DNA from: Acidobacteriota bacterium
Lineage (GTDB): Bacteria > Acidobacteriota > Blastocatellia > Pyrinomonadales > Pyrinomonadaceae
Direction: 5' to 3'
Assembly (NCBI GenBank): GCA_003697135.1
Contig: RFGC01000022.1
Coordinates: 1-33,563, forward strand
Length of the DNA: 33,563 nucleotides
Made by a program: the position numbers and the translations under genes. Below, in pieces: positions 1 through 33,563 of the stretch. Within the stretch, counting starts at the first letter, position 1, and each line of letters opens with the position of its first letter. The notes under the pieces were generated by a model. It was not told the origin of the DNA and ran no database searches. It was given only the letters and a program-made list of their open reading frames with translations.

Positions 1-1005
1 AAACTTCTGCCTCACTGCATCACCACCGTAACCCAACTGCTCAGTTCTCTGCGGTGTGCGAATCTCCTCTCCAAACGGCATGAAGTCTCTCCTCGAATAA
101 ACCTTCCCACTCTGCTCTGTCAACACCCGTGGACTACCTAAATGGTCACTCGTCAAATAACTTACCTTCGCTTCTGACAACGGCGCAACAACCGTCGAAT
201 ACTCTGCTATCAACCTGCCAAATGCATCATACACAAAGATTGTTGTTTCACCAGTCCCCGGCACTTCCTTCTTCACTCTCCGACCTTCTCCATCGTAGTA
301 ATACCTTCCAACAACTCCATTTGATGCATCTTTTACCTCTACCTGTTTGTTCTCACCATCATAAATAAACCTCCTCCCTTGTGCATCTCTCGTGAGATTG
401 CCTGCTTCATCATACTCATACCCTTGCCCATCCATGAACCTGTTATTCAAAGGATTAACCATAGGATTGCAAACCGCTCGCTCACATCCAGCTATCGTCG
501 TCGTCTCCGTCTCATCAAACCTTCGATTGCCATATCGGTCATAAACAAAGGTTTGCTTCCACGTCTGATTTCCTGAAATCGTCTCTGTTGCTGACTTCAA
601 ACGATTCAAACTGTCATAACTGTAAGTCTGAACTGCCGTAAAGCCTTGATTTTGTCCAACCGTCGGAACGGTGATGGTTTGGCTCAAGACATTGCCGTTA
701 TTCTGCGTTGTGCCGTAATCAAAGTTCAATTTCAAAAGGTTTGTCGCCTGCGACACATTCCCCAAAGCAATCTGCACAGGCTGTAATCTTGAATTAAACT
801 GCACCGATTCCCAGCGCCCATTGCCTAGCTGCATCGAACTAACTGCTCCTGTTGCCGTGTAAGTCAAATGCGAAGCGTATTTCCAAAAACCAGAATTTGA
901 GTTTTTCTTCGACTGCACCATCGCCAAATCGCCGTCCGTTTCCAAAACATTTTTGACCACTCTGCCGCTGGGATGGGTCTGTTCAAGCAATGCGCCCGAC
1001 GGTTT
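1..1005 (-). pseudogene. RHS/YD-repeat core fragment (copy A), 5'-truncated and running off the left edge
   Basis: The minus-strand frame from about 1005 down to 1 is open and reads as RHS repeat protein throughout. It starts near KPSGALLEQTHPSGRVVKN, passes YDSLNRLKSATE and VYDRYGNRRFDE, and reaches the core motifs YEYDEAGNLTRD, YYYDGEGRRVKKE, YLTSDHLGSPRVL and DFMPFGEEIRTP. The core ends with GGDAVRQKF at the window edge, so its C-terminal tip lies outside. RHS/YD proteins are large secreted or injected shells whose variable C-termini are often toxins. No start codon, ribosome site or N-terminal domain precedes the segment: homology stops at about 1005, where a plus-strand XRE-regulator fragment begins. 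It is therefore a displaced or silent cassette rather than a full gene. Whether the frame is expressed is unknown. Confidence 0.8.
44..536. repeat. 493-bp direct repeat, left copy (RHS core)
   Basis: Aligns without gaps to 2642-3134 at a constant offset of 2598 bp, with scattered, mostly silent differences. It encodes the conserved RHS core. Outside these limits the copies diverge, except for a weaker match across the core end at 1-43 and about 2600-2641. Confidence 0.9.
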
Positions 1006-1182
1006 AGAACGGTTGATGAGTTTGTATTCGACAAAACGGAACGCCACCCGCAGATGCTCGACAAAGAACTTTTGAAGAATTGGGAAAAGATAGACCAGTT
1101 ACCCGACGACGACAAGCTGGCGGTCAAAAGGATTGTCGCCGCGCTCTTGGTCAAACATTCCGTCGAATTGGCGGTCAGATGA
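1006..1182 (+). pseudogene. C-terminal fragment of an XRE-family (helix-turn-helix) regulator
   Basis: From about RTVDEFVFDKTERHP to the stop at 1182 the plus strand reads like the C-terminal tail of small XRE-type regulators. It has a DEFVFDKTERHP segment, then a charged helical tail with LLKNWEKIDQLPDDDK and a final VAALLVKH helix. The DNA-binding helix-turn-helix that should precede it is absent. The bases immediately upstream belong to RHS copy A on the opposite strand, so the gene was cut at about 1003-1011 by a rearrangement. An in-frame ATG at 973 exists, but its first 11 codons are antisense RHS sequence. The assignment rests on pattern recognition of a short tail and is moderate. Confidence 0.5.
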
Positions 1183-1189
1183 AAAGCCA

Positions 1190-1218
1190 ATAAAAAGACA
1201 GCCCGTAAAAAAGCTGTC
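1190..1218 (-). terminator. Candidate intrinsic terminator after the immunity candidate
   Basis: A 6-bp inverted repeat, GACAGC (1197-1202) and GCTGTC (1213-1218), has a 10-nt loop. On the minus strand it is followed by a TTTTTA tract. It lies 64 bp beyond the stop of the minus-strand gene ending at 1282. The stem is short, so strength is uncertain. Confidence 0.45.
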
Positions 1219-1281
1219 AAGCCGCGAGAAGCATTTTCTAACTATTTCTGATTTTCTAACTTTCTTTAGTAATTTGCCAAA

Positions 1282-1710
1282 CTAGAAATAAAGACAAACC
1301 CTTTCTCCTGACAAAGCTGTAAATGAAACTTCCTTCCCTTGTATTTCAAGCGAAGGAGGCGCATCCGCTTTGGGAGAGTTCATTGAAACTCCATAAGGAG
1401 GCGCATAACGAGTTAACAAAAAAGAGGAAGAAACTAGAATAAACTGATTGCTGCCAGCAAGCTCAATATCGCCCGATTTTATTTTGATAAGATAGATTCC
1501 CTTCTCTGTTTCACCGTCTCGCAAGAAAACTAACAAGTCTCCATCTTTATGCGTATAAACGCTTGAACCTTTCAGTTCTTTTTCTCCACTTAAAATCCTT
1601 ACGTTATCAATTCTCCACCAATAACGCTCTCTTACAAACCAAAAGATTACAGCGACGAAAATAACTATCGCTATAATTACGCCTATTTCTATAATCAATT
1701 TATTTTTCAT
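1282..1710 (-). CDS. Small membrane-anchored protein; candidate immunity partner of the Rhs tip toxin
   Basis: The protein has 142 residues. Residues 1-27 form an N-terminal membrane anchor (short KNK start, then a long run of I/V/A/F). It is followed by RERYWWR and a beta-rich soluble domain, probably on the outer face of the inner membrane. No family is recognised. Its ATG overlaps the TGA of the Rhs tip ORF (1707-1710, ATGA), which implies translational coupling. Rhs and other polymorphic toxins are typically followed at once by their immunity gene. A toxin predicted to attack peptidoglycan would need a periplasmic or membrane-anchored antitoxin, which fits this topology. The immunity role is inferred from position and topology only. 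Confidence 0.6.
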   Translation of the reverse strand: MKNKLIIEIGVIIAIVIFVAVIFWFVRERYWWRIDNVRILSGEKELKGSSVYTHKDGDLLVFLRDGETEKGIYLIKIKSGDIELAGSNQFILVSSSFLLTRYAPPYGVSMNSPKADAPPSLEIQGKEVSFTALSGERVCLYF

Positions 1711-2336
1711 GGCTTATACTTCAAGTATTGGACGTTTGTATGTCCGGGTAGATTTTGATTTATAGTTCCCAGCTTGACACCTTGGCTGCCGGCGTAAATC
1801 AGCAAACTGCCGCCTAGCGAAATTGCAGAATGTCCATTTGGACCCTCGCTTCCAAAAGCAACTATGTTTCCGACCTGCGGACTGCTAACAGGTGTGAAAT
1901 TAGCCACATTTCCAGCCGCCAACTCATTAGCACTTGGAGCGTTCGTCGCCCCAGTGATAAATCCGGGTCTTGTTATGCTTGCGTTGTTAGGAAAGCCGCC
2001 CGGTCTATTCCGTGATTGAAGTCCTATACCGCCGCCGATGGCATAAGTTGCGGCTACAAAAAAGTTGCATTTGTTGCTTTCTGCCGGAATTGTAATCTTC
2101 CAACCGGCACTTTCGATATACATTTCTTTCCCGTTATAACCATATCGAGCATCTCCCAATCTATCAATCGCGTAAAATGCTACTTTCAGTTCTATTGGGT
2201 CTTTCTGATTTTCAGGAATCGCAAGAATGAAATTGGTAATCGCGTCTATTGATTCTTCAATCGCCTTCGTAAGCTCTTGGTTACCAGCTTTTAACGCCTT
2301 TTCGTGTTCTTCTCCTAAGCGGTTAAGGCGTTTCAT
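1707..2336 (-). CDS. Rhs C-terminal tip with NlpC/P60- or CHAP-like Cys/His hydrolase domain (putative toxin)
   Basis: From the ATG at 2336 this ORF has 209 residues, but the same frame is open upstream to about 2606. There it reads FTSYERDIESGLDYAINRYY, the usual end of an RHS core, and then crosses a DPDG motif (2361-2372), the classical core/tip boundary. It is therefore the tip of the RHS protein and not an independent gene. In the tip, NKCNFFV (Cys at residue 90), PSANELA, PQVGNIVAF and GPNGHSAIS (His at residue 169) resemble the catalytic Cys and His blocks of NlpC/P60 or CHAP amidases seen in polymorphic toxins that cut peptidoglycan. A one-base insertion at 2607-2609 disconnects the tip from the core. 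Expression alone from 2336, or after frameshifting, is possible but unproven. Confidence 0.7.
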   Translation of the reverse strand: MKRLNRLGEEHEKALKAGNQELTKAIEESIDAITNFILAIPENQKDPIELKVAFYAIDRLGDARYGYNGKEMYIESAGWKITIPAESNKCNFFVAATYAIGGGIGLQSRNRPGGFPNNASITRPGFITGATNAPSANELAAGNVANFTPVSSPQVGNIVAFGSEGPNGHSAISLGGSLLIYAGSQGVKLGTINQNLPGHTNVQYLKYKP

Positions 2337-2586
2337 ATCCTCTTCATTGAGAGGTCTTCTTCCGTCCGGGTCAGTGTATTTTAGCGGGTTGTTTAGCGCA
2401 TAAACATATTTGTTCCAGATTTGCGGCTGTGAGATGTAGTTGTGAAAAATCTTCTGCTTTTCTTCTTCATCCTTGCCTTTCTCTTTTTCGGGAATGATGT
2501 TGTAAGGGTCAACACTGGTGAAGCGACCAACTACGATTAAGTAGTATCTGTTTATTGCATAATCAAGTCCGCTTTCAATATCTCTT

Positions 2587-3060
2587 TCATACGAGGTGAA
2601 TTTTTGCCCTCACCGAATCTGCTGTGTAGCCCAAACTTTGCGTTCTCTGCGGCGTGCGAATCTCCTCTCCAAACGGCATGAAGTCTCTCCTCGAATAAAC
2701 CTTGCCACTCTGCTCCGTCAACACTCGTGGACTCCCCAGATGATCACTCGTCAAATAACTCACCTTTGCTTCTGTTGGCTGTGCAACTTGCGTCGAATAC
2801 TCTGCTATCAACTTGCCAAATGCATCATACACAAAGATTGTTGTTTCGCCTGTCCCCGGCACTTCCTTCTTCGCCCTCCGACCTTCTCCATCATAGTAAT
2901 ACCTTCCAACAACTCCATTTGATGCATCTCTCACCTCTACCTGTTTGTTCTCACCATCATAAATAAACCTCCTCCCTTGCGCATCTCTTGTGAGATTACC
3001 TGCTTCATCATACTCATATCCTTGTCCATCCATGAACCTGTTGTTCAAAGGATTAACCAT
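2587..3060 (-). pseudogene. RHS core fragment (copy B), frameshifted before its tip
   Basis: The frame is open from about 3180 and has a first ATG at 3060. It carries YEYDEAGNLTRDAQGRR, YYYDGEGRRAKKE, YLTSDHLGSPRVL and DFMPFGEEIRTP, the RHS-associated core. It ends prematurely as VRAKIHLV-stop. Copy A at the same point reads VRQKF, and removing one G from the GGG run (2607-2609 on the plus strand as CCC) restores RQKFTSYERD and joins the tip. Upstream, RHS homology begins abruptly at about 3134, where it meets a leader ORF in another frame. Copy B has therefore lost its repeat region at the 5' side and its tip at the 3' side. It could still serve as a recombination donor. Confidence 0.8.
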
Positions 3061-3134
3061 AGGATTGCAAACCGCTCGCTCACATCCAGCTATCGTCTTA
3101 GCCTCTCCTTCGTCAAACCTCCGATTACCATATT
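2642..3134. repeat. 493-bp direct repeat, right copy (RHS core)
   Basis: Gap-free partner of 44-536. The two copies share orientation, so homologous recombination between them would delete or excise the intervening tip toxin, immunity candidate and XRE fragment. Confidence 0.9.
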
Positions 3135-3217
3135 TGTTTTGCCAGTTTAACGGCAGAGGAAGTGAAAAGAATGAAGTTTGTCAAAAAATCACGGGCGGTT
3201 TTCTTTCTGTCAAACAT
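3125..3217 (-). pseudogene. 30-codon leader ORF: surviving start of the rhs gene, out of frame with the core
   Basis: An ATG at 3217 is preceded by a strong AAGGAG ribosome site at ideal spacing and by a promoter-like pair at 3260-3288. The peptide starts MFDRKKTARDFL and continues with FILFTSSAV, a basic N-terminus followed by a hydrophobic stretch, as in a short export signal. It then stops at 3125-3127 inside sequence that the core frame reads as YGNRRFDE. This looks like the genuine beginning of an rhs gene whose middle has been deleted, fusing the start to the core in the wrong frame. It may also be a small peptide in its own right. Confidence 0.5.
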
Positions 3218-3259
3218 GAATTCACTCCTTTTGAATCCGTGAAATCAATTTTTGGAAAA

Positions 3260-3288
3260 AAAATAAAAAACTGCTCCAAAATTGTCAA
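3260..3288 (-). promoter_or_regulatory. Sigma-70-type promoter of the rhs remnant
   Basis: On the minus strand TTGACA (3283-3288, a perfect -35) is followed after 17 bp by TATTTT (3260-3265, 4 of 6). It is correctly placed upstream of the ribosome site and ATG at 3217. Confidence 0.55.
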
Positions 3289-3390
3289 GTCCTGAAAGAG
3301 GGTTTTTATGGAAAAGAAACGAAAAATTTTAGCAGTTTGTTTGCTCAACAGCCTGATTACCTATCTCAGTGTAAGAAGTTACGAAGATTC

Positions 3391-3426
3391 TCGTAAAATC
3401 CACTTGGAATCTCCAAGAAGTGGATT
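3391..3426 (-). terminator. Intrinsic terminator of the GAF-SpoIIE phosphatase gene
   Basis: A 9-bp perfect inverted repeat (3397-3405 with 3418-3426, core ATCCACTT/AAGTGGAT) is followed on the minus strand by TTTTACGA. It begins 17 bp beyond the stop of the minus-strand phosphatase gene. Confidence 0.6.
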
Positions 3427-3442
3427 ACAAAAACCAGAGTTT

Positions 3443-4735
3443 CTACTCGCTTCTCTTTATGATGAAAAGTGTCATATCATCAGAAGGTTTCTCCTCGCCT
3501 GTAAAATCCCGCACAGAGTCTTCTAGGAATTTTATAAGCTCTTTAGAAGAGAGATTTCTGCCCTCGATAACCTTTTGGATAAACCTTTCAAGACCGAATT
3601 CTTGGCCCGACTGATCGACGGCTTCGATTATGCCGTCTGTGTAAAGCACCAATAGATCGCCGCGATCAAACCGAAGAAAATGCTGGTGATAACGCATATT
3701 GCGAAAAATGCCTAACGGCATATCACCATATTCAATCAATTTGAAGTCACCATTTTCTTTAACCAAAAGCGGTGGATTATGGCCTGCGTTTGAGAAAACA
3801 AATGTTTTGTTTGTCTCGTCCAAAATACCGTAAATAGCCGTTATGAATTGATTATCTTCGACTGAATCCCAAAGCAAATTGCTAACCTTGGCAAGTGCGA
3901 TGTGGGGAGCATACCCTATTTGCATACCAGCACGCAAAGATGCTCGCAAAAAAGCCATCAAAAGCGCCGCCGGAATACCCTTACCTGCTGCATCGGCAAT
4001 GATTATGCCTATCTGATCGTCGAAAATCTTTACCCAATCGTAATAATCGCCAGAAACCTCTTCAGCCGGAAAAATATATGCGCTGATGTCAAATCCTCTA
4101 AGCTTTGGATCGTCATCTGGGAGCAACTCAAACTGAACCTGTCTGGCAATTTCTATCTGCGCCTCAAGACGTTTCTTCTCCAAAAGCTGTTCATGTAGCT
4201 TCACCTTTTCGATGATGATTGCGACCTGCGAAGCAAGAAGCTGAAGCACGGAAAGATCGTCTTCATCGTAAGCGTTCAGCTCATCGCATTCCAGATCGAA
4301 AACACCGATAACCTCATTGTTCGAGATTATTGGTGCTACCATTTCGGATTTTGTTTTATCTCTTGCTGGAAAATATCTTGAATCCTTGCTAACATCGGGA
4401 CAGATTATTGATTCTCCGGTCTGCGCAACGTAACCAATGAACCCTTCGCCCATTTTCAAACGCGGTTCAATCAAATCGAAGCTAATATCATAACCACGTA
4501 GCTTTTTGGATTTGAAAACATAAGGATTTTGACCCGTCTCATCGTGCTCAACAAGATAAATACCCGCCGCATCGTAGTGAATCAAGGAATCCAGAGTGTC
4601 CATCACTAACTCAAGAACTTCATCTAGGTCTAAAGAAAGGCTTATCTTCTTGGTGATGTCAAGAAGCATTCTGAGCTTATCAATAACCGTCAAACTTTCG
4701 TCTTTCCTCGAAAAATGTTCTGCACCACTTACCAT
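3443..4735 (-). CDS. GAF domain - SpoIIE/PP2C serine phosphatase (RsbU-like)
   Basis: A 430-residue signalling protein. A GAF sensor domain (about residues 22-180) includes GEGFIGYVAQTGESI and VIGVFDLE. A coiled linker follows (LLEKKRLEAQIEIARQVQ, about 183-203), then a SpoIIE-type PP2C phosphatase (about 205-430). The phosphatase shows the metal-binding blocks GDYYDW, IADAAGKGIPAALLM, NAGHNPPLLV, LYTDGIIEA and the final PSDDMTLFIIK. Proteins of this design dephosphorylate anti-anti-sigma (STAS) factors in partner-switching control of sigma factors; GAF presumably senses a small molecule or redox signal. The ATG at 4735 is preceded by AGAAGG. No STAS or RsbW-like partner is visible nearby, so the target is probably encoded elsewhere. 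A minus-strand TATACT (4791-4796) is a possible -10. Confidence 0.88.
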   Translation of the reverse strand: MVSGAEHFSRKDESLTVIDKLRMLLDITKKISLSLDLDEVLELVMDTLDSLIHYDAAGIYLVEHDETGQNPYVFKSKKLRGYDISFDLIEPRLKMGEGFIGYVAQTGESIICPDVSKDSRYFPARDKTKSEMVAPIISNNEVIGVFDLECDELNAYDEDDLSVLQLLASQVAIIIEKVKLHEQLLEKKRLEAQIEIARQVQFELLPDDDPKLRGFDISAYIFPAEEVSGDYYDWVKIFDDQIGIIIADAAGKGIPAALLMAFLRASLRAGMQIGYAPHIALAKVSNLLWDSVEDNQFITAIYGILDETNKTFVFSNAGHNPPLLVKENGDFKLIEYGDMPLGIFRNMRYHQHFLRFDRGDLLVLYTDGIIEAVDQSGQEFGLERFIQKVIEGRNLSSKELIKFLEDSVRDFTGEEKPSDDMTLFIIKRSE

Positions 4736-5060
4736 CGTTAGCTACCTTCTCAAGTTTTCCAAAAAACTCGCTGCTTATCAAATCTTCATAAGTATAGACT
4801 CTACGCATCTCATAATCACCATAAACTCGCTCTTACATCAAACACCATAACTATCTGAAGAGATGAAAAAATGCCACCATCTACCAGTAAAAAGCAAGCG
4901 TTATCAGACGCAAAATCAGCTTCCCTCGTTAAATACGAGTCTCTAAAAAACTAAAAACGTTATCGGACGCAGGAATTGATTCTGTTTGTGGAAAGCCGAC
5001 TTATTTTCGTTAAAGGATTTGGAAACATAGTTAAAAGCCGACGGTTTCAGGGCTTTAGTT
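4736..5060. other. Divergent intergenic region (phosphatase/polA) with short repeats
   Basis: No gene is supported in this 325-bp gap. It contains a 14-bp near-perfect direct repeat, CGTTATC(A/G)GACGCA, at 4899-4912 and 4958-4971. Between the copies is a small hairpin (CTCGT 4925-4929, ACGAG 4935-4939). An AAAGCCGAC word occurs twice nearer polA. The repeats could be operator half-sites but nothing identifies a regulator. Confidence 0.4.
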
Positions 5061-5066
5061 ATGTGT

Positions 5067-5072
5067 TATGAT
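5067..5072 (+). promoter_or_regulatory. -10 element of polA, close to the start codon
   Basis: TATGAT (5 of 6 to consensus) ends 6 nt before the ATG at 5079, so transcription would begin at or beside the start codon. No Shine-Dalgarno sequence is visible and no good -35 is found 16-18 bp upstream. Confidence 0.4.
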
Positions 5073-5078
5073 AGCAAT

Positions 5079-7793
5079 ATGCTTCAGAAGGACTCAGAGC
5101 GACTTTTCTTGATTGACGCAATGTCGCATGTTTTCAGAGCATTTTTTGTGCCTCTTGGTGGAAGGCAAGAACCGCTCAAGAACTCCAAAGGACAAGTCAC
5201 ACAAGCGGTTTTCATTTTTACGAACATGCTACGGAAATTGCTTCAAACGGAAAAGCCTGACTACATTGCGGCTGTGTTTGATTCAGCAGAAAAAACCTTT
5301 CGCCACGAAAGTTTTTCTGAATACAAGGCAAATCGTGCCGAGATGCCTGACGAACTGGCTTCTCAACTTCCCTACATCTTCAAAGTCTGCGAGGCTTTCA
5401 ACATTCCAATACTGAAATTGCCGGGCTATGAAGCAGACGACATCATCGGAACACTTGCGGTCAAAGCGGCTGAAAAAGGCATAAAAGCCGTTATCGTGTC
5501 AAACGATAAGGATTTCTGCCAACTCGTTAAAGACCCGATGATTGTTTGCCTCCGCCACAATGCCCAAAACATAAAGCGCAAAGTTCCCGTTCCGCCGATT
5601 GAATGGTGCGATGAAGCATGGGTGCAAAAAAAGTTTGGTGTTCCACCTTCAAAAATTCCAGACTTACTTGGCTTGATGGGCGACCCGATTGATAACATTC
5701 CGGGCGCTCCGGGGATCGGCGAAAAAGGTGCTTTGAGTTTGGTTTTGGAATACGGTTCAGCCGAAGAAGCAATAAAACATGCCGACGAGGTTAAAAACAA
5801 AAAATATCGCGAAAGCCTGAAAAATCATCAAGATTTAATCCGCCAATCGCTAGAGCTAGCCAGAATTGATACTTCCGTCCCGATTGAACTTAACCTAGAT
5901 GCACTCAGGCTCAAAGAACCGAATCGCAAACTCGCCTATGAGCTTTTCAGCGAGCTAGAATTCTCGGCTTTGACAAAAGAATTTGCCGATGCCGCAACAG
6001 TAAACATCGAGACTGAAAGAGATTACAAAATCGTTCAAACTGCGGAAGAACTCGAAAAGCTTATCCGTCAGCTTTGGGAAAAAGATGGCTGGAGTTTTTT
6101 GGTTGACGACTCAAACTCTGAACCGAAAACCAGCTCATACAGAAAATTGCCGCCGCTTGGTGTTGCCATCGCATTCGAGAAAGATAGGTCTTACTACGTT
6201 GATCTTGAAAATTTCACCGAAGACAAAGAAAAAGCCGTTCGCGGCTTAGCCGACATACTTTCAAATGGGATTCTCGACAAAGTAACGCACGATTACAAAA
6301 CAAACCTAGCAGTGCTGATGAAGCTGGGCATCTACCCAGAAAGCGTTTCTGAAGATGTAATGATTGCTGCATATCTTCTCGATTCAAGCCGCGGCCGGTA
6401 TGATTTGCCAACGCTTGCCCGAATTTTCCTGAACGTAGAATCTTCCGACGAGATTTTAAGTAGCGAAAAACCTGAAAACTGGCTGATGAATCAATTCAAA
6501 ACGGCGAAATATGCAGACTGGATTTTTCAGCTTGCACCCGTGCTGAGAGAGAAAATCGAAGCAGACGAACTCGAAAAAGTCTATAAGCAAATCGAACTTC
6601 CGCTATCGCCTATTCTCTACGAAATGGAAATGGCGGGCATGAAAGTCAACGTTGAAGTTCTTAAAGGTTTTTCCGATTACGTTTCAATCGAGATGGAAGA
6701 ACTATGCCAGAAAATTTATGAAATCGCAGGGCGAGAATTTAACGTAAATTCTCCGAAACAAGTAGCCGAAGTTTTGCAATCACTCAACATTAAACCCAGC
6801 AGAAAAACCTCAACAGGCCAGCTTTCAACAAGCAAAGACGTATTGAACGAGCTTGCAGAAGAATACGAAATTGCGCGTCTGATTGTTGAATACCGTGAGC
6901 TTGAGAAACTTCGGGCATCTTATGCCGATGCCTTACCAAATCTCATTGACATGGACGGAAGAATTCACGGCAATTTGAATCAAACAGTCACAACCACAGG
7001 AAGATTAAGTAGCTCAGAGCCGAATCTTCAAAATATCCCTATCAGAACCGAATTAGGCAAACAAATAAGAAAAGCGTTTATTCCGGAAAAAGGCAATAAA
7101 CTCATCTCAGCAGACTATTCACAGCTTGAATTGAAGATACTGGCGCACATAACGCAAGATGAAGTCATGCTACAAGCCTTCAAAGAAGGAAAAGACATTC
7201 ATGCGGAAACAGCGCGCCTGGTTTTCGGCGCCAAAACGGAAGCGGAGCTTAAAGAAAAAAGAAGAATGGCAAAAATCGTGAATTTTGGCATTGCCTATGC
7301 TGTAGGACCTTTCGGCTTATCGCAGAGAGTCGGGATTTCAAGAGAAGAAGCAAAGAAAGTCATAGAAAATTACTACAACACATATAAAGGCATAAGGCGA
7401 TACATGGAAGAAATACCAAAAATAGCGCGTGAAAAGGGATTTGTAACTTCGCTTTTCGGAAGACGGCGCTATTTGCCTTCGATAAATGACAAAAGCGCAA
7501 TTGTAAGAGCACGCGCCGAGCGTGAAGCGATAAACATGCCGATACAAGGCACTGCAAGCGACATCGTTAAAATCGCCATGATAAAAGTTGACAAAGCCTT
7601 AAAAGCAGAAGGGTTGAAAACTCAGATGATAATGCAAGTTCACGATGAGCTTTTGTTTGAAGCACCAGAAGCAGAAGTCGAACGTGCAATGCAAATAATC
7701 AAAAACGAAATGGAATCAGCCGTTCAGCTCTCCGTCCCTCTCACGGTCGAAATTCATTCAGGAAATAACTGGATGGAAATACACGAAAATTGA
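5079..7793 (+). CDS. polA: DNA polymerase I
   Basis: Family A polymerase for Okazaki-fragment maturation and repair synthesis, about 904 residues from the chosen start. The 5'-3' exonuclease/FEN domain (about 1-300) is intact: RLFLIDAMSHVFRAFF, YKANRAEMPDEL, GYEADDIIGTLA, SNDKDFCQLV and GDPIDNIPGAPGIG. The central 3'-5' exonuclease fold (about 320-510) seems degenerate: the DxE position reads VDDSN, the second Asp is Asn in YKTNLAVL, and the third motif is KYADW. The polymerase domain keeps motif A (DYSQLELKILAH), motif B (RRMAKIVNFGIAYA) and motif C (MQVHDELLFE). An ATG at 5061 is in frame, but 5079 matches the family's usual start (short leader, then LFLID) and sits just after a -10 box. 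The gene ends 4 bp from the convergent TOPRIM-like gene. Confidence 0.97.
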   Translation: MLQKDSERLFLIDAMSHVFRAFFVPLGGRQEPLKNSKGQVTQAVFIFTNMLRKLLQTEKPDYIAAVFDSAEKTFRHESFSEYKANRAEMPDELASQLPYIFKVCEAFNIPILKLPGYEADDIIGTLAVKAAEKGIKAVIVSNDKDFCQLVKDPMIVCLRHNAQNIKRKVPVPPIEWCDEAWVQKKFGVPPSKIPDLLGLMGDPIDNIPGAPGIGEKGALSLVLEYGSAEEAIKHADEVKNKKYRESLKNHQDLIRQSLELARIDTSVPIELNLDALRLKEPNRKLAYELFSELEFSALTKEFADAATVNIETERDYKIVQTAEELEKLIRQLWEKDGWSFLVDDSNSEPKTSSYRKLPPLGVAIAFEKDRSYYVDLENFTEDKEKAVRGLADILSNGILDKVTHDYKTNLAVLMKLGIYPESVSEDVMIAAYLLDSSRGRYDLPTLARIFLNVESSDEILSSEKPENWLMNQFKTAKYADWIFQLAPVLREKIEADELEKVYKQIELPLSPILYEMEMAGMKVNVEVLKGFSDYVSIEMEELCQKIYEIAGREFNVNSPKQVAEVLQSLNIKPSRKTSTGQLSTSKDVLNELAEEYEIARLIVEYRELEKLRASYADALPNLIDMDGRIHGNLNQTVTTTGRLSSSEPNLQNIPIRTELGKQIRKAFIPEKGNKLISADYSQLELKILAHITQDEVMLQAFKEGKDIHAETARLVFGAKTEAELKEKRRMAKIVNFGIAYAVGPFGLSQRVGISREEAKKVIENYYNTYKGIRRYMEEIPKIAREKGFVTSLFGRRRYLPSINDKSAIVRARAEREAINMPIQGTASDIVKIAMIKVDKALKAEGLKTQMIMQVHDELLFEAPEAEVERAMQIIKNEMESAVQLSVPLTVEIHSGNNWMEIHEN

Positions 7794-7797
7794 TGTC

Positions 7798-8400
7798 TCA
7801 AGATCGCTTGAACCATTTTTGTAGAACGTTGCGAAATTTTAGAAAAGATGAATCTTTGCAGTTATTAAAACTTACGCTTTCAGCCAACTTGAAATAAAGA
7901 GACGCAGAGCGCGGTATACTCTTCCTTTTCAAGATGTCTTCCATTAGCTCTTTTGGGCGTTCGGGCTTACCTAGAGAATTTTTTGGAGAATTTGCGAGCA
8001 TGTTCTCAAGCAACTTCCCATCATCGTCCGCAATAACTTTTGCCACATGAGGAGACTTAGAAAACACCCATGCCTCCAGTTCAGGATCAATCACTACGAC
8101 TTCAGCGCGATCTTGCCATCCTGCTTCTGCTAGGTTTTGTTTTACCTGATTCTCCAACTCCACTGATGTTTTTTGGCTTCCGCATCCTTCGCAGTCAAAA
8201 ATCACTAGAGCATGTTTGTATAAATTTGCGTGTTGTCTTAAAAAATTGTGCGCCTCTTTGAAAACGCCCGGGTCTCGCCGAGGGTGGATAAAAATGTCGT
8301 AGGTAACCGGCTGAATACCAAGCGCCTCTGGTCGCTTCAAAATACCCTTGATAGCTTGCTCCATATTTTTGTCTGCAACAAGAATCACAAGGTCTTTCAT
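7798..8400 (-). CDS. DUF4276/TOPRIM-like protein paired with an AAA ATPase
   Basis: A 200-residue protein with the layout of the DUF4276 (TOPRIM-like) family. It has an N-terminal beta-strand with acidic residues (LVILVADKNMEQAI), a central strand ending in acidic residues (LVIFDCEGCG, about residues 67-76) and the family-typical PELEAWVFS at about 106. These Glu/Asp clusters are the expected metal site of a TOPRIM nuclease. Its ATG overlaps the stop of the ATPase gene (8397-8400), so the two are translationally coupled. Such ATPase-TOPRIM pairs (OLD, RloA/RloB and PARIS-type arrangements) act in phage defence, with the ATPase controlling a nuclease effector. The family call is strong, the anti-phage role is inferred from context. 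Confidence 0.7.
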   Translation of the reverse strand: MKDLVILVADKNMEQAIKGILKRPEALGIQPVTYDIFIHPRRDPGVFKEAHNFLRQHANLYKHALVIFDCEGCGSQKTSVELENQVKQNLAEAGWQDRAEVVVIDPELEAWVFSKSPHVAKVIADDDGKLLENMLANSPKNSLGKPERPKELMEDILKRKSIPRSASLYFKLAESVSFNNCKDSSFLKFRNVLQKWFKRS

Positions 8401-9662
8401 CCTAAAACTCCACTGGCTAGCAAGTCACCCAACGTTACCTCTTCTCTCCAACTGGCAAGAGCAGGATGCTTATCGCCTCTGACAATATCAGTTGAGCCAG
8501 ATTGAGTGCGAGCAAAGCACAATAATTCGGCAGGCTCTGCCAAGTTTAAGAGAATTGGCGAATGAGTAGCACAAAATACTTGTCCTTTGTAGATTGAAGA
8601 AAGTGATTGATAAACAGCTTCTATAGCTTTAGGATGGATTCCGTTTTCCGGCTCCTCAATAATGTAAATCCCAGACTCTTCTGATTCATTTGCATTCTCC
8701 ACGTATGCTAATAGTGTTAGTGCTAAAAAACGCAAAGTTCCGTCAGAAAGAAGCCATGAAGGAATGCGAGTTTTTTCTTTCATACAAGCAACTAGATAAA
8801 GATGGCGATCTTCTTGTCGCTCATTAACTTCTATGTCCTTTATCTCCGGCAACACGGTTTGAACATGAGCAACCCAATTTGCAAATTCCTTTGGATTCTT
8901 CTCTCGAAACCTTTTGACAACAATAGGAAAATTCGATCCGTCAGCTTGAAAAGAAATAGGAGCATCAGGAGGGCAAGGAGCACGCATTACCCGACTATCT
9001 AGCATTAAAAAATTTAGTTTCTCCAAAATCAACTTTCTCAACCACGAGCTTGCAGGAAAGCGGTGTTCCTCAGGGATAAGCCCCAAACCAGCTTGATCAG
9101 ACGATGAATGAAGAGGGAAATTCCAGTTCGTTTTTTCAGAACGAATATAAAGTCGCCCCTTTGCAGCGCGTCCCATGATTTTACGGTAACCCGACGGCGT
9201 TCGTTTGCGCGGTTTAATGACAATTCCTTGTTGAGGTGGCAAGCATTCCCTAGGAAATTCTTTAGATTGCCAATCTTGATGATGCTTTTTACTCCCTTCT
9301 TTGCAAAACCATAAATTCTCAGCCAAAAGCGCTAAACTACTCTGATTTTCAAGCCCAACTTGAATTTCGTAGCGTAGAAGAGAATAACCAATAGCTTTTC
9401 GCAAAGATTCTGGTAGCCCGAATTCAATGGCAATCTCGAAATTATCGGATTGCATTTGCCAAGTAAGTTCTTTCAATGTGCGTGCACGCTTACGCACCGC
9501 GCGCTCAAGCCCGTTTTTCAAAAGATCGGGCAAAAAAACAAAAACATCTAGAAAGGTGCTTTTCCCACTTGCATTCGGGCCAACCAAAATCTGAAAAGGC
9601 CCTAAGCTTTGATCAACGTAACGCAGGCACTTATAGGAATAAACTTGTATTCTGTGAATCAT
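8397..9662 (-). CDS. AAA_21-type ATPase (SMC/ABC-like, OLD/RloA-like)
   Basis: The protein has 421 residues. The Walker A motif LVGPNASGKSTF lies at about residue 27. The signature-like segment LLSDGTLRFLALTLLAY is followed by Walker B with catalytic Glu, IYIIEEPENGIHPKA, and the switch histidine FCATHSPILLNL near the C-terminus. A long insertion lies between the lobes. This is the compact overcoming-lysogenization (OLD)/AAA_21 architecture without a fused nuclease. The nuclease-like function is supplied by the overlapping DUF4276/TOPRIM gene. The start at 9662 (MIHRIQVYSYKCLRYVD) is typical of the family, whose first strand leads directly to Walker A. A perfect TATAAT lies 17 bp upstream, suggesting transcription separate from the methyltransferase operon. 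Confidence 0.85.
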   Translation of the reverse strand: MIHRIQVYSYKCLRYVDQSLGPFQILVGPNASGKSTFLDVFVFLPDLLKNGLERAVRKRARTLKELTWQMQSDNFEIAIEFGLPESLRKAIGYSLLRYEIQVGLENQSSLALLAENLWFCKEGSKKHHQDWQSKEFPRECLPPQQGIVIKPRKRTPSGYRKIMGRAAKGRLYIRSEKTNWNFPLHSSSDQAGLGLIPEEHRFPASSWLRKLILEKLNFLMLDSRVMRAPCPPDAPISFQADGSNFPIVVKRFREKNPKEFANWVAHVQTVLPEIKDIEVNERQEDRHLYLVACMKEKTRIPSWLLSDGTLRFLALTLLAYVENANESEESGIYIIEEPENGIHPKAIEAVYQSLSSIYKGQVFCATHSPILLNLAEPAELLCFARTQSGSTDIVRGDKHPALASWREEVTLGDLLASGVLG

Positions 9663-9678
9663 GACAAGTTACTCTGGT

Positions 9679-9702
9679 ATTATACGCCGCATATATTGTC
9701 AA
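9679..9702 (-). promoter_or_regulatory. Candidate promoter of the ATPase-TOPRIM pair
   Basis: On the minus strand a perfect TATAAT (9679-9684) lies 16 bp from the ATPase start. A perfect TTGACA (9697-9702) is only 12 bp further upstream, too close for a standard promoter. Either the -10 acts with a weaker -35 or an activator compensates. Confidence 0.4.
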
Positions 9703-9784
9703 AACCATCTTTTACACAACAATCTAACACACTAGACAAATTTCGAGCAGTAGATTTACAAAAATCATCTTTACCAACCTTCAA

Positions 9785-9826
9785 CATGCACTTTGTGTTC
9801 CGTAAAAACAAAACACACAAAGCATG
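9785..9826 (-). terminator. Stem-loop just after the DUF3800 stop
   Basis: The arms CATGC-TTTGTGT (9785-9798, with a 2-nt AC bulge) and ACACAAAGCATG (9815-9826) form a 12-bp stem with a 16-nt loop. It sits 4 bp past the stop at 9831. There is no T-tract on either side, so it may be a processing or attenuation structure and not a true intrinsic terminator. Confidence 0.35.
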
Positions 9827-9830
9827 AAAT

Positions 9831-10448
9831 TTAGAAAAGACTTTCTTGCCGATCATCAACAGGTAAAGCCAGTGTTACATTGTTGTAAGGTCTGCCTTCG
9901 TGATCTGGAAACCCCCATAGGTTAAATTTTCGTTGCAATTTATACTCTTGTTTCTGCGGTGGTAAGCGCAAATCTTGATGCCAGCGAACAATCATTTGTC
10001 CCAACGCTCTTTTAGTTGGTTGTTCTGAACTGGCTAATAGTGCACACTGCGTAGCACCAAGCAAAACATCGCATAACTGCAACAAGTCTTCTTCGTTAGA
10101 GTCGCACAGTTTTGTTTCGAGTCGAACATACGGGTATTGTTCCCCTGCATCTCGTTTCAAGAATGCATCCAGTTCAATCCGTTGAGCTAAGTATTTATCA
10201 AAGTTATCGCTGAATCCTTTGTTTGATTTGCTTTTCCGATCCTTAGCATCAGAGATAAAGTGAATCGTCAATTCATCCAAACTCCTGAGATGCCAGGAAA
10301 TCCCTGCCTTGAGCGCCATCGCCGTAAAACGATTGTAGGCGTGAAAGTCTTCGCTAAAGCGCCTGTGGTCGTAGGCAGGACTATGCCGATCAACAGCCAA
10401 ACAAGAAAAATGAGCCAAATCAGCTAGCCCATTTTGGAAAATCCTCAT
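9831..10448 (-). CDS. DUF3800 protein, C-terminal part (split by in-frame TGA)
   Basis: A 205-residue ORF in the same frame as the preceding 93-codon ORF and separated from it by a single TGA (10449-10451) followed at once by ATG. It carries the C-terminal half expected of DUF3800 proteins: FSCLAVDRH, a long helical middle with HFISDAKDRKSKS, and LLQLCDVLLGATQCAL, where the conserved Asp of the LxDxLxGA-like block is visible. DUF3800 has an RNase H-like fold and is common in phages and beside restriction or defence genes. The two halves together give about 299 residues, a normal length for the family. It could be translated by reinitiation at the ATG or by read-through, or the TGA could be a recent nonsense mutation or base-calling error. 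Confidence 0.65.
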   Translation of the reverse strand: MRIFQNGLADLAHFSCLAVDRHSPAYDHRRFSEDFHAYNRFTAMALKAGISWHLRSLDELTIHFISDAKDRKSKSNKGFSDNFDKYLAQRIELDAFLKRDAGEQYPYVRLETKLCDSNEEDLLQLCDVLLGATQCALLASSEQPTKRALGQMIVRWHQDLRLPPQKQEYKLQRKFNLWGFPDHEGRPYNNVTLALPVDDRQESLF

Positions 10449-10730
10449 TCATTCTCTCGCTAAATTAGCTTTTGCACCAAATTTTCCGCCAAACATTCTT
10501 GGCAAGTCACTAAAGTGAACCTCGCCATAATAATTCTCTTTAGCACGACACTGTCGAAGAATATTGCGCACCTCCTGAACATTTGACGCATTAACAAAGA
10601 CTAAGCCAATCAAGAGCCATCGCTTGTTCGGAATGCTTTCATCGTGAAAAACAAAGTATTTTTCTCTAGATACACTTGAGCTATCCCACAAATCTAGCTG
10701 TTCTGTTTTGAAACGTTGGACCATTTTCAA
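10449..10730 (-). CDS. DUF3800 protein, N-terminal part (ends at in-frame TGA)
   Basis: A 93-residue ORF whose YFVFHDESIPNKRWLLIGLV is the hallmark N-terminal strand of DUF3800, with DES holding the first catalytic-type Asp/Glu. The segment ENYYGEVHFSDLPR carries the family's second acidic block (xEVHFSxL). It stops after NLARE, and the next codon is the ATG of the C-terminal part in the same frame. A Trp codon (TGG to TGA) at this place would be a natural ancestor. The ATG overlaps the methyltransferase stop by 4 bp (10727-10730), placing it as third gene of the helicase-methyltransferase operon. Confidence 0.7.
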   Translation of the reverse strand: MKMVQRFKTEQLDLWDSSSVSREKYFVFHDESIPNKRWLLIGLVFVNASNVQEVRNILRQCRAKENYYGEVHFSDLPRMFGGKFGAKANLARE

Positions 10731-13700
10731 ATACTCCGTGCCTTCTCAAGCCGCGCCCGCACCAACTCCACTACCGCCTTGTAGACCGCCTCCCGCTCCT
10801 CATTTGTCAAACCTAGGACGTCAAACACGACGGCGTCCAATTCAAACCGATCTGGCGAGGCTTGGCGGACCTGCTCCAGAGTAAGGTCCTCAGGGCGCAT
10901 GTGCTCATACGGATGTTCGGGATGCCCGCAGCGGCGCTTCCGGTAGAGGGGGAAGCCCAGTTCTTCAAAGATACTGCGGATGGGACGCTGGCTGAGGCGG
11001 TGGAAGGCAGAGAGAAGATTTGCCTGTTGAACTTTATACAGTGCCGTATGTAGCAGAGTGAGTACACTGCTAGCTTCGTAAACAGCAATCCACAGAACCC
11101 CTTCGCCAAAATTACGCCTTCCATATTGTTCCCAAAAAATAGCAGTACCAGTCCAGTTCAGGCAAGCAGCAATAAGTTGTGCCGAAACAGGGGGTAGCGT
11201 TAGCTCGTAAATCTGCTGGTCACAAAAAGCACCGCATGAGTTGAGCGCAACGAAATGTCTATCATTTACACCTTTGTTCAGCACTATCGGCGGTGCGCCC
11301 TGTATTCCCAAATCCCACCACCACTTTCTACTGGCGCAGCTTGGTCGCAGGTGGTAGCCTTGCTTTTCGCCCCACTGGATATACTCTAGGGCGGCGGTGC
11401 CTTTGAGGGCGGTTTTCTCCTCGTGGCACATGAAGATTTTATAGCGCAGGTCTTCGGGACGGATGACGATAGTGCGTACTTCGCGCGGGCTTTTGATTAC
11501 CGGCTTCAGAAACTTCTCTTCCAGAAGGCCTTCCCACCCGGCGCCGTTGCGCACGTGCAGGTAACCGGCCGGGGCGGGCTGGCCCGTCGGCTCCAGGTAA
11601 AAAAATTCGTTGGCCCCCGTGGTAAAGCCGCGGCGCACTTCGGCAATATCGCCTAAACGCACTAACTTTCCTTTGCCTTTTTCTAGAATAGTGAAGAAGA
11701 TTTCGGGTGCGCGCAAATATTTGCCACCCCATTTTCCTGCTTTGTAGCGAGCGGTTTTGATGAGCAGATTGCTAGATTTAGAACGACGTTTGTTAGGGAC
11801 TTCTCTTGGAACAGATTCCTCATCATCATCTTCGTCAATCATGCCTTCATCTAGTAAATCTTTCTGGTAGCGAGCATTAACACGGTAAGATTCTGTCACC
11901 AAACGGTCATTAACTTTTTCAATCTCTTTGAATGTGTTGGCGCTTACTACTTCTTCAAAAGGTTTCTTAAACATTACAAAACGGGCTAAGTTTTCTAGGC
12001 CATTTTCGTTTTTGTCGTCTGCTGGGCTTAGCAAAGCTATCACCGTATTGACATCAGCTTGAGCAAAAGAACGTTTCTTCTCGTTATCCAGAATCAGTTT
12101 GATATGAGAATGCCTCAGTAAAAACTCTTGTAAATCAGCTCCGTAACCTACGTCGAGCCATGAATTAGATGTGATAAAACAGAAACTGCCTTTCGGATTT
12201 AGAAGTGAAAGCCCGTGGAAGTAAAAGTAAATGTAGAGATCGCTTTTGCCATCAAGTTTACGGTATTTATTGCTGGAAAGGCTCAAGTGGAAGAATCTCG
12301 GCCATGCCATAGCGGCGGAACGCTGGAGTTTTTCCTTGTAAAGAGCTTTTTGCTTACGCCATTCTTCAGGTGAATAGTTTTCTTCGCTGAGATTAGGCGG
12401 AGCAATCTTTTCTTGGCGCACGTAAGGTGGATTGCCGATGACAATATCGAAACCTTCGGATTCGCCCTCGAAAATCTCTACGAAAGCAATATCCCAAACA
12501 AACGGGATGTCCTGAACAGTTTTCAAAGCTTCCAATGCTTCACGATAGCGGTCAATCTCCGCTTGCACCATAGCAATTTGGTCTTCCAATTCCCGTTTTC
12601 GATCAGAAGACGGTTTTTCATCCATATCTGCGAATGTTAATTGAACCTTAGGCTGATTCAGTCTGGCTTCAAGTCCAGCTAATTCATTTTGCTTTTGATG
12701 AATCCTGTGCTGAAGTATCTCACGAAAAAGCGAAACTTCTTTTTGTCGTAAGTCTGCTTCTTTCACTTCTTCCTTACCTTGATAGAATCTCTGCTTTTCA
12801 CCCTTAAGTTGAGTAAGCTTGCCTTTGAGTGCGGGGGGAATGTCTAGGTGCTGACGATGCAGTCCGAAGTTAATGCCAGCAACCTCTTGCACTAGACTGT
12901 CGCCACAGCGGACTTTGAATGAAAGGTTCGGCAGTAGTGGACGCAGTATTAACTCGCCGTGATGAATCTCGGTTTCCACCACGAGCTGCAGCCACAGGCG
13001 CAGTTCAGCAATGTGGACTGCCCAGTCCATTACGTCTATGCCGTAAAGTTGCTCGCCGATGATGCGACGACGACGTTCATAAGGTGTTTCTTCGATGCCG
13101 AGTATTTTGTTAGCACGCGCTTGCAAATCATCAAGAACTAAAAGCATTCCCACTAAGAACGAACCACTGCCGCAGGCGGGATCGCAAACGGTTATCTTAC
13201 GCAATGCATCATTCAGGTCTGGCCAAAGATTTTTATCAACAATTGCTTGGTCTGCTTGTTCTTTTTCTGCCGCGTCAACAGCGAAAACAGCATCGTAAAG
13301 AATCGGTTTGTGCTCTTCTCCCAAGCGATTGGTAAGTGCATCAACAAGTGCCAGTCGGCACATCAAGTCAATTTCCACGCGTGGCGTATAGAAAATGCCA
13401 GCTGCACCGCGCCGATCCCTTTCTGCTAATCCTTCACTCGTCACATTGACCAGACTTTCGTAAACCTTCCCAATCATTTCAGGGTCAACCGCTACTTCCA
13501 CATCTAGCGGTGTTGATTCAGTAATGGTGAAGTTATAACGCTCTAGAAAACCGGGCGTGCTGCTGTCAAATTCATCGAAGAGAATGCTGAAAAAATCATC
13601 TGTTAGCTTAACGCAATGCTTTTCGTCTAATTGATTTCGACGGAAAAGCCCACCGTTAAGATATGGTGCCATCTGAAGTGCATCTTTAATATCATCGGGA

Positions 13701-14530
13701 AAATACGTATAACCGCCGTGGAATTTTTTATTGAATGCCTCAAAGAAAAGCACGTCTAACCATCGCTCAAAAAACGAATCAGCCAGTTGACCACTTCTTT
13801 TGTAACTTTCCCAAAAATGACGCAAGAAACGAGAGTTTTTCCCTAGCCATCTTTTGCGTTGGACGAAATAGAGAAACATCAAACGGTTAAGTAGCTGCAA
13901 GGCGTAGTCATGCGCCCAAGTTCTGTCTTGGGTTGCATCAAAAAGTCGCTTCTGTAATTCATCAAAGACATTCTTATAATCGCAGAAAAACTTTTCGGTA
14001 ACAGCTTCAACACTGAATGCGTTTTCCAGTCTTTTGATAACGAAGTTAACGTCAAACTTGTCGCTACTTAATTCATCAAGCGTGAAGGCAAGTTCAGCTA
14101 AACGCTCCACCGTAGTGCGTGCAGGAGAGCCAACTTCGTAGGGCAGCGTGCGTAGCTCGATTCTGCCATCGGTGCGACGGTGCGCCCAAGTGAATGCCAG
14201 TTGGCGATAATCCTTCGTGACGTAGCAAGCAATATGCTCGGTGCTGACCGGGGCGAGCGCCCGCTGCACTGCACGGCGAGCAGTGGTGCCGGGAAGTTTC
14301 TCATCTGGCCACTCCACAAGATACACTGGCAACCCGCTCGCTTGTGCCACTGGCACTGCGCTTATCTTTTGGGAAACTGGTGCGCTTAGCTGAAACTCAC
14401 GCATACCTTGCGGATTACCCCACCGCAACGTTTCAAGAAAAAGGTGTTCTAGCTTTGCACGAAGATCTGCAAAGCCTTTAATCTCACCTATCTCTTCTAA
14501 TTCCCTGCGAACAGTCTCAACCTTAATCAT
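10727..14530 (-). CDS. Eco57I-like N6-adenine DNA methyltransferase (large, with target-recognition domain)
   Basis: About 1267 residues. The N-terminal 380 residues are helical and have no recognised domain. The methyltransferase core opens with AAGIFYTPRVE. SAM-binding motif I is CDPACGSGSFLVGML (about residue 450). YGIDVMDWAVHIAELRLW follows, and catalytic motif IV is IVIGNPPYVRQEK (about 700), diagnostic of N6-adenine methylation. A coiled segment of about 90 residues separates motifs I and IV. The C-terminal part has a target-recognition-like region (KLVRLGDIAEVRRGFTTGAN). This layout occurs in type IIG/ISP enzymes, BREX PglX and DISARM DrmMI. I chose the ATG at 14530, preceded by GGGAAG, over an upstream TTG at 14548. 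It overlaps the helicase stop by 8 bp. GC content is visibly uneven along the gene. Confidence 0.9.
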   Translation of the reverse strand: MIKVETVRRELEEIGEIKGFADLRAKLEHLFLETLRWGNPQGMREFQLSAPVSQKISAVPVAQASGLPVYLVEWPDEKLPGTTARRAVQRALAPVSTEHIACYVTKDYRQLAFTWAHRRTDGRIELRTLPYEVGSPARTTVERLAELAFTLDELSSDKFDVNFVIKRLENAFSVEAVTEKFFCDYKNVFDELQKRLFDATQDRTWAHDYALQLLNRLMFLYFVQRKRWLGKNSRFLRHFWESYKRSGQLADSFFERWLDVLFFEAFNKKFHGGYTYFPDDIKDALQMAPYLNGGLFRRNQLDEKHCVKLTDDFFSILFDEFDSSTPGFLERYNFTITESTPLDVEVAVDPEMIGKVYESLVNVTSEGLAERDRRGAAGIFYTPRVEIDLMCRLALVDALTNRLGEEHKPILYDAVFAVDAAEKEQADQAIVDKNLWPDLNDALRKITVCDPACGSGSFLVGMLLVLDDLQARANKILGIEETPYERRRRIIGEQLYGIDVMDWAVHIAELRLWLQLVVETEIHHGELILRPLLPNLSFKVRCGDSLVQEVAGINFGLHRQHLDIPPALKGKLTQLKGEKQRFYQGKEEVKEADLRQKEVSLFREILQHRIHQKQNELAGLEARLNQPKVQLTFADMDEKPSSDRKRELEDQIAMVQAEIDRYREALEALKTVQDIPFVWDIAFVEIFEGESEGFDIVIGNPPYVRQEKIAPPNLSEENYSPEEWRKQKALYKEKLQRSAAMAWPRFFHLSLSSNKYRKLDGKSDLYIYFYFHGLSLLNPKGSFCFITSNSWLDVGYGADLQEFLLRHSHIKLILDNEKKRSFAQADVNTVIALLSPADDKNENGLENLARFVMFKKPFEEVVSANTFKEIEKVNDRLVTESYRVNARYQKDLLDEGMIDEDDDEESVPREVPNKRRSKSSNLLIKTARYKAGKWGGKYLRAPEIFFTILEKGKGKLVRLGDIAEVRRGFTTGANEFFYLEPTGQPAPAGYLHVRNGAGWEGLLEEKFLKPVIKSPREVRTIVIRPEDLRYKIFMCHEEKTALKGTAALEYIQWGEKQGYHLRPSCASRKWWWDLGIQGAPPIVLNKGVNDRHFVALNSCGAFCDQQIYELTLPPVSAQLIAACLNWTGTAIFWEQYGRRNFGEGVLWIAVYEASSVLTLLHTALYKVQQANLLSAFHRLSQRPIRSIFEELGFPLYRKRRCGHPEHPYEHMRPEDLTLEQVRQASPDRFELDAVVFDVLGLTNEEREAVYKAVVELVRARLEKARSI

Positions 14531-17500
14531 CTTCCCTACTTCCCTCAATCAATCCAATTGAACAAATAATTTGTGGTTCACTCGGCTCAGAAGCTTCATT
14601 ATTTACTTCACAAAGCTTATCTTCTTCTCTAAGGCGGATAAGCATATCCAAAAGATCATCATCAGAAATGCCTAATCGCATCTGTCTTGCAATAGATTCT
14701 TGAGCAGATTCCTTCAGAGGATAATTCCAAATAAGATTGATAATAGTTTTGACCCGTTCCAGCTTATCACCTGCATTAGGCTGCTTATCCAAACGTTTTT
14801 GGTATTCCCTTAAGCGTTCCCAGAGTTTGCGACGCACACTGCGGACGCTTCCAAGCCTGCCACCTAACGATGCTTGTTCCTTTGTGGCAATCTCGGCGCA
14901 ACGAGTAACTAGTTCATGATGATTATCAGCTCTCTCTAAAGCCTTTTCATCAGGCGGACAAGCAATAGCATGGAAAATAGATGAAAAAGACTGTAAAACT
15001 TGGTTCCCTTCTTTGTCCACTCGCACCAGTGCATCAGACCCGTCAGGATAACGTAGATAAACCACTACACCAGAAGGACCTTGAATTTCACTCGTAATTG
15101 CACGAGTTGCAGAGACAATTGGCGGTAATTGAAGCGCCTCCTTTCGGTCGTTTTCAGAAGCACTGTTCCAAACTTGCAGGGCTAGACTTGCAATATCAAT
15201 ATCTTCGTCATTTCTCTCTTCATCAAGCGCTCCTGCCTTTTCAGTGTAAAGATCACGCAGGTGCGCAGCGGCTTCTTCACCAAAAAACGACTCATCAGTT
15301 CCGATGACTTCTTGGTTCTGCTTAAGGCGGTCTGCCAGACGCCGACGCAATCTAATGATGTTCTCCACACCGTCGGCTGGAAGGAAGGAATACACTAAAA
15401 TAGTATCATGTCTTTGTCCGATGCGGTCTATTCGACCTGCACGTTGGATCAACCGCACAATCGCCCAAGGTAGGTCATAGTTAACAAGGATATTTGCATC
15501 TTGTAAGTTCTGCCCTTCGGCTAGAACATCAGTCGCAATCAAGATACGCAATTCGCTTTCTCCAGAAGGCAAACCACCATTTGTAGAAGGGCTGAAGCGA
15601 CGAGCGATTCTTACAGGATCGCCTACTTGATTCGTCAACACTTCCGCATCTTTAATGCCCCTAGCAAGAAGTTGCTCGTGAAGATACACAGCAGTATCAG
15701 CAAACTGCGTAAATATAAGGATTTTACTGCCAGAATGCTCCTTAGTAACCAAATCAAAAAGAACATTTAGCTTGGCATCTGCTTCTGGATTCCAGCGAGG
15801 AATTTTCTCAAGGATTTGAGAAAGAATTTTGACATCTGAACGAAGTGCCTCTGCTAACTCGTCCTTAAAGAATGAAGCCTCAAGCCAGTCAAATCGGTTT
15901 CGATATTTCTCTCGATAAAGTTCGTAAATTGGCTTTGCATACTTTGATGAAAACTCATCAACTTTCGCTAAATCTTCTAAATTGCTTGAAGATTTTTCAA
16001 AGTTTTCATCTGCTTCTGAGATTCTTGCGAATTCTTCATCAGCATCACTTATCGCCGTATCGAGAAGGGCTACATCTTGCGGGCCTATAGGAATAGGTAG
16101 TTCGTTCTCAAAAGCGTAGAGCGTAACAAGATTGCGCATAATGTGCCGACGAATAGAAAGCAAAAAACTATGCCCGCTTGACTCAAGGCGTTTGAAAAGA
16201 TTCGTGCGACAAACGCCTATGAGACGTTTACCGGCGCGACTAAGATTTCCCAAAATTCGCTCTTGGTCTTTGGAGATTCCAGAGTTCTTGGAGTTTTTGA
16301 TTTTTCGAGCAAAATCGTCCTTGAGATAATTTTCTAATCCATAGCGCGGCAGTCTCAATTCCTCAATAACCTTAACCACATCCTCTCGGAATAGCTGAGC
16401 GTATTGGTCACTGGGATTATTCTCATCAACAATAAACTTTACAGTTTTTGGCTGTCGAAGTGGGAAATAATTTGGCTTACCGTTAAGCATGACGTAGTAT
16501 CTTCCCACTTGTTGGTCAAATCTAGCATAGTTCTTGATGATAAATTGGCGCGTGCGCCTAACCATAAACAAACGCATCAAATCTTGCCAGTCTTCAGGGA
16601 AAGGACTCATTTCAAAAGCACGCAAACAGCTAGATGATATTTGAAAACGTGCGTTGAAATCAGCCTCCGTTTTTATGTCTTCCAAAGTTCGCAAATAGCG
16701 CTCCGGTTGCATGTGCAAATTCTGATCTTCATCAAGAAACAAGCGAAGTTGATTGCTCAAGTCGGTGTATTGCTTGTTGTAAGGTGTTGCGGTAAGCAAA
16801 ATTACCCGTGATTCATTATGCTTGATGTATTCACGAATAGCACGGTATCGCTTTCCTTCACGGTTGCGAAGATTGTGGCTTTCATCAATAATAACAAGCC
16901 GATAGCGTGGCAAGTTCTGTAGTTCTTCTGTCACGCGTCCCAGCGAAACCACTCGCCCAACAATTTTGTATTCTTGCAAATAACGCTCCCACATGGGAAT
17001 GAGTTTTGGCGGGCAAATAACCAGCGTATTATCGCCGCTATCTTCCTGCATAACACGAGCAACGGCGGTTGCCATCAGCGTTTTCCCAAGTCCTACAACA
17101 TCACCGAGAAGAACGCCACCGTGACGATGAAGTTTACAAGCCGCGAGTGACACGGCCGCTTTTTGAAAATCCAAAAGCACACTGCGGAAATCTGACGGTA
17201 GCTTAAATTCACGTTCACCACGACGAGCATCTTCTGAAAGATGGTAAGCAACCTTGAGATATACCAAATAGGGACGGACGAGACTCTCACGCGCCCAACT
17301 ATTTTCAATCAACTCAGCAAGCTCATTCGTCAAATCAATTGCCATTCCGTCATTCCACTTTTCATCGAACCACTGCTGCAATTTAACCGCCGCATCTTGT
17401 TCTACAACATCTACGTTCAACTCTCCTTGATTTTGAAGCCCAGCAAGAGTGAGATTGCTACTACCGACAAAGCCAATTATCGGCGTTACATTGTCTTTGC

Positions 17501-17942
17501 GCTTGATCAGATACAACTTGGCATGTAACGGATAGCGCAAAAAAGCCTTGACAAAAACTTTTCTGTCGCGAAGCTGTCTTGCAAGCGTCCTAAGTGTCCT
17601 TTCGGCACTGTTTGAAGGAACGCCGAATTCAAGTTGCCTTTTGAAACTCTCGGTAATGCGTCGCTTGAGTAATGCCGATGTAGGGCCATCAATCTTCTCC
17701 GGCTTCCGATAGACGCTTTGTAGTAATTTCATCTCATCTTCCGGTGGGCGATGCATACCAACCAGCAACCGACAAGCCTTATCTTCAGTCCCACCTTCTA
17801 ACTTTTCCACGTTGTCAGCTAGCTGCTCCCAACCTCGCAAATTAAAATAACCTACGCAAAAAGAACAAGAAACCGCATTTTCAAAAACTGTTTTAAGCCC
17901 ATCTGACAAAAGCAAACTAACATTGTCGTAAATCCTTGGCAT
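14523..17942 (-). CDS. PLD-nuclease - SNF2 helicase fusion protein
   Basis: A 1139-residue protein. The N-terminal phospholipase-D-like nuclease module contains HAKLYLIK (about residues 138-145) and FVGSSNLTLAG (about 157-167). An SNF2/superfamily 2 helicase follows with GDVVGLGKTLMATAVA (Walker A, about 280), VIIDESHNLRN (DEAH-type box, about 348), LLTATPYN (motif III), then the second RecA lobe with KILIFTQFADTA, IATDVLAEGQNLQDA (about 800) and LIQRAGRIDRIGQ. Helicases of this design accompany methyltransferases in restriction-like defence: the methylase would mark self DNA and the helicase-nuclease act on unmodified DNA. First gene of an operon with the methyltransferase (8-bp overlap) and DUF3800. 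The ATG is preceded by AGAGG. Confidence 0.9.
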   Translation of the reverse strand: MPRIYDNVSLLLSDGLKTVFENAVSCSFCVGYFNLRGWEQLADNVEKLEGGTEDKACRLLVGMHRPPEDEMKLLQSVYRKPEKIDGPTSALLKRRITESFKRQLEFGVPSNSAERTLRTLARQLRDRKVFVKAFLRYPLHAKLYLIKRKDNVTPIIGFVGSSNLTLAGLQNQGELNVDVVEQDAAVKLQQWFDEKWNDGMAIDLTNELAELIENSWARESLVRPYLVYLKVAYHLSEDARRGEREFKLPSDFRSVLLDFQKAAVSLAACKLHRHGGVLLGDVVGLGKTLMATAVARVMQEDSGDNTLVICPPKLIPMWERYLQEYKIVGRVVSLGRVTEELQNLPRYRLVIIDESHNLRNREGKRYRAIREYIKHNESRVILLTATPYNKQYTDLSNQLRLFLDEDQNLHMQPERYLRTLEDIKTEADFNARFQISSSCLRAFEMSPFPEDWQDLMRLFMVRRTRQFIIKNYARFDQQVGRYYVMLNGKPNYFPLRQPKTVKFIVDENNPSDQYAQLFREDVVKVIEELRLPRYGLENYLKDDFARKIKNSKNSGISKDQERILGNLSRAGKRLIGVCRTNLFKRLESSGHSFLLSIRRHIMRNLVTLYAFENELPIPIGPQDVALLDTAISDADEEFARISEADENFEKSSSNLEDLAKVDEFSSKYAKPIYELYREKYRNRFDWLEASFFKDELAEALRSDVKILSQILEKIPRWNPEADAKLNVLFDLVTKEHSGSKILIFTQFADTAVYLHEQLLARGIKDAEVLTNQVGDPVRIARRFSPSTNGGLPSGESELRILIATDVLAEGQNLQDANILVNYDLPWAIVRLIQRAGRIDRIGQRHDTILVYSFLPADGVENIIRLRRRLADRLKQNQEVIGTDESFFGEEAAAHLRDLYTEKAGALDEERNDEDIDIASLALQVWNSASENDRKEALQLPPIVSATRAITSEIQGPSGVVVYLRYPDGSDALVRVDKEGNQVLQSFSSIFHAIACPPDEKALERADNHHELVTRCAEIATKEQASLGGRLGSVRSVRRKLWERLREYQKRLDKQPNAGDKLERVKTIINLIWNYPLKESAQESIARQMRLGISDDDLLDMLIRLREEDKLCEVNNEASEPSEPQIICSIGLIEGSREDD

Positions 17943-17973
17943 ATAACCTCTTGAAAAGCCAAAACTTCTTAAG

Positions 17974-18001
17974 ATTATAGCTAGACGCTGTGTGCTTTCA
18001 A
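17974..18001 (-). promoter_or_regulatory. Promoter of the helicase-methyltransferase-DUF3800 operon
   Basis: On the minus strand TTGAAA (17996-18001) and a perfect TATAAT (17974-17979) are separated by 16 bp. Transcription would start near 17967, giving a leader of about 25 nt with the AGAGG site. Confidence 0.65.
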
Positions 18002-18089
18002 AAAACTACTTCGATCAAGTATCTTTCGCCAACTCCTTGCCTTTTTCAATCCGAAAAACTTTTAACGAAGTGATGGACTGTTTAAGCAA

Positions 18090-18119
18090 TTGAAATATCA
18101 TCTTCACACCAAATAAACT
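18090..18119 (+). promoter_or_regulatory. Promoter of the uppP-recJ operon
   Basis: TTGAAA (18090-18095), an 18-bp spacer and TAAACT (18114-18119, 4 of 6). The predicted start is within a few nt of the uppP ATG at 18129, so the leader would be very short. AGGG at 18120-18123 may still act as a ribosome site if transcription starts earlier. Confidence 0.45.
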
Positions 18120-18128
18120 AGGGATATT

Positions 18129-19046
18129 ATGAACACTTTACAAGCGATAATTCTGGGCATTGTTCAAGGTTTGACGGAATTTATCCCAATTAGCTCGACG
18201 GCGCATCTTGTATTTGCAAGTCGTTGGACAAACATTTATAACGGCGATCCACAAAAAATCACTGCGACTATGGCCGTTATTCAGCTTGGAACACTGGCGG
18301 CCGTCTTTGCCTATTTTGCGTCGGATATATGGTCAATAACGACAAATTTTTTCAAAGATCATCTTCGCTTTCTAAACGGTGAATTTTCTGCACAAAAGCC
18401 GAAAAATCCGCATGAGAATTTTCAGACATCAAAACAAACCTTCCGCCCCTACTGGCTTTCTGATGACTCTTGGCTAGGATGGCTCATAATAATCGGCTCA
18501 ATCCCAATAGGTTTATTCGGCATAGCTTTCAAAGAAACCATAGAAGGACCTGCAACAAAAAACCTTTGGATTATTGCAACGATGATGATTGTTATCGGGA
18601 TTTTACTGATGATTGCTGAAAAAGTCGGAAGTCAAAGAAAAGACTTAAATGATTTAGGTATAAGCGACGCTTTAATAGTAGGATTTGCACAAGCTTTGGC
18701 GTTGATTCCCGGAGCTTCGCGTTCCGGTTCAACAATCATGGGTGGACTCCTTGCCGGACAAAAGCGAGAAACAGCCGCGCGCTTTTCCTTCCTGCTCATG
18801 ATTCCAGCAGTTACCGCTAGCGGACTCCTAGAACTCAGAGAAGCTGTTCATCTGCTTTCAAAAGACGATATTTTTGCGCTTTCGATTGGAACGCTCGTTG
18901 CTGGCATCGTCGGTTACCTTTCAATCTGGTTTCTGCTCTCATTTTTAAGAAAACACTCCACAATTATTTTCATAATCTACAGAGTCGCGGTCGGTATAAT
19001 TATATTAGTGATGCTGTGGTTGGGTATTATCTCGCCACAAGTTTGA
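18129..19046 (+). CDS. uppP: Undecaprenyl-diphosphatase
   Basis: Integral membrane phosphatase (BacA/UppP family) that converts undecaprenyl diphosphate to the monophosphate, recycling the lipid carrier for peptidoglycan and O-antigen synthesis. The length is 305 residues, somewhat longer than the usual 265-280 because of an insertion around residues 80-110. The two catalytic blocks are present: GIVQGLTEFIPISSTAHL (about residues 11-28), with the essential Glu and the Ser-Ser, and PGASRSGSTIMGGLLAG (about 194-210), with the active Arg and Ser. Several hydrophobic helices fill the remainder. First gene of a compact plus-strand operon with recJ. Confidence 0.96.
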   Translation: MNTLQAIILGIVQGLTEFIPISSTAHLVFASRWTNIYNGDPQKITATMAVIQLGTLAAVFAYFASDIWSITTNFFKDHLRFLNGEFSAQKPKNPHENFQTSKQTFRPYWLSDDSWLGWLIIIGSIPIGLFGIAFKETIEGPATKNLWIIATMMIVIGILLMIAEKVGSQRKDLNDLGISDALIVGFAQALALIPGASRSGSTIMGGLLAGQKRETAARFSFLLMIPAVTASGLLELREAVHLLSKDDIFALSIGTLVAGIVGYLSIWFLLSFLRKHSTIIFIIYRVAVGIIILVMLWLGIISPQV

Positions 19047-19056
19047 GGTGAAAGGA

Positions 19057-20802
19057 ATGAGCGTAAAAACTTTTGAAAAAAAAGAGTGGAAAATCAAAAA
19101 ACATAATCGCGAATTAGTGGAAGATTTCGCTAAAAAACTCAACGTTCATCCGCTTACGGCAGCGCTTTTAATTTCACGTGGCTATAGCTCAGTGCTAGAC
19201 GCCCTTGTATTTCTCTATCCATCATTGAATTCCTTCTATTCGCCGTTTTTACTGAAAGACATCGAAAAAGCCGTTAATCGAATTATAGAAGCCATTAAAC
19301 GGAAAGAAAAAATTTTGATATGGGGCGACTACGACGTTGACGGAACAACAGGAACCGTTGTTTTGCTGAAAACTTTTCGCAAGCTTGGGATTGAAGCCGA
19401 TTACTACATACCGCATCGGACTAAAGAAGGCTATGGATTGAACCTGGAAGCTTTGAAAAAGAAAAAAGAAGAAGGCGTTAAACTCATCATCACGGTTGAC
19501 ACGGGAAGCCGCGCTCTTGAAGAAGCTCTATGGGCAAAAGAAAACGGTATTTGCCTGATAGTTACCGATCATCACATCCTGAAAGAAGACGAAAACCAAG
19601 TTGAGGCTTATGCCCTGATCAATCCGCATCAAAAAGATTGCTCGTATCCCAACAAAAAACTTGCAGGCGTAGGCGTTGCTTTCAAGTTGGCTCAAGCCTT
19701 GCTTGAAAAGAAAGGAATCAACGACGAAGAATTTCTAGCTCAACTCCTAGAACTGGTTGCTGTTGGCACAGTAGCTGACATCATGGAGCTTACAGATGAG
19801 AACCGCAGGATAGTGAAATTTGGTCTGAAAAATTTGAAAAACACTCAGAATAAAGGCTTGAGAGCATTGATTGAAGTAGCTGGCCTTAAAGATAAGCCAA
19901 ATTTAAGCTCATACAACATCGGCTTCCAAATTGCTCCGCGCATCAATGCCGCCGGAAGGCTTGAACATGCAAATCTCGTTGTTGAACTACTCGAAACGGA
20001 TTCTGAAGAAAGAGCGTCTGAGATCGCCCGAACGCTGAATGAAATTAACAAGAATCGTCAAGAATTGCAAAGCAAGATGGTTGAAGAAGCTCTTGAGAGC
20101 ATAGACAAGGCTCTAAAAGCTCCCCAGGAGATACCTCATGTAATCGTGATAGCCAAAGAAAATTGGCATCGTGGAGTTATAGGCTTGGTAGCATCAAAAG
20201 TAACGGAAAAATTTAATCGCCCAAGTTTTATAATTTCTGTTGAAGATGGCGAAGGACACGGTTCAGCAAGAAGCATTATGAATTTTAACGTTGCAGAAGC
20301 ACTTGAAAGTGCAAGTGAGATTCTTATCAAACATGGCGGACATGCTCAAGCCGCAGGCTTTAAGGTCCGAGTTGATGACATCCCTACACTTGAAGAACTC
20401 CTAAATCGCTACGCTTCGGAAAAACTATCAGAAAAAGACCTAAAACCTTGCATAACAATAGATGCCCATCTTTCCTTCAAATCCATTAATTTCAAACTTT
20501 GGGAGGAACTACAACTATTCGAGCCTTTCGGCATTGGAAATCCGAAACCTGTTTTTTTGACTCGCGCGGTTAAAGTGAAATCGAAAAAGATGCTGAACAA
20601 AGGCATAAAATTCACTCTGGAAAAGGACAAAAAAACATTTGAAGCCGTCCTGTGGGAAACAGATAATCAACATGTCTTTGAAATTTTCTTTAGCATCCCC
20701 GACGGTGAGATGATAGATGTAGTTTATGAATTAGGAATGAACGACTGGAATGGCTTAAAGCAGTTACAGCTCATCGTCAAGGATTTTAGAATATCGCAAT
20801 GA
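19057..20802 (+). CDS. recJ: Single-stranded-DNA-specific exonuclease RecJ
   Basis: DHH-family 5'-3' exonuclease acting on single-stranded DNA in recombination and base-excision repair. It has about 581 residues. The motifs appear in order: WGDYDVDGTTGTV (DHH motif I, about residue 90), ITVDTGSRALEEA (motif II), IVTDHHIL (DHH box), NPHQKDCSYP with KLAGVGVAFKL, then DHHA1-region blocks RINAAGRLEHA, HRGVIGLVASK, GHGSARSI and GGHAQAAGF. A C-terminal OB-like segment finishes the protein. The open frame begins with a GTG at 19048, but the ATG at 19057 has a GAGGTGAAAGGA ribosome site and is preferred. Only 10 bp separate it from uppP, and its stop overlaps the next start by 4 bp (20799-20802). Confidence 0.96.
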   Translation: MSVKTFEKKEWKIKKHNRELVEDFAKKLNVHPLTAALLISRGYSSVLDALVFLYPSLNSFYSPFLLKDIEKAVNRIIEAIKRKEKILIWGDYDVDGTTGTVVLLKTFRKLGIEADYYIPHRTKEGYGLNLEALKKKKEEGVKLIITVDTGSRALEEALWAKENGICLIVTDHHILKEDENQVEAYALINPHQKDCSYPNKKLAGVGVAFKLAQALLEKKGINDEEFLAQLLELVAVGTVADIMELTDENRRIVKFGLKNLKNTQNKGLRALIEVAGLKDKPNLSSYNIGFQIAPRINAAGRLEHANLVVELLETDSEERASEIARTLNEINKNRQELQSKMVEEALESIDKALKAPQEIPHVIVIAKENWHRGVIGLVASKVTEKFNRPSFIISVEDGEGHGSARSIMNFNVAEALESASEILIKHGGHAQAAGFKVRVDDIPTLEELLNRYASEKLSEKDLKPCITIDAHLSFKSINFKLWEELQLFEPFGIGNPKPVFLTRAVKVKSKKMLNKGIKFTLEKDKKTFEAVLWETDNQHVFEIFFSIPDGEMIDVVYELGMNDWNGLKQLQLIVKDFRISQ

Positions 20803-21896
20803 ACAAGCTAGAAAAATTACTTGTTTTTTCCATTTTCTTTGTTTTGGGCGTAAAAACTATGGCTCAATTAAGTAACAAAACGCCGACGATAGGTGGCGTG
20901 TATGAAGTTGGCATAGGCGCTGGCTCTCAAACTGATGAAAAATGGTTGATAGCCTACTTTGAGAGATTCGGTTACAGAGTTGGGAAAATTGGCTCTTTAA
21001 GCGCAGAAGAAGCCGAAAAGTTATACGGCGTTAGATCAGCACTTAGGTCAATTCGTCTTCTTCACCAAGATTCAGATCACGGACTGATTCGGATAATGAT
21101 TTGGGAAAAACCCGTAAATGAAGGTCTGGGACTTTCGCCGATGAATGTTTTAGGAAATCGCTGGGGAGCAATGCTTACGGCCGACATTTACAATATCCAA
21201 AATCACACGGAAGAAGCTATTGCGCAAGGAATGCCGATTTACTACGTTCCGCCACAGCGGGCAGAAATTTACAAACTCGAAAAACGCCCAATTCCGTTCT
21301 TGGAAAATTATGCGGCGGTAAGGGAAATGTGCCTGATTCAACCCTTAACACGCCAGATTATTTTTCAAAGATTCGGATACAGTTTGCCATTCTACGGAAA
21401 AATCAATCCTGATTCCTTCTTCAAATCATCACAAATTACACACTTCGGCATGGTAATTTACAAAAATCAGGAAAATATTGATTTTTATGGTGATGTTCTG
21501 GGCTTACTAAAAGTCAAAGAAGACAGCGATTATGTTTCAACTTACGATGAGCCTTCTGCAAGGGCGATTTTTCAACTCGAAAAGCACCAAAAATACGGTG
21601 CTACAGATTTTGATAATCCGCTCAGTTCCAAAGACCCGACGAAAGCACTTTCAGGGAGACTAAAAATTATCTGGTTTTCTCCCGACTCAAAACTTGAAGA
21701 CAAATTCGCATACAGCAAGCCTGGCAGTCTTGGCTATTCTTTATACACCTACAAGGTTACCAACATTGAACACTATCACCGCAAGGTTAAGGAAAGCAAA
21801 GCTACTAATGTGACACAGATTTTGACGAACGAATTCGGCGAAAAAAGTTTCTCTTTCGTTGCTCCAGATGGATATTTTTGGACGATTCTGGAATAA
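20799..21896 (+). CDS. Exported VOC/glyoxalase-superfamily protein
   Basis: The protein has 365 residues. Residues 1-23 form a signal peptide (basic start, hydrophobic FSIFFVLGV, cleavage after TMA-Q). The mature part contains two vicinal-oxygen-chelate-like modules. The second (about residues 215-365) shows THFGMVIYKNQENIDFYGDVLGL near its start and FSFVAPDGYFWTILE at the end, the usual first and last beta-strands of glyoxalase/bleomycin-resistance folds. The first module carries YEVGIGAGSQTDEKWLIAYF. The substrate is unknown; the family includes dioxygenases, lyases and binding proteins. Coupled to recJ by a 4-bp overlap, probably by operon compaction more than shared function. An export signal is uncommon for this superfamily. 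Confidence 0.75.
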   Translation: MNKLEKLLVFSIFFVLGVKTMAQLSNKTPTIGGVYEVGIGAGSQTDEKWLIAYFERFGYRVGKIGSLSAEEAEKLYGVRSALRSIRLLHQDSDHGLIRIMIWEKPVNEGLGLSPMNVLGNRWGAMLTADIYNIQNHTEEAIAQGMPIYYVPPQRAEIYKLEKRPIPFLENYAAVREMCLIQPLTRQIIFQRFGYSLPFYGKINPDSFFKSSQITHFGMVIYKNQENIDFYGDVLGLLKVKEDSDYVSTYDEPSARAIFQLEKHQKYGATDFDNPLSSKDPTKALSGRLKIIWFSPDSKLEDKFAYSKPGSLGYSLYTYKVTNIEHYHRKVKESKATNVTQILTNEFGEKSFSFVAPDGYFWTILE

Positions 21897-21902
21897 ATTT
21901 TG

Positions 21903-21924
21903 ACTCTCTCATTTAGAGTTTTTT
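21903..21924 (+). terminator. Intrinsic terminator of the uppP-recJ-VOC operon
   Basis: ACTCT (21903-21907) and AGAGT (21915-21919) form a short stem with a 7-nt loop followed by a run of T, starting 7 bp after the VOC stop codon. Confidence 0.5.
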
Positions 21925-22080
21925 CTGTGATTTACCAAGTCCCGCCATGCGTGGATTTCATTAAAGTTTGCTCTTAAAAAACCAACACTTCAGAAAGTTC
22001 TGGAAAGCAATCAATTTAGAATACTTCTCAAGCATTAAATCAGATAACACCTTGCGGAAAGCCTGAAGAGAAACCGAGTT

Positions 22081-22177
22081 TATAAAAAATTAAAAGCGGC
22101 GTCTCCCACACCGCCGCTTCATTGGCCACAAGTCCTCACCCCTCGTGACCAATAAACGTCCACCGGGGAGGTGGACA
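22081..22177 (-). ncRNA. Candidate small RNA with three tandem hairpins and an intrinsic terminator
   Basis: Read on the minus strand, three hairpins follow in succession. The first has 7 bp (22170-22176 with 22158-22164, loop UCCCC). The second has 9 bp (22145-22153 with 22121-22129, 15-nt loop with GGGG). The third has 8 GC-rich bp (22112-22119 with 22094-22101, loop GUGUGGGAGA) and is followed by UUUUAAUUUUUUAU. The second stem contains a U-G pair on the minus strand that would be an A-C mismatch on the plus strand, so the RNA sense is minus. The UCCCC loop is complementary to GGGG in loop 2 and to GGGA in loop 3, allowing kissing interactions. A promoter-like pair lies directly upstream. 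It matches no RNA family I know. It could instead be a structured 3' UTR of the minus-strand gene at 22306. Confidence 0.55.
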
Positions 22178-22183
22178 TTACAA

Positions 22184-22212
22184 ATTATGTCTAATTAAAA
22201 AAAACTTTGCAA
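22184..22212 (-). promoter_or_regulatory. Candidate promoter of the three-hairpin RNA
   Basis: On the minus strand TTGCAA (22207-22212, 4 of 6) is followed after exactly 17 bp by CATAAT (22184-22189, 5 of 6). The expected transcription start, about 22177, coincides with the first base pair of hairpin 1. Confidence 0.5.
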
Positions 22213-22225
22213 GCCTGCAGGCAAA
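22197..22225 (-). terminator. Possible intrinsic terminator of the lipocalin-like gene
   Basis: TTTGC (22206-22210) and GCAAA (22221-22225) enclose the palindrome-rich CCTGCAGG and are followed on the minus strand by a run of eight T (22197-22204). The stem is short. It lies about 80 bp beyond the stop at 22306 and overlaps the -35 of the candidate RNA. Confidence 0.4.
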
Positions 22226-22305
22226 TAGAAAACTCATGTAAATAATTTTTTTGAGCAAAACTAGAAGTCCAGAAATATGCCCAAAAAGAGAATCATGAAC
22301 GATCT

Positions 22306-23475
22306 TCAAGTTTTGATAAACTCATTTCCCATCAAGAAAAATGCTAGGTTAGGTCTTTCGTGTGAACGGTCATAGCCCACAAGCTCGACATATGCTCTGC
22401 CGTTGCAAGGCGCGCCCTTAACTTCACAAGCACCTTCCCAATAAACAATCATGGTCGTTCCACGGGTATCTAGTTCTTGATCCTGCAAAAATGGAGTCAC
22501 AGTTAGATCGAGGTTGAATTTTGGAACCTTTACGCGCCATCCGCTTGGATATTTCGCTCCTGTGTTCGGCGAAGTCCATGAACCCAAAACCTCTATGCTG
22601 AATTCGCCGAAATCTAAAAAGTAAGAATTTCCATTCTCATCAACAAAAGTTCCGCAAGAAAATTCAGACACGCGATCTTTGCTATCTCGAAGCTGATAGC
22701 ACATCAGTTCCGTACTGTTTTCAAGTTGAATTGAAAACCAATCCCAACCTTTTTGTTTTTCGGTCGGAAACCATGTCCCGAATTCCCTATCCATCCACGC
22801 CGAGCCACTGAAATGTTCAACACTGCCCGCTTTGCTTATGAAACCGTCAACTTTCATTCTGGTATAACTGAAATACCTCGAAGCTTGCCCTTCGTCTTTG
22901 AAAGATACCCCGTCTTGATTTCTGCCGTTCAAGACAACCCTTTTAGTCGGCGTCAGCGTGGCTTCAAAACTGATATTGCCAAGCGAAGCCTTGAGAATGT
23001 GATCGCCGTTTGATTCTCTTAAAGACCAGTCACCAAGCCGAACATAAAAATTTTTTTCGCTTGCTACTGCAGGAAAATCTAGCAAACCGTTTGCGCTTTT
23101 GCGATGAGCGTATCGAAATCTTTTTTTCTCAATATCTGTAATCGCAAAATGAGCGAAATAAAGCGGATTCCCGAAGAGTCTAAGCGGAACGACGCTGAAT
23201 TTGTCAAGATCAGTGCGACGCTTGAAAAAGACAAGCTCAAAACCGAAATTTTTGCCTGAATCAGTCGCGCAATGTCCCGTGTAATACCACCACTCGGTTT
23301 GAGCGCTGCCGTGCGCGGCTAAATCTTTCGGAAGTTCAACTGGCTTATACTCGCTTCCGTCTCTTAGGTTTTCAGGCTTTCCTACTATTGTCTCTGCCAC
23401 CGTCTCAAAAAACGACGCGGCAGTTTCCTCAAAATTTCTCAAAATGTCCTCAAAATCAAAAAAATCCCTTCCCAT
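22306..23475 (-). CDS. AttH/CrtC-like (carotenoid 1,2-hydratase-type) lipocalin-fold protein
   Basis: A 389-residue member of the AttH/CrtC superfamily, two lipocalin-like barrels in tandem. The family signature HGSAQTEWWYYTGH lies at about residues 56-69. GFELVFFKRR follows, then FAHFAITD, and SAWMDREFGTWF with GWDWFSIQLENS in the central region. The C-terminal segment IVYWEGACEV precedes a GRAYVELVGY block. Relatives are annotated as predicted secreted hydrolases or hydroxyneurosporene synthase-like proteins acting on lipids or carotenoids. This protein has no evident signal peptide: it opens with a charged, acidic and aromatic helix, so it may be cytoplasmic. AGGGAG upstream of the ATG supports the start. 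No carotenoid genes lie nearby, so the substrate is unknown. Confidence 0.8.
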   Translation of the reverse strand: MGRDFFDFEDILRNFEETAASFFETVAETIVGKPENLRDGSEYKPVELPKDLAAHGSAQTEWWYYTGHCATDSGKNFGFELVFFKRRTDLDKFSVVPLRLFGNPLYFAHFAITDIEKKRFRYAHRKSANGLLDFPAVASEKNFYVRLGDWSLRESNGDHILKASLGNISFEATLTPTKRVVLNGRNQDGVSFKDEGQASRYFSYTRMKVDGFISKAGSVEHFSGSAWMDREFGTWFPTEKQKGWDWFSIQLENSTELMCYQLRDSKDRVSEFSCGTFVDENGNSYFLDFGEFSIEVLGSWTSPNTGAKYPSGWRVKVPKFNLDLTVTPFLQDQELDTRGTTMIVYWEGACEVKGAPCNGRAYVELVGYDRSHERPNLAFFLMGNEFIKT

Positions 23476-23661
23476 GTTCGTTCATCTCCCTGCCTATAAT
23501 TTCTCATTTTTCCTAATCGAAATCAAACGCCCTAAAAACTTACACTTTAGCGATTTACAAACATGGATAATCATTCGGTTAATCTGTTTTGATAAAACAT
23601 CTTCCAAAGATGTAAAATGATGAAAGCTCAAGAATTAAAAACACTCGGAGGCTTTTTAAGT

Positions 23662-24075
23662 ATGAGACTTTCAGTGGCAAAATTCTATAGCTTCTTGATA
23701 CTTACAGCAATTTTAACTTTTGGATGTAGCAATACTCAACAAACTGAAAAAACCGATGCCAATGCAAACACAGTTAAAGTTTCGACATCAGAAAAAGACC
23801 TGCCACCGGGATTTTCGACAAGTCCACTTCCGACTCAAGGGGAAACGCCGGGAATACCCGCTCCAAACGCTGTCAATAGCGTTCCGAAAGGAGCGACACC
23901 AACTCCCGGAATACCTGATCCAAAAGAACTCAGTAAACCGTTCAAACCCGGCAAAACTCCAACTCCCGGAATTCCAGACGAGGAAACCTTAAGACGACAA
24001 CTAAACACGCCTGTTGATCCGAGCATAGTTAATCAGCCGTCTTCAAACCAGCGAAAGCAGGAAAGAGATGAGTAG
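23662..24075 (+). CDS. Proline/threonine-rich lipoprotein with TPGIP repeats
   Basis: About 137 residues from the chosen start. The N-terminal signal ends in a lipobox (ILTFGC), so the Cys should be lipidated after cleavage. The mature chain is disordered and contains three TPGIP motifs: GETPGIPAPN, TPTPGIPDPKEL and TPTPGIPDEETL. They are spaced by about 25 residues and also visible as DNA repeats (ACTCCCGGAAT). The tail is charged. The function is unknown; such chains usually span the periplasm or decorate the envelope. An upstream in-frame ATG exists at 23617, but the start at 23662 is preceded by GGAGG and begins directly with the signal (MRLSVAKFYS). Confidence 0.75.
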   Translation: MRLSVAKFYSFLILTAILTFGCSNTQQTEKTDANANTVKVSTSEKDLPPGFSTSPLPTQGETPGIPAPNAVNSVPKGATPTPGIPDPKELSKPFKPGKTPTPGIPDEETLRRQLNTPVDPSIVNQPSSNQRKQERDE

Positions 24076-24160
24076 CGAAACTTGATGCGCAAAGTGCGAA
24101 CCAAAGACGTGAAGCAAAGCATTATCAAGGTAACTAGGTAATCAGTTTGAAGCGTGAAGG

Positions 24161-24775
24161 CTATATTTCATGCCTGTTTGCTAGTGCTTTGTCCATTGTA
24201 ACTTCGTCCACGAATTCAAGATCGCTTCCTACGGGCATTCCCATTGCTATTCGAGTAACTTTAACTCCTAAAGGCTTCAAAAGTCCCGCTATGTAATGCG
24301 CTGTTGCCTCACCTTCGGCAGTCGGATTTGTTGCAAGTATAACTTCTCGAACCTTTACACCCTTGTTGTTTTCCGGCTTCAATCTCGGAAAAAGATTTGC
24401 AAGCTTCAAGTCCTCAGGCCCTATCCTTCTCAATGGCGAAAGCGCACCATGCAAAATGTGATAAAGACCTTTGTAGGAGCGAGTTTTCTCAATTGCAACC
24501 AGATTATAAGGCTCTTCAACTACACAAATCATCGAACGATCGCGACTTGGAGAACTACAGTAAAAACACGGATCAACATCCGTTAGATTGTTGCAAACAG
24601 AGCAAAAAACTATTTTTTCTTTAACCTCTAGCAAACTCTTTGCGAACCGCTCTACATCAGCTTTCGGACGGCGCAATATGAAAAAAGCTAGTCTCTGAGC
24701 ATTCTTCTGCCCAATTCCGGGAAGTTTTTTGAACTCATCTATCAGCCTAGCTACTGGCTCGGCATATTCTAACAT
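24161..24775 (-). CDS. recR: Recombination mediator RecR
   Basis: A 204-residue RecR, which with RecO/RecF loads RecA at gaps. The N-terminal helix-hairpin-helix is [21 protein letters not shown] (about 13-33). The zinc motif has four Cys ([18 protein letters not shown], about 57-74). The TOPRIM domain carries [25 protein letters not shown] and [17 protein letters not shown]. The C-terminal Walker-like segment is [19 protein letters not shown]. The length is normal. It lies 68 bp downstream of ybaB in the common ybaB-recR arrangement; dnaX, often the first gene of that set, is missing here. GGAAG precedes the ATG. Confidence 0.97.
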
Positions 24776-24843
24776 TTTCTTCCGCTAGACTACCTCTTAC
24801 CTGCTTGAACAATCTGAATCAACTCCGAGATTAAACTTGTAAA

Positions 24844-25152
24844 CTAAAATCCAAGGCCCGGTGGTAGTAAACCGCCGATCTGGCTTTTGAGTTTCTCCTC
24901 GACTTTGCGCCTTGCTTCATTGATCGCTGCAGTTACCAAGTCCTGAATCATCTCAACATCACCGTCTTTTACCAGATCAGGTGAGATTTTAAGTTCCAAA
25001 AGCTCAAAATCGCCTCGCATCTTGACGTTTACAACGCCTCCACCAACCGATGCATCAACCACCGTGTTTTTCATCTGTTTTGCCATCTCTTCCTGAAGCT
25101 TCTGAGCCTGCTTTATCATCGCATTGAAATCGAATCCTCGTGGAAAATTCAT
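24844..25152 (-). CDS. ybaB: YbaB/EbfC family nucleoid-associated protein
   Basis: A 102-residue DNA-binding protein of the YbaB/EbfC family, which forms dimers with helical pincers that bind DNA nonspecifically. Typical segments are AMIKQAQKLQEEMAKQM (first helix), VVDASVGGGVVNVKMRGDFELLELKISPDLV (central sheet) and MIQDLVTAAINEARRKVEEK (second helix), with a Gly/Pro-rich tail (GGLLPPGLGF). It has a consensus AAAGGAG site 6-7 bp before the ATG. Upstream partner of recR and divergent from murA. Confidence 0.95.
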   Translation of the reverse strand: MNFPRGFDFNAMIKQAQKLQEEMAKQMKNTVVDASVGGGVVNVKMRGDFELLELKISPDLVKDGDVEMIQDLVTAAINEARRKVEEKLKSQIGGLLPPGLGF

Positions 25153-25230
25153 CTTTTACTCCTTTCTCAAAAAGTCCTGAAATAATCCTATATTTGAAAA
25201 TAGCAAAACGCAAAGCCATCTATAATGATT

Positions 25231-25258
25231 TTGACTTGGTAAATTTTGCTGTGATAAC
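25231..25258 (+). promoter_or_regulatory. Promoter of murA
   Basis: TTGACT (25231-25236, 5 of 6), a 16-bp spacer and GATAAC (25253-25258, 4 of 6). Transcription would start near 25265, about 30 nt before the murA ATG. Confidence 0.45.
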
Positions 25259-25294
25259 ATTCGCTTGTAATTTTCATAAGGCAAGTTTTTAGGT

Positions 25295-26599
25295 ATGGAC
25301 AAATTTTTAATTCGCGGTGGAAGGCAACTCAAAGGAAAAGTTTCAATAAGTGGTGCGAAAAATTCGGCTTTGCCTTGCATGGCAGCAGCGCTTTTAACGC
25401 CTGAGACGGTGATTCTGCACAATGTGCCTTACGTTAGAGATTTGATCACGCAAAGAAGGCTTTTAGAAGATTTAGGAGCGACGGTTTTAACGCCGGAACT
25501 TCGCACGCATAAGATAAATGCCGCAAATGTGAATGTATTTGAAGCGCCGTATCATTTAGTCAAAACGATGCGTGCAAGCGTTTTGGTTCTGGGTCCGCTT
25601 CTCGCAAGATTTGGTAAGGCAAAAGTTTCGCTCCCCGGTGGCTGTGCCATAGGCTTAAGACCTATTGATCTGCATTTGAAAGCCTTCGAGGCTATGGGAG
25701 CTTCCATCGAGATAGAAGCCGGAAACGTTGTAGCCGAAGCGCCAAAAGGAAGGCTAAAAGGAGCAGAAATCTATTTTGAAAAGGTCACGGTTACAGGGAC
25801 TGAAAACGTTATGATGGCGGCGACTTTAGCCGAGGGCAAAACCGTTTTGCTCAATGCCGCTCGTGAACCTGAAGTTTCCGATCTGGCAGAGCTTTTGAAC
25901 AAAATGGGAGCTAGGATAAAAGGCGCCGGGACTGAAAAGATTGAGATTGAAGGCGTCGAGGGTTTGTCGGGCGCTGAGCATACGATAATTCCCGATAGAA
26001 TCGAGACCGGAACATACATTGTTGCCGCGGCAATAACAGGCGGTGAAGTTGAAATCACAAATTGCCAACCCAAACACCTTGAAGCCGTGATAAGCAAGCT
26101 AAAAGAAACAGGCGTGCAGATAGAAGAATTAAATCCAAGCACTCTTTTTGTGAAATGCGACGTTGAAAACCTTCGCTCCAAGGACGTTATAACCGAGCCT
26201 TATCCTTGTTTTCCTACAGACATGCAAGCACAATTCATGGCTTTGATGACTCAAGCAAACGGTATTTCCAAAATCACGGAAACTATTTTTGAAAATCGCT
26301 TCATTCATGCCGCTGAATTAAATAGACTTGGGGCGAAAATAGAGATAAACGGTAAAACCGCTATAGTCTATGGAAAAACGAAACTCTCCGGCGCGCCCGT
26401 AATAGCTTCTGATTTAAGGGCTTCTGCTTCACTTGTCATTGCGGCTCTTTGTGCTTCAGGCGAAACTTTGATTGATCGCGTCTATCATATTGACAGAGGC
26501 TACGAAAACGTGGTCAACAAACTCCGTTCTCTCGGTGCGGATATAGAAAGAATAACGACAAGCTCGGTTAATTTTGTTGAAGAAGCCAAGATAACTTAA
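25295..26599 (+). CDS. murA: UDP-N-acetylglucosamine 1-carboxyvinyltransferase
   Basis: Catalyses the first committed step of peptidoglycan synthesis, transferring enolpyruvate from PEP to UDP-GlcNAc. It has 434 residues, a normal length. Conserved elements are ISGAKNSALPCMAAALL (substrate Lys-Asn, about residues 19-35), VLGPLLARFG and LPGGCAIGLRPIDLHL. The last holds the catalytic Cys, the fosfomycin target, so the enzyme is predicted sensitive; many resistant MurA proteins have Asp there. FPTDMQAQFMALMTQANG and the final RGYENVVNKLRSLGADIERI match the family. Divergent from ybaB-recR and followed 47 bp later by the HIT gene. Confidence 0.97.
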   Translation: MDKFLIRGGRQLKGKVSISGAKNSALPCMAAALLTPETVILHNVPYVRDLITQRRLLEDLGATVLTPELRTHKINAANVNVFEAPYHLVKTMRASVLVLGPLLARFGKAKVSLPGGCAIGLRPIDLHLKAFEAMGASIEIEAGNVVAEAPKGRLKGAEIYFEKVTVTGTENVMMAATLAEGKTVLLNAAREPEVSDLAELLNKMGARIKGAGTEKIEIEGVEGLSGAEHTIIPDRIETGTYIVAAAITGGEVEITNCQPKHLEAVISKLKETGVQIEELNPSTLFVKCDVENLRSKDVITEPYPCFPTDMQAQFMALMTQANGISKITETIFENRFIHAAELNRLGAKIEINGKTAIVYGKTKLSGAPVIASDLRASASLVIAALCASGETLIDRVYHIDRGYENVVNKLRSLGADIERITTSSVNFVEEAKIT

Positions 26600-26646
26600 A
26601 CTGAGACTTTGAGTTGAGATTACACTAGAAAAAGACACGACAGACT

Positions 26647-26991
26647 ATGAAAAACTGCATATTTTGCAAGATAATTTCCGGTGATTTACCTTCTTCCAAA
26701 GTTTTTGAAGATGAAACCTGTGTGGCTTTTAAGGATATTCATCCGCAAGCTCCTTTTCATGTTTTGATTGTGCCACGCGAGCATTTTGATTCGCTCGACA
26801 AAGCAGAAGAAAAGCACAAAGAAACACTTGGACATCTGCTCTTAACTGCCGCAGAAATCGCAAGACGCGAAGGTTTTAGTCAGAAAGGCTATCGCGTTGT
26901 GATCAACACAAATGCTGACGGTGGTCAGACGGTTTTTCATCTGCACGTCCACCTTTTAGCAGGAAGAATATTCGTTTTTCCGCCAGGATAA
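26647..26991 (+). CDS. HIT family protein (HINT-type purine nucleoside phosphoramidase)
   Basis: A 114-residue histidine-triad nucleotide hydrolase. The start NCIFCKIISGDLPSSKVFED, the strand FHVLIVPREHFDSL and the C-terminal FHLHVHLLAGR with the HxHxH triad are diagnostic of the HINT branch, which hydrolyses AMP-lysine-type phosphoramidates. The end FVFPPG corresponds to the usual WPPG tail. Bacterial homologues are small and cytosolic. It lies between murA and a TPR lipoprotein on the same strand, probably co-transcribed with murA. Confidence 0.93.
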   Translation: MKNCIFCKIISGDLPSSKVFEDETCVAFKDIHPQAPFHVLIVPREHFDSLDKAEEKHKETLGHLLLTAAEIARREGFSQKGYRVVINTNADGGQTVFHLHVHLLAGRIFVFPPG

Positions 26992-26994
26992 GTT

Positions 26995-27000
26995 TATAAT
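26995..27000 (+). promoter_or_regulatory. Perfect -10 box before the TPR lipoprotein
   Basis: TATAAT just after the HIT stop codon. No good -35 is present 16-18 bp upstream (TTCGTT at best), so this internal promoter is uncertain. Confidence 0.35.
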
Positions 27001-27018
27001 TTGAATTACCTGCTCAAA

Positions 27019-27912
27019 ATGTCTAACAGAAAAACAATGTCTGGTAAAAAACTCTTAATTTTCTTGCTCGTTTTTGCAAGCCTTTTTCTGGCGGCTTGTG
27101 GCAACAATCAAACATCTCTAGAACCTCAGGTTGAGAAAAAAGAACAACCAGCTACTAAATTCTCAAATGCCAACGAAGCACTGGAAGCTGGAAAAAAATG
27201 TCTCGATGAAGGCAAAATTGAGGAAGCCATAGAAAAGCTAAAAAAAGCTACAGAGCTTGATCCCGATCTTGCCGAAGCATATTTTCAACTGGGAATTGCT
27301 TTATCTTTGAAAGAAAGCGAAGAAGGCATCAAAATGAATCTGTCTCTAACACCCAAAAACGAGAAACTCAAAGAAGGCAAACCTGTAATTCTCACCGAAG
27401 CAGACAAAGCCTTCGAGATGGCCGCAAAAGCTTACAAAAAACTCACGGAAAAAGAACCTGAAAACGCAGAAGCATTTTTCAATCTTGGCAGAGCATACAA
27501 CAAGATTCAGATGGATGAAGAAGCCGAAAAAGCCCTAAGGCAAGCCGTGAAACTCCGTCCCGACGATACTGACTACCAAATAGAATTAGGAGCTATTTTG
27601 ATAAAACTTGCAAAATATGATGAAGCAGTTAAAGTTTTGAAGAAAGCACTGGAAATAGATCAAGATAACCTGCGCGCAGCTGATCTCCTAGAGAAGGCAG
27701 AAGCAGGAAAAAAGCGTATTGAGTTTGGATTAAAGCCGAAGCCTTTACCCACTAGACCACTTGAAGCGGCAGAAGAAGAAATAAGCTCCGAAAAATCCGA
27801 AACGGAAAATGCAGAAGGTCAAGAGGCGGGAAAAAATGCCGATGAGTCAAAACCTAGCTCTCAACCTACACCTAAAACTCAAACAAATACACAACCTTCT
27901 ACGAAGCAATAA
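27019..27912 (+). CDS. TPR-repeat lipoprotein
   Basis: About 297 residues. The lipoprotein signal ends at LFLAAC, giving a lipidated Cys and a mature envelope protein. Tetratricopeptide repeats follow: ANEALEAGKKCLDEGKIEEA with EKLKKATELDPDLAEAYFQL, a second after an insertion (KKLTEKEPENAEAFFNLGRA) and two more (ALRQAVKLRPDDTDYQIELG, VLKKALEIDQDNLRAADLL). The C-terminal 60 residues are low complexity, rich in Glu, Ser, Thr, Pro and Gln. TPR lipoproteins act as protein-protein scaffolds; no partner can be named. The open frame starts with a TTG at 27001, but ATGs at 27019 and 27037 both give a sensible signal peptide and neither has a clear ribosome site. Confidence 0.8.
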   Translation: MSNRKTMSGKKLLIFLLVFASLFLAACGNNQTSLEPQVEKKEQPATKFSNANEALEAGKKCLDEGKIEEAIEKLKKATELDPDLAEAYFQLGIALSLKESEEGIKMNLSLTPKNEKLKEGKPVILTEADKAFEMAAKAYKKLTEKEPENAEAFFNLGRAYNKIQMDEEAEKALRQAVKLRPDDTDYQIELGAILIKLAKYDEAVKVLKKALEIDQDNLRAADLLEKAEAGKKRIEFGLKPKPLPTRPLEAAEEEISSEKSETENAEGQEAGKNADESKPSSQPTPKTQTNTQPSTKQ

Positions 27913-27920
27913 CGAAACTT

Positions 27921-28907
27921 ATGAAAGATAGGCTCTTAAATTTTCTTGCTTGTCCTACATGTGGTGGAGATATTCTGATGCCATATGCAAGCAAGTATGA
28001 AGGAAGCGAAATAATGGAAGCAGTATTGTCATGCAAGAAATGCTTGCGCGAATACAAAGTCAAGCGCGGCATACCAAGATTTGTTGATATATCAAACATC
28101 GAGGAATCAAAAGCACAAACCGCTAGAAACTTCGGTTGGGAATGGGCTGTTTTTGACCAAATTGATGAAAAATACGAAGAGCAATTTTTAGGCTGGCTAC
28201 AGCCTGTGAAGCCTTCATTTTTTGAAGGAAAAGTTGTTCTCGAAGGAGGTTGCGGTAAAGGCAGGCATACTTTAATTACCGCAAAATGGGGTGCGAAAGA
28301 AGTTGTAGCAGTTGATTTAAGCGAGGCAGTTGAGGTAGCCTTTGAAAAAACCAGGCATCTTCCTAACGTCCACATAATACAAGCTGATATTTTCAAGCTA
28401 CCGCTAAAAAGGAAATTCGATTATGCTTTCAGTATCGGTGTTTTGCATCACACGCCATCGCCGAAGGAAGCTTTCATTGCACTAGCGTCGCGAGTCAAAG
28501 AAAACGGCGCAATTTCGGCTTGGGTCTATGGCGCTGAAAATAACCGATGGATTACAACGTTTGTTAATCCCATTCGCAAAAAAATAACCTCAAGAATGAA
28601 CCCTCGATTGCTTTATCATCTCTCAAAAATTCCTACAGTCTTGGTGTTTTCAGCCTCGAAATTCATCTATAAGCCTTTTGCTAACACCTTTCTTGGAAAA
28701 AATCTTTTCTACCGTGACTACATGCTTTACATAAGCCGCTTCGGTTGGCGAGAACAACACAGTATAGTTTTCGATCACCTGGTAGCGCCAATCGCCGAAT
28801 ATATCCCGCGTGAAGAATTTGAGAATTGGTGGAAAGCCATAAACGCAAAAGACGTGCAAATAACCTGGCATAACAAAAATTCTTGGTGCGGATTCGGGAG
28901 GCTTTGA
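27921..28907 (+). CDS. Trm112-like zinc-ribbon / SAM-dependent methyltransferase
   Basis: The protein has 328 residues. The N-terminal Trm112-like module (1-50) has two zinc knuckles, CPTCGG and CKKCLREY, and the typical RGIPRFVD. The class I methyltransferase domain follows, with VLEGGCGKGRHTL (motif I, about 110-122), VAVDLSEAV (acidic motif II), NVHIIQADIFKLPL and DYAFSIGVLHHTPSPKEAF (about 172-190). The C-terminal part (FVNPIRKKITSRM onward) includes a hydrophobic stretch and YRDYMLYISRFGWREQHSIVFD. Similar fusions are found near glycan or natural-product genes, but the substrate is not deducible. It starts 8 bp after the TPR lipoprotein and is probably in the same transcript. Confidence 0.85.
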   Translation: MKDRLLNFLACPTCGGDILMPYASKYEGSEIMEAVLSCKKCLREYKVKRGIPRFVDISNIEESKAQTARNFGWEWAVFDQIDEKYEEQFLGWLQPVKPSFFEGKVVLEGGCGKGRHTLITAKWGAKEVVAVDLSEAVEVAFEKTRHLPNVHIIQADIFKLPLKRKFDYAFSIGVLHHTPSPKEAFIALASRVKENGAISAWVYGAENNRWITTFVNPIRKKITSRMNPRLLYHLSKIPTVLVFSASKFIYKPFANTFLGKNLFYRDYMLYISRFGWREQHSIVFDHLVAPIAEYIPREEFENWWKAINAKDVQITWHNKNSWCGFGRL

Positions 28908-29146
28908 TACAAGCTACGTACTTACGAAATTTTGATGGTGTGGAAAAATTCTTACCGTTAGTAATAGCTGATCACAAGCCGATTATGAAATTGTGAAGTT
29001 TCCGCAGAATCAGATACACTAAAAAATAGTCGAAAGATTTGAAAAGCAGGCTTTAAGGCTTTCAGCAAGCAACATATTCAGATACTACCTTTTTTCTGCC
29101 GATTTTAATAGGTAGAATTTTAATGAGGGTTTTTAATATCAAACCA

Positions 29147-29209
29147 AAATCCGAAAACAACATAAATATCAATGCGCTGAATGGTTTATTTAGAAGCATT
29201 TTCGGATTT
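29147..29209. repeat. 11-bp perfect inverted repeat with nested inner stem
   Basis: AAATCCGAAAA (29147-29157) pairs with TTTTCGGATTT (29199-29209). Inside the 41-nt loop TAAATA (29163-29168) pairs with TATTTA (29187-29192). The outer arms are palindromic enough to form an extended hairpin on either strand. Possible leader structure or cruciform. Confidence 0.5.
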
Positions 29210-29236
29210 GAAAGATACATTTTGAGATTTTTCGAT

Positions 29237-29250
29237 ACTCCATTTGGAGT
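29237..29250 (+). promoter_or_regulatory. Small hairpin 30 bp before trmFO
   Basis: ACTCC (29237-29241), ATTT loop and GGAGT (29246-29250). The right arm contains GGAG but lies too far from the ATG to act directly as a ribosome site. It may affect leader folding. Confidence 0.3.
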
Positions 29251-29279
29251 CTCATTGATAGTTGTAGCCGAAAAGAAAA

Positions 29280-30623
29280 ATGGAAGCAAAAATTAAAGTA
29301 GTTGGTGGAGGTTTAGCCGGGGTTGAAGCCGCATGGCAAGCGGCTAACATGGGAATTAAAGTCCTTCTTTACGAAATGCGTCCTTTGAAGCAAACCCCAG
29401 CACACAGAACAGACCTTCTTGCCGAAATCGTATGCTCAAATTCCCTGAAATCAGACGAAGAAGCTACTGCTCCGCACCTTCTCAAGCAAGAACTTCGTCT
29501 TGGAAATTCAATTGTGATGAAAGCAGCCGATGCGACTCGTGTTCCTGCTGGAGCGGCTTTGGCGGTTGACCGATATAAATTCGCCGAATTCATCACCGAA
29601 CAAATCTCTTCTCATCCGAACATCGAAATTATCCGCGAAGAAGTTAAGCAAATACCCGAAGACGAAATCACAATCATTGCAACAGGACCGCTTACGAGTG
29701 ACGCTTTGACAGAGGAAATAATAAAATTCACTGGCAGCGATCAACTTTACTTTTACGATGCAATTGCACCGATAGTAGCGGCGGATTCTATTGATATGTC
29801 AATCGCCTTCAAAGCTGCGCGTTATGGAAAAGGCGGAGACGATTATATCAATTGCCCGATGAATCGCGAACAATACGAACGCTTTTACTATGAACTTATA
29901 AACGCCAAGTCTGTCCCGCTTAAGCGATTTGAAGAAACCAGATGGTTCGAGGCTTGTTTGCCCATAGAAGAAATCGCAAGACGAGGTATTGACACACTGC
30001 GGTTTGGCCCTATGAAACCAAAGGGCTTGATTGACCCGCGCACCGGGAAAGAACCTTACGCCGTTGTGCAACTCCGACAAGAAAACCTCATGGCAGATGC
30101 ATACGGCATGGTGGGATTTCAAAATCATCTTCGGTATCCCGAACAAAAGCGCGTGTTTCAACTGATTCCCGGGCTTGAAAATGCTGAATTCTTGCAATAC
30201 GGGCAAATCCATCGAAATACTTTCATAAACTCCCCGAAGATTTTACTCGAAACCTTGCAGACAAGGAAAAATCCGAAATTATTTTTCGCAGGACAAATAA
30301 CAGGCGTAGAAGGCTATGTTGAATCTGTTGGAACTGGCTGGCTTGCAGGAATAAATGCGGCTAGAATTGCCCTTAATTTAGAACCTGTTAAAGCACCGAG
30401 AAAATCAGCAATCGGCGCACTGTGCCGATATGTTTCAAACGTGCAGACAGAAAACTTTCAACCTGTCAACATAACCTTTGGACTCTTAGAACCGCTTCCT
30501 GAAGAACTGAGAAGAAAAATCAAGAATAAAAACGAAAGACATGCGCTTCAGGTTGAACTGGCAATAAAGGAATGGAAAGAATGGCTACAACAAATAGGTT
30601 TTCCAAAAGCCTATCATGCTTGA
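29280..30623 (+). CDS. trmFO: Methylenetetrahydrofolate-tRNA-(uracil-5-)-methyltransferase TrmFO
   Basis: FAD- and folate-dependent enzyme that methylates U54 of tRNA. It has 447 residues, a normal length. The FAD-binding GxGxxG is VVGGGLAGVEAAW (about 7-19), followed by YEMRPLKQTPAHRT and EIVCSNSLKSD with a catalytic-type Cys. ATGPLTSDAL, YFYDAIAPIV, YINCPMNREQYERFYYEL and FGPMKPKGLIDPRTG are near-invariant family blocks, and FAGQITGVEGYVESVGTGWLAG closes the FAD site. The ATG at 29280 fits the family start, although only an AG-rich GAAAAG precedes it. It replaces TrmA chemistry in this organism. Confidence 0.97.
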   Translation: MEAKIKVVGGGLAGVEAAWQAANMGIKVLLYEMRPLKQTPAHRTDLLAEIVCSNSLKSDEEATAPHLLKQELRLGNSIVMKAADATRVPAGAALAVDRYKFAEFITEQISSHPNIEIIREEVKQIPEDEITIIATGPLTSDALTEEIIKFTGSDQLYFYDAIAPIVAADSIDMSIAFKAARYGKGGDDYINCPMNREQYERFYYELINAKSVPLKRFEETRWFEACLPIEEIARRGIDTLRFGPMKPKGLIDPRTGKEPYAVVQLRQENLMADAYGMVGFQNHLRYPEQKRVFQLIPGLENAEFLQYGQIHRNTFINSPKILLETLQTRKNPKLFFAGQITGVEGYVESVGTGWLAGINAARIALNLEPVKAPRKSAIGALCRYVSNVQTENFQPVNITFGLLEPLPEELRRKIKNKNERHALQVELAIKEWKEWLQQIGFPKAYHA

Positions 30624-30709
30624 ATCGAAAAGACTCTGAAAAGAATTTGAGAGAATTTTGCATAAAGCGAGGAGCTATTTGAGCCAGGATTTTATCAGAA
30701 AGAAAACAA

Positions 30710-31408
30710 ATGAAACAAATCGAAAGAACCGAGAAAAGCCAAGAAATTGCCATTGAATCCGAGCAAGCAGTCAAGAACGAGCAAAAAAGAGCAATAGCTA
30801 CAGCTCAAAAAATCTATCTCTTCTTGCCGCTTCTTTTTTTGACTGTTGGGCTTTTGGGAGGCCTGCGAGTAAAAGATGGTTCATTACTTTTCATTGCTCC
30901 AGAACTCGTCTATCTGATTTTTGCGTCCTTGCTGATGATTCTCTTTTTCAAAACCGGCTTGATCAAACTTGAAGGTTGGTTTTCAGAAAATTTCACCGCA
31001 CTAAAAAACACAGCAAACAGTGCTGTTATCATTGGCGTTTTTGTCGCTTCCGTGCAAGTGTTTAATTCGCTGATCCCAGAAAGCGGGCTTTCGTTTTGGG
31101 TTGTTTCATTTTGCTTCTTCTGGGTGCTTTGGAATAACCTTTTTGTTGAAACCGAGGCAAAGAGAATGCTGAAAAGCCTACTTGCGCTTTTCGGTTTAGC
31201 ATTTGTTGTCAAATACGTTCTGCTATCGAGCATGACAGCGCCAGAGTCAGAAAGCTGGTGGCAAGGTTTACTCCAGAATCCCACGAAAGAGGCTTTGACC
31301 TGGCTTTTGGATTTACCAAGATTTTCCCCAACCACAGGCTATTTGCAATTCTTCACTTTAACTTTTTACCTTATAGGCTTATTTTTCTTCCCTTCAACGA
31401 GTAAGTAA
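30710..31408 (+). CDS. Multi-pass membrane protein of unknown function
   Basis: The protein has 232 residues. A charged, Glu/Lys-rich amphipathic N-terminus (about 1-30) is followed by about six hydrophobic helices: around IYLFLPLLFLTVGLLGG, LVYLIFASLLMILFF, SAVIIGVFVASVQVF, LSFWVVSFCFFWVLW, LLALFGLAFVVKYVLL and the final FFTLTFYLIGLFFF. No family motif is recognised. It is 86 bp after trmFO on the same strand and ends 6 bp from the convergent asnB stop. A role in transport or envelope biogenesis cannot be assigned. Confidence 0.7.
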   Translation: MKQIERTEKSQEIAIESEQAVKNEQKRAIATAQKIYLFLPLLFLTVGLLGGLRVKDGSLLFIAPELVYLIFASLLMILFFKTGLIKLEGWFSENFTALKNTANSAVIIGVFVASVQVFNSLIPESGLSFWVVSFCFFWVLWNNLFVETEAKRMLKSLLALFGLAFVVKYVLLSSMTAPESESWWQGLLQNPTKEALTWLLDLPRFSPTTGYLQFFTLTFYLIGLFFFPSTSK

Positions 31409-31414
31409 TTCGCC

Positions 31415-33295
31415 TTAAGCCTTATCAATGAATTTTCGATGCCATAGTTCTAACATCCATAGGGTCCAGAGTGCCGCTGACTGATCTCTTCGCCCTTTGT
31501 TGTGTTCTTCTAGCAAAGTCTTGATATATTTTTGTTTGAAATAACCACGCTGAGCTGTTCGTTTGTCGTTTAAGATTTCGGTTATCTGATCTTTCAGTTG
31601 TGCATTTATCCATTCGTTTATGGGCACTCCGAAACCTTGCTTTTTGCGATAAAGAATCTCTTTCGGAACGACGCCTTCCATTGCTTTTTTGAAAATGTAT
31701 TTGGTCTCGTCGCCCTTCAGTTTAAGGCTGGCTGGGATTGTCCCGACAAATTCAATGAATTCTTGATCGAGAAGCGGCGCTCTTGCTTCAAGCGAAACAG
31801 CCATTGTCATTCGATCAACCTTCACCAAAATATCCGACGGCAAATAAGTTTTGCTGTCGAGATACAAAAGGTTATCTATCGGATTTCCTGTGCTTACGGT
31901 TTGAGCAATTTCTTGATAAACTTTCCTGCCCGCACCTAGATTGCCGTTCAGGCCTTTCTTGAATTCCGGCGTGTATAGCAAATTTTTACGTAAATCATTG
32001 AAACAGGAAACAGAATCAATGTAGCTGTTAATAAAATCTAGCGAGATGTTATAAAGATAGTATTTCCCGCGCATCGAGTGAGGCAAAACCTTACCTGCAA
32101 CTTGCAAACCTTGTTTGAGAAATTGAGGCATCTTCTGTAAAGATTTTTTCTTTTTTGCTCCCAGATAACGTGTATAGCCTGCAAAAAGCTCATCGCCACC
32201 ATCTCCCGACAAAACCACTGTTACATGCTCTCTTGCCATTTTTGAAACCATGTAGGTAGGTAAAGCAGAAGAATCCGCAAAAGGCTCGTCAAAGTGCCAA
32301 ACCAACTCATCAACAACTTTGACAAAATCCGGAGTAACTATGAATTCATGATGATCGGTTTGAAAATGTTTAGCCGCTATTCTGGCGAATTTTAGCTCAT
32401 TGAACGTGTCTTCGTTAAAACCAATGGAAAAAGTCTTCACAGGCTTTTCGAGCAGTTTGGACATCATAGCCACTACCGATGAAGATTCAATCCCACCGCT
32501 TAAAAAAGCCCCTAACGGCACTTCAGAAATGAGTCTTACTTTTACCGCTTCCTTTAACTTTTCACGCAAAACTTCGATGTATTCAGCTTCCGTTTTCGGT
32601 TTTCTGTCCGAAGAATAAACAAAGTCCCAGTATCTCTGCTGTTTTACTTGCCCGTTTTGATAAATCAAAAAATGTCCCGGAGGCAGTTTTTTGATGTTTT
32701 TGAAGATGCAAAATTCTTCAGGCACATAGCCAAATGTCAAATAAGCATCAAGAGCGGCTAAATCAATCTCGCGATCTATTTTGCCGTATTCAAGCAAAAC
32801 CTTGAGTTCCGAACCGAAAACAAAATCACCATCTTGCGTTATGCAATAAAAGAGCGGTTTTTTGCCAACTCTATCACGAGCTAAAAAGAGTGTTCGGTTT
32901 TTGAAATCATATATTGCGAATGCAAACATTCCACGAAGATAATGAACACAATCGGTGCCGAATTCTTCGTAGGAATGAACGATCGTTTCGGTGTCTGAAT
33001 TTGTTTTGAAGCAATGTCCTGATTTTTCAAGTCTTGATTTAAGCTCGCGGTAGTTGTAAATCTCACCATTGAAAATTACCGCAAGGCTTCTATCTTCGTT
33101 GAATATCGGTTGGCTTCCGCCTTTCAAGTCAATAATGGAGAGCCTTTGCATTCCCAGCGCTACATTATCCTTTACAAGCATTCCACGCTCATCTGGGCCT
33201 CGGTGCTTTATAAGCTCACACATTGTCTCTAATTTCGCCCAACTTTCTTCAGCTTTCGCTTTGCTTTGAGTTATGAAACCCAGAATCCCACACAT
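31415..33295 (-). CDS. asnB: Asparagine synthase (glutamine-hydrolysing)
   Basis: A 626-residue two-domain enzyme. The N-terminal class II glutamine amidotransferase starts with MCGILGF, whose Cys2 becomes the catalytic N-terminal nucleophile. It contains IKHRGPDERGML, QRLSIIDLKGGSQPIFNED and FNGEIYNYREL. The synthetase domain (about 240-520) carries the ATP pyrophosphatase loop LGAFLSGGIESSSVVAMM, FSIGFNEDTFNELKFAR and VVLSGDGGDELFAGYTRYL. Bacterial AsnB enzymes make asparagine, and enzymes of this length are also encoded in polysaccharide or exosortase loci as amidotransferases. In the PP-loop Glu replaces the usual Asp of SGGxDS. AGAAG precedes the ATG. Confidence 0.93.
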   Translation of the reverse strand: MCGILGFITQSKAKAEESWAKLETMCELIKHRGPDERGMLVKDNVALGMQRLSIIDLKGGSQPIFNEDRSLAVIFNGEIYNYRELKSRLEKSGHCFKTNSDTETIVHSYEEFGTDCVHYLRGMFAFAIYDFKNRTLFLARDRVGKKPLFYCITQDGDFVFGSELKVLLEYGKIDREIDLAALDAYLTFGYVPEEFCIFKNIKKLPPGHFLIYQNGQVKQQRYWDFVYSSDRKPKTEAEYIEVLREKLKEAVKVRLISEVPLGAFLSGGIESSSVVAMMSKLLEKPVKTFSIGFNEDTFNELKFARIAAKHFQTDHHEFIVTPDFVKVVDELVWHFDEPFADSSALPTYMVSKMAREHVTVVLSGDGGDELFAGYTRYLGAKKKKSLQKMPQFLKQGLQVAGKVLPHSMRGKYYLYNISLDFINSYIDSVSCFNDLRKNLLYTPEFKKGLNGNLGAGRKVYQEIAQTVSTGNPIDNLLYLDSKTYLPSDILVKVDRMTMAVSLEARAPLLDQEFIEFVGTIPASLKLKGDETKYIFKKAMEGVVPKEILYRKKQGFGVPINEWINAQLKDQITEILNDKRTAQRGYFKQKYIKTLLEEHNKGRRDQSAALWTLWMLELWHRKFIDKA

Positions 33296-33437
33296 ACGCT
33301 TCTTCTATCTTCGATAAAATTCAAAAAATTTGCAATTAGTGATTGACAACTCAAAAATGCCTGTGATACCGTTTTCATAGAGCTAAGCAAAAGACCACCC
33401 TAAATTTTAAGAAAAACTGATCAGGAGAAAGGTAGCA

Positions 33438-33563
33438 ATGAGAATTGCAAATTTGATAACTTGTATAACGCTTTTTGCATTTTCCACGCAAGCAATCTTT
33501 GCAGGTGGAACGCCAAATCAGCAATGGTTGCCTCAAAACGCATTGAATAGAGCTAATGGAGAT
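33438..33563 (+). CDS. Exported protein, N-terminus only (cut by window edge)
   Basis: An ATG at 33438 with a strong AGGAG site 12 bp upstream opens a frame that remains open to the last base (42 codons). Residues 1-22 form a signal peptide (MRIANLITC, hydrophobic ITLFAFSTQAIF, cleavage near AIFA-G) followed by a Gly/Asn-rich mature start (GTPNQQWLPQNALNR). No family can be recognised from so short a stretch. A perfect TTGACA at 33343-33348 may be its -35, but the matching -10 (GATACC at 33365-33370) is poor. Divergent from asnB. Confidence 0.65.
   Translation, partial: MRIANLITCITLFAFSTQAIFAGGTPNQQWLPQNALNRANGD

Follow-up and report, generated by a model that had tools for sequence, protein, structure and literature searches.

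A three-hairpin RNA conserved across the Pyrinomonadaceae is a predicted stand-alone small RNA with nearly invariant loops

The window, the whole stretch of 33,563 nucleotides that we analysed from an Acidobacteriota genome (contig RFGC01000022.1), carries a lipocalin/CrtC-like gene ending at 22306 and, further downstream, a convergent gene. The intergenic DNA between them contains, on the minus strand from 22212 to 22084, a sigma70-type promoter sequence (TTGCAA-17-CATAAT) followed by three hairpins lying next to one another and by a terminator tail rich in U. Judging from this sequence and its homologs, we conclude that it encodes a real small RNA of approximately 95 nt with three hairpins that was previously uncatalogued. 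Elsewhere in the window, positions 20799-21896 (plus strand) encode a 365-aa protein whose C-terminal part looks VOC/glyoxalase-like by eye, with no Pfam hit. The parts of the RNA locus are as follows.

22207..22212, minus strand: -35 element TTGCAA (sequence, and kept in homologs)
22184..22189, minus strand: -10 element CATAAT, after a 17-nt spacer (sequence, and kept in homologs)
about 22177, minus strand: predicted transcription start, 7 nt after the -10 element as expected from promoter spacing, at the first pair of hairpin 1
22157..22177, minus strand: hairpin 1, loop UCCCC at 22169-22165 (fold and homolog pairing)
22121..22153, minus strand: hairpin 2, loop GGGUGAGGA at 22141-22133 (fold and homolog pairing)
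22094..22119, minus strand: hairpin 3, the terminator stem, loop GUGUGGGAGA at 22111-22102 (fold and homolog pairing)
22084..22095, minus strand: U-rich tail UUUUAAUUUUUU, intrinsic terminator (terminator match, and T-rich in homologs)

The minus strand folded at -47.1 kcal/mol (z -5.7), a value equalled by none of 200 shuffles. The opposite strand folded less well (-33.2), in line with the G-U pairs fixing the RNA strand. An initial annotation of this DNA had already pointed to such a pair, and had also read the promoter, the start at the first pair of hairpin 1 and the third hairpin as an intrinsic terminator; all of these readings agree with the predictions listed above. Its stems of 7, 9 and 8 bp nearly without spacers need correction in part: the three hairpins are indeed adjacent, with short linkers, but the stems measure 9-10, 13 and 8 pairs in the window sequence, of which the alignment retains 8, 9 and 9 pairs as the conserved core. 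It had recognised no known family, and our scan of the whole window against Rfam 15 likewise returned nothing at gathering scores. At a permissive threshold only SprD appeared, at 14.2 bits against a cut-off of 100, which is a chance match. We regard the three-hairpin RNA as a new family within an already familiar class, the small RNAs.

The distribution of the RNA was determined using several searches. By plain DNA comparison, 33 of 97 related genomes carried it, and every one of the 33 belongs to the Pyrinomonadaceae, the family of the window's genome. A covariance model built from the first 20 aligned copies raised this to 94 of 119 Pyrinomonadaceae genomes, a few of which rest on weak matches only that belong to a related RNA type. 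When the model was applied to a phylum sample of 396 genomes, 28 matched; 27 were Pyrinomonadaceae, and the one outside had a marginal score. A pattern scan of named genomes gave 60 matching sites, located in records that bear the label Pyrinomonadaceae, Blastocatellia or Acidobacteria, among them one Aridibacter famidurans genome bin (L129). Convincing homologs thus appear, on the strength of these searches, to be confined to the Pyrinomonadaceae.

Conservation of the stems had been named in the initial annotation as a point on which its reading would stand or fall, and covariation as a way to check it. In a first MAFFT alignment of 20 copies, two-sided changes were found in 14 of 26 pairs. 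For a larger alignment 84 copies were collected, representing 76 distinct sequences; 98.5% of cells were paired, 23 of the 26 pairs showed two-sided changes, and 59 further pair types were present. Shuffled controls gave 10.5 two-sided pairs and 38 pair types, and versions slid out of register at most 8 and 30; none of 500 shuffles and no slid version came near the observed covariation. This alignment was fitted to the model and leans towards the structure, but the independent MAFFT alignment agrees. Among the 76 homologs the helix of hairpin 1 was 98.4% paired with two-sided changes in 5 of 8 pairs, and every modelled pair changed on both sides in hairpin 2 (9 of 9; 99.1% paired) and in hairpin 3 (9 of 9; 98.1% paired).

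Most genomes carry one orthologous locus, and the RNA has apparently been inherited vertically within the family. We considered a mobile element and rejected it: there was no match in viral contigs or plasmids, and the copies sit mostly at the one orthologous locus. No credible paralogs of the three-hairpin RNA were found within the window's own genome. Separately, contig C14 of genome G030 holds four copies in differing neighbourhoods (L059, L072, L123, L148).

In most genomes the gene order at this locus is a polysaccharide-export (SLBB) gene, a matrixin-like protease gene, the RNA, the gene of a KimA-like transporter, a zinc-finger protein gene on the opposite strand and purD; the transporter was identified by eye and had no Pfam hit. 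Some genera have other genes upstream of the RNA, and in others an AA_permease_2 transporter replaces the KimA-like one. In most genomes a KimA-like or second APC-type transporter lies approximately 100 to 300 nt downstream on the same strand, as would be expected if the RNA were a cis-acting leader or attenuator of this gene with hairpin 3 as a regulated terminator. The gap in front of the transporter, however, contains in many genomes a separate promoter of the TTGACC...GCGTAAAAT type located after the RNA terminator, and in two genomes also a c-di-AMP riboswitch (RF00379; L102:613-748 and L100:3361-3495). Moreover, in about a dozen genomes, as in the window, the RNA is complete although the transporter is missing behind it; in the dozen, the convergent zinc-finger gene or purD follows directly, and in the window too a convergent gene comes directly next. 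The arrangement of a riboswitch or cis-leader, always upstream of the regulated gene and co-transcribed with it, was not what we found, and we regard the leader explanation as largely refuted and very improbable. Other genomes (L108, L083, L091, L097, L114) have in this gap a leader of no assigned class, which comes with a separate promoter and a hairpin resembling a terminator.

The promoter elements recur in the homologs. Of the 76, 66 have a -35 sequence (TTGCAA, TTGAAA, TTGCAT or TTGCTT) ahead of hairpin 1 and 67 have a -10 sequence (CATAAT or GATAAT), mostly with TG before it; the spacing of both to hairpin 1 hardly varies. Scores of 9 or 10 of the 12 consensus letters were reached by 54 of 76 homologs, compared with 2.2% in shuffles. 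Four further offsets gave 0 to 1 such scores among about 75 sequences, and an offset of +150 gave 12, probably through the next gene's promoter. A U-rich tail, counted as at least 6 T within 12 nt, follows stem 3 in 69 of the homologs. In a single sequence, promoter or terminator matches in this region occur no more often than by chance, and it is their conservation in relatives that makes both elements credible.

On the same basis the RNA could be separated from the gene in front of it. In the window it lies approximately 130 nt behind the lipocalin/CrtC-like gene on the same strand, with no strong terminator noted between the two, and it might therefore be read as a processed 3' UTR of the upstream gene or as an ordinary terminator region. 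Almost every homolog nevertheless keeps the promoter, whichever gene stands upstream (in relatives a matrixin-like protease gene or others), and hairpins 1 and 2 with their frozen loops are not needed for termination. We therefore give the 3' UTR explanation very little credence; the initial annotation had named a transcript seen only as the 3' UTR of the gene at 22306 as the finding that would overturn its reading, and the relatives point the other way. With a promoter that persists behind differing upstream genes, and a downstream transporter that is missing from several carriers, the RNA is best described, as far as conserved sequence elements can tell, as a stand-alone small RNA transcribed, as had been proposed, from a promoter of its own; it would then be no 3' UTR and no leader of a single gene. 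A small peptide was considered and rejected: in some genomes an AUG in hairpin 1 reads, by eye, through the whole RNA, but this AUG is not conserved. Linkers vary by 1-2 nt between homologs, and such single-nucleotide variation leaves no conserved reading frame.

While the stems vary, the three loops are nearly invariant (UCCCC, (GG)GUGAGGA and GUGGGAG). Loop 1 is UCCCC in 65 of 76 homologs, the others having ACCCC (6), CCCCAAAA (2), GCCCU, UCCC or UCCCU. Loop 2 contains GUGAGGA in 74 of 76 and ends in UGAGGA in 75, with UUCG in the remaining one (L070). Loop 3 contains GUGGGAG in 75 of 76 and UGGGAG in all. In hairpin 1 the letters of the upper stem (CACC) hardly vary either, which yields CACCUCCCC, whereas stem 3 swaps letters freely next to its loop; this difference is as expected if CACCUCCCC is a recognition sequence. 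Hairpin 1 contains CACCUCC, which is identical to the core of the universal 16S 3' tail (the anti-Shine-Dalgarno), and hairpin 1 thus looks like an anti-Shine-Dalgarno mimic.

The initial annotation had further raised the possibility that loop 1 kisses loop 2 or 3, which would make the RNA a self-regulated switch or a dimer. The complementarity exists in the window, where UCCC of loop 1 matches GGGA of loop 3 and its CCC matches GGG of loop 2. It is not maintained in the eight homologs with ACCCC or CCCCAAAA in loop 1: these keep loop 3, and in their loop 2 the GGG is lost where a letter restoring the match would have been needed. A genome of the same genus (G001) has GCAUGAGGA in loop 2. Kissing between the loops is hardly to be expected on these data.

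The terminator hairpin with the loop GUGUGGGAG is not confined to the present RNA: these bacteria have at least two further small RNA types that carry it, and these account for weak model matches of approximately 76 nt. A tRNA was rejected as the source of such matches, as the scan of one locus of this sort (L073) showed none. The first of these types consists of two hairpins, a C-rich loop hairpin and the GUGUGGGAG-loop terminator hairpin, and lies beside a BaiN/HI0933-like flavoprotein gene, with 2-3 tandem copies in some genomes (L134-L153, L198, L206; for example L134:2930-3016 and L135:2248-2508). It resembles the present RNA in both hairpins and differs in lacking hairpin 2, in its hairpin 1 loops (UCCAC, GCCCU, ACCCU, GCCUU) and in its locus. 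No Rfam match was found in the two-hairpin loci scanned. A model of this type (R2) gave matches of at least 50 bits in about 40 genomes; in the window's genome it matched only the three-hairpin RNA itself, and the two-hairpin type is absent there.

Several further RNAs of this kind were observed. In a third type a hairpin with the loop CCCCCAAAA is combined with the same terminator loop (L141 at about 2480-2600, L152, L213). On a 12.7-kb contig (G039, C7), L147:2452-2552 joins a GCCCU hairpin 1 to the present RNA's hairpins 2 and 3; this chimeric RNA lies near a ParA-like gene, perhaps on a plasmid. Additional hairpins with the loop GUGUGGGAGA, some with long stems, occur in other contexts (L203, L205, L215, L221).

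A terminator loop common to several types suggests a common handle combined with exchangeable C-rich hairpins. We tentatively put forward, as a possibility and no stronger, a modular small RNA system of the Pyrinomonadaceae, in which the invariant GUGUGGGAG terminator loop would be the handle of an RNA-binding partner, the exchangeable C-rich hairpins would confer target specificity, and the three-hairpin RNA would be the most widely conserved member.

The initial annotation had also raised a CsrA-type sponge, which the data do not support. CsrA (PF02599) is absent from the window's genome (G000); it was found in 8 of the 60 family genomes searched, leaving 52 without it, and in 9 of 97 relatives. 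Neither GUGAGGA nor GUGGGAG has an A two bases before GGA, so both loops lack the ANGGA consensus. The present RNA resembles the CsrB/RsmZ sponges in carrying GGA in hairpin loops and differs from them in having only two such loops, no ANGGA and no CsrA in the genome. The frozen loops, mainly GUGAGGA and GUGGGAG, might instead act on some RNA-binding protein that is not CsrA, by titrating or recruiting it, with base pairing secondary. Both purine-rich loops contain GGA and are nearly invariant in 76 homologs, and different small RNA types, some of them in tandem copies, have the GUGUGGGAG loop on their terminator hairpins as well; taken by themselves, the frozen loops 2 and 3, rich in purines, would suit a protein partner just as well. 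On the other hand, CsrA, the known protein of this kind, is missing as described, the ANGGA consensus is lacking, and the loop 2 of L070 has been replaced by UUCG. Taken together, we find protein binding as the main function somewhat unlikely, though a serious alternative.

We rather favor the explanation that the RNA is a stand-alone, trans-acting base-pairing regulator whose C-rich, anti-Shine-Dalgarno-like hairpin contacts mRNAs, and our analysis suggests that base pairing with mRNAs is probably the way in which it regulates other genes. The RNA would be transcribed from its own promoter and end at hairpin 3, and Hfq could stabilise it at the U-rich tail. Hairpin 1, with CACCUCCCC much like the 16S anti-Shine-Dalgarno, would pair with G-rich ribosome-binding sites of target mRNAs and block their translation. 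The C-rich loop would provide target specificity, and the GUGUGGGAG terminator loop may be a handle common to several RNAs, by which a protein or a partner RNA takes hold. Of the 60 genomes searched, 59 encode Hfq, the window's among them (G000:C12:340686-340868; 63.8 bits, over the cut-off). The predicted promoter, intrinsic terminator, intergenic position and conserved structure, along with an Hfq gene in the genome, are those of an Hfq-class small RNA.

Candidate targets were sought upstream of start codons. No perfect 9-base complement of hairpin 1 was found before start codons in the window's genome. Genomes carrying the RNA had 31 such matches compared with 12 for a reversed-pattern control, and non-carriers 77 compared with 18; after this control carriers and non-carriers did not differ (Fisher p 0.27). 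In a rough sample of 453 reading frames, GGGGA was not enriched upstream of starts (4 versus 6) and GGAGG was (16 versus 3). Pairing of loop 1 with Shine-Dalgarno-like target sequences is possible, as the initial annotation had suggested from the letters of the loop.

According to a survey published in 2022, the phylum Acidobacteria has only 4 annotated small RNAs (PMC9029176). A family-wide RNA with 23 of 26 pairs covarying and frozen loops can be taken straight to experiment, and a terminator loop that several small RNA types have in common offers a testable hint of a common partner.

Two groups of known small RNAs are the closest in design. The alpha-r14 (cuckoo) RNAs of alphaproteobacteria, such as NfeR1, share the three hairpins, the ultraconserved loops on highly variable stems and a C-rich anti-Shine-Dalgarno motif in a loop (PMC10746234); anti-SD loops are thus known from three-hairpin RNAs (PMC10746234). 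In alpha-r14 all three loops carry CCUCCUCCC, whereas here the loops are UCCCC, GGGUGAGGA and GUGUGGGAGA, only that of hairpin 1 being C-rich and the other two purine-rich. The alpha-r14 RNAs also belong to a different phylum, and the present RNA is without any Rfam match. The Firmicutes RNAs RsaE, RNAIII, FsrA, LhrC and SprD have UCCC in a hairpin loop as well, and pairing of such loops with SD sequences is established for them (PMC4132741). LhrC is multicopy (PMC4132741), as is the two-hairpin type of the Pyrinomonadaceae in some genomes. These RNAs have no sequence homology to the present one, to which the frozen purine-rich loops 2 and 3 are particular.
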